64,000 nucleotides of DNA, taken from Lepisosteus oculatus. Taxonomy: Eukaryota; Chordata; Actinopteri; Semionotiformes; Lepisosteidae. The first letter of the stretch is position 1, and every line of letters begins with the position of its first letter. Positions 1-64,000 of this stretch are shown here, piece after piece. The stretch covers positions 7,304,501-7,368,500 of the forward strand of contig NC_090714.1 in the NCBI RefSeq assembly GCF_040954835.1. The letters run 5' to 3'. The position numbers and the translations under genes were made by a program. The notes under the pieces are model-generated. The model saw nothing but the letters and a program-made list of their open reading frames with translations, ran no database searches and was not told the DNA's origin.

Positions 1-2806
1 ACCTGAGGGTCAAACTTGCAACCACTATTGCAGTCTATGGTAAAGAGCTATTTGAAGGAGATGGAAGTGGTCTCAAGGTGGGATGATTTGGCCCTTGCAT
101 CACCCTTCTTCTGCCTATGTGCTGAAGCAGCATCATTGTGCTTTGTTAAACTCAGACTTCAGCTCTTCATTCGGGCTTTCTGCTCCCCTACAGCAGACCA
201 CACTCACCCGGTGCTTCCTGTTAGGAACCAGGAGCCCAGGGGCGCAGTGCAGGTTAATCCCACAGTCTGCAGGGTTTGCAGTGGGCCTTTGCCATTTGTT
301 TTTGTTCATCTACAGTTTGCGTTCCGAACCAAAAAGACGAGAATTACATCTGCACGTGTCTCCTGCTTTTAAGTCTTTTGAAGCTAAACAGGTTGGGCAT
401 TCTATTCAGGTCTAGTGAGTTCTGTGTCTTTGAAAACTGAACAAGCCTTAGCAGTTTTATTTAGTATCTGTATCCAAGCGTAAGCGTGAAGAAAATGCAG
501 CCTGCCTCAGAGATCGAGTTGTCAAGTGAACGCTGCTCTGATTTCAAGACCATCGTTCTTGGAAATCGTAAGGTCTTTATTAGTCCCGGACAGACTTGAA
601 CTTCAGCAGCTCCTGCCCGATCAGTTTCTGGGTAGTGACAGCTGGAGTAGAAAGAGGAAATGACCTCATGGACTAGCGAGTTTCTCTGAACGGTGTCCAT
701 TCCTGTTGGTTTAGCAGCAGGGGAATTCCACGGCTCTTGTTCCGAGTGCAGCTTCTCTGAGCGTAAGGGCAAATGAGGTCATCGGTTTCCTCTGTGCTCA
801 GCATCAGTGGACCTATTTAAGAACCGACTCTTTGGAATATTGTTGAAGTTATTAAAAATGCAATATTGCACTTTGATATTTACACAAATATTTGTCTCCA
901 ATCAAAAACTTGCGCAGTATAGATTTGTGTATGCTTTCTGAATAGCACTATAATATTCCAATTTGATTAAAATCAGGAAATGAGTTAAAATAATACTGTG
1001 GACGAGAAGGAATCTCTTCTTAATACACTTTAATGTCGATTGACAACAGAAGTGTTGTTACAAAAAACAGGTTTCTGGCTCTCTGTTAGAGCGGAAGATA
1101 AACATACTTCTGGGAGTTTCGATCTTTTTATTTTAGCTGACAACGCGAGCTGCCTGCCTCTCTGTCAGGTCCGACCAGTTTGTGCCCCTGTGCTCCGTGA
1201 ACAAAGGTTGGCCATTTTATCTCTGACCTCGATCTGCCAGGACTGCTGCCAGTACCCACACGGGCATACAGGAGAGGGGGGGGAAAGGCATTGTCTTCAA
1301 ATGGCCACTGCTGCCTCCGACACGAGAGCTGTCCGACACAAGCACCAAGAAATGAACAGGACGAAAGGGGGTCCTGTCCTGCTGTCTTGCAGGATGTGGA
1401 GGCTCTCAGAGCCTGATTTAAGAAAAGCTCTCCTTGAAAATTGTTCTTATCGTGACCTTACACGGCGTATTCCAGGATCATTTTCATGATGGTAAAGAGA
1501 TGGGAAACAACAGGAGCGGAGCCCTGTTTAAACCATGCACATTTAAACCATTCTTCCTGGAAGATCAACAGCTGCATTACAGCAAAGGCTTCAGTGCGGC
1601 TCTCATTCTTAGGATGTTTGTCGTTCTTCTGAAAGCCCACACGCTGTCCTTCTGTTTGCATTTGATACACAGCTCTTCCCCGCTGGGGAAAAACAAACAA
1701 ACATGGGTTGAACTTCTTAGAAGTCTGAGAGTTGAAAGTCCTGTTATGTGGCTACTATTTGCCCAGTGGTCCTAGTCAAGATTTCATTCATGGATTATGC
1801 TCTCTTTTCTGAGATTTATTTTGCTTTAGATACCACATTTCTAGTACCCAATCTGTCTAGTATCTTGTCACAATAAATCTTAAAGGGAAATTTCGGTTAA
1901 AAAAACAGGAGATTTATTTGTGGAAATTCATGCTTCACCGCAGGTCATGGTATGGGACTGTCTTCTATGTAATATTTCCATAAATCCAGCAGTGCGCTAG
2001 GTGAGAGCAGGCCCTATGTGTCATGTTCTCTTGATCAACTAACTTGTTGAGTCCACCATCAAGGGCTCCGGACAGTTGGCCCCAGGCCTCTGTGAGTGAG
2101 TGGGTCTTGACTCGGATGTGAGAAGTCCTGTCCAGTCCTGCACCCTGCTCTCAGCAGGGCCGCACCCAGCCGAGGCTGCTGTGACGGCGGTCGTGTTTGT
2201 GTGGGACCCAGCAGCACGTTCAGAGACACCAGAGGTCCGGGGAGCCTCACCCTGCACTCCATATCTGTGTGAATGGGCTCATACTGTTGGGCCTGTTTTT
2301 ACTTCTAATGGACATCGCTGCGAAGGAACACTGATTCAGTTGTATAGCCAGTGACTTCCAGGCACATTCGTGAAATGTTTTTTTTTTTGGTGTCAAAGCA
2401 CCGAGCTTCACTTTGCTGTATTAAGAAGTCTCAGAAAGCAAATAAGCTCTACTATGGTTGCGAAACGAAACATGGCATTCTTTTCACTGTAGTTTTTCAT
2501 AGGGTGACCTAGACCTAGACAAATGATATAAACTTGCATTTTGTGACAGTTGCAAATGAAACCAAAAGAAAAGAGAGCATGGCATTCCATAGTAGTAAAG
2601 ATGTCGTTCAAGAAACACAGTGGAACAGCAGAACAGCAAGCCTGTTCCCACCTCTACAGTGAAGGAAAGTGACTGAGGGATAGGCTGCTGTTGCTTAGCA
2701 ACAAAAGGACTACGGTGTATGAATGCTTACCGTGTGCTTGAGACCTTGTACCTTCATTGAGAAATCACAGTCGTTATTAATGGAGCGGTTTCGGATCCTC
2801 TTCCAG
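1..2806. other. unkl intron upstream of first visible exon
   Basis: I looked here for the exons encoding the N-terminal three CCCH fingers and found none, so this is read as intron. The only specific signals are a 13-bp palindrome (2690-2702), listed separately, and simple poly-T runs. Short open frames here show no family resemblance. Confidence 0.6.
2690..2702. promoter_or_regulatory. X-box-like palindrome in unkl intron
   Basis: GTTGCTTAGCAAC is a perfect 13-bp palindrome. It resembles the RFX-family X-box (GTTRCC..GGYAAC type) but differs at the inner bases. It lies about 105 bp upstream of the first visible unkl exon. Function is not shown. Confidence 0.3.
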
Positions 2807-5420
2807 AGAAATCCAGGCACAGGAGGCGCTTCAGAATGGGCAGCTGGGGGCGGGGGAGGGCATCCCTGATCTCCAGCCTGGAGTCCTGGCGAGCCAGGCC
2901 ATGATCGAAAAGACGCTCACCGAGGACCCCAGGTGGCAGGGTAAGAGACTGCAGCCTCACTGCCAATCGGTTTGTTGACAAGATCAGTCAACTGCTAGCA
3001 CGGTGTTTTTTATTGACCAGTTTTCTTATATACATTTTATTTTTACTTTGCCAGACTGGAATTTTAAGTCTGCTTTGTGTTTTATTGTAGTTTGACTTTG
3101 TCTTTTAATGTCTGTATTTTTAAGCACCTTCGTGGTTTTTCTTCAGTTGGCCGAATGGCAGCAGGTTCACAGTCATGGTATCTATTGTAAGCTTTTAGCA
3201 CTTTATCCAGTTTTTGGATCTCCTGCGATCAGAATTCCATGAGAACATGCTGAGGACACACAAGCAACACAAGCAGACTCCCAATGCAGCAGATAATTGT
3301 GAAATCAAACTCCCTTGCCAGAAATATATTCCCTTCTCTGTGTTGTATGTTCCAAACACACAAGAGGCATCTAAGCAAATAGGAATACAATGGTTATTTT
3401 ACACCAATTCTTCCTGCCTGTGACAGCAACAAAGGAAAATTTCAGTACTTCATTATCCAACAGCATTACATTCATCAGGTGTGAATTTAGTTGTGCATTT
3501 GTTTCTTTTGCTTTTCATGTCATGGAGACACTGCCATCTAGTGGACACACTAAATATATTAGAGCCCTTTTCAGGCAGTGTACAAATAGTTTAATGTTTC
3601 TGTCCTGGACTTTATATCAAGCTGATAGTCAGCACTACAGTGTACATTTTTACATCGGTCTGGTTAGTCATGCAAGGAAAAGGGCAGCTGGATGTTGGAA
3701 AACCATGATTTTAAGTTCCTGACATATCTTTCCTTTTATTTTTTTTGGAGTATGTAAAACCCAAAGATGGGTTGTCACTCCACTATGTGCTGAAAGCTGC
3801 TCTTGACTGGGCAAGGTGTTTATTTTCCACAGATACCAACTTTGTTCTTGCTAACTACAAGACAGACCAGTGCACCAAGCCCCCCCGTCTCTGCAGACAA
3901 GGGTACGCCTGTCCACATTACCACAACAGCCGGGACCGCCGACGAAATCCGAGGAAATTCAAGTACAGGTCGGAAACGTGGAGCCAGCTTGCTTTTTTAC
4001 AGCGTTATCGCGATGTTTACTTTTGACGTACAGCCATGCTGGTTTAATCTGGTTGGCCAACCATGCGGGTGGTGTTCACACCTTCAGAATCAGAGTTATT
4101 TTTTAACAATGCTGATTAAAGACAATAATAAGATTAGAGAGCTTTTGTGTGGGACTGTTTTGTCTAATGTGCTTTTTTATAAACTAAACTGCTTGTTTAA
4201 AAAAAAAAGTAATTATTTATTTGGGCAATACCTTTGCCCAAAGTGACTTACATTTGCACCCATTTATACAGCTGGGAAGTTTACTGGGGCAGTTCATATA
4301 TAATGGTACTTGCTCAAGGGTTACAGCAGCAGTGACTTCTCTGGGAATCAAACCCACAGTTACGAGTCCAGAACTATGAGCCCTGCTCCACACTTACTGC
4401 TTAAGATCTGTCTGCTGCAGCCGTCAAGCTGTGGTAAGGATCTGAAAGTAACCAGCTGTGTTTTTCTCTCATAGTTTCTCAGAACATTTTCTAAAAAATA
4501 CGATACAATGGCTCTGTGGTCTACTATTTTGTTACTGTGGCTACATTGCTTGTGCATTCTTGACTTCATCCTAGCATGCCTTGGTTTCAGAGTGATCGGA
4601 TTAGGCTAGACGTGTAAAATGTCAGTATTGTCAGTATAGAGCTCACACAGGGGGTCAACAAGGCCTCCTGCATGGTGATTGACAGTGGGTGTTGTGTATT
4701 TTCGAGGCATCAGAACTCATTTCTGGGGACTTGATTGCAGGTCCACTCCCTGTCCCAACGTGAAGCATGGAGACGAGTGGGGTGAACCTTCGAAGTGCGA
4801 CAGTGGCGACAGCTGTCAGTATTGCCATTCACGCACAGAGCAGCAGTTCCACCCAGAGGTAAGCTGCTTAAAGCCTCCACCCGTACACGAATAGGAGCGA
4901 GCAGGCTCACAACTGGCCACCCACTGAAGCTCAGCAAGGTCAGCCTGGCCAGTACCTGGATAGGAGACCTCCTGGGAAAGCTAAGATTGCTGCAGGGAGA
5001 GGTGTTAGACCACAGGGTGAGTGCCCCCTACTGGCCCACTATGTGTGGGTCCTAATGCCCCAGTATAGTGACAGGTACAGTATACTGTAAAAAAGGAGCT
5101 GTCTTTAGGATGAAGCATAAAATTGAAAAACTCTCTATGGTCGTTAAAAATCCCAGGGTTCTTCTTGAAGAGTAGGGGTGTTACCTTGGCATCTTGGCCA
5201 AATTTCCCCCTGGCCTTTACCAATCATAGCCTCCTAATAATCCCCATCTCTGAACTGGCTTCATCACTCTGGTCTCCTCCACACTGACAGCCGGTGTGTG
5301 GGGAGTGTACTGGCGCACTATGGCTGCTGTCGCATCATCCAGGTGGGCTGCACACTGGTGGTGGTGGAGGGGAGTCCCCATTACCTGTAAAGCACTTTGA
5401 GTGGAGTGTCCAGAAAGTTG

Positions 5421-5466
<46 letters not shown>

Positions 5467-8400
5467 GCTTGGTGTAATAGGGGATATTCACTTATGTCCT
5501 AAAAACCTGGTGTGCACTGACTTGGGAGCTGCCAGTTAACGTTCATTGTGCAGGTTGAGCCCTGTGGTCCAGATATTGCTGCTCCAGTCCTGGGCTGGAA
5601 TATGAGCAGGTTGGGAGCAGGATTCCCCTCTGATTAACTCCTGTATTCATGTCTTTATATGCAAGAGTGCCCCCCTACGATATTGCAAGTCTCCTGCAGG
5701 CACAGCAGCACAATCTGTCCGAGATGCTCATTCTAACATGCAATTTTCATAGAGCAGTGGTTTATGTTAAGACTGTATTGAAACCTTAACATGTCATATC
5801 TTGTTTCTTTTTTTTTAGATTTACAAATCCACAAAATGCAATGATATGCGCCAGACAGGATATTGCCCTCGAGGACCGTTCTGTGCATTTGCCCATGTGG
5901 AAAGTAAGGCATTTAACCATCTGCTGGGGTTACAGGGCCAGATACCTGCATGCAAGTAGGAGTAGGTTTGATCTTGCACTACCATTTGACCTGTTTTACA
6001 CTTTACGAGCTATACGTTTGTACATAGAAACCAAATGCTCAGTTACTGTTTTAGGCAGGTTTGTAGCTAAAATGTTTCATCATTCACTTAATCAGTAAAG
6101 TTAGTGTAGAAACCTGAAATGGCCCAGTTGCCCAGAAGGGAAATCTTTACAGATATTATCAATCCCTGGTTTTTGTGATTTCTTGCTTGTCCTACCTGGT
6201 TGCTTATTTGGATTTTAGTTATCACCCTGACATAGCAGTAAAATATAGTTAAATACTTAGTGAGGCACAGAAGGATTTATATCAGTTACACTTGATAATA
6301 ATACATATGTGGTAAATGACAAACCTTGTCAGGCAGTCCTTGTTTCACTGGAGATTCATAGCTGACTTGCAGTCACATTGCTGTGAATCACTAAGTGAAT
6401 CCAAGAGTTTGGACTTTTTATCTGCTGTAGGGATTGTTTGCAAGCAGTTGCGATGGTAGTGTGCACAGGCATTGCAGTTGTTAAATTGCACTTCTGGGTT
6501 GGTGTTCATTCACACAGTTCTGTTAAAAAGCTCTTCTGAATTTACTGGCCACATTGTAAGATCTAATTTGACATAAAATCACCAGGCTAGAGATAACAAT
6601 TATAGAGGTGAATAATCACAAGTACGGGAAAATGGGAATATGATCCACATTGCCCATTTTACCCTGGGATCCAATTGGGAGCCTTGGAATTGGATCCCTT
6701 TCTTGTGCCGCCTGGACCACCTGCTCCTAATGGTCACCATCTCTAGGCTTTTGGTCAGTGCTTTCCCAGCTGTTCTGAAGGTGGCTTCTCCGGATACAAT
6801 CCTAATGACGCAGAGGGTGCTCCTCAGTAAGAGTAAGTTTCTGACCTACAGTAGAATAGGGAGTATACACAGGCTGGTGCCCAGCCTCGATGTTGAAGTG
6901 TTTCCATTAGATACGAAACTCCTGATTGAGATCCCCAGACCGGTTAGCTAACCAAGCCCACAAGAACGGGCCGGATGTTTGTCACCTTCATGCACTTCCT
7001 TCCATAAGGCTTGTCTGCCGCCGAGATTATCTCGCTTTCGATAGCGGCTCCCGTTCCGCTCTGTTCTCCTCCTGGCGGCGCAGGCTCGAGAGAGAGCTCT
7101 GACCGCCTCCCCGTGCCGCGCTGTGTTGCAGGAATCCCTTCCGCCGAGGAGGCGATGAACACGCTGCTCACTGTGATGCACCCGGGGTCCCAGGCGAAAG
7201 CGGGGTCCCAGCCGTTCTCCGAGTGTCCGGGCCCCGACTGGGGGAGCGGCGCCAACTCCGCCGGCAGCGCGGCCAACAGCAGTGGTCAAACAGGGAATGT
7301 ATGTGGTTTCGCCAACAGCTGTGCTCCGTTTTCATAACGTTGTTTGTGGGGGGAAAAAAAGGCCAGTGAATACAGCATGAGCTCCCAGATTCTTGTAACG
7401 TCCAAGTTCAAAGAAACATTTCCTGTGTATGTTAGTATGATTACCGGCACTTTAACTTTATAAAGCCAGATATTACAGTCTCTCCATGAGGTTTAAGGGC
7501 TTTTGTACTGTTCACACCTCTGCTTTTCCGGCATAGCAGAGAATAATTTATCTAATTCATTATGGATTTTAAAATGGCCGAGATAAAGCGTTTTCCAAGT
7601 CTGAATTTTCCCTTTCATCCAATACACCTGTGAAATTTCTTTTGTAAGAAAGGATAATTTTGCTGGTAGTAATGACACAGATTTGTAATGAATCATTCTT
7701 ATCCCTTTTTTTTAAGTCTGGTTGCAGTTTCTGTAATTTGTATATTTTTGTGTTATTACCTGTTCTGTATTATTCATTTCATCGCAAGATGGTCCCGTGT
7801 GAACCTCCTCTGAGAAGGTTTGTTTTTCCCTATAGTGGCTTGTAGACTCGTGCAGTCAAGACGTAGAGGCTGAGGTTGAAAATATGTTCTGATTTCTGTA
7901 CATTTGCCAGTCCACGTATTCTAAATATGTAATTCACTTCACTCCAGGTCGCATGAGCTGCTGTCCATTTTACAGTTTTCGAATGCCTAAAAGCGCAGAG
8001 TAGCAAGCATGTTTTGCTGGCTCTGAAGCCTGTTTAAGTTCCCTCTGTCATTTTCTCCCTCAGGTTTCATGCTCTAGTAGTCCAACAGTAACCTCAAGCT
8101 CAGGAAGCAACAGTTCATTGTCCCCAATCGGACCCATCAGCAGGCCTAAAAGCTTTACTAACGGTAGCTTATGTTCAGAATCCACCACGTCCAATGTTTC
8201 GTCTCCAACGTCTAACTATCCCAAAGCTCCGGGGTTTGAACGTGAGGATCAGGTATATAAAGATTCATTTTTCTTTTCCCTCTCCTGACTGGAAGACCCA
8301 GTGCCCAGTGCTGTCAGTATAAATTAGGGTTTTTTTCCCACGAGCAGCTCTTTTCTGGTTTTCCCTCTCCTAGGCTGTTGCCTCCTCAAGTGAAGGGCGG

Positions 8401-11400
8401 AAATAGGCTCCTTACTCCCTAGTCTCTGTAGTAAGAACTTCGAAAGGGTTCTGGGTAACAGCGTCAGCTCTGAGGCAGAGTACAGCTGAAATGTTATTTT
8501 ATGTTCAGGACAGTTGGGTAGAGCTGTATGAAACGATTATTCAGGTGGTTTTTCTTTTAAGAGCAGGTTGGAACAATCCCTTTAGAGACGATTATTAGTA
8601 TTTCATTTTCTTTTTTAGACCAAAAAGAAGGTGTTCCTTCACAATTCATTTTTTTTTTGTTATAATTGCCCAAAGAACAGTTTTCGATTTAAATATTCCT
8701 TCGCACTTGATGGAGGTACAAACTTTCCCCTAACTCTCATTAACAAACACATTTGGTGCAGACAGTTTTTGCTCAGCCGAAAACACTTCTGTAGCCTATC
8801 GCAGCACGACGGCTTCAGTCCAGACGCAAATAAGCTCATGGACCCAGAAGGCTGACTTGGCCGGCTCTCCTGGGACATGCCACAGCTGCACAGGGCCTTA
8901 CAGGAGAGTCAGTCTGGCACAGGGGGAGTGATGCATCCATCACTGATGGCGCTGTCACCCGCCAGGCGATACAAGCTCACTCTTGAAGACTGGAGCTTGC
9001 CCCCGGCACTCTGCCTTTTGCCACACCTCTTAGTCACACTGGACTGATGGCGTAATGTTCCACCCAGCTGGTGATGTCCAGACTGTCGGGCTCTGCCCCT
9101 CACTTTTATTGGGAGAGGCACTCCGGATCCCCAGACCCGCCTTTCTGTCCCTACCACACCTGGCCTGCATTATCAGATCATTTCATCCAGCTCTACTGAA
9201 AGGGAGCCCACTGGCTTTTACTAGAGAGGTGGCTTTGCTCTCATATGTTTTAGGAGGTGTTCCGGTGAATCTAATGCACAGGATTCTGAATGCGTGTGTA
9301 TCCTTCTTCGGCTAGTTTTTCAATTTTAACCTCTGCAAGTCGCTGTGACGTTTGTGATTGGATTTATGCGAAATGAAACCGATGAACCGAGTGTACATCT
9401 CAAAGCACATGGTAGTGTTGATTTGTCTGTCTTTTTTAAGTTGTTTGGTTCTCGTTTGTCAGTTTTGGTTATAAATAGAAATCTAGAAATCACGTATTTG
9501 ACCTGCCCTCCCAAAGCCCAGCTCTTTAAGCTTCACTGTTCTTTTTCACTCTTTAACGGGAATTTTCTATTTTCCGCCTAACCGTTTTAGAATCGCCACT
9601 CGTTAACCGGCACAGCTCGCCTGCACACCCCCGACACTGTGTGCACGCACGCTCGTCCGACACGCCCCCCCCCCCGGACTCGCAGCAGGGAGAGCAGCAC
9701 CTGGAGGAGTGGTGCATCTCTCGCTGAAATGTCTTCAAACTCTAAGTTATTGGCTGTTCCCTACCAAGAGGTGCCCCAGCCACCTTCAGTCCACCCAGCT
9801 GGAGCATCACTCAGCCACCTGGGTGCCTTTGAGTTGGACTGGGCTGCAGTACTCCTTATTGTTTTTCTCCATCACTGAGAAGCGCCGGTACAGTGATATC
9901 TAGGAGACCAATCTACTGTCTGTCCAAACGTTTTCAGCTGCAACTTACTCCACTAGAGTGTGTCTAGTGTTTAGCTCAGAGACATTGCACAAGTAAAAAA
10001 ACAAAACTTGTTTAAAAGATGTTGAAACGTTGCCCATCTTTGCAGATCCCCTGTTTGCTATTAAGAGTCATCGCTAACCTTTTCAACCAGAATCCACAGC
10101 GTTAGTTTGCCTATTAACCTTAAAAAGGCTGGGATTGGAAGAGTAGGTCACCTATTAAAAAGATGCAGTTATTGCCTCAACGGTGCAGGTCGTTATCGTT
10201 CCTGTGTTTGCTGGCTAATTGCAGGCCTGAGTCGTTCATGTCTGTTGTGCTGTTTTGGTTTGTTGGCATGTGTCTCATGAAATCACGTCGTCTTCCTCAT
10301 CCTCCAAAGTCTCATCTGGCACACAGGGGAATGAGGAATGCAGAATACTTCTTCAGGTGTAACTTTGATCATGCCAAATGGCACTTTAGAGCTGAATACA
10401 TTTAATTTCAGTTTGGGTTGATGATTGCTGTGTGAGTTGTGTCATGACTTGGAAAGGTCATCTCAGGTTGCCCTTTTTCAGTATTCTGAATGCAGGTGTG
10501 GGGTTCAGATTCATATTTATTGTAGCTTATGAATCACTCAGGATATAATTTCCTAACATTCACTGCACAGTTTGCCTTCACAACTTTGGTTACTGTTTTC
10601 TAGGCGAAAAATCTGAAGAGCCACCCAGTGGATGGTATTCAAAAACCAGTGGACCAAGAGAAGCAGGTGCACTTCATTTTGTTAATGGCGCAATTTTGTA
10701 TTTGGATCTGGCAGTGGATTAAATGAGCAGCTTCAGAAAATGTATGAGGGTGGGGAAGAAAAGCTCAAAGGAATTCAATGGAGATGTATAGGAAAATCGT
10801 GATAGTCTTCAGTTCAAACTGGGAAATGTAATTCTAGTTACTGGATGGCTATGCTTAGCCTGGTGTTGAAGCTGTGTAGTTCTCATTAGGCCACACTAGA
10901 GGGCTGCATATGAACACAACCAATTCAGTTCTTTTCAAATGCAGATGTGAAGCAAATACTGCTAGACCTCCTTAGTTTTAGAGCTTTTAAAAGAGGATGT
11001 CTTCAGTATGGCCTCAGTTGTATCACCAGTTATATCTTTAATATCATCAAATATCAGTTATCATATTTATAATTAGTTAGATATTAAAAGCAGCAGAGTT
11101 TGCACAGCTTGTGAGAGAGGCAGCAGTAGTTCAAATCCCAAGAAGGGCGCCGCTGTGAAAGCAGGAAAATAAAATTTGGAGGCTTTTATGTCCTGATCAC
11201 CAGGTGAGACTAACCGTTGCCCTTTTCCTGTTCGCAGAACCTCATTAGTGTTTTTTCAGCGGTCAACCCGCTGGCGTCCAGTATAACATCCAGTATAACG
11301 TCAAGCCTGGCCTCCAGCATCGGCTCCGACAGCTCGTCCCCAACCACTCTGTCCACAATGAACGCGAAAGCAACCCCCTTCTACCCTGGCAGCAACACAG

Positions 11401-14400
11401 TGGAATCGGTGATCGGTATGGGCAATAGTTGCTCTTTTAATAACAGTAACCTGAATTCACACGCTTCTGCTGCAGGCCAGTGTGAGGATGGGTTGAAAAG
11501 TACCTCTCTTTTATGACCAGCAGATCATTGGTTTATCTTGCTGTAAGTGATACTCTGAGTTGTCTGTCTATACTGTCTGTCTGTCCCTCTCTTACCGTCT
11601 GTCCCTCTGTCCATCTGTCCAGCTGCTTAACCACGTGTGAGCTGCTCAGATGCTGTATCCTGTGCTGAATCATGCACATAAGATGAGAAAATTATCCATG
11701 GCCTGCATTCCCTCTTAGCTGTAGTCAAGCACGTGTGGAGTTTTGGATCTTTGAAAGGCGCCATCTCTAGTTTCTCTAGGCAGGTTGGTGGATGGAGGGT
11801 CTTCTCGAACATTGAGGGAATTGTTAGGATATAATCTAATGGGGTTTTTAAAAACAGAAGGGCTGAACGCCAAAAGAGAGACCAGTTTCAAGTCCTGCAA
11901 TGTTTTGATTGTTTACCCACACTGTTGTAATGGGGACAAAAATCTACACAAACAACCAGATACCATCCACATGTAGCTTCTTGTAATTCAGAATCACCCA
12001 TGTTATCCAACATTTAATTTAGCAATTTTTCCTAATCGGTGGTCTTGTCTTTGTTTGGCTTATGATTTTTTTATTTTTTCGAGAGGTGCAGAATTCAGTT
12101 GTTTCTGTCAAGCTGGGGGAGATTCCTACATGTCTGGAAATTTGCGGCAGCTAGAGAGGAACTTGAAAATCGGGAGGGAGTTTTCATTGCAATAACAATG
12201 GACGGGGTGTGTGTATAGGGGGGGGTGCAATTCTAAAAATAGCAACAGTGCATTAGGGCAGGGAGCGTGTCTGAGTGCATACCTGACTCTTTGGTGCTGC
12301 TAGGCAGCTGTGGTCACATGACTGGGGTTTGTGATTAGCCGGTGCATGTGCAAGGGGTCTGTGTCTGGAGGGGTGTTTGGAGAGAGAGGGGGAGGGAGGG
12401 AGGGAGAGAGAGAGACAGAGCTCACTGCTGCAGACAGTGAGTCAGCACTTAGATGGGCGGATACTTTCTCCCTTTTACAACTCCATAGCTTTCTGGCAGT
12501 GAGGTAGGGTGATTTTACTGGGGATTCACAAATAGAGTAAAAAAAGGTTGCGGTACAGAAGTGCTTAGTCAACAGACACATTGAGTGTTTACAGAATAGA
12601 GATTGTTTTAAAATGTGCAATTTCTAAGATGTGTACGCGAGTATGTTCAGAATTTATGTTGGGATACCTGAGAGTTTTGTGCTTTGCTGCTGCATTTGTA
12701 TGTTTTCTTGAAAATCTAGCTGTTGTCAGCCTTGTTAAAATGCAGTATTCCATAAGTACTGCGATTGGAAATGATTCTGTACAGTGATGCTGTGTGCATG
12801 TGCTCGATGCACAGTGCTGCACTCACTTCTAATACCGAATGTCATGAATTAACAAGAAGTGCTCTCTGTCTGTGCCGGAGCCAGTGGATCAGTGACACTG
12901 CAGGGTAGCCCTTAGGAATGGGTTGGGAGAAGTGAAGTACTGGATCTCTAATTTCGGAGAACAGGAGGCAGCGGAGAACAAAGTACAGGGTTATGTTGCA
13001 GATGCTGAGTCACCAGTGTTACTACTCTGTTAGTTGCGTTAGTGACATCTGGATCAGCAACATGGGGCGAAGGACCTCATAATGGGATCTGAGGGTGTTT
13101 TTCTGTTTTAACTGTGATTATTTAACCCATGCAAGGTCTTGGCATTCCAAGTTCAGTTTTTATTAAGTGTTCAGTACAAGAGGGCTGTTGTGCAAAGTGT
13201 GACCTTTGAAAAGAAGCACACATCTTGGCAAAGAGATCCGTAGCTCTGTGTGCTCCCAAGCCTGGGCAGTTTCAGTATTTCCTCTTTGCACATAGCCAGG
13301 CACCCGACTACTCACACAGCTCTAGTTGCTATAGCGATGCCCTCTGCTCTGCGTCATTCTTTTGGAATTAATAAGCTCTGCTCTGCGTTGATTTCTTTGG
13401 GGAGATCTGTCCAGTGTGAATTGGAATTCTGCCGTTTTAACGGAACATATGGAACTGCGCTTGCTACTGTTTGCAAGTTAAAAATCACAGTGAAATACAC
13501 GTTTAGTTGTTGTGTAGGTCCTGAGACAGTGTCTTTTTCCTCTGGTTTTAGGCCTGGTTTGAGGCCTTTTATAAGCAACTTAATGAATTTAACTTGTGCT
13601 TTTAAAGTCTATTTTTGTGTTTGTTTTTTAAAAAGCTTTCTGTAATTTGTAATGATTTGAGAGCACAGTAACAGGTAATTTTTCTCAATTCTTTGCTTAT
13701 TTTGCAAACTGTGAAAAGTGGAAAGAAAATTTGAGTTTTGCTAAAGTTGTTTAAATCTTAAAAAGTTTTCATCTAACTTTTCCTTCATCAGAGACTCCGA
13801 ATCCTGGCTGTACGAGTATTTTTCATAGTAAGAGTGAGCCTCAATTTAATAAGTGTATACATACACAGACTTTAAAGAATATTGCTCCTTCTCACCAAGT
13901 TTCTCTGTAGTATAACATATTTATATTTTTAAATAAAATCTTATTTGTAAAAACTGTACTTTTGACTACAGTAAACCTTTGCTGATACTTGATGGTTTTA
14001 CTTTGCAGGTTCTGCACTTGACCTGAACTTTGGCGACATTAACGTCACTCTTGATAAGGAACTGGAAGAAGAAGAGAATAGTGATCTTGGCTTAACAAGT
14101 AAGCAGACTGGTGTGAGTGAGCTGAAAAAGATTGGTGGGGTCTTTCAATTTAGGCCCCGGGCTGTAGAGTCTAGGGGTGGTCTAGGGTGCTGGTTTGAGT
14201 TTACCGGGTTACCCTAATCATTCTGGCACAGCTGCTTGATTTGTCACTCGATGCTGACCCCTATGGGTTTCCAGTCGCCTGTGACGCAGCGGTGGTGAAC
14301 GAGAGTCGTCCAGTGCCCTAGCCCAGCTGTTGTTGCAATGGGAGTACGTGCTTGGTCAGACCTGTGCGCGATCTTGAAGTCTGCGTTGCTCCAGTAGTGG

Positions 14401-17400
14401 TTCGGGCCTGGCTGGTAAAGAGTTTTTCCAAAAATATTGCCAGTTCTTAAATAAGAAACATGGTAACTCTTACGTTGTGTAAACCCTAGCATCTGACAAT
14501 TGCTCAATAAACAAATATCTATAAGATGGCATTTAGCATAGCATTTAACTTTGTATAAATGTTTTTTATATGACTGTCCCCATGGAAGGAGAGCTGTGAT
14601 GCTGATAAAGAGAACCCCACACTATATAAATCAGTAAATAATAATTTGTAAGGATGTGTAAAGTGGCTGGTAGAACACTTTAAACATTAAGATTTTAAAC
14701 TTTTTCATGGGGTGACAAAAATTCAGACTTTGTAATTGTTAGATTTGATCAGTATCATTAGCCGGAGTCTACAAAACTACCTTTCGTGCGTTTCCCTTGC
14801 TTTGATGTTCAGCTTTCCAATAGGAACATTACAAATGACCAAAAAAGGGTTTGAGTTGGTGTATTTTTCTTTCGTTAATTTTCACCCATACAGGTCAGAG
14901 GTTGTTAGGAGGCTCAGCCCCTGTCAATATTCCTGGCTCCCTTGCTCGCTCTTCCTCGCTGCATTCTTCCTCCTCGCTCTCTGCCTCTCCGCTGAGCTCG
15001 TTGTCTCAGTCCCTCTCTCAGTCCGTCCTGTCCTCGGCAATGGCACCCCAGCAGAGTCAGCCCCAGGCCCAGCCAGCCAAGGCAGAGCACAGCCTTCTGG
15101 GAACTTCGGCCTCCTCCCAGAATTCCCTGGGTAAGAAAAGACTAAACAAGAAAATAGCTGTAAATAGGCTTGGTACTTTAACACCTGCTTGCTTTCTTTG
15201 TCTGACTACAGATAGTAACTTTCTACATTTAGAGTAATAACTTGATTAGTAATCAGTTAATTGCATGGTTTCACAGATTTATTTTAAGCCTTTGTAGGGG
15301 GGAAACCCAAGATAAACACCTGGGTCTTCTATACTGTGATTAAACTGCAGTCTTTAACGCACCAAAGCTGTTGTTCTGGATAGTGAATATATAAGAATAT
15401 ATTTTAAATTGCTTTAGTGCCGTTAACCAGTTGTTGACCAGTTGCTTCTAAACAAACAACGTCTCTGGAGAATTAGAAAATAGTTGTCATGTGTTCTGCC
15501 TCTGCAGGTTTAAACGGAGGCGCTGGCAGCATCTGGGACTTCGTCAGCGGGAGCTTCTCTCCCAGCCCGTCGCCGGGGTTCAGCACCATCGCCTCGGCAA
15601 CCGCCTCCAGCGGGGCCGACCTCGCCCGGTTACGGAGAGAGCTGGACGACGCCAAGAGGAAGATCAAGCAGTGGGAAGATTCTTGGCAGCAGGTTAAACA
15701 GGTTCGTCCTGTAATACAATATCTGTACAGCAAGCACTAGTTTACAACAGATTCAGCATGGTGCTCATTGTCCTGCCCGTTATTTAAATTACCCCAATTC
15801 CGCCACTATAAGAGCGAAACACCTTAGGCGTGACACTTACACAGGCCAAGCCGGAGCACCAAGAGCCCGCTCTCTGACTGGAGCTGGGCTTCGGTTTGTT
15901 CTAAAGACGAGAAGCAATGCGTAACTGTGCGCAAGCTCCCAGCAAATGAGAGTGTGGCTTGATAATGTTTGATTACTGTACGGCCAAAGTCTGGCCTGTC
16001 CTAGCAGATGTAGTGTCCAACCACTGCCGAGCTGGAGGAGTGAAGAAAGACACTGGTTAATCTACACCAAATCCATCTCACGCCTTTACATTTGTTTCTT
16101 GTATACAGTAAACCCTCTGGGAAATTGACTTTTCTTTAAAAGACTTGGGACGTAATGGACAAAATCTGCTAAAGGAGAAATGCTGGGCTTTCCTTGCAGT
16201 AACAATGAAGTGCTGAAATAATTGACCTACCCCTTTTTTACTCTTTTGTTGTTTACGATGCATGTTTTTTATGCTTTAGTGACATTTATGCAGTATATTT
16301 ATCACACAGTAAATAAAGAGCTTGTATATTTATGATAAAGGTACAGGCACAATTTTTGTTGTTGATTACAATTGTTAAAATAAGTCAAAAGATCCAAAAA
16401 GCATATATACATAGTAAATATATTTTTTTCTCCTGTAATACTGTTTTTTTTTGTTGAAATACGTAATTTGTGTTTTAACAGACGTTTACACCTCTTCCCC
16501 TCTTTTTAGTCTATTAAACTGAGAGTTAACTGTCAATTTAAAGAAATGTATTTTGAAAATTGTTTTTCAAGGTTATTTATTTTTTTATATTCTGTGGTAG
16601 AAATATCAGTAATGCTACTGTGCCGGGCGTGTGCCGGGCGTGTGCGAGTATGCCGACTGGGCCAGGCGTGTGCGAGTGTGTGCGCCGACTGTGCCAGTTG
16701 TGTGCGAGTGTGCCGGGTGTGTGTGACTGTGCTGACTCTGCGGACTGTGCCTGCCTGTTTGTAGGCTTGCGACGCCTGGCAGAAGGAGGCCCAGGAAGCG
16801 AAGGACCAGGCGAAGGCGGCTGAGGCCGAGCGGCAGCTGGCCTTCCAGAAGAGAGACGATGCGGAGCGCAGACTTAAGCAACTGCAGGAGGACTTCACCG
16901 CCGTGTGCCCCTCTCCCAGCGTACCCCTCCTGCGCAGCTGCGGGGACATCGACCAGCTGCCTTTACCAAAGCTTCACTCCATTCAGAGCCAGCTGCGGGC
17001 CGATCTGGAGCTCATCGACGGGGTAAGCGCGAGGAAATCCCCTATCCATTTCAAGTCCTGATCCTTCAGTGTCTCGTAGATGTAAATAAGCTCTCAAAGA
17101 GAGACATTGAACTTTTTCATCACACTAGATCTGTGCTAGATAAGGGCCTACTCATCAATCGGCGCAAGTTCACTCAGCAGGAACAGTGCACAATGTTATG
17201 TTATTGCAAATAAGTGTAGGAGCAGTGTGGGATCTGTCCAGATCTGAATTTGTTTATTCAAAGGCTTCTCCAGATCTGGACCTCTTCCTTTTACTTTGTC
17301 CCTGTTGCAGCTGTGCATCTCATTTTTGTCCAGAGTGACGTACTGAGACTCGTGGCAGAGTCACCAACAACAGGCCCACAATAGTGAGTCAGTGGTAGAG

Positions 17401-18765
17401 CTGGGGGGTTTAACTGGTGACATTTCTCTTAACCTTCCCGAAAGCTTTACTTGAAACATGCAAGTATGCAACAAATGGTCTGAAACAATTTCTTCAACCT
17501 GTAGATTTTTATGATTATTCCCAAATTGATTTGCTGCACATATTTACTTTCATAGTTCCATCCTGTAACTCTCCTGCTGTAGCCTGTTGGGCCACATACC
17601 CATACTGTTCTGTGCTCCATGATCCACCACCTGAGTTCTGAATTTGTCTGCCTTGTAACCTTAAACTTGACTTTTAAGTTCAGATTTTTGCACTCATTTC
17701 AGTGCTGTAATCAAGCTTGCCTCTTGGCATACTACAATGTTCAGCAAACAGGCCACGTGCAAATGAGAGGAAAAGAGGTTTTAGTGATCAGGAAAGACTC
17801 GTCAAAGTTAAGAGCCAAAGACTCTACTTCCCAATCAAGCCCTAAACAGTTACCTGGAAAACAGTGCATTAAAGGGAAGCTGCAGTCCCACTTTCTCAGA
17901 CCGGTTATTAAATTTCAGTAACAAAACAAATTCACTGACTGTATAGAGAAATCTTATGAATTTCGAATGAAGCACACTTTGTGAAAGTACTGTTAAGTCT
18001 CCATGTTGTCGCAAACCCCTGGTCTTTCCACGGGCGAGAGGGAGAGTTCCCACGAATTGCGACATGAAGCGGCCCTTCCTGCTCAGTAGTCACCATAATG
18101 ACTGATGTAATGGGATGTACGAGCGAATAAGTACAGGTTATGCAGCAGACATTTGACCGCAGAAAATTTCCAACGTGATCTGCATGCAGAATTAACAAGT
18201 AAGTAGTAGTTGTTGGCAAAACGGTCTCAAAGTTGAGAGCAATATTTCTATGGATTAAGAGATGTGTTCACAAGCCTGCTTGTTTACAATCAAACAGGGC
18301 CGCTCCACCTCACCGGTTTTTGTGAAGTTTGTTTGCATCGTTCTGAATCGCAGATTATGGCCCCGCGTATACCTGGACGTTTAGTCTTTTTTTGTCATGT
18401 AAATGGGAGGTTTTGCAAGTTAATGTGTAACTTTGCAAGCTAATTTTATTGTGGTTTGAAATGTACTCATCAGTGCTGATTCGTTCTAACTCCGAAATAT
18501 AAAAATCGCGCTGCAGTTCCCCTTTAATGTGAAGTGTTGTTCTGCTTGAAAGGTGTGTACTGGTGCCTGTTGCATGAAGGATACTAACTGTTCTTTTTTC
18601 ATCACACAGGTAATATATCAGCTTCAGTCAAAGAAATGTATAGTGTGCCAAAAGCTGGATCGCAGCGTCGTGTTACAGCCTTGTCAACACTATGTGCTTT
18701 GTGAGAACTGCGCACCGAGCAAAACAGAATGTCCTTACTGTAAGACAAAAATACTGAAGTGGTGA
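2807..18765 (+). CDS. unkl: Unkempt-like CCCH/RING zinc finger protein, 3' 13 coding exons (5' partial)
   Basis: Coding exons: 2807-2940, 3833-3968, 4741-4858, 5819-5903, 7132-7298, 8064-8252, 10604-10666, 11238-11415, 14009-14098, 14894-15130, 15508-15701, 16765-17022, 18610-18765. They total 2005 nt, stay in frame and encode 667 visible residues ending in TGA. Three CCCH fingers are seen: C58-x6-C-x5-C-x3-H in exon 2, C-x14-C-x5-C-x3-H in exon 3, and C-x8-C-x5-C-x3-H in exon 4. A Ser-rich linker follows, then a helical, charged segment (exons 11-12) and a C-terminal C3HC4 RING (C-x2-C-x11-C-x-H-x3-C-x2-C-x6-C-x2-C). In the family the CCCH clusters bind mRNA and the RING is linked to ubiquitylation. 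I choose UNKL over UNK because of features such as WDFVSGSFSPSPSP and TGYCPRGPFCAFAH, and because GNPTG, TSR3 and BAIAP3 are neighbours. The first three fingers must lie left of the window. Confidence 0.95.
3530..3544 (-). promoter_or_regulatory. CTCF-consensus motif in unkl intron
   Basis: On the minus strand the site reads CCACTAGATGGCAGT, which fits the CTCF core CCASYAGRKGGCRS at every position except that only the core was judged by eye. It is intronic and outside any recognised repeat. Confidence 0.45.
4201..4400. repeat. Fish interspersed repeat (SINE/L2-tail type)
   Basis: The stretch contains the arrangement AAAGTGACTTACA, ACCCATTTATACAGCTGGG, TTGCTCAAGGGT and GGGAATCAAACCCACAG, ending in CTCCACAC. 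This order is typical of a repeat very widespread in fish genomes. A related copy is at 35825-36000. Confidence 0.6.
5021..5034 (-). promoter_or_regulatory. SINE-borne CTCF-consensus motif
   Basis: The minus strand reads CCAGTAGGGGGCAC, a full match to the CTCF core CCASYAGRKGGCRS. It lies inside the 5S-SINE, directly after the 5S-related segment. Confidence 0.5.
5418..5465 (+). repeat. (TTA)n microsatellite
   Basis: About 14-15 uninterrupted ATT/TTA units form the 3' tail of the 5S-SINE. Confidence 0.95.
5904..7131 (+). other. unkl intron, no recognised element
   Basis: The intron runs between the donor GTAAGG at 5904 and the acceptor before 7132. No gene, RNA gene or recognised repeat was seen. 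The final ~170 bp before the acceptor is GC-rich. Confidence 0.7.
7299..8063 (+). other. unkl intron, no recognised element
   Basis: The intron has donor GTATGT at 7299 and acceptor CCCTCAG ending at 8063. Nothing specific is seen within it. Confidence 0.7.
8253..10603 (+). other. unkl intron
   Basis: This long intron has donor GTATAT and acceptor TTTTCTAG. It contains a pure C run near 9666-9677 and otherwise no recognised mobile element. Open frames inside it lack family resemblance. Confidence 0.6.
11416..14008 (+). other. unkl intron with CTGT-rich and GA-rich simple repeats
   Basis: The donor is GTATGG and the acceptor CTTTGCAG. A degenerate CTGT/CTGTC tetranucleotide tract lies at about 11560-11622, and a GGGA/GA-rich tract at about 12379-12420. 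No coding exon was found. Confidence 0.65.
14099..14893 (+). other. unkl intron, no recognised element
   Basis: The intron runs from donor GTAAGC to acceptor CAG at 14893. Nothing beyond unique-looking sequence is seen. Confidence 0.6.
15702..16764 (+). other. unkl intron ending in a GTGCC minisatellite
   Basis: The intron separates the GLNGGAGSIWDFVSG exon from the ACDAW exon. Its 3' end (about 16618-16750) is a degenerate array of GTGTGCGAGTGTGCCGGG-like units. The array runs to within about 15 bases of the acceptor TTTGTAG. Confidence 0.8.
17873..18523 (+). mobile_element. TTAA-flanked MITE, copy 1
   Basis: A 651-bp element is bounded by TTAA on both sides (17869-17872 and 18524-18527). 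Inverted termini AGGGAAGCTGCAG and CTGCAGTTCCCCT mark its ends. It has no transposase open frame. It shares extended similarity in the same orientation with 32570-33170. The TTAA target choice recalls piggyBac-type elements, so it may be a non-autonomous member of that group. It ends 86 bp before the last unkl coding exon. Confidence 0.8.
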
Positions 18766-21700
18766 TGTGGAAATCTCCAAGGTACAATTCCTGGATCTAG
18801 CCCTTTGAAGAACTAATAATATGCTAACAGTTTAAATACAGCATTTTGTGTTTTTCAGTATTTCTTATAGTGTTTGAATTAATAGTTATATTAGAAATTA
18901 TTAATGGTGTTTGACTGGTACTTTCTGACTGTTTTTTTCAGGAGACCTGCCAAGATTCTTTCTTTGTCAACAAACTTAAAATTTCAAGACGTATTCATAT
19001 TTTTCCCTGCAGTTAATTTTTAAATATTTCAATTCGTATTATCCCAACCTCACAGCCCTCTTTAAGGCTCTTAATGTTTGCAGAATTAAGAATGTTTAAG
19101 AATTAAGAAAAGTATCAGTCAAACACTATTACTGCTACTAGACATGTGAAGAGACTCATTTCTTGTAAAAGCACTTTGTTGACCTGGGGATTTGTTTAAG
19201 GTTACTTTAGAAAATTGCTTTAAGCTGCTTTGTAGGATTTTTTCATTTTTTTTCTAAATATACTATTATATGAAGCTTTTTTGTTTGTGTACTGTGAAAC
19301 ATAATAGAATATTTCATATTCAATTTCTTACTGTTAAATCCTGGTATAGTAAATATATTGTTAAAAATTTCATATTCTAAAAATAGTACTTAATAAATAT
19401 TAATATTAGTATTGTTGAACTTGCTTAGGATTTTTACATTTTTGAATCAAAACAGAAATTAAGTGCAAACTTTTAATGCTTACAAGCATAACCAGCAGTT
19501 ATAGTAATATCATAAAGGCACATATGCTAAAGCATTTAGGAAATCAATTGCCATTTTAATTTTTTGTGTTTTTTAATATGTTTTGATGTTGGAGGAACCA
19601 ACTTCTAACAGTTACAGTACCATAACCAAACGGTCCTGTGGTAATTTGCAACTGTTTGTTTCATAGAGAATTGGTTTTGTATGACTCCTAGCCTCTTGAA
19701 ACTGTTATGAACAGACCTGATACTTGGCCACTTGCTCTCTTAAGTGCCTTGCCTCAGAAAATCTCAGCATTTGTGAGCAATTCAAGATTGTAGTAAAACA
19801 AATGGCTACAGGTGATTAAAAGGCTTGTGCAAATTTTGATTAGAAATATCATTGTGGGAGGGGGGGATGAGTAATGTAGGCTGATCTACTGAGCTCTTTG
19901 AAATCCTCCTTTCTAATTCCAGACTGGTCCATGTGAGAATATTGCTAATGTCAGTGCTTGAGGCCTGACAACAAGCTCACAGCTCCTGTCCCCAGTTCTC
20001 TGGTCTGATGAGCAATGGTGCTTTTTTTAGTGCTTTTATTTGGTGTAGCTATAGTATCGATTCAAATTGTTGACCATCTTTAATTTTACGTGGTTAGGAG
20101 TATGCAATTCAGGAAAAAATATCTTTCCATGTTCATGTAAAAACAACTGGCACTGTTCTTTTTTTGATATGGGGGGGAAAAAGAATTCTGTACTGTCTTT
20201 ACAGGGGAAATCAATGTGTATTCTGTTCAGTCTGTGTTGTCAAATACGACCGTGTAATGTGCTTAGGTTTAAACTAATTTAAATGACCTACTACTGTGTT
20301 CACAAACAAGGTATTTGTGTTCATATTTCTTTATTCTGTATAGCTTGGTCCTTTAATATTTACAGCAAAGATTATGTTCAGCAGAAAGGAAATAGTTTCA
20401 CTCACAACCCTGAGAAGTATATTGATGTATAAGAAACAAAATGGCAGACATGTTCATTTGCATGCCAGACAGAATTGCATTGGCCAGCTAATTCTCTGGA
20501 TAGGGGTCCGTTTCATTGCACAGTAAAAAACATCAGTAAAATACACACAAAAACATAAGTCATACATTAGTGGAGGAATAGTGGTGTTTACAGTGTGTGT
20601 GTGAAATGCAGTAAGTGTTAGATGCATTTCTTAATCTGATTTCACATGTTATTTTAGGAACTTTCCATGCTTTTTCAAATCTGCAAATACAGCAACTTAT
20701 ACACCTGAAATCTTCAGATGTACCAAAAGTAAGACTCGTTGTGAACTATGTTAAAACAGTTTAAACAAAAAGCTTGCACTAGGCCAGCCTTACAGGGTTC
20801 AGTATTGCAAGGTGTGGACTAGTGAATGCTTTTAAGCACAGAAAGCCCCCTTCCAATATGGATTGCTAGTTTTTGGGGAAAGACTGTGCTTACAGCCCAC
20901 AATAGGGTCATATATTCCTTGCATCAGATGAGACCCCTTAATCCCTCTTCTGGGTCTTATATAATTTAAAGTTTCAGTATTAACATCTTCTCCAAATTCT
21001 CTCTTCTTGAAGTTTCAGATGTTTCTCAACAGGTGACTTAAATTAACATGACTAATGCATAGTATTTGTTGACTAATACACAGTCATTTTTTAACATACC
21101 AAAGTGCTGTCGCCTGTATTTCATTCACAGTGTTGCTCTCAAAACGTGTAAGAAATGTCAAAAAGTAGCAGTATTACAGGGAGCCCTCCTGTTTAATGTT
21201 AATGAGGGGGAGGGAGAAAACTATTCTATCTGCCTTTGCTGATGATATTAATGGACTCTTTAGACCACGTTTTGTAGGTTTTTTTGCCAAAGACCTTTCC
21301 TGTTCTAGAATTGTTCTTTTTGTAATTTTATTTTAATTTTTAACATTCTAAGCAAGAAAACAGCTAGAAACCAGATTTTTGAGAAATGACCAAACTTTGT
21401 TCAAATTTAACTTGTGTATTTATCAGATCCTGTAAAACAGAAATGTAAAATGTAAACTGTATCATTCAATTCAGGATGACGTCTTGTGGTAGATATAAGG
21501 AATGCACAAGTTTTTTTTTTAAATAAATCATAACTGTTTGAACTGGCAGTAGTTCATAGTGAAGGAATGTTAGAAAAACGAATGGTATTTGTGTTAATAT
21601 TCCAAAGTGGCCATATGGATCAGTACTTCATTAAGAATTAGTACAGTTTTTTGTGCTGAACTGTCACTTATTTGTAAGCTTCGTAATCAATATCGCATAT

Positions 21701-22000
21701 GTATGGTTGTGCACTACTATTCTGCTGTCAGGAGGAACTATATATGGAGTGTAAGGTGCTTTCTTTAGTTTTCATTTGCCTGGTTTATTATCATTATTCA
21801 GTTAAAGTTTAACTGGATTATCTAACATCATTTATTTTTAACAGAATTATCACTGTTCAGTTAAAACAATTGAAATTTAGTTTACTTTGTATTTTAAACC
21901 CAGAAGTGGCTAGATGATCACATAATGCTTAGCAATTTGTATTTGTTCTAGCCTAAAATAAGACCAATTTGCAGATGCATTTAAAAAAAACCTTCAGCTT
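18766..22000 (+). other. unkl 3' untranslated region (probable) and downstream DNA
   Basis: The AT-rich sequence after the unkl stop has candidate poly(A) signals AATAAA at 19392-19397 and 21522-21527. No open frame of interest and no recognised mobile element is seen. How far the transcript runs cannot be judged from sequence alone. Confidence 0.5.
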
Positions 22001-22110
22001 CACTTTGTGGGCTCGAACCACCAACCTTTCGCCTGTCAGTTGCGCCGCAGACGTGTGTAGAAACGCCCAGAGAGATGAGGTCCGTCGGGGTTGAGGCAGT
22101 GAGTCATGAT
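22000..22110 (-). repeat. tRNA-derived fragment or SINE head
   Basis: The minus strand contains GGTTGGTGGTTCGAGCCCAC, whose GGTTCGAGCC is a perfect RNA polymerase III B-box and T-arm. The 5' half of a tRNA is not recognisable, so I read it as a tRNA-derived repeat rather than a functional tRNA. Confidence 0.45.
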
Positions 22111-22784
22111 CGTTACCAGAGGAAGCCTACACAGATGCAGTCTCAGCCTTGCTCGCACAGCCCGAGCCTTCTGTCCTGCTTCCCACAAAACCCGTTGTTT
22201 GGCTCAAAGGAACTGACCTTTGCCGGTTTTGGTCGTGTTTAGATTTCACCTTGGTGCAGCAGTTGCATAATAAGAGAAGAGCATTCTCGCCATAGCTGTT
22301 GATGAAAGGTAACCAAGCCACAACTCCAGTCTCCAAGGGAAACAGTATTTTCAGTTTTCACTTGAGCCCTTGTGTTTTGTAGCTGAAGTTATGTGTAAAC
22401 GTCCTTTTCATCCCACTTTCAGTCTGGAACAGGTGTTGCACTGACTTGATCACGAGTGACAGCACACTCTTGCATTCCTTAACTCGCACAGATTACACCA
22501 ATACAGCCCAAGCAGCCCCACATGAACTAATGTCCTTTATCTTTGAAATATGCCCTTTTGCATATTTGCAAGTGAAGAATACAAAGAAGTAACTGTTCAT
22601 TCACTACACACCTGGGTTAGAAGGTTCTATTTAAAGAGACAGCAGACCCAAACCTGTTAGAACAAGACACGCAAGTGAATGCTTTTTGGAGCAGTGGTGT
22701 TCTTACCCTGTGCTAAATTCAGCAGTGCTATTGGTTTAGCTTGTCAGTACCCCCTATCGGCCCCAGTTTAGTAGCCTCTTTAGT

Positions 22785-23180
22785 ACCAAGGCTGATAAAA
22801 GTACATAGTTTTCTTGTAGGTATATCACTTGTTTCAGAGTGGACATCCTAGTAAAGGCTCTGATATGAGCACAGTTGAGCTCTATGATCACGGGTTCAAG
22901 CCGTGGTCGCATCACTAGCCGATGGTGACCAGGTCTCCCCAAGGGTAGAGTCCAGCAGAATGAGTGCTAATGATGGGGTGGGCATAGTCTCGGTGACTCA
23001 GCGCCCCCCTGCGGCCACTTGGGTGCAGTTGGCTTAGGGCTCTGCTGTGTTTGTCGTGGGGATGACGAGTGACACGAAGGTGGGGCAGCAGAATGTCCAC
23101 ACTTCCTCACGGGCTTGTAGCAGTGAGCCAAGACGAGTACAACACAATTAGGTGTTTCATATTGGGAATAACAAAATTCA
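22785..23180 (+). repeat. Probable tRNA-derived SINE
   Basis: GGGTTCAAGCC at 22892-22902 fits the B-box. A GC-rich non-coding body follows, including a CAGCGCCCCCCTGCGGCC segment near 23000-23017. The stretch has the look of an interspersed repeat, but its ends and a second copy were not found in this window. Confidence 0.4.
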
Positions 23181-26100
23181 TTGGGCATTGTGAATTTTAA
23201 TAACGTACCAGCGTTACACTCTTACAGGTGACAAGGTGTTAAGGATTTAAGAAGACCTATAGATTAACAGGTTTCTACCATCCTCCGAACCAGATATAGG
23301 TTTATCATTCCACCCTGGACTGCTAATGACTTAATTGGAATCAGCCCCTGAGCGAGGAGCACTCTTTAGGATGGGGTGTCATGGGATCATGGTCTGTCTA
23401 TTACACCAAGAAAAGTTAAAAAAGCTGTTTGTCACTCATGTACCCATCAGTGTGTGTATAGGACTTGTAAAGGACTTCTTTGGTGCTTTTGCTCACTTGT
23501 GTTTTTCATTTCTTCCTGTCCTTGATAATCTATGATTCCCAACCCTTTTAGCGTATCTTGTGTATTTATTCAGTATTTTCACACATAGACACAGGGCCAC
23601 CGGGTGTTTTAGTTAAAGACATAGTCAGGTGACCTGTAGGCTTGAGCTCCTAACATCTGGATCTTGCATCTCAACTTGCACTCGTAAGGTGCCTTTATGG
23701 TTGATCCATTTCAGCTTCCTTATTCTGCCCGTGGTTTTTTCGGAGCTTGTCTGCTGTCCAGCTCATGCCCCTTTCTGTGTCCCCTTGCAAGTAGCGGCAT
23801 GTAGGTCTCGCCCCGCTTGGTAATTGGTTGTGGTTGCAATAAAGGTGCTGGATTTGCAATGGAATTGCAACACTGGCACTGCCCTGCTGAGGTTGTCCTT
23901 GTGAAAATGTGCCAACTGTGCTCTCCTTCGTAAGGGCTGCTGTCTCTGCGGCTGCCTTCGTAATGCCTCATTCTCCTCTGCGGGATCCTGTCTGCACCGG
24001 CTGGTTGGCCTTGAAGACTGCACTGTGCGTAGCTTGTAGTAGGAATCTGAGACGAAATCTCAGCCTTCAATGGCCTTCGAAACAAAATGGGATGTTCCCC
24101 ATCTGAGATGACTGGTGTCCCTAGCACTCAGTGTAGTCTTAAGGGGTACAATAGCACTGAGTCTGGCTATTAAACCTTTAAACCTTCAAGGTTGAAGGGC
24201 TGGTAATTGTTCCAAGGCTATAAGGCAGTAAATAGTTAATGCTAGATCAGGGATCGTCAATCCAGATCATCTCGGCTCCAGAGTCTGCTGTTTTATTTTT
24301 TCAGACGATTTCTGAAAAAGCGTAGATAAACCTTTGATCTATGAATTTGCTTAACAGATCTCCGCATCTCCAAAATGTAAAAAAAAAACTAAACTGCCAG
24401 TTTTGTGTTGCCGTGTCTAGAGGCATAAATCTCAGAGGGATTCAATTTTTCCTTTTGTCCCATTTCTGAGCTTCCGCTTGGTTTCAAAACTTGAGCTCAT
24501 TCCATTCCTGTTTTCCTTGGATTAGGATACAAAGGCAGTCGAGACAAACTGAGCTAGAAGACTAGATGGAATCCACATATCCACATGCGGTTTGTGAGAA
24601 CTGAAATGCCAGAAGAGAGGGAAAAAGGGACTGAGCTGAGTGATGATTGATTAATTGTTCTTTTTATTGTTGGTTTTACAGTATGATCTGTGCCTGCTTT
24701 ACTCCACTCGGTGCTTTCCCTTAACAAAAACTCAAAACGAGCTGTTTTTGTGAATAAATCGGTTCCAATGCCTCTTACAATGTCCCTCTCCCTGCCTCTT
24801 CATCGGCCTTAAGATTGTTTGTAGGTTTTAGAATTGCACTTAATTAGTTAAGGTATTTTTTATTTTCACATATTTCAAAATTGATAGAATTTCAGTTGAT
24901 CCATAAACTAGACCAGACAATTGATACTGAAGAAAAGCTCTTGAAGAGATCAGCTTGTCAGTGAACCGTAATGGAAAGATTTTATTAAGGGTTGGGCGAG
25001 GATAATCTTTTGCATTCATATATTTTTTGTATTATTATGCTGGTGAAATTTTGAGGACTTTTATGCAATCATGTATGGAATGCAACATAAAATTGTTTAG
25101 ATTGAACTGAATATCCAAGAATTTTCAAATAGAAATTGTATCAAAGTGTTAACTGTAAAGAGCAATTTTGTATTTGTTTTTAATTTTTAAAGGGTTCGGA
25201 AAAATGTTCTAACTTCACAATTATCGGAACCACTGATCCCTAAAAATACACATTGTCGCTGAACTTTTTAAAATCATTTTAACCCAATCCTTGAATGTAT
25301 CATTCACAAATTTGGATAAAAGCCACTTTAAGAGAAGGTGGAATATGTTTGCATTAAGATGTAGCATTAGTTTTGTGAAATGGCTATACTATACAAAATC
25401 TCTAAAGTATGAATTAAGAATTTATTGTGAATGCAGTTTTTGAGTTTGCATATTTATCAACCTAACGGTAAAGAGATGGAAAAATTGAAAAAGTTTATTT
25501 TCTCAGGGTTTTACAGTAATAACTGTAGAAAAAAGAAAGGTGTTAAGTTCTTACAGACTTTAAGCTGCATTTAATAGGTTTAATTGCTTAGAATCCAACT
25601 GGGGTAGAATTTATTGTAGAGATTAAAAACATATTCCTTATTTTATTATGTATTGATATATAGAATAGCTCATATCCTAACTAGTGTTGAAATATTCCTA
25701 GAAATATTACTGTCAGTATATTAATTTTGTGTATGTGTTGTCAACATAAGACCTTAATTGCATATTATGGGAATTTTCATGTTTAATTTATGAAAGTCTT
25801 TAATGGTGTAGCTGAGTGTCTAGAAGAGATTGAAGACCCGAATGGCTTTTTTTCTTAAAGAGTAGAAGGTATTATTTATAATGCATAATCATTTACTTGT
25901 AGTGTATTGTTTAAAATTGTTAACACTTGTTAAAATTTTTACACTATAGCATTTATGCAATGGTTTACAGAATTCATGGAATTATTTTTATTATCATTAT
26001 CGGAATTAAAATAATTTTTGATCTTAACCATTGTGGTGTGTCTTTTTTTCACAATCTCACACGTAGCATGAGGTTTATCCTTAATATATTATTTCATGTC

Positions 26101-26900
26101 CTAGAATAGATTTAAGTAGAGATTTGGAAAACAGTTCTTATAATAATGAAAATCTCCCATTTTTGTCTAATGAGTACAAAGGTAAAAAACAATAAAATTA
26201 AGGAAAATAAACTATATGGTTCACCTCTTTTTCCAAATTCAACATTTCAACAATTAGAATATACCTATTTATCTTTATTATATAAATTACTGTTGAAGTG
26301 TTATCCACATCCTTCCTCTCTGAAAAAACATCAGTTTTAAAAGCTTAATTACGGTTATCACCTTACTTCAATTAAATGAATCCTATTAATAAACATTGTG
26401 CATTGTGATACAATTAATTAAGTCCCATTACTGGTAAATAACCATGTACTAGAGTTGAATACGACCTCTGTGCACCTTAATTGATTTTGATTGGACTGCT
26501 TTGAAAGCAGTAGAAAAGTGTCTTACAATAACTTGACCTATGAAAAAATAAGTTATGAATTTAAAGCAAAGCTTTCCTTCCTTTGAGTGTTAACTCCTCA
26601 TAAAGATATATTTAAGGAGATAGTACAGTTTCTCTTTTGTGCAGTAATATCAATTAATGGTGTTTATAATGCCTCTATTAAAAGATCTTTTAGGGATTTT
26701 TATAGCTTACATAAGAATATAGGAACACAATTACAGCTGAGCCCACCCAGTCTGTTTCTTAAAAGAAGTCAGAACGTCTGCTTTAACAGAGGTAATTTGT
26801 GCTATTCTCCCCACATCACCGGTGTGTCCTGTTCTCAGTTTGAGATGCGCTTCTGCATCATTTCCTTTATCGTTTGGGTTGAGGGTCATGTCAGCACAGT
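23181..26900. other. Gene-free AT-rich spacer between unkl and the ATF4-like gene
   Basis: I see no exon, RNA gene or recognised mobile element here. The part from about 24800 to 26500 is strongly AT-rich and unusually free of the transposons that fill the rest of the window. It could hold distal 3'UTR or regulatory DNA. Confidence 0.45.
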
Positions 26901-26949
26901 CTCTGAAACGGAATCCATTTACACTGAAAGCCTGAAGGCATTACTAGAC

Positions 26950-26958
26950 GTTGCATCA
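26950..26958 (-). promoter_or_regulatory. Candidate C/EBP-ATF response element (CARE/AARE)
   Basis: The minus strand reads TGATGCAAC, which fits the CARE pattern bound by ATF4-C/EBP heterodimers. It lies roughly 220-250 bp upstream of the CCAAT-box promoter of the ATF4-like gene. Nine-base matches also arise by chance. Confidence 0.35.
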
Positions 26959-27169
26959 TTAAGCTGTCATGCACTGCAATCTGTAGTCTGTAGAAGTTGG
27001 AAAGCAGCAGGAGGAACATCAGAGAAAATGCTGTCTGTTGCACGTGGGCTCTGTAATTCCCCCTAGTGAAGAAGGAATGGGTGTGAAGCCAAGTATGTGG
27101 TGGGTGGGGGCAGAGGAAGTGGGATTATCCCTTGTCTCTGACCCCTCCCTTGCTGCAGTTATAGCCTCT

Positions 27170-27260
27170 GCTCTGATTGGGCGGATCTAAGGGCTGCCGC
27201 CATGCCATTGGTTCCCTGGCTGCCACCTCCCTCCTCCCCCCCCTGCAGAACTGCCTATGC
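27170..27260 (+). promoter_or_regulatory. CCAAT/GC-box promoter of the ATF4-like gene
   Basis: Two inverted CCAAT boxes (ATTGG at 27176-27180 and 27207-27211) and an overlapping GC box GGGCGG (27179-27184) precede the predicted first exon. No TATA box is evident. The transcription start is not determined. ATGs at 27202 and 27257 would be extra upstream starts if transcription began earlier. Confidence 0.55.
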
Positions 27261-27316
27261 ACAGCGGCTGTGAGCTGTCAGTGTCTTTGGGTTGGGCTCA
27301 GAGGCTGCACCCTGCC

Positions 27317-27334
27317 ATGGACTCCTCAATTTAG
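27317..27334 (+). CDS. uORF1 of the ATF4-like gene (5 codons)
   Basis: ATG GAC TCC TCA ATT TAG sits in a strong start context (GCCATGG) in the predicted leader exon. It ends 46 nt before the second uORF. By analogy with ATF4 and ATF5, a short first uORF lets ribosomes resume scanning. If transcription starts upstream of 27257, this frame is extended in phase to 25 codons. Confidence 0.55.
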   Translation: MDSSI

Positions 27335-27380
27335 ACTCTCCAGCGCCTGCTGACTCCCGCAGCCCAGCACACAGCCAAAC

Positions 27381-28059
27381 ATGGAGTGAGTATACTTGGG
27401 CACCGCTAAGGAGCTAAACAGCTGAGAAAAGTTTGCGTACCAATTTTAATGTTGCGTTCCGTGTTTGTGGTACATAGAAGTTCACATTTTGCTTGATGCA
27501 TTTCTCTTTTTTTAAAAAAGGCAGTGATTAATGTATATCTTTGCAATGTTTTGAGCTTCTTCTGCACTCTAAAAGTGGAAGAATTTGCTCGCCTTTCTAA
27601 CTGCATGGTGCTTTGTGTTGTCTGCTTATAGTACAGGCTAAAGACAGACTGAGTATGTGGTGGGGGGGCTGGGGAATGAGCAGGCTGGTGATTGCACAGC
27701 ACATTGCAATGCAGGTTCAGCACTCTGCCCTTGCCAGATTTTGGCCATTAACAAGCTCTCAGCTGCTTGAAACCAATGAAATAATACGCAAAACAGCTGA
27801 GGCTCTTGAAGAACGCTTGGCTACTGTTCCGGCTCATTAATTAGGTTGCTATTTCTCATAGTGATCTTAATTACCCCCCCATTCCCCTATCCTCTGCAGG
27901 CTTCAAGATGGAACCGCTGCTTGTTCGGTAACACAGCCCCTGCCAGAGAAAAGACCCCTGCAAGCCCCGGAGACGACCGCCCTGAGTGCTGGGGATGGAT
28001 TGGAGCGAGTTGCTGCAGCTGGGGAGCCTGTATCCCGAACTTGCTTCACTGACCGCTGA
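27381..28059 (+). CDS. uORF2 of the ATF4-like gene, spliced, overlapping the main ORF
   Basis: The ATG at 27381 (AAACATGG, strong context) sits five bases before a consensus donor (ATGGA|GTGAGT). Joining 27381-27385 to 27900-28059, after the acceptor CCTCTGCAG, gives a 54-codon frame that ends with TGA at 28057-28059. The main start at 27995 lies inside it in another frame, giving a 65-nt overlap. This matches the inhibitory uORF2 of ATF4 and ATF5, which is about 59 codons and also overlaps the main start. The splice is predicted, not observed. Confidence 0.65.
27908..27931 (+). CDS. Minor 7-codon uORF in the second leader exon
   Basis: ATG GAA CCG ... CGG TAA lies in the same frame as the main coding sequence but stops 63 nt before it. 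It is nested in uORF2 in another frame. It could act as a further scanning checkpoint. Confidence 0.35.
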   Translation: MEPLLVR

Positions 28060-31000
28060 GCCTGACCTGCCCGTGTGCGCCGAGCTGAAGGAGGAGAGGC
28101 AACTGGGAGGAAGCGGCGGCTTCGTGCTCTGTTCTGACACCCAAAGTAGGTCCCTTGTCTTTACAGTTTATGCAAAGGCTGAGCACCATGCAGGTCGCTG
28201 TAGCAGCAAGGGCAGAGACAGTCATTTCACTTATTTCATTGCACCACCTGGTCCTTGCCCATCTCTTTCTAGTAATATCTTTGCTGTTTCAGCTGTTCCT
28301 TGAGCGCTGAAGGGTTTAGGATTTCTGTTTAGTTCCGCATTTATTTAATTAAACCAGCTAAAGCTTAAAATCTTTTTTTAAAAACATTATCCGATCAGTT
28401 GGGTGTTTTTTTTTAACACTTTTTATACCCACGACAACACCTACAAGCGTGTCTCCTCTGACGCAGCCACCAGGGACGATCACTCGTCGTTTGACGTGCC
28501 GCGAGCTCCACAGCGCCATGCAGGATAGTTAGCGCTGATTGGAGGAGAAGTGAGACTTGCGCTCGCATCAGTGCAAGCTCATTGGCAGCTGTAAGATTCC
28601 AGGTGTCACTCGTGCGGCAGAAAGCTGAGGTCCCGGTCTGTCTTAAGTTCATTAACCACACTGATTGCAACTTGAGAGTCGGGACTCAAGACCATTCTAA
28701 CGGATAGTCTCTCCCCCACAAACACGACTAGAAAAGAGTTGAGTGTGCAGGTTTGTACCTGCCCTCTATTCCTTAATCGCAATAGGAACAATCCTTGGAT
28801 CAAACCTTCGTGTAGCTCCCTGTGTTATGTCTCTGCCCTCCATGTTTGCTTCCATGCACATTAGTAGTGGTACTGCCTCGGAAGGGCAGGCAGGGAGGCA
28901 AAGTAAAGCTCATCCATCACTTTTAGATTGCCTTTAGTCTCTTTGTGTAAAACAGATAAAGAAAAAGTTTGTGAACCCTTTGGCATTACCTGGATTTCTG
29001 CATCAATTACTCATAAAAATGGGGTCTGATCTTCAAATAAGTCACAATAATAGATAAACACAATCTGCTTAAACTAATAACACACAAACAATTGTACTTC
29101 TTGTCAGTTGTCGTGGAAACTTTTACGGTTAGAATAAAGGAGCCACAGAAAGTATTCTCGATTACTTAGTAAGGTCTTTATTCATATTGCAATATGGGAA
29201 AAAACCATCACCCATTTGTACAGAGAAGTAAAAGCTGATTCAAAAGCAAGCTGGGAGAGCCCTTGTTTTATATCTTTTTTTTAAGCTGATGCAACACTTC
29301 AAGGACAGGCAAAACAGTAATTTTCCATTCCTTATAGGTTTTTGCTTTAAGCAAAGAATAGCAGTTATTCAAATAGTTTCTCATACTCCCTTCTTCAAGC
29401 AGCAGAGATAAACATTATTAAAACATCCTGTGCCCTTGACGAGTTGGGTGCTATCACACTTTGTTCTGAGTATCCAGCTGCTTCTGCAGCACAGCTCTGT
29501 CCGTAAACAACATTTTTAGGATAAAACACTTTTTCTCAGTAACTTTCCATTACACAGTACTGAACACATCGTTTAAACAGTCACAGTCCAGGCTGGAAAA
29601 AGTATGTGAACCCTTGTATTTAGTAACTGGTAGAACCTCCTTTAGCATCAGTAACCTCCACCAAATGTTTCCTGTAGCTGTTGATGAGACTTGCACAACG
29701 GTTAGGAGGAATTTTAGACCAGTCCTCCTTACAAAACTGTTTTAGTTCATTGACATTTCAGGGATTCCTAGGAATTCTGGGATTCCTTGCGTGAACAGCT
29801 CTCTTCAGGTCGTGCCACAGCATCTCAATTGGGTTGAGGTCTGGACTCTGACTTGGCCATTCCAGAACACGAATCTTCTTCTGTTTAAGCCATTCTGTTG
29901 TTGATTTACTCCTTTGCTTCGGGTCATTGTCTTGTTGCATCACTCAACCTTTTTCAAGCTTCAGGTGACAGACTGCTACCTTGACATTCTCCTGTAAAAT
30001 TTCTTGATACAATTTTGAATCCATTGTTCCCTCTAATTCTCCCAGAAGCATTATGGAACATCCAGGTGGTCGCTTGCAAACTTGAGACGTGCAGCAATGT
30101 TGTTTTTGGAGAGCAGTGGTTTCCTCTGTGGTGTCCTTCCATTAACACCATTCGTGTTCAGTGTTTTTCTTATAGTGGGCACATGAACGGAGACTTTGGC
30201 AAGTTCAAGAGATTCCTGCAGGTCCTTTGCTGTTACCCTAGGGTTCTTTTTCACCTCCTTCAGCATTGCACGCTGCACTCTTGCCCTGATCTTTGCAGGA
30301 CAGCCACTCCTAGGGAGAGTACCAACAGCTTACTGTGGATTGATGAACACCCAGGCCTTTATAAATGCTTTTGTAACCTTTGCCAGCTTTATGCATCACT
30401 ACAGTTCTTCTTCTGCATGGTTCACATGAACAGCTCTTTCTTGAGAAGAGCAGACTCTGTCAGTAACCAACCTTTGTGTGTCTTTTTTATAGTGCAGGGC
30501 ACCTCCAGCCCACAACGCCAATCTCATCTCATTGATTGAAACGCCTAACTCCAATTAGCTTTTGGAGACGTCACTAGCTAGAAGTTAACATACTTTTTCC
30601 AACCTAGACTGTGAATGTTTAAACAATGTGTTCAGTATTGACAAGAAGAAGTACAATTGTTTGTGTGTTATTAGTTTAAGCAGATTTTTTGTCTGTTATT
30701 GTGACTTACTGTAAGATCAGACCACATTTGTATGAGTAATTAATGCAGAAGTCCAGGTAATTCCAAAGGGCTCACAAACTTTTTCTTGCAACTGTATTTG
30801 ATGATGAGGAAAGTGTTTGTGATATGTTCATAATTAATTGTTTGGAAGCATTGTTAAAAGAAATATCTCCTCTTTTGTTTTTGAATAAGACTCTTGACAA
30901 ACCACATAAGGACTTTTCTCTTTTGCAGGCATTTCCGAGATGGAATGGATGGGAGAGAAGATGGATGTACATCTCTTGGACAGTCTGATCGAGGATGCCC

Positions 31001-31749
31001 CAGTGACCTCAAAAGATCTGCTACACGTGGTTGAGAAGACTTTGAAATTCCAGGCTGATGTCACATCCACTACACAGAGTTCAGCTGCAACTCATGTTCA
31101 GCCTAAAGGAGGAGGGCGGCTCCAGGGCCCATCGGTCTCAAGCGATCAAGTGGCGCCCTGTACACCTCCTCTATCCCCACACTTTGCCACACAGCCTGCC
31201 ACGGTGGCCTCTTCCCATGCCAGCTGGTTCTCTGCAGGCCAGCCGACAGAAGTTCTGGAACTTCCCTATGAATCCGTGTTGCTGCTGGATGGTTTAGTTG
31301 CTCCCTCTGGCAGTGAGGATAATGGGATGGATTCGGAGTGCGATGATGCTAAATTGGTGACCATCCCTGGAGCTGTGCCTTGGCAAGAGCTCCCGGAGCC
31401 TCCCGCCAACATCCCACTCTGCATCATGAGCCAAAACGGCTCGCTGGTGGAGAAGGCCGCGGTGCCCTCCTCTTCCTCCCCGGGCTCCAAGTGCACTGTC
31501 AACCGAAAGCACAGGAAGAAGGAGCAGAACAAAAACGCAGCCACGAGGTACCGGGAGAAGAAGAGAGCACAGAGGGCGGCACTGGAAGTCGAGCTGCTCC
31601 AGCTGGAGGACACAAACAGAGAGCTGAAGGAGAAGGTGGCCTCACTGGCCACAGAGATCCAGTGCCTGGAAGCACTGTTAGAGGAGGTACAGAGCGCTGG
31701 AGAGGAGAAGAGTGTGGTGTTTTCCAAACCACAGCAGACCAAGAGCTGA
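27995..31749 (+). CDS. ATF4-like bZIP transcription factor
   Basis: Coding exons 27995-28145 and 30929-31749 total 972 nt and encode 323 residues. An acidic N-terminal half contains [18 protein letters not shown], recalling the DWMLEKMD segment of ATF4. The basic region (residues about 242-264, [20 protein letters not shown]) keeps the N-x7-R signature at N251/R259. A five-leucine zipper follows at residues 269, 276, 283, 290 and 297. The basic region is nearer ATF4 (EQNKTAATRYR) than ATF5 (DQNKSAALRYR), while NRELKE in the zipper recalls ATF5. I see no DSGxxS phosphodegron like that of ATF4. The likely role is a stress-responsive DNA-binding dimeriser in the nucleus. The ATG at 27995 is chosen because it opens the frame conserved through the intron; the internal Met at 30940 is an alternative. 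Confidence 0.9.
28953..30794 (-). mobile_element. Tc1/mariner-like transposon (degenerate) in the ATF4-like intron
   Basis: Long inverted terminal repeats are seen at 28953-29108 and 30640-30794 (for example AAAGTTTGTGAACCCTTTGG against its complement near 30765). Broken transposase lies on the minus strand: an N-terminal helix-turn-helix-like part at about 30051-30278 and the [12 protein letters not shown] catalytic-region motif within 29758-29943. TA flanks the right end at 30795; the left TA is mutated. Excluding the nested LTR and its duplicated site, the element is about 1.39 kb. Confidence 0.9.
29109..29554 (-). mobile_element. Solo LTR nested in Tc1
   Basis: A 446-bp insert starts TGTCGTGG and ends CATTACA, and is flanked by the direct repeat CAGT (29105-29108 and 29555-29558). 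It interrupts the left terminal repeat of the Tc1. On the minus strand it has a TATAAAA-type box and, further on, AATAAA (TTTATT at plus 29169-29174), the order expected of an LTR. No internal retroelement sequence remains. The parent family was not identified. Confidence 0.75.
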
Positions 31750-32569
31750 GCCATAGCTGAAGGTCACAGCAGATCAATGAAATGTGCTATCTTGGTCGAA
31801 CGTGGTTATTGCATGGCTCCTCGGAATAACCGAGTATTAAAATTCTAGTACTTCCCGCGGGACTTTTAATTGTCCCTCTCCAATGCAAGCTTTCAAATCA
31901 TGTGACAAAGGACTCCGTCATGTGCTTTTACAGGATGCCTGTGGACCTTGTGCTGTTGAAAAGTATTTTGGTCAGTAACCAGCTCTATTCCAATTACATG
32001 TGTAATAGGCACTACATGTATTACATGTGTAATGTTTCCAACCTACCTTTCTCACTAGTGTTGGCTCCAATACACATTTGAAACTGTTTGTCTTGCTGTC
32101 TCATGGGTATTACCAATTGGTGCAACATACTTAGTAACAAGTCACATGTACTTGAAGCTCTCCAAAATAACTGAAAAAATGTATACAGAACTAGAATGTT
32201 TGCTAGTGAGTTCAGATCTTCAAAAAATCACCTCAGTGCAGCTGTAGCGCTCTTACACAAATGTTTTATTGCTGTATTACTGTGGAAGCCAGTCCTCTAG
32301 TGTGATAATCTGTTGCTTGTGTTGCCAGAATCAGGGGAGCAGCCTGTAACATTAGTATTCTCTTGATCTTTATCCTGGGACATCAGTTGCTTTCTCAGTG
32401 TACGTACTGTATAGATACCAATTTCCACTTGGAAAAAAAAGAAAAAGTCATGCTGTCTCATTTGACAAAGCAGTGTTCTCAAAATTCAAGAATTGTCTCA
32501 GTTGTTTAAAATAAAGGGATCATTTTAGACTGTAAATTGAGTTAAAACTTACACTGGTTTCCCCTTTAA
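31750..32569 (+). other. 3'UTR of the ATF4-like gene
   Basis: The sequence after the TGA at 31747-31749 has a good poly(A) signal AATAAA at 32510-32515. This puts the transcript end near 32.53 kb, just before MITE copy 2. No other feature was seen. Confidence 0.5.
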
Positions 32570-33170
32570 AGGGGAACTGCAGTCACAATTTCTCAAACTG
32601 GTTATTAAATGTCTGTAACAAAATAAATTCATTGATGTTACAGAAATAAAAATGACAAATTTCAAATTAAGCACAAGATCATGAAAGCACTGTAAGTCAT
32701 CATGTTGTCACAAACTCGCATTCAAGTTCCTGCGAATTGTGACGTGATTTGGCCCTTCCTGCTCACTAGTCACTGTGATGACTACTGTAATGCGATGTAC
32801 GAGCGAATGAGTACAGGCTGTGCAGCAGATGTGTTCCAGCGTGATCTATATGCGGAGTTAATACGTAGTATTTGTCTGCAAAACAGTCTTGAAATCGAGA
32901 GCAATATTTTTATTGGATTAAAAGAGATATATTCACAAGCCTGCTTGCTTACAGTGTAATAGGGCCGAAATGGGTCACTGGAGGTTTTGTTGCTTTGTTC
33001 TGAATCACAAAACATGGCGCTGCGTATACCTGGAAATTTCTTCTATTTTGCGATGTGAACTGGGGGTTTTACAAAGTTACTGTGTAAATTTTACTTTAAT
33101 TGTGGTTTGAAATGCACTCATCAATGCTGATTCTAACCCCGAAATATGAAAAAAGTATTGCAGTTCCCCA
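32570..33170 (+). mobile_element. TTAA-flanked MITE, copy 2
   Basis: About 600 bp begins after TTAA (32566-32569) with AGGGGAACTGCAG and ends near TTGCAGTTCCCC. Much of its length is shared in the same order with 17873-18523, for example GATGTACGAGCGAAT, GCGTATACCTGGA and TTCACAAGCCTGCTTG. The right TTAA is not intact. It lies between the ATF4-like gene and the 3' end of gnptg. Confidence 0.8.
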
Positions 33171-33241
33171 TTACATTTAATGTGGTTTCTTAATTTTAAT
33201 AGTTTCAACCAGGGAAATTGGTGAGAACTTTCCTTTTATCC

Positions 33242-33247
33242 ATTTAT
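33242..33247 (-). terminator. Candidate gnptg poly(A) signal
   Basis: TTTATT on the plus strand gives AATAAA on the gnptg strand, about 380 nt beyond its stop codon. Confidence 0.4.
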
Positions 33248-33622
33248 TAACAAAAATATACAGCACTTAAATAAACAACTCAAAGATTTTATACAAATAA
33301 GAAGGTATAACTGAATGTGAACTCAAGGGGGTGGGGTTGGTTTGGATTTCCAGTTCTGTTCTCTAGACTGTGCTCCTGGGGGCCACAGCCCGTTTCACGC
33401 CTGGCAGTAATTCTCCCAAAAGCTGCCTTCAAGGACACAGCTGTCAACTGGTCTCTCATTTACCCTTGTTGTGAACAAACATCCTGATTGACACCAGTTT
33501 CTCAACCTTTGAGCAATAATTACGAAGGCAAAACCAATCCTGAGGGACCCCACGTCTCTCGTTTTGCCCCTCTCTCACTTCCTCTGTCCCCATTTTCCTT
33601 TGGCGTGTGACTCGAGGTGTGC

Positions 33623-39562
<5,940 letters not shown>

Positions 39563-40097
39563 TTTAAAAGGTTTTTGAAACAAATTTCGGTCGCTTGGTG
39601 CAGAGACACCAGGAAGTGGCACTGCGAATCACACGTGACGGTCTGACAGGCAGGAAGCCGACGATGAAAATAAATTTTGTGTTTCAAGTGTAAACGTCAC
39701 GAGCAAAAACACTTTTTAGAACTGTTAAAGGAACAACCGTATTGTACTGAAACGAGAGAGAATAAATGCATTTGAAAAAATATATAATGGCAGCCCTGTT
39801 GTCTTTTAATGGTGTTTTTTTTGCGCTGGTTATACGTTTAACGGGATCGCTTGTCACATTACATTAATTTCACGGTCTTAATGGGGCCTTTCTTTACTAA
39901 TTTAACAGTCCTCGAAGTCCACTCTTTTGATTGTACACTTTACATGATGTTGAGATGGGTGTAATGGTGTGAAAGTTTGAAAGGCCTGCTGAGGAAACAG
40001 ATCGCCTAACCGTAGGACTGCGGCGAATGCGGGCGGTTACGTTAAACACGAAACTGGAGCAGGAAATGGCTGCTGTTGTGTCCTAACGTGGTGCTCG
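39563..40097. promoter_or_regulatory. Divergent promoter region between gnptg and tsr3
   Basis: gnptg starts leftwards at 39562. A consensus donor at 40098 (GTGCTCG|GTGAGT) suggests that a non-coding first exon of tsr3 ends at 40097. An acceptor-like CTCTGTGTAG before 41421 would join it to the coding exon. A CpG-containing patch lies at about 40010-40045. The human pair is also head to head. No TATA box is evident. Confidence 0.45.
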
Positions 40098-41420
40098 GTG
40101 AGTCGCAAAATAAGCAGAAGTCCTCTCTCACATGCTGTGTTTCACCGACTGATAGGCAATGTATTAAACCATTATAAATAGGAAACGATTTGAGTTTGCA
40201 TAAGTTATATTTAAAAGTGTTTCAATTTGGTCTAACTAGTGCGCGAGAAACTTGTTATGGCAAGATTGAATTTATCTTAGTCTGTGATAAATATTGGAAC
40301 TGTAATTGTATTGTAGTTTGAATAAATCAGGATAACTGCGTCGTTGAAAAAAATGAGTGTGATTTTAACAATTTATGTGATAGGTTTCCAAAACCTCCCA
40401 AATTTAAATTTAAGGTTAGAAAATATTCAAAGGTATAGACGTATTTACATTAAATGATACCTTCAGTGTCATTCAATAAATACTACGTTGCTGTGCAGTG
40501 CGTATTGTTGGTAAAGTAGAATAATGGACGATAACGCCCCTTCCGAGATTGGCTCGTACACACAATTGTTGTCCTAGATTAAATTGTCAGTTAGTCTTAA
40601 AATGTCAATACTTTTGTTCAACTCATGAAGCACGTGTAAGTTCCCAGTGTTAAACTGCGTATTAATGTTTGTCTTACTAATACTATCCTCAGCAGTGGGG
40701 CGAACATTCATCAGTGCTTCTAAGTAAAAAAAAACTTTTAGTGTAGAATTATAAAAATGGGAAGCGCGGTTTCAAGAAAACACGAATGAGCTTTTTTAAA
40801 TGCAGGGTATTTTTCTGCAAGCTCTTTCATATAGTGAGCTGGTTTGAATTAGGGCAGTGAAAGCATCGCCCACCAACGTGGGAGTTGCCATGTACTCAGA
40901 ACTGAGTCCGGGTCCTCCTTATGTTAAGGATGCCGGTTCAATTTAAGAATTGGTGCAACAGTTCCGTCTATTTTAAAACCTGATATCAGCTCTCAATTGA
41001 ACTTGTTCCTGAGCTGGAGATCTAATGGCTTTTGTCATTGTTCCTGTTAGAAAGAGCCTGGAATGCCTTGTGGTGTAACTGCAAGTTGTACTGTGCAGTG
41101 GTATTTATTAGTTTTTTTAAAGCACAATACATCCATCCATTTTCTAACCACTTTATCCAATACACGGTTGTGGGGGATCACACTGACACCAGAGCCAGTT
41201 TACCCAGAAGCCAATTAACCTATCAGTACGTCTTTGGCCTCTGAGAAAAACTCCTTTCCTAAAATCAGTATTGGAATGCATGTCCACAGAGGAAAAGTGA
41301 AATTTTAAAATGGTCTAGTTTACTTGGAAACCTAACCTGAATTAGGTGGTTTAGTGTGCAGCAGCCTCCAGTTCGTCGAGAGTGCTGCCTCTTAGTCAAT
41401 GTCTTCTCCCTCTGTGTAGC
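40098..41420 (+). other. Predicted first intron of tsr3
   Basis: The segment is AT-rich and has a CATCCATCC-type repeat fragment at about 41130-41245. No coding exon was seen. Confidence 0.4.
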
Positions 41421-41447
41421 ATCGAGCGTGAACTTCCAGGCACAGGG

Positions 41448-50747
<9,300 letters not shown>

Positions 50748-53200
50748 CCACGCGTTATTCAGCAGTAAAGACTCTGTTGTGTTCGTGTCTAATTTGCAAT
50801 TTAGAATGTTTTGCGATGGAAAAAGGCAAGTTTTCTGTATCAAATCTTGTGCAGCTTAAGACAGTCAAGAAAAGCATTTTTGCTTGTTGTCAGGAATCTC
50901 TGATACCTTTTTTTTCTTATCATTCTAGTTAGACAGTCCCCCTTATTTTTGTCTGTATTCATTCAGAAATTCAAATATACTCAAAACTGTTATTTCGGAC
51001 CTTCAGGAATAAATCTTGAAGTAATCCTGGTAAGTATGAAGAGAACAAAAACTGTTTAGAGATGAGTCAAAGACACAGACATGTCAGGAAAAATATTTCC
51101 TGACAAAGAGCTTCCAGGGTTTGCGAAAAGGTTGCTAGAGATCAAACATTTCAGGTGGAATACAAAGATCTTTTATCAGGTGGAGTCTGACTTTTGTTTT
51201 GGTGTTTTTCAACTCCTCCGTTTATTGCTTATGTACGTTGAATAAAAATGTGGTTACAAACAAAAGGGGGCTGGTTGGTCAATCTAGTTTGTGTGGGTGC
51301 TAGTAGCTAATTGATTGGAGGACTTCATTCCTGAGGTTAGGGGGAGGGTTAAGAAATTAGGGTATCATCTTTAACAGCATGACTGGGTTGCCTGTTCCAG
51401 AGGCCTTTGTGTGTCTTATAAAACCCTTGGTTTGAAAAGACCTTGGGGAAAAAAAGGTTGTAGCTGAGCTGATAATTAGAGCAATATAGTTGATGGAGCT
51501 TAAATTTCCCTAGGAACAACAACATCCAAGACTTAAAAGCTTTGCGAATGCTTGGATTAATTTGCAGAGAGGTTTGGTTTTAATGAGGAAGCTTGAACCC
51601 CTTCAGAGAGGAGTGAACCAAGATGTAGCTGCAAGGTGGAGATGGGACAAAGGAGAGATGCTTGAGACAAATGGCGAAGGAGGTGTTTGTGATCGCTAGA
51701 TAGTGCTTATTTCTGTAATGGTTGTGGTTAGGAACAGCTGTGTGGGATTGACTCCCGAACTACAGTTAATAAGTTCCATTTAAATGAAAAACAAGGCACT
51801 GCTGTCTCACTCTTACCGGGTATGAGGCTGTGGTGACACTGCGTGTTAATTAGATGTGTCTGTGTTGTACTGTGTGTCACTCTAAGTGCACAGACCTTGA
51901 ACGCAGCATGAATCATGATTCACTCGGTGCAAAGTGCACCAAACTGCAGTACCTGTGCCAGAACTTGCGTATAATTAAAATCATCTAATGCTCTCGTTAA
52001 TCCAGTTTACACAGGAAAATGTTTTTCTTTTTGTTGGAAAGTAGAACAGTGGAAATGGGGTTAAAATTATATTGATATGACGCTGTTAATAAATAATTTA
52101 TCTACTGATAAATTGTTAGTATCTAACTGAAATCATTGAGGCGGAAACCAAACAGACCTCTGAGAATATTGGCTTGGTATCATTGGTTCTTGTCATGCCT
52201 TGAGTTTTTTCAGTGCCTCACTGGTTTTTCGGTCCTTGTGGCCTCAAGTAGTGTGTGATAAACCAAAGCACCTGCACTCTGATGACCCATTGATTGGAGG
52301 ACAAGCTAACCTCCAAGCTTTAAGAGGAATACTGCTCGAGAGCTGACATTGAGGGCAGCTTTGATCGCCAGTGGAAATGTAATGCTTTAAAACAAACCCA
52401 TCAAATAACATCCTCGAGTCAAGGACACGCAAAAGGCCATTTTAAATAAATTATGCTTTTGAGTGCAACAGTTACAAAAACATACGGTCAGTACCTTACA
52501 AGGACAAATATTTAGTATCTCTGTGTGCCACATTTACATCAAACTAATACAGATTTATCTTAAAAGGACCATCACAGTCAGGTAGAGTCTGTAAAGACAG
52601 CATTAAAATAGAAACTGCATTACATTAGCACACAAGAAAACCAACCTTTGAAGCAAATTGCTTTTACAGGGTACAAATATGTTTTAAATGACAGCTATTT
52701 ACAGCCTTATCTTTTATATTACATAAAACACTTCTTCTCAGCAGGCTGTTCTCCAACATTGTCTCGTCTCTTCTCTCCTGCTTCCCTGGTCATTACAAGA
52801 ATGTCAAAACACGCAAGAGCACGATTCGTTGCTTGGAATTAGCAGATGAAGTTCTGATTAGACTGCAAGGAAAACCAGCTGTGTGACACTGAAAAGTCTG
52901 TTGAAGACTAAAATGTTCATTGCTGCATTTATCAATAACTTTAAAACACCAAAGTACTTTTTCCAAATAACATGGAAAACAGAAAAAAACAACCAGGAGA
53001 ATTGTAATAGGTTACACTTTATAATGAGGCTTTTTAACATAAACTGGAGGATACTAGAAATTGTCATCTGATAACCTCATATTTGGCACCAGAACACCTT
53101 TGAGCTCAGAGGAAATATAAATGTCTGATTGACTTTCCAGTGAGGCTTAGTTATTATAAAGTGTTACCTTTTAATGGTTTAAACTTATTTCTGAAAATAG
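50748..53200. other. Convergent 3' spacer between tsr3 and baiap3
   Basis: tsr3 (rightwards) and baiap3 (leftwards) converge here. A tsr3 poly(A) signal AATAAA is at 51008-51013. For baiap3, TTTAAT near 53170 would give the variant signal ATTAAA on its strand. No gene was seen between. Confidence 0.55.
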
Positions 53201-56200
53201 TTACTCTTCTTCAGCCATAGACTTTTCAATCTCTTTTAGCTTTTTTACAAACTCCTGGGCTTCTCTGTCCCCTGTTCGAGCCTCCAGCATCTTCAGGATT
53301 GGTTTATCTGTGGTGGGAATGAAAAAAATGACACTTGTGGATAATGTGATGGAAGATATTCTGAAACAATTTAAAATATACAGTATTGCAGTATATATAT
53401 TGCAATGCAGTACAATAGCAGACTCTAATATTGACACTTGACATCTTAAGTCACTTTGGACTCTTCATTGACTTGGAAGAATTACCATTGACAAGTGAAG
53501 TCAAACACTACTCCTCTTCAGTTAGCAGCTTCCTTGCTTCTGCAAAGCGTGTTGTCAGAGCTGTCAGAGCAGTCTCTAAGACCCTCGAATGCTGAACCAC
53601 CACTGCCAGCATTCGTCAAGCCCCCTTTGCTGCAAGGCCTGCCCCCTTACCACAGGGGTCCTGGAGCTGTCTCATCTTACATCATGACAGCTGTCGCACT
53701 GGATGGAAGCATGGAAGCTCCCTTTGGCCTGGGGGAGGCAGGTCACCTGTTTACAGTGCCAGGGAGCAGGCAGTTAGCCCATGGGGGGGGAAAAAGGATT
53801 AATTCTTACCACTGGGTTTGGGCCGAGCCAGCTGAAGAATCAGGGGTGGTATGTTCTTGCCTCCTCCTGATTTGTCTGGTCCACAGAAGTCACTGAGGGG
53901 AGCAATGGCTTCCCCAGCAAAGTCATTGGTGGACAGCCAGTCGTGGTCCATGACGGTGAAGGTAACGCAGGCACACCTCTTCTTGTACTGCTCTGGAGCA
54001 ACATGACTGGGGAGACACAGATACCCATCAGCCCCGGACAGAAGGAGGGTCCAGCAACCTCGAGCGCTGATTCGCACAAAGCAGCCCAACCCTGGAATCA
54101 ACGCCTCAGCTTCAGAGCAACATCTCCAGAATTTAGCACTTGAGGGGTTCTGGCTACTAAAATACTGACTCATTTGCATTGCACCTTCAAATCATGCTAA
54201 AATCAGCTTAATGATACAAGAATTCAGTATAATTTTATTCACATGAAGGAGTACAAACTGATAATTTGTTCCCATCATTGGTGTACAATAGCCAGGCTTA
54301 CTTTAACAGGTTACCTTTGCAATGTCATTCTTCTTAATATTAAAATAAGAAACCATTCTACATTCCCGTTTCTGGAGGGCATGAAATAAAATCATAGTAT
54401 ATATTTATTCCTCAGTACCTTCTTCTTTACGAAATATAGACCTAGAGATCTGTTTAAAGAGTTACATATGGGAAAAAAAACGGGCCAGGAACAGATTGGT
54501 CTCCTTACAAGTGGAACAGCTCATCAAAGACAGGGTGAAGGGTCTTTGCTTTGACTTGAGTCCGTTGACTTTTTGTTGTGGGGAACAAATGATGGGGACA
54601 CAGTTCCACGATGACAAATGGGTCGCTTAGACCTGGGGAGCAAGCAGAAAGTAAGGCTGTTTAAGCTGAGGTTCAGGAAAGGCTGTGCTTGTGGTGCTTG
54701 TTCTCACACAACAGGCTGTTTTAGTTTCAGCTGAGACACAGAAGTTGTTTCACTCATTCAACACCATAATATGCTTGCCCAGTGTCAGTCAGTCAGTATG
54801 CACCTGTTTTTAAGATACTGTGCTTAGCATAATGCAGAAGGTTTTCTTTATTGAAATACAGCGTTACCCATATTATAAGGTGACCCCTTATAGTGCAGAC
54901 TCAGCTGTAACTCAGTTCAGGAAGTGATGCCTGATTTTCCCCACACAAACCTCAGGGTTCCAGATAGACAGGACAAGGCACGACCAACAGCAAAATCCTT
55001 AATCATCTCTGTTGAAATGAAACCGTGCAGCGGACAGCATTAAAAAAAGTGAAACTCTGGCAAGTGTTTCAAAAGGCCCGCACAGCAGAAAGCTGCACTG
55101 TGTAGGTGGCTAAAAGACGAAGGAAAATAAGGCTTTCTTGGTAAGGCTGTCTCCAAAGAGAGCTGCTCTCAGGAAGAGAAGTGCTGCACTGAAGACAGTG
55201 CATTAAGACCGTTTTGTTTGCTTGGCTTCTGTAGGCATGTCAGCAGGGAGTCCTAGTCTATACCTCAAGCACAGGTCGTACAATCTAACAAGCACTTAGG
55301 AGATCACCCTAGCCATGGCGAGTGTGATGCTTTCAGGAGAGCCCACTGGGTGGGTTCCCATATGTGGGGGAGTAAAATCTGCAGCTTGTGAATTTGCAAA
55401 ATAGGATCAAAGTTCCTTTTTTTTCTTGTTATAAATAGGTCTTTAATCCATTTTGCTTCCAAGACATGAATATTCCCATCGGTACCTCCAAGTTCTTTTG
55501 GTGATATTATTTATGCTATGAAACATTTTCCACATGTGTGTTCTTGCCACTTGCAAAACACACTGACCTTTCACTGTAAAGGGTTTGTGCCAAAACACAT
55601 GATATGTTTGCAATTTGAAATGAGGTATTTGCACCTTTTGAATAATAACATGGCAGGGAGGAATAAAAATGCCCTGAATTATAATTTTCTCCCCACTTCT
55701 TTTGAAGGCTATATAAAAGACGTGTATCTGGCGCTGTGACTGACTAAATTAAGGGATTTGCAGCTGCTTTAAAAATACCAACAGATGCTTTTGTTTGTTA
55801 ATGGAGTTAATGCATCTCAGGGTATAATATACATATATTAAATTACAGATATATTATACATTAAGATTTTAAAATAGAACATATATACAGTGGTGTGAAA
55901 AAGTAAGTACATGAAAAGGATTGTCTTTTTTTACATTTTTGGATAAAAGCATATTTGATCGTCATTTCAACAATACTGATAGATAAAGGTGATCGAATTT
56001 TAAAAAATGACATTGAAAAATCCCATTTTGCACTCATTTGTACTATTTAAATAAACAAAATTCAATTTCCTTGTACAGAAAAAGTAGTACACCCCTACCT
56101 TTATCATTGGATCAAATGCCAAAAATTAGAATATGGTGCACCAAAACAGGTGCAAATGATTAGAACATCATTAGAGAGTAACGTGGAGGGCACTGCCTTA

Positions 56201-59200
56201 GACAGTATAAACATCAGAAAACTGTGGTTTGGTTTGGTCTTAGCAATTGAGGTGTGTGGGTGGCTACATCATGCCAAGATCAAAAGAGCTCTCTGAGGCC
56301 CTCAGAAGAAAGATTGTTGATGCCTAAGAGTCTGGGAAGGGTTTTAAAGCCATTTCCAAGCAATTTGTAGTCCATCACTCCATTGTCCCAAAAATCATCT
56401 ACAAATGGAGAAATTTCAAACTAGTGGCAACCTATCCAGGCCAGGTCGTTTCAGCAAATTCAGCCCAAGAGCTGACCAAAAGATGCTGCAGGAAGTCTCC
56501 AAAAACCCCAGGATAACATCAAGGGATTTACAGGCAAGTCTTGCCTCACTCAATGTCAAAGTGCATGAGGCAACCATCCGAAAGAGAACGCACAAGGAAG
56601 GAAGAAGTCTCCGTTCTCAAAAAAGAATATAGATGCACGACTGAAGTTTGCCAGACAACACCTAGGTGAAGATCAGGACTATTGGAACAATGTGCTCTGG
56701 ATGGATGAGACAAAGGTAGAGCTGTTTGGCCACAATGCAAGACATCATGTCTGGTGAAAACCAAAAACTGCCTTTGAACAATAGAACCTCATACCAACTT
56801 TAAAGCATGGTGATGAAGGCATTATGGTTTGGGGCTGCTTTTCGGCCTCACGGCCTGGCCAGCATGCCATCATAGAGTCAACCAGGAATTCCACATTGTA
56901 CCAGAGAGTACTTGAGGAGAATGTGAGGCCATCTGTCAAAAACATCACACAGCTGAAGGAGTTCTGTATGGAGTGGGCAAAAAGGTCTCCAAGGCGATGT
57001 AGGAGACTGATAAACAATTACAAGAAATGCCTGCAAGAAGTGATTTCTGCTAAAGGGGGCAACACCAGCTGCTAAAGCAAGGGTGTGTACTTATTTTTTC
57101 CAAAGCAGACAATTGCATTTCTGACTTTTTTTTGTTATTTGTTAAATTAGATCACCTTTATCTATCAATATTGTTGAAATGAAGATCAAATATCCATACG
57201 TGCAAATATGTTAAAAAAAACATACACCTTTCCATGGGGTGTACTTACAGTAATTTTTCACAGCACTGGATGTTCACTTGGTAGAAAAGCTGTCATCACA
57301 TAGATAACATAGGTAAGATAAAAAGTGTCCAGTTTAATGTCAATACTAAAGCTGCTGAATGCAGTCAGGCCCTGGTTGCCTTTTTCCTCTGTAAAGAATG
57401 GTGCAGTAGTGGCTTTTTGTCTTTCACCTGCTTACCATTGGCATCCAAGGCAATTAGGTCTGCAGCATGCAGGATTTCAACTGTCAGCCTCTGTTCAGAG
57501 GCCTCGTAGTAGCACTTAACACTGATCCGGCCAAATTTACTGTGCTTTAGCATTCTCTGGAAAACAGAAAAAAGACACAGTTCCCCAGCCTTATAAACAG
57601 TCTTATAAACATAAAGATAGTCAAAAAAAGACTTCTGGGATGGGTGCTATCATATCTTTGCAGTTTTTCCATGAGAAGAGTTGAAAAGATCTAAGTATCA
57701 TACATCAAAGGTGTATCTAAGATCATTATTAAATCAGAATTTGAAAATCCTTTTATGTACGAAACTTAAATCGGCGCACCAGGAAGAAAAAAATGTATTT
57801 TTGAAAATGTATGTGTTCACTTTTTCCCATTAATTTAAAGGGAAAATACATCCACCTTGTACAAGGCCATACATCTTAAGCACCACATAATATTTTTTTC
57901 ATTTATTTATCTGAAAGATTCATTTATTTCATATTATTAACAGTATAATTATTGTAATAATGAATATTCATATATTTTTTATATATTTTTTGTGTGATAA
58001 AATCCTTTACACCTACCAAAGGTGGAGTCTGTTGCAGTTAATAAAAACGGCAAACTTAAAATAATAAAGCAGTTGTTGAAAAATAGAATTGTATTATTAT
58101 CCCAATACAATGTGGTGCTGAAGAGGAGAGGGAAGTTTCAAAAAGCTGTCGCACAACTTGCCAAACCTCTTGATCATGGAAATATCTCTGCTGGCTTCTT
58201 CCTACTGTTTTCACAAACTATAAGTCATGACAGAAAGGGTGTGATTTTGTTCAACCCCACCTCCACTGTGAAGTAATGGTACCTGATGTGCAATTTTCTC
58301 CAAGAAGTACTGTTCAATCAGCTCGCTGGATGAACACTTGTTCAGTCTGAGTTCCTCCTCCAGGGCCTGCAGAGACACATGAGTGTCCTTCATTGTGTAT
58401 TTTTGAAAGAGTGTTGTTATAAATGAAGCACAGAAGAAGGTGAAACCAGTCAGGTCACTGGGATCCCTCACTCCCACCTTCAATCTTTGAAAACTCCTAG
58501 AATACAATGACACTTAGAGATGTCTGCTCTGCTCAAACACAAAATGTCTAAATTAATGGGACAGCCATGCTTTTTCTACATTCATACAGCCATCTGTTCT
58601 CAGTGTTATTTCTGAGCATGTAGACGGGGAGTCCCTGCACATTAGATACAAATAAATCTCTACCCAAAAAGTTACGGTTTGGATTACATTTAGCAAAATA
58701 GATAAGGTCGCACTATGTAGATGATTCATGCACTTACAGTGCAGTCCGTAAGTATTTTGACACTGACAATTTTTGTTGTTTTGGCTCTGTACTCCAACAC
58801 TTTGGATTTGAAATGAAACAATGGCTATGTGGTTAAAGTGCAGAATGTCAGCTTTAATTCGAGGATATTTACGTCTATATCGGGTGAACCATATAGGAAT
58901 ATGACTCTCAGTGGTCATTAAAGATCCCCGGGCATTTCTCGATAAGAGTAGGGAGTTATCTTGGTGTCCGGGCCAAATTCCCCCCCTCGGCCTTTACCGT
59001 GGCATCGAATTTTTCCCCATGTATGATTTTTATACATAGTCCTCCCATTTTAGGAGACCTAAAGTAATTGGACAGTTGGCTGCTCAGCTGTTTCTTGGCC
59101 AGCTGTGTGTTGTTGTATCATTAGTTCATGCACAAGAGAGCTAACAAGGGTCTAGAGTTGATTCTAGATGTGGCATTTGCATCTGGAGTCTGTTGCTGTT

Positions 59201-62200
59201 ATCTCTCAACATAAGGACCAAAGAAGTGTTAATGCCATTAAAGCATGCCAACATGAGGCTGAAAAATCAGAATAAATCAATCAGAGACATAGCTAAAACA
59301 TTAGGTGTGTCAAAATCAACTGTTTGGTACATTTTTAAGAAGCAAGAACACACTGGTGAGCTTAGCAATGGCGAACGACCTAATAGACCATGGAAGACCA
59401 CAGTAGTGGTTGACCGAAGAATACTTTTTGACTTGAACAGATCAAGAACACTCCAGGATGTAGGCATATACAGCAGGAAGATGTGTCAAAGACTGCCAGA
59501 AAGAGACCAATACACCAGCATAACCTCAGAGGGTTCACCACAAAATGCAAACCACTGGTAAGCCTCAAGAACAGAAAAGCTAGGTTACAGTTTGCTTAAA
59601 AGTACAGAAAAAAGCCTGTAGAGTTCTGGGACAAAGTCTTATGAACAGATAAGACAAAGATTTACCTGTATCAGAGTGATGGAAAGAGGAAAGTATGGAG
59701 AGAAAATGGAACTGCTCATGATCCAAAGCATACCACCTCATCTGTGAAACATGGTGAAGGTGGTGTCATGGCCTGGGCATGTATGGCTGAGAGTGGAACT
59801 GGCTCACTTGTCTTTATTGATGATGTGATTGCGGACAGCAGCAGGATGAATTCTGACGTGTACAGAAGCATCTTATCTGCTCAGATCCAACCAAATGCCT
59901 CAAAACTCACTGGACGGCGTTTCACCTTGCAACAGGACAATGACCCCAAACAGGGCCGAAAAGTGGAATGTTCTTGACTGGCCAAGTCAATCAACCAACC
60001 TGAATCCCACTGAGCACGCATTTTACTTACTGAAGAGAAGACAGAAAGCAAAAAGCCCCCGAAACAAGCAGGAACTGAAAATGGCTGAATTACAGGCCTG
60101 GAAGAGCATCACCAGGTGATGTCTATGAGTCACAGACTTCAGGCAGTTATCGATTGCAAAGAAACTGCAACCAAGTACTAATTAGACAATTTTATTTACG
60201 ACTATATTAATGTGTCCAATTACTTTTGGTTCCCTGAAATGGGGGAACTATGTATAAAAAGGGCTGTGATTCCTATATGGTTCACCCAATATAGACGTAA
60301 ATACCCTTGAATTAAAGCTGACATTCTGCAATTTAACCTCATAGTCATTGCTTTATTTCAAATCCGATGTGCTGGAGTACGGAGCCAAAACAACAAAAAA
60401 TGTGTCACTGTCCAAATACTTACGGACTGCACCATATGTTATGTTTTTTTGTTGTGAAGCAGTCATGGCTTGTCCTGCAGAACCACAATTTATGTATATA
60501 AAAAACGGAATTCAAAGAAGAGCAGGGCATACAAAACGTAACTAATTCGGTGCAAGTGCTGTTTGTGTACATTGGCTGATGTACACCAAGTGTTAGGTAG
60601 GCTCTTGAATTCCAAATAACCATTCCTGAATTATCCATAACTGGTGTATAATTTTGTTTCCTGAATAAAAGTCATATTCCTGACTGAGGCTTTTTAGCAA
60701 TTACATTTTTTTTGTCTGGAAAAATAAGGATATCCAGTGTAGTGCAGATTATAACTCATTGTTTCCTCTTAGCCCTTCACAGCAGTTTTCCAGGTTTTGT
60801 AAATGCTTACTTTGTATTGCTCATTCCTGAGATTGTCCAGTGCCAAGCCCTCACCCTCAGCATGGAAAAACTCAACCAGAACCTGGGAGAAGCACAATGT
60901 TTCAGTGTTTCATTGACAGGTGAAGGACACTGTACATTATTACACGTATTACTGTAAATTCTTAAAGCTCAGTAGAACTTGGCTTAATCGTAGAGAAACC
61001 AAAGGAACAAGTAATACGTTTATTCCATGCTGAAAAGAGAAGAAAGAAAACACAACGTTTTGGCGGTGGAGCCTTCTTCAAGTGTGGGAGGCTCCACAGC
61101 CAAAAAGGTTGCATTTTCTTTCTTCTCTTTTCAGCATGGAATAAACCTATCACTTGTTCCCTTGCAGCCTAAGCATGCTGATGCAGCCACCCACCTGAAC
61201 TAACTTAATCTTACAGATTTGCTTTAGCTTGCCATTTAGACAATTTAGTATTTGATCTTCACAATCCACTTCAGAAGAAATCCAGTGGTTTTCAATCCAA
61301 TGATGATACTCAGGTTACATTTCTCACAGGCACTCAATCTTGGAAGGTCAGGCCTGTGCACATTCATAAACTCAGCAGGTAACCAGCCCAGCAGGATTAT
61401 CTAAATAAGGACGCTACAATGCCCTATAGCCACTTCCTGTAACACATCGAGCCCTAACAGCTAATGCCCACTGCGCTTATCCACTTAGAGGCTGCAAGCT
61501 GTGATTTTGTTGGAAGTTTTTTTTTTGTCCTTTGCATATTGGTATTAACACATCAACATTACAGACTGTGCCCCACTAATTGCTCCAGCAAATTACTGTC
61601 AGGGCCGTGATGAAGGTTTGATTTGGTCAGTTCCGCAGTTCAGACCGCAGAGAGCTGAAGTGCGGCAACCAATTGTGATCAACACAATTTGGAAGACAGG
61701 AAGAGAATTGTAAAGCTTTAAATGTCCAGTGGCGAAGAGAAACAATTTGCCTGTCTCTCAGCTGACACAAAGCGCCATTCATGGAAAGGACAATAAAGGA
61801 AAACCCCAAGGGGAGTTTCACAAAGCCATTCCAGCACTTTGCCAGCTTCTTGTTCACAACAGTATCTCGGCAGGCTTCGTCTTGCTGGTTTAACACAATG
61901 ACAGCTGTGGACGGGAAGGCGCGTGTTAGTCAAGATCAGCTTGGCAGCTTGTATGATGGGAGAGCTGAAACTGCGCTCTCGGAGCAGGGAAGGGTGCAGC
62001 TGCGGCCAGCGCGCAACCTACCTCGACCGTGTAGTGGAACCTCCCGTAGAACTCCACAGACACGCCTCGGTTTTCAGCCACTGTGTCGAAGATCAGCCTG
62101 AGCAGCAGCTGCCACAGGCCCTGCAGCACCCTGCCAGACAGGAAGGTGAACAGGGTTGACAGGAATATACCACCAGGGAGCGAACTGCCCCACTGCGCAC

Positions 62201-63593
62201 GAGGGGACCAGCGGCCCTGCTCTCCGAGACTGAATTTCACTGGCATTAGTACGGCCATTTACACAGAAAACACTCACATGGCTTTAAAATGTAGACTACT
62301 CAAAATACAGAAGTAAATGTGATGGAATATGAAAAGAAGAAAATTAGATGGAAATCAATGTTGAAAAAACACAAAATAGGAGGGTACAGTACACATGTCA
62401 CATTTCAAGTTTGTCATTCTGCCATTGTAGCATTTGTGGAAAGAAACACATAAACCTAAAACCTTTCAATACCTAGAGTGCTTATACAGGTATCTGGACT
62501 TTCAAACAGTTTGATCATGAAAGTCGTGCACCACAATATTATACAATTTGAATGTACTGTAGACAGCTGCAGAGTTATCACTTCAGACCTCGGACACAAA
62601 GGAAGGCTGTGTCTGGCCAGTACTGGGACCGGAGACTTCTCAGGAAAAATAGGCTGGTGTGGTTGGTGCACTCCTCCCCCTGGAACAACTTTCCTAACCA
62701 ATGCCCTAGAACACTGTAGGAAGTGCAGTCCTTCGTGAGCCATTGGCCCAAGGCCCTGAGTACTTGGTCATTAAAGATCTCAGGGTACTCTAGAAGGACT
62801 AGGGGTGTTAATCCCAGTATTCTGGATAAAATGCACTGGCAATATCTGATATGTTTGCTTCTTAATTCAACCAATGAAGCAATTTCTTGCTTTTCAACCT
62901 GGTCTGTTGGTGTGGTTGAGTGAATACCACTCCAGGATGCAACTGGAGAAGCACTAGCAAATGTGTTATTTGCAACAAAGGATTTGTTATTTAAAGGCAC
63001 CAGTGACCATCACAATGTCCAACAGACAGTGAAATTGGGATGCAATATTGATTCATCCAATTGAATAGACAGGACTCCATGTTATCACTGTAAATGATAT
63101 TATTGCATTAGTTCTCAACTGACATAATTCTTAAGCTAACTGAAATTAAGGGGATAAATTATTTACCTGGACAGGTTTTCTTTCACTAAGGACTCGCTCA
63201 AGATAACCAAAGTGTCATCCAGGTATTTCATCAGAGGGGACACAGCCTAGAAGAAACAAGTTGTGTGTACCTTCAGGATCGTCACACACATATTGAGGAA
63301 TAAGGCTGAGGTTAAACATATGGTGCATTAGACTGCATCTGCATCTGACAATCCAGCCAAGTGCTGTATTGTGTTTCTGTCAAAATAAAACACACGACTG
63401 AAATGCTGTCTTGTGGTTTTTGAACCGCTACTTGTCAAACACCTGTTCTCCTGTGTCTTCAGTGTTCTTTTTCCCGTTATGGTCAAACACAAAATGGGGG
63501 CAGGAAAGGGGAGTGAACACTCACATCATCATTGTGGATAGAGTCCGGGGATAGACTGATGTGCTGGATGTATTTCTTCATATCTAAAACCAT
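53201..63593 (-). CDS. baiap3: BAI1-associated protein 3 / Munc13-4 family, C-terminal nine exons (5' partial)
   Basis: Exons in transcript order: 63593-63525, 63246-63167, 62130-62022, 60882-60811, 58366-58283, 57556-57436, 54632-54509, 54006-53810, 53307-53201. They total 963 nt and 320 visible residues, ending KSMAEEE. The first five exons form the end of the MUN/MHD2 helical region (VLQGLWQLLLRLIFDTVAEN, EEELRLNKCSSSELIEQYF). A C2 domain follows (FGRISVKCYYEASEQRLTVE, DANGLSDPFVIVELCP). Its calcium-loop aspartates are present in LDANGLSDP and VMDHDWLSTND. The family promotes calcium-triggered dense-core vesicle exocytosis and trafficking. I prefer BAIAP3 to UNC13D because TSR3 is adjacent. 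The N-terminal C2A and most of the MUN region lie right of the window. Confidence 0.93.
54633..55887 (-). other. baiap3 intron, left of a Tc1
   Basis: No recognised repeat or exon is seen between the exon 54509-54632 and the Tc1 at 55888. Confidence 0.6.
55888..57268 (+). mobile_element. Tc1/mariner-like transposon in baiap3 intron
   Basis: It begins CAGTGGTGTGAAAAAGTAAG after TA and ends near TTTTTCACAGCACTG; the right TA is lost. Broken plus-strand transposase is seen: KMLQEVSKNPRITSRDLQ (about 56480), MVWGCFSASRPGQHAI (56824) and a C-terminal part to 57075. Length is 1381 bp, normal for the family. Confidence 0.9.
58737..60434 (+). mobile_element. Tc1/mariner-like transposon with a long inverted repeat
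   Basis: Terminal repeats of about 200 bp (CAGTGCAGTCCGTAAGTATT against AATACTTACGGACTGCAC) are flanked by TA (58735-58736 and 60435-60436). A frameshifted plus-strand transposase holds an HTH-like part at 59193-59561 (KTLGVSKSTVWYIFKKQEHT), then GGVMAWACMAESGTGS and QQDNDPKQ, then DWPSQSTNLNPTEH near 60000. The left repeat is interrupted by a SINE fragment. Confidence 0.92.
58908..59027 (+). repeat. 5S-SINE tail fragment nested in the Tc1 terminal repeat
   Basis: GTGGTCATTAAAGATCCCCG to CCTTTACCGTGGCATC matches the tail region of the SINE at 4915-5470 (GGTCGTTAAAAATCCCAGGG to GGCCTTTACC). It separates parts of the left Tc1 repeat that are contiguous in the right repeat (about 60247-60290). 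Confidence 0.7.
61000..61165. repeat. Palindromic fish repeat
   Basis: The left arm (AAGGAACAAGTAATACG, TATTCCATGCTGAAAAGAG) and right arm (CTCTTTTCAGCATGGAATAA, CACTTGTTCCCTT) are near-exact reverse complements of about 80 bp each. They meet at GAGCCTTCTTCAAGTGTGGG. A single-arm relative is at 34645-34770. Confidence 0.75.
61166..62021 (-). other. baiap3 intron remainder
   Basis: No recognised element lies between the palindromic repeat and the exon at 62022-62130. Confidence 0.55.
62600..62850 (+). repeat. Diverged 5S rRNA-derived SINE
   Basis: TCTGGCCAGTACTGGGACCG then GAGACTTCTCAGGAAAAATA keeps the 5S-like internal promoter order. The tail TGGTCATTAAAGATCTCAGG and GGGGTGTTAATCCCAGTATT matches the copy at 4915-5470. 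It is intronic in baiap3. Confidence 0.65.
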
Positions 63594-64000
63594 CTGCAGC
63601 CAACGACAGAAACAGGGAGAGTATCCTATCAGTCATTAACATGATAATGCATTTGATTTATAAAAATGAACGGCACAATTTATTCACTCTTAAGCTGTGA
63701 TTTTTAAGTCACATTCTTGGTGACTCCCATCAATAATTTTAATTACTATCCATGGATTATCAGAAAGTCACCTGTCCTGGAATGGGATTGCAGCAAACTG
63801 GAACCTATTCCAGAATTACAGGGCTCAAGGTGGGACTACACTCTAGTAGGGAAGGAAATCCTTTTGAGACACATGCACGTGGGGTCGATTTTGGAGAGAG
63901 ACAGCCTAAACTGCATGTCATTGGAAGGTGGAAGGATACCGGGGCACCTGGTGAAAACCCATGCCACCACAGGAAGAACATGTTTTAACATGTGGAACAT
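63594..64000 (-). other. baiap3 intron with a CATCCATCC-type repeat
   Basis: From about 63750 the sequence matches, in diverged form, the common fish repeat (GGTGGGACTACACTC, AACTGCATGTCATTGGAAGG, GGGGCACCTGGTGAAAACCC). No exon is seen between the acceptor at 63594 and the window end. Confidence 0.55.

Follow-up and report, generated by a model that had tools for sequence, protein, structure and literature searches.

The translation of ATF4 and ATF5 is explained by an accepted model in which ribosomes terminate at a short first upstream open reading frame (uORF1), scan onward, and reinitiate at a second one if the ternary complex is abundant, or further on at the main ATG if it is scarce, as laid out in excerpts of two papers (PMC3738444, PMC10187673). 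The second frame of the ATF4 leader, uORF2, overlaps the main start out of frame by 83 nt (excerpt of PMC5666893), and zebrafish atf4a and atf4b reporters fit the model when the starts of uORF1 or uORF2 are mutated (excerpt of PMC8547220). Here we describe a leader in the genome of Lepisosteus oculatus that is arranged in the same way. It lies in a stretch of 64,000 nt (C19:7304501-7368500), referred to below as the window, and probably belongs to a third bZIP gene of the ATF4/ATF5 family that keeps the ancestral ATF4-type delayed-reinitiation switch, judging from the comparison of sequences.

The leader and its predicted first intron

The leader of the window gene is read on the plus strand, as are all features of this gene given below. 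uORF1 occupies positions 27317..27334 (ATG GAC TCC TCA ATT TAG, five codons, peptide MDSSI) and its start stands in the good context GCCATGG. After a gap of 46 nt from its stop, the ATG of uORF2 follows at 27381, and the five bases ATGGA (27381..27385) are the last ones of the predicted exon 1, directly ahead of a donor with the word GTGAGTATA; from 27386 the intron reads GTGAGTATAC. The coordinates of the original prediction proved exact to the base. The predicted intron 1 (27386..27899, 514 nt) contains nine ATGs and ends with the acceptor CCTCTGCAG, so that the boundary to exon 2 at 27900 reads CCTCTGCAG/G. When the predicted junction 27385/27900 is made, the remainder of uORF2 runs through 27900..28059, which gives a frame of 54 codons in total that overlaps the main frame by 65 nt and stands in relative frame +1 to the main ATG at 27995. 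This frame, too, had been predicted, and recomputation returned the same lengths. Unspliced, uORF2 is reduced to ATG GAG TGA.

The splice sites were ranked with generic scores. The acceptor at 27900 is the best of the 38 AGs from intron 1 to just past the main ATG, scoring 8.75 against 3.85 for the next, and the donor at 27386 ranks fourth among 46 GTs. On the exon side of this donor, the start codon with its +4 G takes the place of the usual AG, which accounts for the moderate fit to the nine-base consensus. Judging from the sequence of U1, the intron side GTGAGTAT may pair with U1 beyond the bases that are scored.

Several elements of the leader had been overlooked at first. An extra upstream AUG at 27908, in the context AAGATGG and, once the leader is spliced, 13 nt past the AUG of uORF2, opens a uORF of seven codons (MEPLLVR, 27908..27931) that stops 63 nt short of the main ATG. 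Upstream of uORF1, an ATG at 27202 opens 23 codons. Another ATG, at 27257, shares the frame of uORF1; if included in the mRNA, it would extend uORF1 at the N-terminal side to 25 codons (27257..27334). Just before the first exon there is also an acceptor-like stretch (27222-27249), made up of a pyrimidine run and a CAG ending at 27248, with a score of 9.75. This score is above the 8.75 of the acceptor at 27900, which makes an upstream first exon possible; an exon joined at 27249 would bring in the ATG at 27257 and thereby give the 25-codon form of uORF1. Such a uORF1 would be leaky, because the context of the ATG at 27257 (cctATGC) is weak. How long uORF1 is will hence be decided by the start of transcription or of the first exon. 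A search for RNA structure between uORF1 and uORF2 (27290-27385) gave no signal, with a z of 0.47, and Rfam had no match at gathering scores within the window.

Identity of the window gene and its paralogs

The main frame begins with 27995..28145 in the first coding exon, is interrupted by the predicted intron 2 (28146..30928), and continues in the main coding exon (30929..31749), which carries the bZIP domain; the protein has 323 amino acids overall. The domain matches PF00170 with 34.3 bits (cut-off 27.6), and its closest solved relative is the ATF4 chain 1ci6 (1.9e-11). A scan of ten frames of the window against Pfam left six without a match. Tc1-like transposon sequence is found inside intron 2, where a fragment of a Tc1-type transposase lies on the minus strand at 30054-30329 (PF01498, 7.2e-22); other frames that look Tc1-like by eye are at about 44133-44537, 46149-46481, 56348-57075 and 59145-59977. 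The GC skew of the window is raised at 12001-14000 (0.200) and 50001-52000 (0.175), compared with a maximum of 0.113 in the other 2-kb steps.

The protein encoded by exon 3 of the window gene was searched against the 1.2-Gb host genome, and at E <= 0.001 it matched three places, namely the window gene itself, one gene on C12 and one on C26. A query with the bZIP of human ATF5 returned the same three places and a weak fourth one with E = 0.865. This fourth bZIP match is located at C14:41827386-41827508 and shows 34% identity to the ATF5 query. The gene on C12 is ATF4, as it has an ATF4 bZIP and lies ~10 kb from a frame of MIEF1 (MID51; 5.8e-134). In human, too, MIEF1 is a neighbour of ATF4. The gene on C26 is ATF5-like, as 79% of 57 residues aligned to the human ATF5 query are identical, and is called ATF5 in what follows. 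The bZIP of this ATF5 is spread over two open frames (L005 8530-8874, on C26): the residues QNKTAAHR end at 8553 and YRQRKRAELDSL resumes at 8839, which suggests an intron or a frame break within the basic region.

The bZIP of the window gene is identical to that of the genome's ATF4 in 37 of 63 aligned columns and to that of its ATF5 in 32 of 63. In the window gene and in ATF4, intron 2 is in phase 1 and lies shortly before a WM-EK-D motif, which in ATF4 is part of the stretch SGMDWMAEKID; the phase follows from the exon lengths, the main frame taking 151 nt of exon 2 in the window gene and 271 nt in ATF4. The pattern DSG.{2,4}S has no match in the protein of the window gene, whereas ATF4 on C12 has DSGIGS, a motif that we liken to the beta-TrCP degron.

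The neighbours tell the window gene apart from ATF4. On its left is an open frame of UNK, the unkempt-type CCCH finger (3718..4023, plus strand; PF23035 1.4e-24, PDB unkempt 1.3e-21), for which the genome has two loci of this type, on C19 and C9. On its right is a frame on the minus strand (53802..54191) that is taken as UNC13D from a single PDB match to unc-13 homolog D (1.5e-4), the Pfam C2 match being below the cut-off. Since the window gene stands between UNK and the UNC13D-like frame, and the MIEF1 frame is found instead beside the C12 gene, the window gene is a member of the family and not the orthologue of ATF4. In our reading the window gene is the third gene of the family. It probably arose in the genome duplications of early vertebrates. 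This origin, like the absence of the gene from the same place in mammals, rests on the human gene order: UNK and UNC13D adjoin on human 17q25, and no ATF gene is known to separate them.

A start codon at the first donor in three family genes

The leaders of the three genes were compared feature by feature, and the values below are given in the order window gene, ATF4, ATF5. In the ~10 kb around each of the two paralogs, the pattern ATG-NN-GTRAG occurs exactly once on the sense strand, and both occurrences join the second exon in phase. In all three family genes the uORF2 ATG thus stands five bases ahead of a GTGAGTATA donor, the exon/donor boundaries being CCAAACATGGA/GTGAGTATAC, GCAAACATGGC/GTGAGTATAT and GCAAGAATGGA/GTGAGTATAA. 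Each has a short uORF1 (MDSSI with five codons, MAV with three and MAF with three), separated from uORF2 by 46, 78 and 80 nt. uORF2 has 54, 68 and 61 codons, its ATG lies 100, 139 and 100 nt ahead of the main ATG, always in frame +1, and it overlaps the main frame by 65, 68 and 86 nt; its stop is 86, 203 and 59 nt from the end of exon 2. From the stop of uORF1 to the main ATG there are 146, 217 and 180 nt. Intron 1 has a length of 514, 1198 and 1745 nt; its acceptor ranks first among the scored AGs in every case (of 38, 78 and 113), and its donor ranks fourth of 46, seventh of 101 and eighth of 147 scored GTs. An additional AUG at offset 13 from the uORF2 AUG is present in the window gene (seven codons) and in ATF5 (23 codons) but not in ATF4.

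The unspliced forms of uORF2 are ATG-GAG-TGA, ATG-GCG-TGA and ATG-GAG-TGA. It had been claimed that the inhibitory uORF exists only in the spliced transcript of this divergent paralog. The sequence bears this statement out, yet it does so for ATF4 and ATF5 as well, so a uORF2 made by splicing is not special to the window gene. The intron-spanning uORF2 looks like an inherited feature of the family, as far as three genes of one genome can tell. The broader claim, that the leader follows the two-uORF plan of ATF4, stands as regards the layout, which is matched by two family members of the same genome; the translation induced by stress and the junction itself are predictions.

The question then arises how much of this likeness could be due to chance. 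In dinucleotide-shuffled leaders, with guessed leader starts and with any leader counted as a hit in which an overlapping uORF comes after a short one, the two-uORF plan appeared in 295 of 4000 shuffles for the window gene, 249 of 4000 for ATF4 and 697 of 4000 for ATF5 (6-17%). By itself the plan does not exceed chance; the agreement of the boundary with those of the other two genes does. The boundary word ATGGMGTGAGTATA (ATGGM/GTGAGTATA) has 13 matches in the 1.2 Gb, compared with six for the reversed control, and three of the 13 are the family genes. This word was taken from the genes themselves, the weaker pattern ATG-NN-GTRAG having been sought in the paralogs earlier. A longer word, AYATGGMGTGAGTATA, has four matches in the genome and none in the control, and two of the four are the window gene and ATF4. 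We also considered whether a short upstream uORF marks the motif specifically, and rejected this. Such a uORF also precedes five of the ten unrelated copies of the motif (501-base stretches for eight of them and 7-10 kb for two, where long frames were judged by eye), so that uORF1 by itself is weak evidence. Its start context differs: a purine at -3 together with a G at +4 is found for uORF1 in all three family genes, compared with none of the five uORFs before unrelated copies.

The peptide of uORF2 was likewise tried and dismissed as a conserved functional peptide. In local alignments against 1000 shuffles, the observed score was matched by 761 shuffles for the window gene and ATF4, 229 for ATF4 and ATF5, and 20 for the window gene and ATF5, so the likeness is weakly suggestive for this last pair only. 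RNA with intron 1 retained is unlikely as a productive alternative. The intron contains nine ATGs in the window gene, 23 in ATF4 and 35 in ATF5, and with so many of them unspliced leaders would be expected to translate the main frame poorly.

It is tempting to regard ATGGM/GTGAGTATA as a conserved composite, kept since before the three genes separated, in which splicing is coupled to the activity of uORF2. This idea is tentative and in our judgement rather doubtful. If it were true, the inhibitory frame would be carried only by correctly spliced mRNA, unspliced RNA would have a two-codon uORF, and a change in how the donor is used could adjust the response to stress without any involvement of eIF2. 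Selection may have kept start and donor together as a composite; it is simpler to assume that an old intron position was just retained. In the part of the open-licence literature that was searched, no statement was found that uORF2 starts at the donor. Because the exons of the human ATF4 gene are publicly documented, we do not claim the fusion of start and donor as unreported.

Proposed switch, alternatives and comparison with known systems

From what is observed, i.e. the sequence, its frames and distances and the likeness of the three genes, we infer splicing, translation, a response to eIF2 and decay in the following manner. uORF1 would be translated first, and ribosomes would then scan on. 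When the ternary complex is plentiful, they would reinitiate at the uORF2 AUG or at the AUG 13 nt later, and translation of uORF2 would bypass the main start. With eIF2 phosphorylated, both AUGs would be skipped before reloading and translation would start at 27995, 146 nt past the stop of uORF1. As the uORF2 AUG lies on the exon side of the first donor, the inhibitory frame would be put together by splicing. The extra AUG at 27908 would be skipped by the same unloaded ribosomes and should intercept loaded ribosomes that have slipped past uORF2. At rest, translation of uORF2, whose stop precedes the next predicted junction by 86 nt, should expose the mRNA to nonsense-mediated decay (NMD). ATF5 mRNA is reportedly controlled by NMD. 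For NMD, an excerpt of PMC10187673 gives a minimum of 50 nt between the stop of a uORF and an exon junction that follows it; here the distance to the next predicted junction is 86 nt for uORF2 and 51 nt for uORF1. With 46 nt to uORF2 and 146 nt to the main ATG (78 and 217 nt in ATF4, 80 and 180 nt in ATF5), a leakier but working switch is to be expected.

A different reading is that the short spacing and the strong AUG at 27908 block the main start constitutively, stress or not. The gap of 46 nt, which could also leave a switch leaky, is below the spacing of both paralogs, the strong context of the extra AUG could lower the output even in stress, and the protein is divergent and devoid of the DSG-type motif of this genome's ATF4. 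However, a 40S subunit that lacks the ternary complex at the uORF2 AUG should still lack it 13 nt further on, and the extra frame is short, its seven codons ending 63 nt ahead of the main ATG. ATF5 moreover carries such an AUG, likewise at offset 13, and the mammalian ATF5-alpha leader is a known stress switch (excerpt of PMC3738444). We consider constitutive repression unlikely.

The leader might instead be mostly bypassed, either by a transcription start downstream of 27381, which would abolish the switch, or by another first exon joined to 27900. ATF5 has a second transcript with a different leader (excerpt of PMC3738444). But uORF1 and the ATG-donor composite occur in all three family genes, which suggests that this exon is used, and two ATTGG boxes, at 27176-27180 and 27207-27211, lie upstream of uORF1. 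We take these boxes to be NF-Y-type motifs. A bypass is in our view quite unlikely. That the plan has merely arisen by chance in a decaying gene, as the 295 of 4000 shuffles could suggest for a single leader, is highly improbable, as the 323-aa bZIP frame and the exact ATGGM/GTGAGTATA boundary common to the three family genes speak against it and the comparison with the paralogs contradicts it. The delayed-reinitiation switch remains the reading that we prefer.

Judging from its leader, the window gene seems to be under the control of the integrated stress response, as the third member of the family after ATF4 and ATF5, and the start codon of uORF2 and the first donor have stayed fused in three family members of one genome. 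Two questions are opened by this: whether splicing of intron 1 is a part of the switch, and how short the spacing (46 nt here) can become before stress control leaks.

The described systems can now be set beside the window gene. The leader of ATF4 shares with it a short permissive uORF1, an inhibitory uORF2 that overlaps the main frame out of frame and, in the ATF4 of this genome, the ATG-donor composite. Compared with this ATF4, the window gene has a uORF1 of five codons instead of three, a gap of 46 nt instead of 78 nt, the extra AUG at offset 13, and a shorter leader, with 146 nt instead of 217 nt from the uORF1 stop to the main ATG. ATF5-alpha, as seen in the ATF5 of this genome, has in common with it the plan, the composite, the distance of 100 nt between the uORF2 and main ATGs and the AUG at offset 13, but differs in its three-codon uORF1 (MAF), its gap of 80 nt, its overlap of 86 nt and the 23 codons, rather than seven, of its extra uORF. 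Drosophila Xrp1, as described in an excerpt of PMC8514241, is likewise a bZIP stress factor; of its two uORFs, the second overlaps the main frame. Different from the window gene, the uORFs of Xrp1 are long, with 124 and 288 codons (same excerpt), and, unlike the model proposed here, its leader alone is insufficient for induction according to an excerpt of PMC13268129.
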